DNA from: Syntrophobacterales bacterium
GTDB lineage: Bacteria; Desulfobacterota; Syntrophobacteria; BM002
Assembly: GCA_030613915.1 (NCBI GenBank)
Contig: JAUWKY010000076.1
Span: forward strand, 1 to 8,434
DNA: 8,434 bases
Direction of reading: 5' to 3'
Shown: piece after piece, positions 1-8,434 of the stretch
Layout of the letters: the number at the start of each line of letters is the position of its first letter
How positions within the stretch are numbered: the stretch's first letter is position 1
Notes under the pieces: generated by a model
Seen by the model: only the letters and a program-made list of their open reading frames with translations
What the model was told of the DNA's origin: nothing
Database searches by the model: none
Made by a program: the position numbers and the translations under genes

Positions 1-102
1 CTCTCTTTGCGCCAGTTTCACTAGCGCGGAAATCAATCCAGAGTTCTGCACTAAATAGTTAATGGAGTTTCTAAGGTTTATGATTTGGTAAGGTTCGTTC
101 AT
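1..102 (-). CDS. N-terminal fragment of an unrecognised protein, divergent from the MerR-type regulator gene
   Basis: On the minus strand an ATG at 102-100 opens a frame that stays open for 34 codons to the window edge. The peptide begins MNEPYQIINLRNSINYLVQN and continues to AQRE. I do not recognise the family from this fragment. Support for a real gene comes from a near-consensus sigma70 promoter at 163-136 placed to give a leader of about 27 nt, and from purine-rich sequence (GCGAGAA) a few bases before the ATG, which is a weak ribosome binding site. It lies divergently to a MerR-type regulator gene across AT-rich DNA holding many copies of one motif, the usual layout for a regulator and its target. 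Regulation of this gene by the MerR-type protein is inference. The rest of the gene is outside the window. Confidence 0.6.
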   Translation of the reverse strand, partial: MNEPYQIINLRNSINYLVQNSGLISALVKLAQRE

Positions 103-135
103 CGTTTTCTCGCTACACGAAAAAAGAGATAGTTC

Positions 136-163
136 ATTGTAGTAAGGTTAGTTCGTCTGTCAA
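136..163 (-). promoter_or_regulatory. Sigma70-type promoter for the truncated minus-strand gene
   Basis: Read on the minus strand, a perfect -35 box TTGACA (163-158) is followed after 16 bp by TACAAT (141-136), 5 of 6 matches to the -10 consensus. Transcription would start near 129-130, just upstream of the ATG at 102. The -35 box continues as TTGACAG, sharing the GACAG core of the repeated motif found further right, so a protein binding that motif could also touch this promoter. That last point is inference. Confidence 0.6.
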
Positions 164-293
164 GTAAAGGTAAATCACTGCTCCGAGTTCTGATAGTCTA
201 TGAGGGATGGTGAAAGGGAGTAAAACATACTGTCTAAATAAAGTTCTGTGTCGTTGGACAGTATAAATGGTTGATTATACCGGTTTACTATGG

Positions 294-389
294 TGGATTG
301 TGCTTGCAATATATCTATTGTATAATTTAATCTCGTAAGGATAGACAGTAGGATCTGGGTAGGTGGTCATTCTACTGGATTGTGCATGC
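294..389 (+). repeat. Direct repeat TGGATTGTGC(T/A)TGC, two copies
   Basis: Copies lie at 294-307 and 376-389 and match at 13 of 14 bases, 82 bp apart. The second contains the palindrome GCATGC and is followed at once by GTATAC. Both lie among the TACTGTCTAA sites but do not contain that motif, so they may be a second class of binding site or the trace of a local duplication. Function unknown. Confidence 0.5.
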
Positions 390-459
390 TGTATACACAG
401 TCTAACATATGAATATAATTACTGTTAAATATTTTTTACTCTACTGTCTAATTTTTTCC

Positions 460-530
460 TTGACATTTAATCAGTATGGGTGTACTGTCTAAATCATTCC
501 ATCGCTTATCATTATAATATAGTCAGGGGA
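460..530 (+). promoter_or_regulatory. Candidate promoter and ribosome binding site of the MerR-type regulator gene
   Basis: A perfect -10 box TATAAT lies at 513-518 with no good -35 at normal spacing; the site TACTGTCTAA (483-492) sits where a -35 would be, as expected of an operator-controlled promoter. A second possibility uses TTGACA at 460-465 with TACTGT (483-488) as a poor -10 after 17 bp. Downstream, AGGGGA (525-530) is a strong Shine-Dalgarno sequence 6 nt before the TTG at 537, and this decides the chosen start. The true transcription start cannot be fixed by reading alone. Confidence 0.45.
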
Positions 531-536
531 AATGAT

Positions 537-2045
537 TTGACAGTCCAATTAGACAGTACAGCCATTTCCAGCAAGGAACTCATCGCCAGAACAGGCATAT
601 CCCGAGCAACACTCAACAACTATATCTCTCTAAACCTTATTCCGACCCCATCAGTACGCAAACCCGAAGAGCCCGGAGGACCGACAAAAATCGGTTACTT
701 TCCTGTGTGGGTGGTGGAAAGGATCGAGAAGATCCAGGAACTCAAAGGTGCAGGTATGCGCATGGCTGCAATCGCGGCTCAGTTCAACAAAGATGAGGTT
801 GAGGTGACCGATGATGACAGTCAACGGGTTGGGGACTTCGCATACCAGTCCATCGAAAAGATAGTTTTTCCTGCGATTTTGGTTAATCAGCGTTGGGAGA
901 TCATTTGGATTAACCAGATGGCTGAGAAGGTATTTTTTAAAGAGTCAGTTCACGAGATTCCTACAGCAGCAAACCGGAACATCCTCAGGCTTTTTTTGCA
1001 AGAGAGTTTGGAGAGACGTTTTAGAAATTGGAAAGAAATCTTGGCAGCACATTTGCGTCTGGCCAAAAGGGATTTGAGTGAGGACCGTGTGGAGCAGATA
1101 TGTCGCCAAGTTGAGACCTGTCCCATAGAGGAACTCAGACAGCTATGGCGTGAAGCTAAGCCTTTGCAGGACCGGCCCATCACCCAGCAAGAGCTTGTTT
1201 TTAAACCCTTCAAGGGGAAAAGCACGAGGCACACGCTTTTTTCCAGCGATTTTCGTGAGGGTACCCTCCTGCTTTATACCCCGCTCAGCATGCAGCTGGA
1301 TCAGATTCTAAACCTTCTCATGGGTAGAGAAAGACTGGTGAAGGCCTTGCTTTCCCGAAGGATTCCTTCACTGACATCTTTGTGCATTCTGGCGGGACGT
1401 CTGGAGTCGGGCCTTCATTTGCGCACTGCCCTTCCACCACACGAATACTTTGATTTGATTAACCAGGTTATTTTGACGTCCCACCAATGCTTCAAGGACT
1501 ACGGTGGCACGCCCGGTCGTTCAATTCAGGAAGGAGTTGTGTGTTTTTTCCTTTCGGGGCCGGATTCGCCGAGAGAGTATCTCCACTCTGCCATTCAGTG
1601 CGCTCAGGCTCTAAAGCAAATGGTCACCGCCCTTGACAAGCGCTGGAAATACAAGAAGGTTTGGAAAAACACCTTGCAGCTGAACATGGGAATTCACTGC
1701 GGTGAAGAATGGCTTGGAACCATACCCTCATCGCTAGCGTTCGAGTTTACCGTTATGGGTGAGACCCTCATTGAGACCATCAATCTGAGTGAGTTTGCTC
1801 AAGGGGGTTCCATTTGGGCCAGCAAAAAGGTGATTGAAAACATGTTGCCTGAAGATCGTCAACGGGTTGAATTCGGTGTTGGAATCGGCACTGGTCGGGA
1901 ACGGTTTGTCAGTCCGGGAATTTACTCTCAGGTAAGGGAGCTCATCAGCGGTGACGAACTGCAGCGGAGAGCACTGGGAGAAATAAGCAATCTGGCGGTC
2001 ACTGAAATAATCAATGTCCATCCATCAATAGATCAAGACCTGTAA
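537..2045 (+). CDS. MerR-type HTH regulator fused to an MmyB-like/PAS-like sensor region and a degenerate class III nucleotidyl cyclase domain
   Basis: The product is 502 aa from a TTG start chosen for AGGGGA 6 nt upstream; GTG at 480 would add 19 residues but lacks a ribosome binding site. Residues about 9-85 form a winged helix-turn-helix of MerR type (SSKELIARTGISRATLNNYI, then GYFPVWVVERIEKIQELKGA). Residues about 103-250 resemble the ligand-binding region of MmyB-like regulators, a PAS-like fold: FPAILVNQRWEIIWIN, then NRNILRLFL and a following FRNWKE. Residues about 277-440 follow the class III cyclase fold (GIHCGEEWLGTI, then VMGETLIETINL), but the first metal Asp is lost, the second position is Glu in IQEGVV, and the Asn and Arg of the VNLAAR motif are Ile and Asn. 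The cyclase part is probably a binding or dimerisation module. It likely acts as a cytoplasmic repressor or activator at the TACTGTCTAA sites and is first in an apparent operon with the GAF protein gene 27 bp downstream. The ligand is unknown. Confidence 0.8.
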   Translation: MTVQLDSTAISSKELIARTGISRATLNNYISLNLIPTPSVRKPEEPGGPTKIGYFPVWVVERIEKIQELKGAGMRMAAIAAQFNKDEVEVTDDDSQRVGDFAYQSIEKIVFPAILVNQRWEIIWINQMAEKVFFKESVHEIPTAANRNILRLFLQESLERRFRNWKEILAAHLRLAKRDLSEDRVEQICRQVETCPIEELRQLWREAKPLQDRPITQQELVFKPFKGKSTRHTLFSSDFREGTLLLYTPLSMQLDQILNLLMGRERLVKALLSRRIPSLTSLCILAGRLESGLHLRTALPPHEYFDLINQVILTSHQCFKDYGGTPGRSIQEGVVCFFLSGPDSPREYLHSAIQCAQALKQMVTALDKRWKYKKVWKNTLQLNMGIHCGEEWLGTIPSSLAFEFTVMGETLIETINLSEFAQGGSIWASKKVIENMLPEDRQRVEFGVGIGTGRERFVSPGIYSQVRELISGDELQRRALGEISNLAVTEIINVHPSIDQDL

Positions 2046-2072
2046 CATTCCTAACAGTCGAAGGTTCGCCTG

Positions 2073-4043
2073 GTGATATCTGAAATCTCGATAGGTAGTC
2101 TGGGCAGTACGTTGAGGAATAGGAGTAGGCTCTTGTTAAAGAATGCTGCGAGGGCCCTCGGGTTAGCAGAACAGCGGGTCTATTACGGCCTGGTTATGGC
2201 CTTTGGTCTTTTGTTTATCCTTCCGAGTCTCGGATTTATTAATTTTGCCTACAAGTACAATTTTTTCTCTGATCACCATCTTGCCTATTATTTTCTTTCC
2301 ATCCTTATTTTTTCCTATCTGGGCTTTTTCATACTCCGTTCCCATGCGGATAGAATCTGCAGGATTTCCGAAAACATGGAACAATCGGTATCAGACATCC
2401 GGCATGAGTCTGGCCCGACACAGACCAGTGAGCTGAACAAGATAGTCGTCTCTTTTCAGCAACTAATGGACAGGCTTGAGAAAAACAATCAGACACTTGA
2501 ATCACAGGCCATACAGCTTCGTTCCCTCGCAGAACTCACCGATCCCCATTCCGCCTCCATGGGCGCCAACCTTGTGGTAAAACTCGGGTTGCAGAAAGCG
2601 TGTGAAGTTATTGGTGCCTCACGCGGCTGGATGCTGATGCTGGATGAAAGTCGTCGACATCACTTCACGGTTGTTTGTGAGTTTGGTTCCAACGGCAGCT
2701 CCCAGAGTCGGGTGGGAGCCCGAATTCCCTTCAGCGAGACCAAAGCCAAACAAGCGGTAATCAAGCGGAAGCCCTTGTTTCTGGCTGATCCTATCTGGCC
2801 TGAACAATCCAAAGAGGTTGAAGAGGATACGATCCGAGACCGAAGAGCCGCACTCGCGGTACCACTAACCACCGGCAGCGATGTTTTCGGGGTCATGTAT
2901 CTGGAAGACAAAAAAGAAAATTCTCCCTTTTCCCCCGCCGACTTAGACTTTGTTTTGCCGTTGGCCGCATGCCTCTCCTACCGTTACGAAAATCTACAGC
3001 TCCGAAATCAAATTGCGAGTCAGGCCGACCAGTTTAATTGCCTCTCGGCTTTCAACGAAGTCTGCAGCAAGGGACTGGTTCAGGGAAAGGTGTTCCAGTT
3101 GTTGACCAGGAAACTGCAAACTTATATGCCTACGAAAGTTTCCTTTCTCGCTCTCTCTGATACCAGCCAGGAATACTTGCAACTGCTTGAAGTGGCGTCC
3201 GAAGAACCTATTTCTCTCCGCAGCGGCATGACCCTACCTCTCAGGCAGAGTCTGTTCAGATTGGTTCTCGAGGAAAATCGGGCAATACATCAAAAAGATG
3301 TCACCGGTATGCTCAACCCCCTGGAAGCACGATGGTTTCAAGAACTGGGTATTAACTCTTGCTACCTGGCTCCATTCCGTCTTCAAGGTGTCAATGCTGG
3401 AATCCTATTTGTTGGAAGCGATGCAAAGGAGGGCTTTTCCAATCCTCAGCAAGTCATACTTCAACAAGCGGTCCAATACCTAGGACTCGCTGTCCATAAC
3501 CAGATGCTTTTACAGGAGATAGACGAGCAGGGTCGTGAGCTCGAGGTACTTAATCGGATCGGCAGCGTAGTTACTTCGTCTTTGTTTGATTTGGACAAGG
3601 TCTTGGATGAGGTGGGGGTACTGGTTGATCAAATGATAACGGTAGAGGCTGGTGCTATTTATCTTCGAGAAGAAAATGGCCTTGCCGTTAAGAAAAGTTT
3701 TGGGACTAAGGCGAACAGAATTGAGCCATTCAAAGTGAAGAATATCGAGGGAATATGCGGCTACGTCATGTCTCGGGGAGAATCGGTGCTTGTTAGAGAT
3801 GCCTCGCAAAACCCTCATGTATCTTCGATGGTCAAATATTTCGAGGGAACGAAAGCACGTTCCATTCTCTGTGTGCCTATGGTGGTTGGTGGGGAAGTGA
3901 TTGGTGCCATTCACATGTGGAACAAAAGAAGCGGCTCCTTTAACGCTCACGATAATAAAGTCATGAAATCGGTGGCTTCAAGCCTCGCCACTGCCATAGC
4001 AAGTTCCAGGCTCCACCAGATGTGCCAACGATTAACAACATGA
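2073..4043 (+). CDS. Membrane-anchored sensor with HAMP-like segment and three GAF domains, no output domain
   Basis: The 656-aa product starts at GTG, with GAAGG 8 nt upstream. Two hydrophobic helices, about residues 36-60 and 69-88, are joined by a very short loop, so almost all the protein is probably cytoplasmic. Residues about 89-150 form a HAMP-like and coiled-coil stretch (SELNKIVVSFQQLMDRLEKN). Three GAF domains follow: about 166-305 (AALAVPLTTGSDVFGVMYLE), 325-475 (YLAPFRLQGVNAGILFVGS) and 490-648 (SILCVPMVVGGEVIGAIHMW). The protein stops just after the third GAF. There is no HisKA/HATPase, GGDEF, EAL or cyclase domain, which normally follows such an array. It therefore probably signals by protein contact, perhaps to the pseudo-receiver encoded 13 bp downstream or the MerR-type protein encoded upstream. 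GAF ligands range from cyclic nucleotides to haem, bilins and small metabolites; none can be assigned here. The domain calls are firm, the partner assignment is inference. Confidence 0.85.
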   Translation: MISEISIGSLGSTLRNRSRLLLKNAARALGLAEQRVYYGLVMAFGLLFILPSLGFINFAYKYNFFSDHHLAYYFLSILIFSYLGFFILRSHADRICRISENMEQSVSDIRHESGPTQTSELNKIVVSFQQLMDRLEKNNQTLESQAIQLRSLAELTDPHSASMGANLVVKLGLQKACEVIGASRGWMLMLDESRRHHFTVVCEFGSNGSSQSRVGARIPFSETKAKQAVIKRKPLFLADPIWPEQSKEVEEDTIRDRRAALAVPLTTGSDVFGVMYLEDKKENSPFSPADLDFVLPLAACLSYRYENLQLRNQIASQADQFNCLSAFNEVCSKGLVQGKVFQLLTRKLQTYMPTKVSFLALSDTSQEYLQLLEVASEEPISLRSGMTLPLRQSLFRLVLEENRAIHQKDVTGMLNPLEARWFQELGINSCYLAPFRLQGVNAGILFVGSDAKEGFSNPQQVILQQAVQYLGLAVHNQMLLQEIDEQGRELEVLNRIGSVVTSSLFDLDKVLDEVGVLVDQMITVEAGAIYLREENGLAVKKSFGTKANRIEPFKVKNIEGICGYVMSRGESVLVRDASQNPHVSSMVKYFEGTKARSILCVPMVVGGEVIGAIHMWNKRSGSFNAHDNKVMKSVASSLATAIASSRLHQMCQRLTT

Positions 4044-4056
4044 TCGGGAGGAACCC

Positions 4057-4497
4057 ATGCAGAAATCCACTTTTCAATCACCTCGTGCTCACATTCTGCT
4101 TGTTGAAAAGAATCGAGGAGCTCTCGAGCTTCTCGAAGCTATGCTCTGTTGGAGGGGCTATCGTGTTACCACAGCGGTGGATGGTCGTGACGGCCTGGAA
4201 AAATTCCGTCACGGCCACTTCCAGCTCATTCTCACCAATCTCTCCACCCCCAGCATATCAGGATGGGAGTTGGGCCGCATTGTTAAAAAGAGCGAATTCT
4301 CGATACCGATAGCCCTCGTTACCGGTCTGGATTTCGGCGACAGACCAGACCATTCTCCCTTTGATGCAATTATCCCCGAGCCCTTCCCTTTTGATGACTT
4401 AGAGTGTGTGGTTGATTCCTTGATCAAATGTAGGAATGGAGGGACTGGAGAAGCAATTTCACTGGAAAATTTGCGACTGGGGGAAGGAAGTTCATGA
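4057..4497 (+). CDS. Stand-alone pseudo-receiver (degenerate response regulator receiver domain)
   Basis: The 146-aa product has a CheY-like fold over about residues 11-124 (HILLVEKNRGALELLEAM, then GYRVTTAVDGRDGLEKF), followed by a short polar tail with no output domain. The acidic pocket reads E17-K18-N19 rather than two acidic residues. The phospho-acceptor position is Asn61 in ILTNLSTPSISGWEL (codon AAT, 4237-4239). Thr89 is kept in ALVTG, but the conserved Lys before Pro-Phe is Glu108 (PEPF; codon GAG, 4378-4380). Normal aspartyl phosphorylation is therefore very unlikely; pseudo-receivers usually act through constitutive or ligand-driven contacts. It is translated from ATG with GGGAGGA close upstream and lies 13 bp after the GAF gene, so the two are probably co-transcribed. 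Its stop overlaps the end of the convergent HD-domain gene. Partner and target are unknown. Confidence 0.85.
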   Translation: MQKSTFQSPRAHILLVEKNRGALELLEAMLCWRGYRVTTAVDGRDGLEKFRHGHFQLILTNLSTPSISGWELGRIVKKSEFSIPIALVTGLDFGDRPDHSPFDAIIPEPFPFDDLECVVDSLIKCRNGGTGEAISLENLRLGEGSS

Positions 4498-5280
4498 TGT
4501 ATCCTTGGCGCGGTTTTTCAGATATGAAATCAAATATTCCTTAACTTCTTGTAGTTCACTCCGAACAGGTAGATGAACGCAAAGCCTCTCAACATAATTC
4601 CTTTCAAGCACCAGGCGACATGACATCGCGAAGTTCAGGTCAAATACCCACCCAAGGCGTAACAATATCATGTCGTTTCGGTTCCTCACCGAGCTGTAGT
4701 CCGGGACCTTCCCCTCCATAAGCTCAGCCACTATGTCGCGGCTAAAAGAGTTGCTAATCGGTATATAACCAGCTAGAGTTTCAACTAAATTACCACGCCC
4801 TTCAAGTTCGCTGATGACCAACCCCCAAATATCTAGCTTGTCTGCATCCCGTAGGAGTCCGGAAAAAAGATATTGCCGCTGGGAGAGGTTTGTGGGCAAT
4901 TCTCTCATATTGTGTTGACGAATTGCCTCACAGATCAGCTCCCGTTCCTCCGGGGGAATCCGCTTTAAAAGTTTGTGCCGGGAGATAACATCCAGACCCA
5001 GCAGTGCGTGATCCTCCGATGTGCCGTCGTTGAAGGTGGCGTAGCGCTTCCATTGTGGAAACCGGCCGATATCGTGGAATAAAGCTGCTGTCTCAGCCAG
5101 TAGTAAATCTTCATCGCTCAGACCCGACTTGCGGCCCACAGGGACGATTTCTATACAGGTGCGTTCAGTATGCTGCTCTTTCAGGAGGATAGGCTTTATC
5201 CCATCTCCGGGAAGCTCATAGTATTGAGCAACGTATCTCTTGAACCAGCGTTTAAAGTAATCCAGATCGGCTTGTTTCAA
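4492..5280 (-). CDS. HD-domain metal-dependent phosphohydrolase
   Basis: The 262-aa product carries a complete HD signature: His37 (EQHTERT), His69-Asp70 (LFHDIGRFPQW), His91 (SEDHALLG), His123 (IRQHNMREL) and an Asp-rich RDADKLD at about 144-150. HD proteins of this type are soluble metal-dependent hydrolases of phosphate esters, often nucleotides; the substrate cannot be read from the sequence. The C-terminal half (about 155-262) shows no catalytic motif I recognise. The start is TTG at 5280-5278, supported by GAGGAAA about 8 nt upstream on the minus strand. It is convergent with the pseudo-receiver gene, sharing 4492-4497 at the stops, and divergent from the ADP-ribosylglycohydrolase gene across 191 bp. 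A shared role with either neighbour is not shown. Confidence 0.85.
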   Translation of the reverse strand: MKQADLDYFKRWFKRYVAQYYELPGDGIKPILLKEQHTERTCIEIVPVGRKSGLSDEDLLLAETAALFHDIGRFPQWKRYATFNDGTSEDHALLGLDVISRHKLLKRIPPEERELICEAIRQHNMRELPTNLSQRQYLFSGLLRDADKLDIWGLVISELEGRGNLVETLAGYIPISNSFSRDIVAELMEGKVPDYSSVRNRNDMILLRLGWVFDLNFAMSCRLVLERNYVERLCVHLPVRSELQEVKEYLISYLKNRAKDTS

Positions 5281-5439
5281 GGGTATGTTTCCTCAAGAGG
5301 ACTGCTGATGACACTTCAGGGGTTGCTTCGCCAGGACTTTTTTACTAAGTTCTCAGAAGTTCAGAAAGCCCTGAATCCTTCACCCCGTGTAATCCCAAAT
5401 TCGATACGGAGTATCTAGCATCCAGCACTAAACATCAAG

Positions 5440-5465
5440 TAAAAGGAGCCGATCCATAAAAGGAG
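5440..5465 (+). promoter_or_regulatory. Duplicated Shine-Dalgarno sequence before the ADP-ribosylglycohydrolase gene
   Basis: TAAAAGGAG occurs at 5440-5448 and again at 5457-5465, 17 bp apart. The second copy sits 6 nt before the GTG start at 5472 and is the functional ribosome binding site. The first has no usable start codon at normal spacing and may act as a ribosome standby site or be a chance duplication. The rest of 5281-5471 must hold the two divergent promoters, but I see no clear box pair. Confidence 0.5.
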
Positions 5466-5471
5466 ACCACA

Positions 5472-6398
5472 GTGACTAAGCCCACTCTTGAGGCCAAGTA
5501 CCTCGGTGCCATGCTAGGAAGTGCTGTCGGCGATGCTGTTGGTGAGCTTGCCTTTCATTACCCCGAGAGAGACAAGCTCTCTCAGGTGGTCGAGGGGGTG
5601 GCAGAGCTTCGTTACACGGATGATACTGCCATGGCGATTGGATTGGCAACTTCTCTTGTCAATAAAGGCTATCTCGATGGGCAGGATCTTGGAGAGACCT
5701 TTCGGCGCAATTTTGAACGGGAACCCTGGCGGGGATATGCAACCGGACCTCCAACTATCTTTACTATGGTACGTTCATTGGGAATTCCTTATGCTCAAGC
5801 AGCTCAGAATTTGTTCAGTGGTAGCGGCTCCTTCGGGAACGGGGCTGCCATGCGCATAGCTCCCTTGGGTCTGTTCTTTCATGATTCCCTGCAGATTTAC
5901 GAGCATGCTTGTGATTCAGCTGAAGTAACTCACTCGCATCCAGTGGGGAAAGATGGTGCAGCATTACAGGCCCGGGCTGTTGCCCAAGCAGTGAAACTCG
6001 ACCCCCAGAAGGAATTTCTTATAAACCTGTTTGTCAGGGACCTAATTGACTTTTCTCGTACCAATGAAATCCGGGAAAAAATGGAGCTCCTAGAAGAAGT
6101 GCTGAGCGAAAATGTCGCTCCGCCACTCGCTGCCAAACAGCTAGGCCAGAGCGTTGCCGTGCAGGAGTCCATGCCCTTCGCCATTTATTCTTTCGTGCGG
6201 TGTCCTCGTTCCTTCGAGGACTGCCTCGATTGTGCTATCATGCATGGCGGAGATCGGGACACCCTCGGTGCTATGGCTGGAGCTATTTCCGGTGCCTATT
6301 TGGGTGTAGAGGCTATCCCCTCCAGGTGGCGGAGAAAATTGGAAAATCGGCAGACTATCGAGGAACTGGCGCTGGAGTTGGCCGAGAGGACAGCGTGA
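5472..6398 (+). CDS. ADP-ribosylglycohydrolase (DraG/ARH family)
   Basis: The 308-aa length is typical of single-domain family members. The N-terminal LGAMLGSAVGDAVGE and YTDDTAM (Thr49-Asp50-Asp51-Thr52) supply one half of the dinuclear metal site. GSGSFGNGAAMRIAPLGL and VTHSHPVGKDGA form the substrate-pocket loops. MHGGDRDTLGAMAGAISGA at about 258-275 supplies the second metal half through Asp261, Asp263 and Thr264, with Arg262 where many members have Thr or Ser. The family removes ADP-ribose from proteins or small molecules by cleaving the N- or O-glycosidic bond in the cytoplasm. No ADP-ribosyltransferase or nitrogenase gene is visible, so the DraG role in nitrogenase control should not be assumed. 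The GTG start is fixed by AAAAGGAG 6 nt upstream. A two-hairpin repeat begins 20 bp after the stop. Confidence 0.9.
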   Translation: MTKPTLEAKYLGAMLGSAVGDAVGELAFHYPERDKLSQVVEGVAELRYTDDTAMAIGLATSLVNKGYLDGQDLGETFRRNFEREPWRGYATGPPTIFTMVRSLGIPYAQAAQNLFSGSGSFGNGAAMRIAPLGLFFHDSLQIYEHACDSAEVTHSHPVGKDGAALQARAVAQAVKLDPQKEFLINLFVRDLIDFSRTNEIREKMELLEEVLSENVAPPLAAKQLGQSVAVQESMPFAIYSFVRCPRSFEDCLDCAIMHGGDRDTLGAMAGAISGAYLGVEAIPSRWRRKLENRQTIEELALELAERTA

Positions 6399-6401
6399 AT
6401 A

Positions 6402-6517
6402 TTTCGGATTGCGGATTTGTCCTTCGGACTCCCACCCTTCGGGCGGGTTCCCGGTTTCGGATTGCGAATTTAAGAAGGCATGGAGCATAGGTCATAGAGC
6501 ATAGGGTAGAGGGAAAT
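6402..6517 (+). repeat. Degenerate heptamer arrays interrupted by a hairpin element
   Basis: From 6402 the DNA runs in 7-base steps: TTTCGGA (6402-6408), TTGCGGA (6409-6415) and so on to 6429. After the hairpin segment the same unit restarts at 6455 as TTTCGGATTGCGAATTT, matching 6402-6418 at 16 of 17 bases. From 6483 the period continues with a different motif, GAGCATA (6483-6489, 6497-6503) alternating with GGTCATA and GGGTAGA. The 7-base period is incompatible with a coding frame. The gene-free interval 6399-6715 holds this array, the hairpins and further arrays to its right. Confidence 0.65.
6419..6454 (+). repeat. Composite two-hairpin intergenic element, plus-orientation copy
   Basis: GTCCTTCGGAC (6419-6429) folds as a 4-bp stem with loop TTC. 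One base later CCCACCCTTCGGGCGGG (6431-6447) folds with three pairs, an A-C mismatch, three pairs and a TTC loop, then CCGG and TTTC follow. The same layout occurs reversed at 7951-7990. It lies just after the ADP-ribosylglycohydrolase stop and could slow or end transcription, but no T-run follows, so a classical intrinsic terminator is not supported. Confidence 0.6.
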
Positions 6518-6534
6518 ACAGCTGGCAGCCGTTT

Positions 6535-6708
6535 GCACTAGGCACTAGAAACTAAGCACCAAATTATTTAAGAATTCAGGAGTCAGAATCCAGAATCCAA
6601 GAGGCTAAAACATAAAGAGTTTTATTCCATTTTGGCTACTGGCTACTGACTACTGGATTCTGTGGTTCTTTTTCCTGACACCTGACACCTGAACCCTGAC
6701 ATTTGAGG
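6535..6708 (+). repeat. Four further heptamer-periodic arrays upstream of the hydrolase gene
   Basis: Four separate arrays, each of about four or five units, have their own motif but one period of seven: 6535-6562 (GCACTAG twice, then decayed units), 6575-6602 (units like GTCAGAA and TCCAGAA), 6632-6666 (units like CTGGCTA and CTGACTA) and 6674-6708 (CCTGACA at 6674, 6681 and 6695, with CCTGAAC between). The 6575 array is close to a reverse complement of the last two: CAGAATCCAG (6584-6593) and CTGGATTCTG (6653-6662) are an exact inverted pair. No promoter is evident. The last unit runs into the GAGGGT ribosome binding site. Confidence 0.7.
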
Positions 6709-6715
6709 GTCACCT

Positions 6716-7780
6716 ATGAATGAGATGAAAAGCCAGACGGAACCAACTATTCTAGTAGGCAGACATTCTCGCATGATGAGTATTGTCCTCAATCGGCCAC
6801 GTGTGCTGAACAGTCTCAACCTGGAAATGATTCGCTCCATTGATCGCGCACTCGACGAGATAGAGGCCGATCAAAACATGCAGTTTGTCTTACTATCTGG
6901 TGCGGGAGAGAGGGGATTTTGCGCCGGTGGGGATATTAAAGCACTTGCCCAGGCTGTACAGCAAAAGGTCTCCCCAACGGCAGAGCAGATCTTGGAGGAA
7001 GAATACGGTCTGTGCTTGCGGCTCCATCGTTTTCCAAAACCGCTCATTGCCCTCGCTGACGGTATTACCATGGGCGCAGGACTCGGACTGGTCGCTGCTG
7101 CTGACCTGGTGATGGCCACAGAGCGTACCCGCATGGCTATGCCGGAGACGAGAATTGGTTTTTTCCCGGATGTTGGAGCCACAGGGTGGATGTTTGCCAA
7201 GTGTCCAAAGGGTTACCCGGAATATCTTGGTCTTAGCGGATACGAGATGGTCGGGGCAGAGGCTGTACGCGTGGGTTTGGCCAGCCACTTGGTGAAATCG
7301 GAGCGGTTGTCCGAACTCATAACAGTGCTGGAGGGATATGCGGGAACCCTTTCCCAGCTAAGATCTGCAGCGGCAGAGGAATTGCTAACAGGGCTAGTCC
7401 ATTTTTTTGACAGCAATATCCCCACCAAACCCGAGATGGACGAGTGGGTTGCCACCTATTTTGCTGGCAAAAGTTCCATGGTGGAGATTATGGAATCCTT
7501 GCGACAGTGTAGCATTCAAACCCAGCTATGCGACGGGGTCTTCCATCGACTCGCCGAACGTTCTCCCACGGCGGTGGCAGTAAGCTTAAGGCTCCTGCGG
7601 CACAATGAGGGGAGGCAGCTGGAGGAGGTTTTCCAAGCCGATTTCAAGGCAGCCCGTTTCATTCTGGCACACCCTGATTATGTTGAGGGTGTACGAGCGC
7701 GGGTCATAGACAAGGACGACAAGCCGCAATGGCAACCCGAGAGTATTGAGGAAGTAGGGGATCTGGACCTCGAACTGTGA
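6716..7780 (+). CDS. Enoyl-CoA hydratase/isomerase family protein, probable 3-hydroxyisobutyryl-CoA hydrolase
   Basis: The 354-aa product has the crotonase fold in its first 200 residues and the extra C-terminal region typical of 3-hydroxyisobutyryl-CoA hydrolases. GFCAGGDIKAL (68-78) and ITMGAGLGL (117-125) provide the oxyanion hole for the thioester carbonyl. MPETRIGFFPDVGATGWM (142-159) is the diagnostic block, with Glu144 and Asp152 matching the catalytic acids of that subfamily. The C-terminal DYVEGVRARVIDKDDKPQW (321-339) is also characteristic and argues against a plain enoyl-CoA hydratase. The expected reaction is hydrolysis of 3-hydroxyisobutyryl-CoA to the free acid and CoA, a valine catabolism step; another beta-hydroxyacyl-CoA may be the real substrate. 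The ATG start has TTGAGGG 6 nt upstream. It is a solitary gene between repeat-rich stretches, with no valine-pathway partner in view. Confidence 0.85.
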   Translation: MNEMKSQTEPTILVGRHSRMMSIVLNRPRVLNSLNLEMIRSIDRALDEIEADQNMQFVLLSGAGERGFCAGGDIKALAQAVQQKVSPTAEQILEEEYGLCLRLHRFPKPLIALADGITMGAGLGLVAAADLVMATERTRMAMPETRIGFFPDVGATGWMFAKCPKGYPEYLGLSGYEMVGAEAVRVGLASHLVKSERLSELITVLEGYAGTLSQLRSAAAEELLTGLVHFFDSNIPTKPEMDEWVATYFAGKSSMVEIMESLRQCSIQTQLCDGVFHRLAERSPTAVAVSLRLLRHNEGRQLEEVFQADFKAARFILAHPDYVEGVRARVIDKDDKPQWQPESIEEVGDLDLEL

Positions 7781-7816
7781 TGGAGTGGTCCAATCTCCAT
7801 ATTGCAAGTCGCGCCC

Positions 7817-7956
7817 AGAAATCCGAAATCCGAAGTACGAAATCCGAAACAAATTCAAATCACCAAAGCACAAAATCCGAAACGAACAAACTATGAAAGC
7901 GAAATATGAAAAACTTAACGAGGAATTATCGTTTTGAACATTTGATATTTGAAACC
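7817..7956 (+). repeat. Long degenerate heptamer array downstream of the hydrolase gene
   Basis: Units CGAAATC at 7824-7830 and 7838-7844, with AGAAATC, CGAAGTA and CGAAACA in phase, form a clear 7-base period from 7817 to about 7851. It continues in decayed form (CAAATTC, CAAAGCA, CAAAATC steps) to about 7884. A shorter piece at 7936-7956 repeats TGATATT-like units. The first units are the reverse complement of the TTCGGAT motif seen at 6402 and 6455. No gene is supported in 7781-8333; it holds this array, hairpins and the MITE-like element. Confidence 0.65.
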
Positions 7957-7990
7957 GGGGCCCCACCTTCAGGTGGGGAGTCCGAAGGAC
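7951..7990 (-). repeat. Composite two-hairpin intergenic element, minus-orientation copy
   Basis: CCCCACCTTCAGGTGGGG (7961-7978) is a perfect 7-bp stem with a four-base loop, and GTCCGAAGGAC (7980-7990) is the reverse complement of the small hairpin at 6419-6429. GAAACCGG borders it at 7951-7958. Read on the minus strand, the order matches the 6419-6454 copy: small hairpin, one T, larger hairpin, CCGGTTTC. The larger stem differs in sequence between copies but keeps its pairing. Confidence 0.6.
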
Positions 7991-8001
7991 CAATTTCGGA
8001 T

Positions 8002-8262
8002 AACGCCTATGCACTTAACTCCGCAGGATGACTACATGCCCCCTCTCCCCTCAAAAGACTGTGTCGCAATTCGTCATCCCGGCCAAGTCCCGCAAAGCGG
8101 GACGCGAGCCGGGATCCAGAAAGAACCTGATTATATTGAACTTTCACTGGATTCCGGATCTCGTCCGCCTCAGGCGAACTCGTCCGGAATGACGGGTTCG
8201 GCGAATTGTGACATAGTTTCCAAGGGGGAAGGGATTTTTGCGGAGTTAAGTGCATAGGCGTT
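8002..8262. mobile_element. MITE-like non-coding element with 24-bp terminal inverted repeats
   Basis: Positions 8002-8025 are the exact reverse complement of 8239-8262. The element is bordered at once by TTCGGAT on both sides (7995-8001 and 8263-8269), consistent with a 7-bp target duplication. Inside, 8057-8073 pairs with 8202-8218 at 14 of 17 positions. The centre holds two opposed copies of a GTCATCCCGG...CCGGGATCCAG type hairpin repeat (8073-8118 and about 8148-8193). No transposase is encoded, and the open frames across it on both strands look like products of the symmetry. It would need a transposase from elsewhere. Removing it restores a continuous TTCGGATTTG heptamer-type sequence. 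Confidence 0.75.
8087..8103. repeat. Small perfect hairpin GTCCCGCAAAGCGGGAC nested in the MITE-like element
   Basis: This is a 7-bp GC-rich stem with loop AAA. It sits in the loop of the larger GTCATCCCGG...CCGGGATCC hairpin and looks inserted there. A second nested hairpin, TCCGCCTCAGGCGAA, lies at 8164-8178 between two CTCG copies (8160-8163, 8179-8182). Confidence 0.5.
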
Positions 8263-8311
8263 TTCGGATTTGTTTCGTCCGCCTCCGGCGGATCGATATT
8301 CGGATTTGTTT
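8263..8311 (+). repeat. Direct repeat TTCGGATTTGTTT bracketing a small hairpin
   Basis: TTCGGATTTGTTT occurs at 8263-8275 and 8299-8311. Between them TCCGCCTCCGGCGGA (8278-8292) is a perfect 6-bp stem with a TCC loop, bordered by TCG on each side (8275-8277, 8293-8295). The hairpin closely resembles the one nested at 8164-8178. It ends 41 bp before the start codon at 8334 and lacks a following T-run. Confidence 0.55.
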
Positions 8312-8333
8312 TGCTCGATAGATTGGTGACTAT

Positions 8334-8434
8334 ATGACAGAGACGCCTTTTATTCTCGGTATTAACTACTGGTCTCAGAAAACGGCCATGTTCATGTGGC
8401 GGCAGTTCGACAGAAGTTCAATCAAAGAAGATAT
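8334..8434 (+). CDS. N-terminal fragment of a probable glycoside hydrolase (TIM-barrel, mannanase/cellulase-like)
   Basis: An ATG at 8334 opens 33 complete codons to the window edge, beginning MTETPFILGINYWSQKTAMF and continuing with MWRQFD. The pattern FILGxNYWxxxxAMxMWxxFD is typical of the first strand and helix of GH5/GH2-type TIM-barrel glycosidases related to endo-beta-mannanases. No catalytic acid is reached, so the enzyme class is only suggested. Translation signals are modest: GGTGA at 8325-8329 lies 4 nt before the ATG. The gene stands just after the MITE-like element and a small hairpin, so its promoter may lie in repeat-derived DNA. Confidence 0.6.
   Translation, partial: MTETPFILGINYWSQKTAMFMWRQFDRSSIKED

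Follow-up and report, generated by a model that had tools for sequence, protein, structure and literature searches.

Between two divergent genes of a Syntrophobacterales bacterium lies a run of short repeats in both orientations, which enters the coding start of a regulator gene. We asked which protein would bind these repeats, and what so many sites would do at one promoter, using a window of 8,434 nucleotides (the whole stretch of DNA analysed). The reading that we favour, at a probability of about 0.6, is that the repeats are near-palindromic operators predicted to be bound by the adjacent MerR-PAS-pseudocyclase protein (likely as one dimer per site), which would repress its own operon.

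Repeats in front of the regulator gene

The initial annotation had described about nine copies of a motif in about 330 bp, and this description was borne out. We observed four exact copies of TACTGTCTAA in 228-558 (228+, 442+, 483+ and 549-), six copies when one mismatch was allowed (254- and 341- joining the four), and eleven with at most two mismatches (further 316+, 396+, 420+, 467- and 536-). The shuffle means at these three levels were 0.002, 0.056 and 0.73, and the observed 4, 6 and 11 were reached in 0 of 2000 dinucleotide-preserving shuffles of the region 201-560. The five copies of the exact 8-mer ACTGTCTA were likewise confirmed (229+, 342-, 443+, 484+ and 550-). All the copies in the window fall inside the array (229-557), where 0.20 were expected, and five were reached in 0 of 200 shuffles of the window. 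When three mismatches were allowed, the whole window had 52 matches to TACTGTCTAA against 48.1 expected; as this is no excess, the weakest copies carry no meaning alone.

We also searched the organism's own assembly (2.25 Mb in 351 contigs, 79% complete), as had been proposed, and the motif was rare: four of the five exact copies of TACTGTCTAA fall in the array. Copies with at most one mismatch occurred at 62 places, fewer than the 116 of the reversed-pattern control, and the motif is therefore not common. A known RNA element was dropped as an explanation of the array, no Rfam family reaching its gathering score in the window. Elsewhere in the window, short repeats of the type TTCGGATT/AATCCGAA abound in the intergenic stretches 6400-6710 and 7790-8330.

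The divergent pair that was said to flank the array is a nucleotidyltransferase gene (minus strand) and the regulator gene (plus strand). The most likely start of the regulator is TTG 537 rather than the mechanically listed GTG 480, since AGGGGA precedes the TTG and the orthologues begin there. With this start the last site falls in codons 5-8, and the array indeed runs into the regulator's own start. We read the regulator promoter as TTGACA (460-465), a spacer of 17 bp, and TACTGT (483-488). The consensus promoter scan omits it because TACTGT fails the -10 rule of the scan, and lists a different plus-strand candidate at 392-419. The TTGACA-N16-TACAAT site on the minus strand is presumably used by the divergent gene. 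The window covers only the first codons of this gene, which read MNEPYQIINLRNSINYLVQNSG... as at the gene start in an orthologous locus (L002), and its identity was taken from that locus and L004. The L002 gene has a Pfam PolyA_pol match, and the NCBIfam CCA models are below cut-off. Downstream, the GAF and receiver-like genes probably share the operon of the regulator. The receiver-like protein has Asn in LTNLSTP where two relatives (L015 and L016) have Asp, so that the window's genus may have lost the usual site of phosphorylation.

Table 1. Coordinates of the features in the window
Feature	Position	Strand	Remarks
Divergent CCA/poly(A)-polymerase-type nucleotidyltransferase gene, 5' part	1..102	-	start at 102 or slightly upstream
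Promoter-like site of divergent gene, TTGACA-N16-TACAAT	136..163	-	scan, 11/12 matches
Site 1	228..237	+	exact TACTGTCTAA; left arm of distal convergent pair
Site 2	254..263	-	TACTGTCCAA; 26 bp from site 1
Site 3	316..325	+	weak, 2 mismatches; L001 and L002 have TATTGTCTAA
Site 4	341..350	-	TACTGTCTAT
Site 5	396..405	+	weak, 2 mismatches
Possible weak site	420..429	+	2 mismatches; slot without match in orthologues
Site 6	442..451	+	exact; directly 5' of -35 element, 41 bp upstream of -10 site; slot common to L001, L002, L003
-35 element TTGACA, regulator promoter	460..465	+	TTGAC[AT]-N17-TACTGT in 10/10 orthologous promoters
Possible weak site in -35/-10 spacer	467..476	-	2 mismatches; at most 2 mismatches in 5/10 promoters
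Site 7	483..492	+	exact; TACTGT 483-488 read as -10 element; in 10/10 orthologous promoters
Shine-Dalgarno-like AGGGGA	526..531	+	from the sequence
Possible weak site over start codon	536..545	-	2 mismatches; also in L001, L002, L003
Regulator gene	537..2045	+	TTG start, 502 aa; MerR winged helix, PAS-like domain, degenerate class III cyclase fold
Site 8	549..558	-	exact; within regulator codons 5-8; 7/10 orthologues
Winged helix-turn-helix, residues 9-88	561..800	+	Pfam MerR_1; model
PAS-like sensor region, residues ~111-250	867..1286	+	Pfam PF17765 MLTR_LBD over 111-211; model
Class III cyclase fold without catalytic residues, residues 279-495	1371..2021	+	degenerate
GAF-domain gene	2073..4043	+	Pfam GAF/GAF_2, up to three stretches; 27 bp 3' of regulator
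Receiver-like gene	4057..4497	+	Pfam Response_reg

The predicted operator unit and its conservation

We examined the flanking bases outside the search motif in 42 sites from 15 one-per-genus loci. T was observed at -2 in 36 sites (p 1.7e-12) and at -3 in 26 (p 9e-5), together completing TT...AA, and at +11 in 27 (p 3e-5), while A at -1 (19 sites, p 0.06) was not significant. In the window's own group the T at -2 was present in 65%, and -1 had no preference. From these flanks each copy is read as an imperfect 13-bp palindrome, TTATAC-W-GTMTAA; the dyad symmetry that marks operators of the broad MerR family is thus present, apart from the inner -1 position. One dimer per copy is likely. As the copies are near-palindromic, a mixed orientation is expected and the orientation of a copy has little meaning. 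To the initial annotation the mixed orientation and the spacings had suggested cooperative or oligomeric binding; mixed orientation calls for no special oligomer, since each copy is an imperfect palindrome, as in the usual MerR operator that takes one dimer. We first viewed the copies as half-sites of 26-bp convergent pairs; as a general description this was given up, since some loci lack the pair and the flanks reveal the palindrome within each copy. The distal convergent pair itself is conserved.

The likeness to CarH/LitR, in which higher oligomers would span several sites under cofactor control, also did not hold. Like the regulator, these proteins combine a MerR winged helix and a C-terminal sensor and have several promoter sites (available passages of PMC9304148 and PMC9758184), and CarH proteins bind multi-repeat operators (PMC9304148). 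However, the Pfam scans of the regulator gave no B12-binding domain among their matches, each copy is near-palindromic, and the layout is not that of the tandem 11-bp direct repeats which PMC9304148 gives for CarH. We rejected this mode on domains and site layout, and consider it very unlikely.

The conservation of the motif upstream of orthologues, proposed as a check, was observed; with the rarity of the motif in the genome, two of the three refuting conditions of the initial annotation do not apply. The orthologue set comprised the window, seven loci from Desulfobacterota/Deltaproteobacteria records (L001-L007) and two from further genera of the family (L015 and L022). TTGAC[AT]-N17-TACTGT was present in all ten promoters, each of which has a site covering the -10 element (slot 0). 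A slot at about +66, inside the coding start, was occupied in seven (window, L001-L005 and L007). The slot at -41 was found in the window and L001-L003, with an alternative at about -90 in L004-L007 (weak in L022), and further slots lie at about -167 and -142 relative to the -10 site. The distal convergent pair (about -257/-231, 26-27 bp apart) was present in the window, L002, L004, L005, L006 and L007, and in L015 at -192/-166. Another contig from the genome of L003 (L029) ends with the missing half of the L003 array, including the 26-bp pair.

The slots were more conserved than the DNA between them in all seven alignments to the window (made without L003 and L022). Identities inside and outside the slots were 0.91/0.67 (L001), 0.91/0.64, 0.74/0.41 (L004), 0.74/0.43, 0.69/0.42, 0.66/0.36 and, in another genus (L015), 0.56/0.32. 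In eight loci (the window and seven others, L003 being left out of the shuffles) the sites with at most one mismatch numbered 4-7. The shuffle means were 0.04-0.09, and none of the 2000 shuffles per locus reached the observed count; loci of group A that belong to one genus are not independent of each other. L022 had one such site to the C form, a number equalled in 93 of 2000 shuffles; it uses the A form TACTGTATAA.

These promoters also bear on the sign of the control. The protein could bind and activate, by a MerR-style distortion of promoter DNA, the array serving as upstream activating sites for the operon or for the divergent nucleotidyltransferase gene. The MerR-type winged helix, the position of the sites between two divergent promoters and the weak spacer site in five of the ten promoters are consistent with this. 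However, the spacer is 17 bp in all ten promoters, whereas classical MerR activators have their operator in a spacer of 19-20 bp (available passages of PMC5859096), a site covers the -10 element in all ten, and distant homologues that retain the motif do not have the divergent gene next to them. The classical activator layout was thus not observed, and we consider activation unlikely.

Exact copies were largely confined to the arrays. In the genomes of six relatives we found 22, with 15 in the array and one in a second array copy (genome G008). The convergent-pair pattern occurred at eight places in 12 genomes, six of them at the array, and the control pattern in three genomes, once each. Seven single exact sites outside arrays were examined; three lay within open frames of 221-604 codons, the rest in short or no frames or immediately before a gene, and none were clustered. 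We dropped a wide regulon, as the pair pattern is mostly at the array and the single outside sites are unclustered.

G008 carries the array twice, beside the regulator (L006, upstream of 3001) and beside the nucleotidyltransferase gene (L023, 5440-5710), and both copies are bordered by masked stretches; a rearrangement or an assembly join within the intergenic region is likely. This second copy and the AT-rich DNA would agree with sites that serve the neighbouring nucleotidyltransferase gene, or with a structural or repeat element. However, the second copy has a decayed arm, the gene is absent beside distant homologues, and shuffles that keep the dinucleotides do not yield the sites, so that this explanation is barely credible. 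Contigs of two further genomes end inside the array (L003 1-135, with L029 1514-1567; L075 4190-4331). In genome G015 the regulator gene is in two pieces at distant places (L016 and L022), each adjoining masked DNA and one adjoining a transposase-like reading frame.

The regulator and its homologues

The regulator had been called MerR-type, and the broad MerR family's winged helix-turn-helix is indeed present. MerR_1 scored 23.9 bits on residues 9-82 alone (cut-off 21.6) and 17.9, below cut-off, on the full protein; it matched 17 of 17 family members at E<=0.01. A profile search matched PDB 4ua1 at 8.6e-4, and the recognition-helix segment ISR-TLN-YI varies little or not at all. After the winged helix, where classical MerR activators have a dimerisation coiled coil, the monomer model (pTM 0.52) has a disordered linker (86-103, pLDDT <50). 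The VIA list of the fold search was filled by the cyclase domain, so the winged helix and PAS-like part lie outside that search. The C-terminal part has the class III nucleotide cyclase fold. In the window protein the catalytic set (two metal Asp, transition-state Asn and Arg) is missing, with Asp->Arg, Asp->Glu, and both Asn and Arg lost. Compared with the class III adenylate cyclases CyaB (3r5g), CyaC (1wc1) and Cya2 (2w01), proteins of the window's lineage no longer have the catalytic Asp, Asn and Arg and carry a fused MerR winged helix. The catalytic residues are kept in 19 of 20 distant homologues (counted without the 129-residue regulator fragment of L076), and L072 has the two Asp only.

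We further observed that the regulator family occurs in 11 of the 395 genomes of the phylum sample and, in the order of one of those genomes, in 16 of 46. These homologues are 30-35% identical to the window protein over the aligned stretch. Of the 23 distant loci, 19 were scored; L054, L055 and L057 were without the winged helix by text pattern, and L048 had only 30 bp upstream. At least two TACTGT[AC]TAA matches (at most one mismatch) were present within 400 bp upstream in 18 of the 19, against 0.02-0.25 expected, a count that includes some cases where both strands of one palindromic site match. L040 (family f73) had no TACTGT[AC]TAA site upstream. The loci with the motif come from six other families of the phylum (f59, f77, f32, f55, f36 and f13). 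At 16 of 18 loci (L073 and L074, without the winged helix by text pattern, being left out) there were 37 sites in 4,337 bp upstream of the regulator versus 21 in 137,736 bp elsewhere, the second L064 regulator promoter being counted as elsewhere. Among the window's six neighbours, only the GAF gene was found, at 3 of the 19 distant loci with the regulator. As the neighbours mostly differ, the motif stays with the regulator.

A common plan in these loci places one site ahead of the -35 element and the next 33-35 bp further, with TTGACA between (L046, L047 and L049-L051). The TTGACA-to-site distance is 9-12 bp where aligned, versus 17 in the window, which leaves the exact -10 register in doubt. 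The tandem pair ACTGTMTAA-N15-40-ACTGTMTAA occurred seven times in the 46 whole genomes and its reversed-pattern control twice. Six pairs lie just upstream of the regulator, and the seventh (L075), at a contig end, has the same TTGACA...TCTGTATAAT promoter. The ancestral operator appears to have been of two sites, before the -35 and over the -10 element; the intact-cyclase relatives have mostly two to five. In one locus (L054, upstream of 1488, genome G457) the recognition helix is altered to ITMPTLNYYI, and the promoter sites are altered too, to TTCTATATAA and TACTTTATAA; this single case would fit co-variation of protein and site. L055 carries AACTGTATAT.

A second gene, 51-60% identical, was found in five genomes (paralogue group B, L017-L021), and none of its five upstream regions has a site with at most one mismatch. 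In L017, however, the winged helix is as close to that of the window (81%) as in L004, L006 and L015. Paralogue B may also bind the array, or may have lost its self-control, and is the strongest point against any simple account. In L017 (about 1298-1312) it adjoins a hydroxylamine-reductase (prismane) gene; the TTGACTTATGTCAA between the two is a sequence that we take to resemble an FNR/HcpR-type box.

Another regulator, for example LexA-like or global, might bind the sites in place of the MerR protein. TACTGT is similar to half of the E. coli LexA box, SOS and LexA papers were among the motif-string matches listed, and paralogue B lacks sites despite its closely similar winged helix. However, the convergent and divergent spacings do not suit a LexA box, and the motif stays with the regulator gene across families. 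In addition, in the genomes searched the pair patterns are confined to the regulator promoter (six of eight places for convergent pairs, six or seven of seven for tandem pairs). We therefore find another binder improbable.

Proposed mode of action

Together, these observations have led us to infer that the encoded protein binds the sites and, when bound, represses; repression rather than activation is deduced from the position of the sites alone. The best reading is that it would work like a MerR-type autorepressor with many operators. A dimer on the -10 element would block RNA polymerase, and the cyclase-fold domain would hold the dimer together. In the window's lineage the two-site operator would have multiplied into an array, and the extra sites would raise occupancy through local concentration, bridging or looping. 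Many sites could give a sharper or stronger response, and binding at the array may be cooperative. Repression would be relieved by a ligand of the PAS-like or cyclase-fold domain, or by the GAF partner from the next gene; the signal could come from the GAF and receiver-like proteins encoded downstream.

The proposed mode has precedents, since PMC9938897 (available passages) cites HnoC and McdR as MerR-type repressors that recognise palindromes lying across the start site and -10 element. Like these and CvkR, the regulator has a MerR winged helix and a short palindrome (AnnACATnATGTnnT for CvkR). It differs from them, as these passages describe them, in having six to eleven sites rather than one or few, a PAS-like and cyclase-fold sensor part, and a site inside the coding start. 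With BldC it shares a MerR-like winged helix and a number of sites that varies between promoters; however, BldC has 68 residues and binds direct repeats head-to-tail (available passages of PMC5859096). Membership of the BldC family (a winged helix alone, on direct repeats) was not retained, as the regulator has 502 residues, three parts and near-palindromes in both orientations. In the literature searched (titles, abstract starts and some passages; for the motif string, the 15 listed of 38 matches) we found no paper on a MerR-cyclase fusion or a TACTGT[AC]TAA-type motif, and helix-turn-helix words had no match in the available text of PMC2447327.

A wider reading, which we put forward tentatively and hold to be less probable than the autorepressor, is that of a promoter-bound adenylate cyclase family on its own operator TTATAC-W-GTMTAA across the phylum. 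One DNA-bound enzyme would run both cyclic-nucleotide chemistry and transcription. In the window's lineage it would have become a pseudoenzyme that acts as sensor and dimeriser, with the operator multiplied from two sites to an occupancy switch of six to eleven.

As far as the literature searched in part shows, this regulator family was previously undescribed, and its operator was deduced from sequence alone. It offers a testable link, within a single protein, between DNA binding and a class III cyclase. As a conserved MerR-type promoter with many predicted dimer sites, the array is useful for tests of cooperativity. The intact-cyclase relatives, with their few sites, and the pseudo-cyclase lineage, with its long array, would form a natural experiment on the passage from signalling enzyme to pure regulator, the lengthening of the array and the loss of catalytic residues being seen together in one such lineage here.
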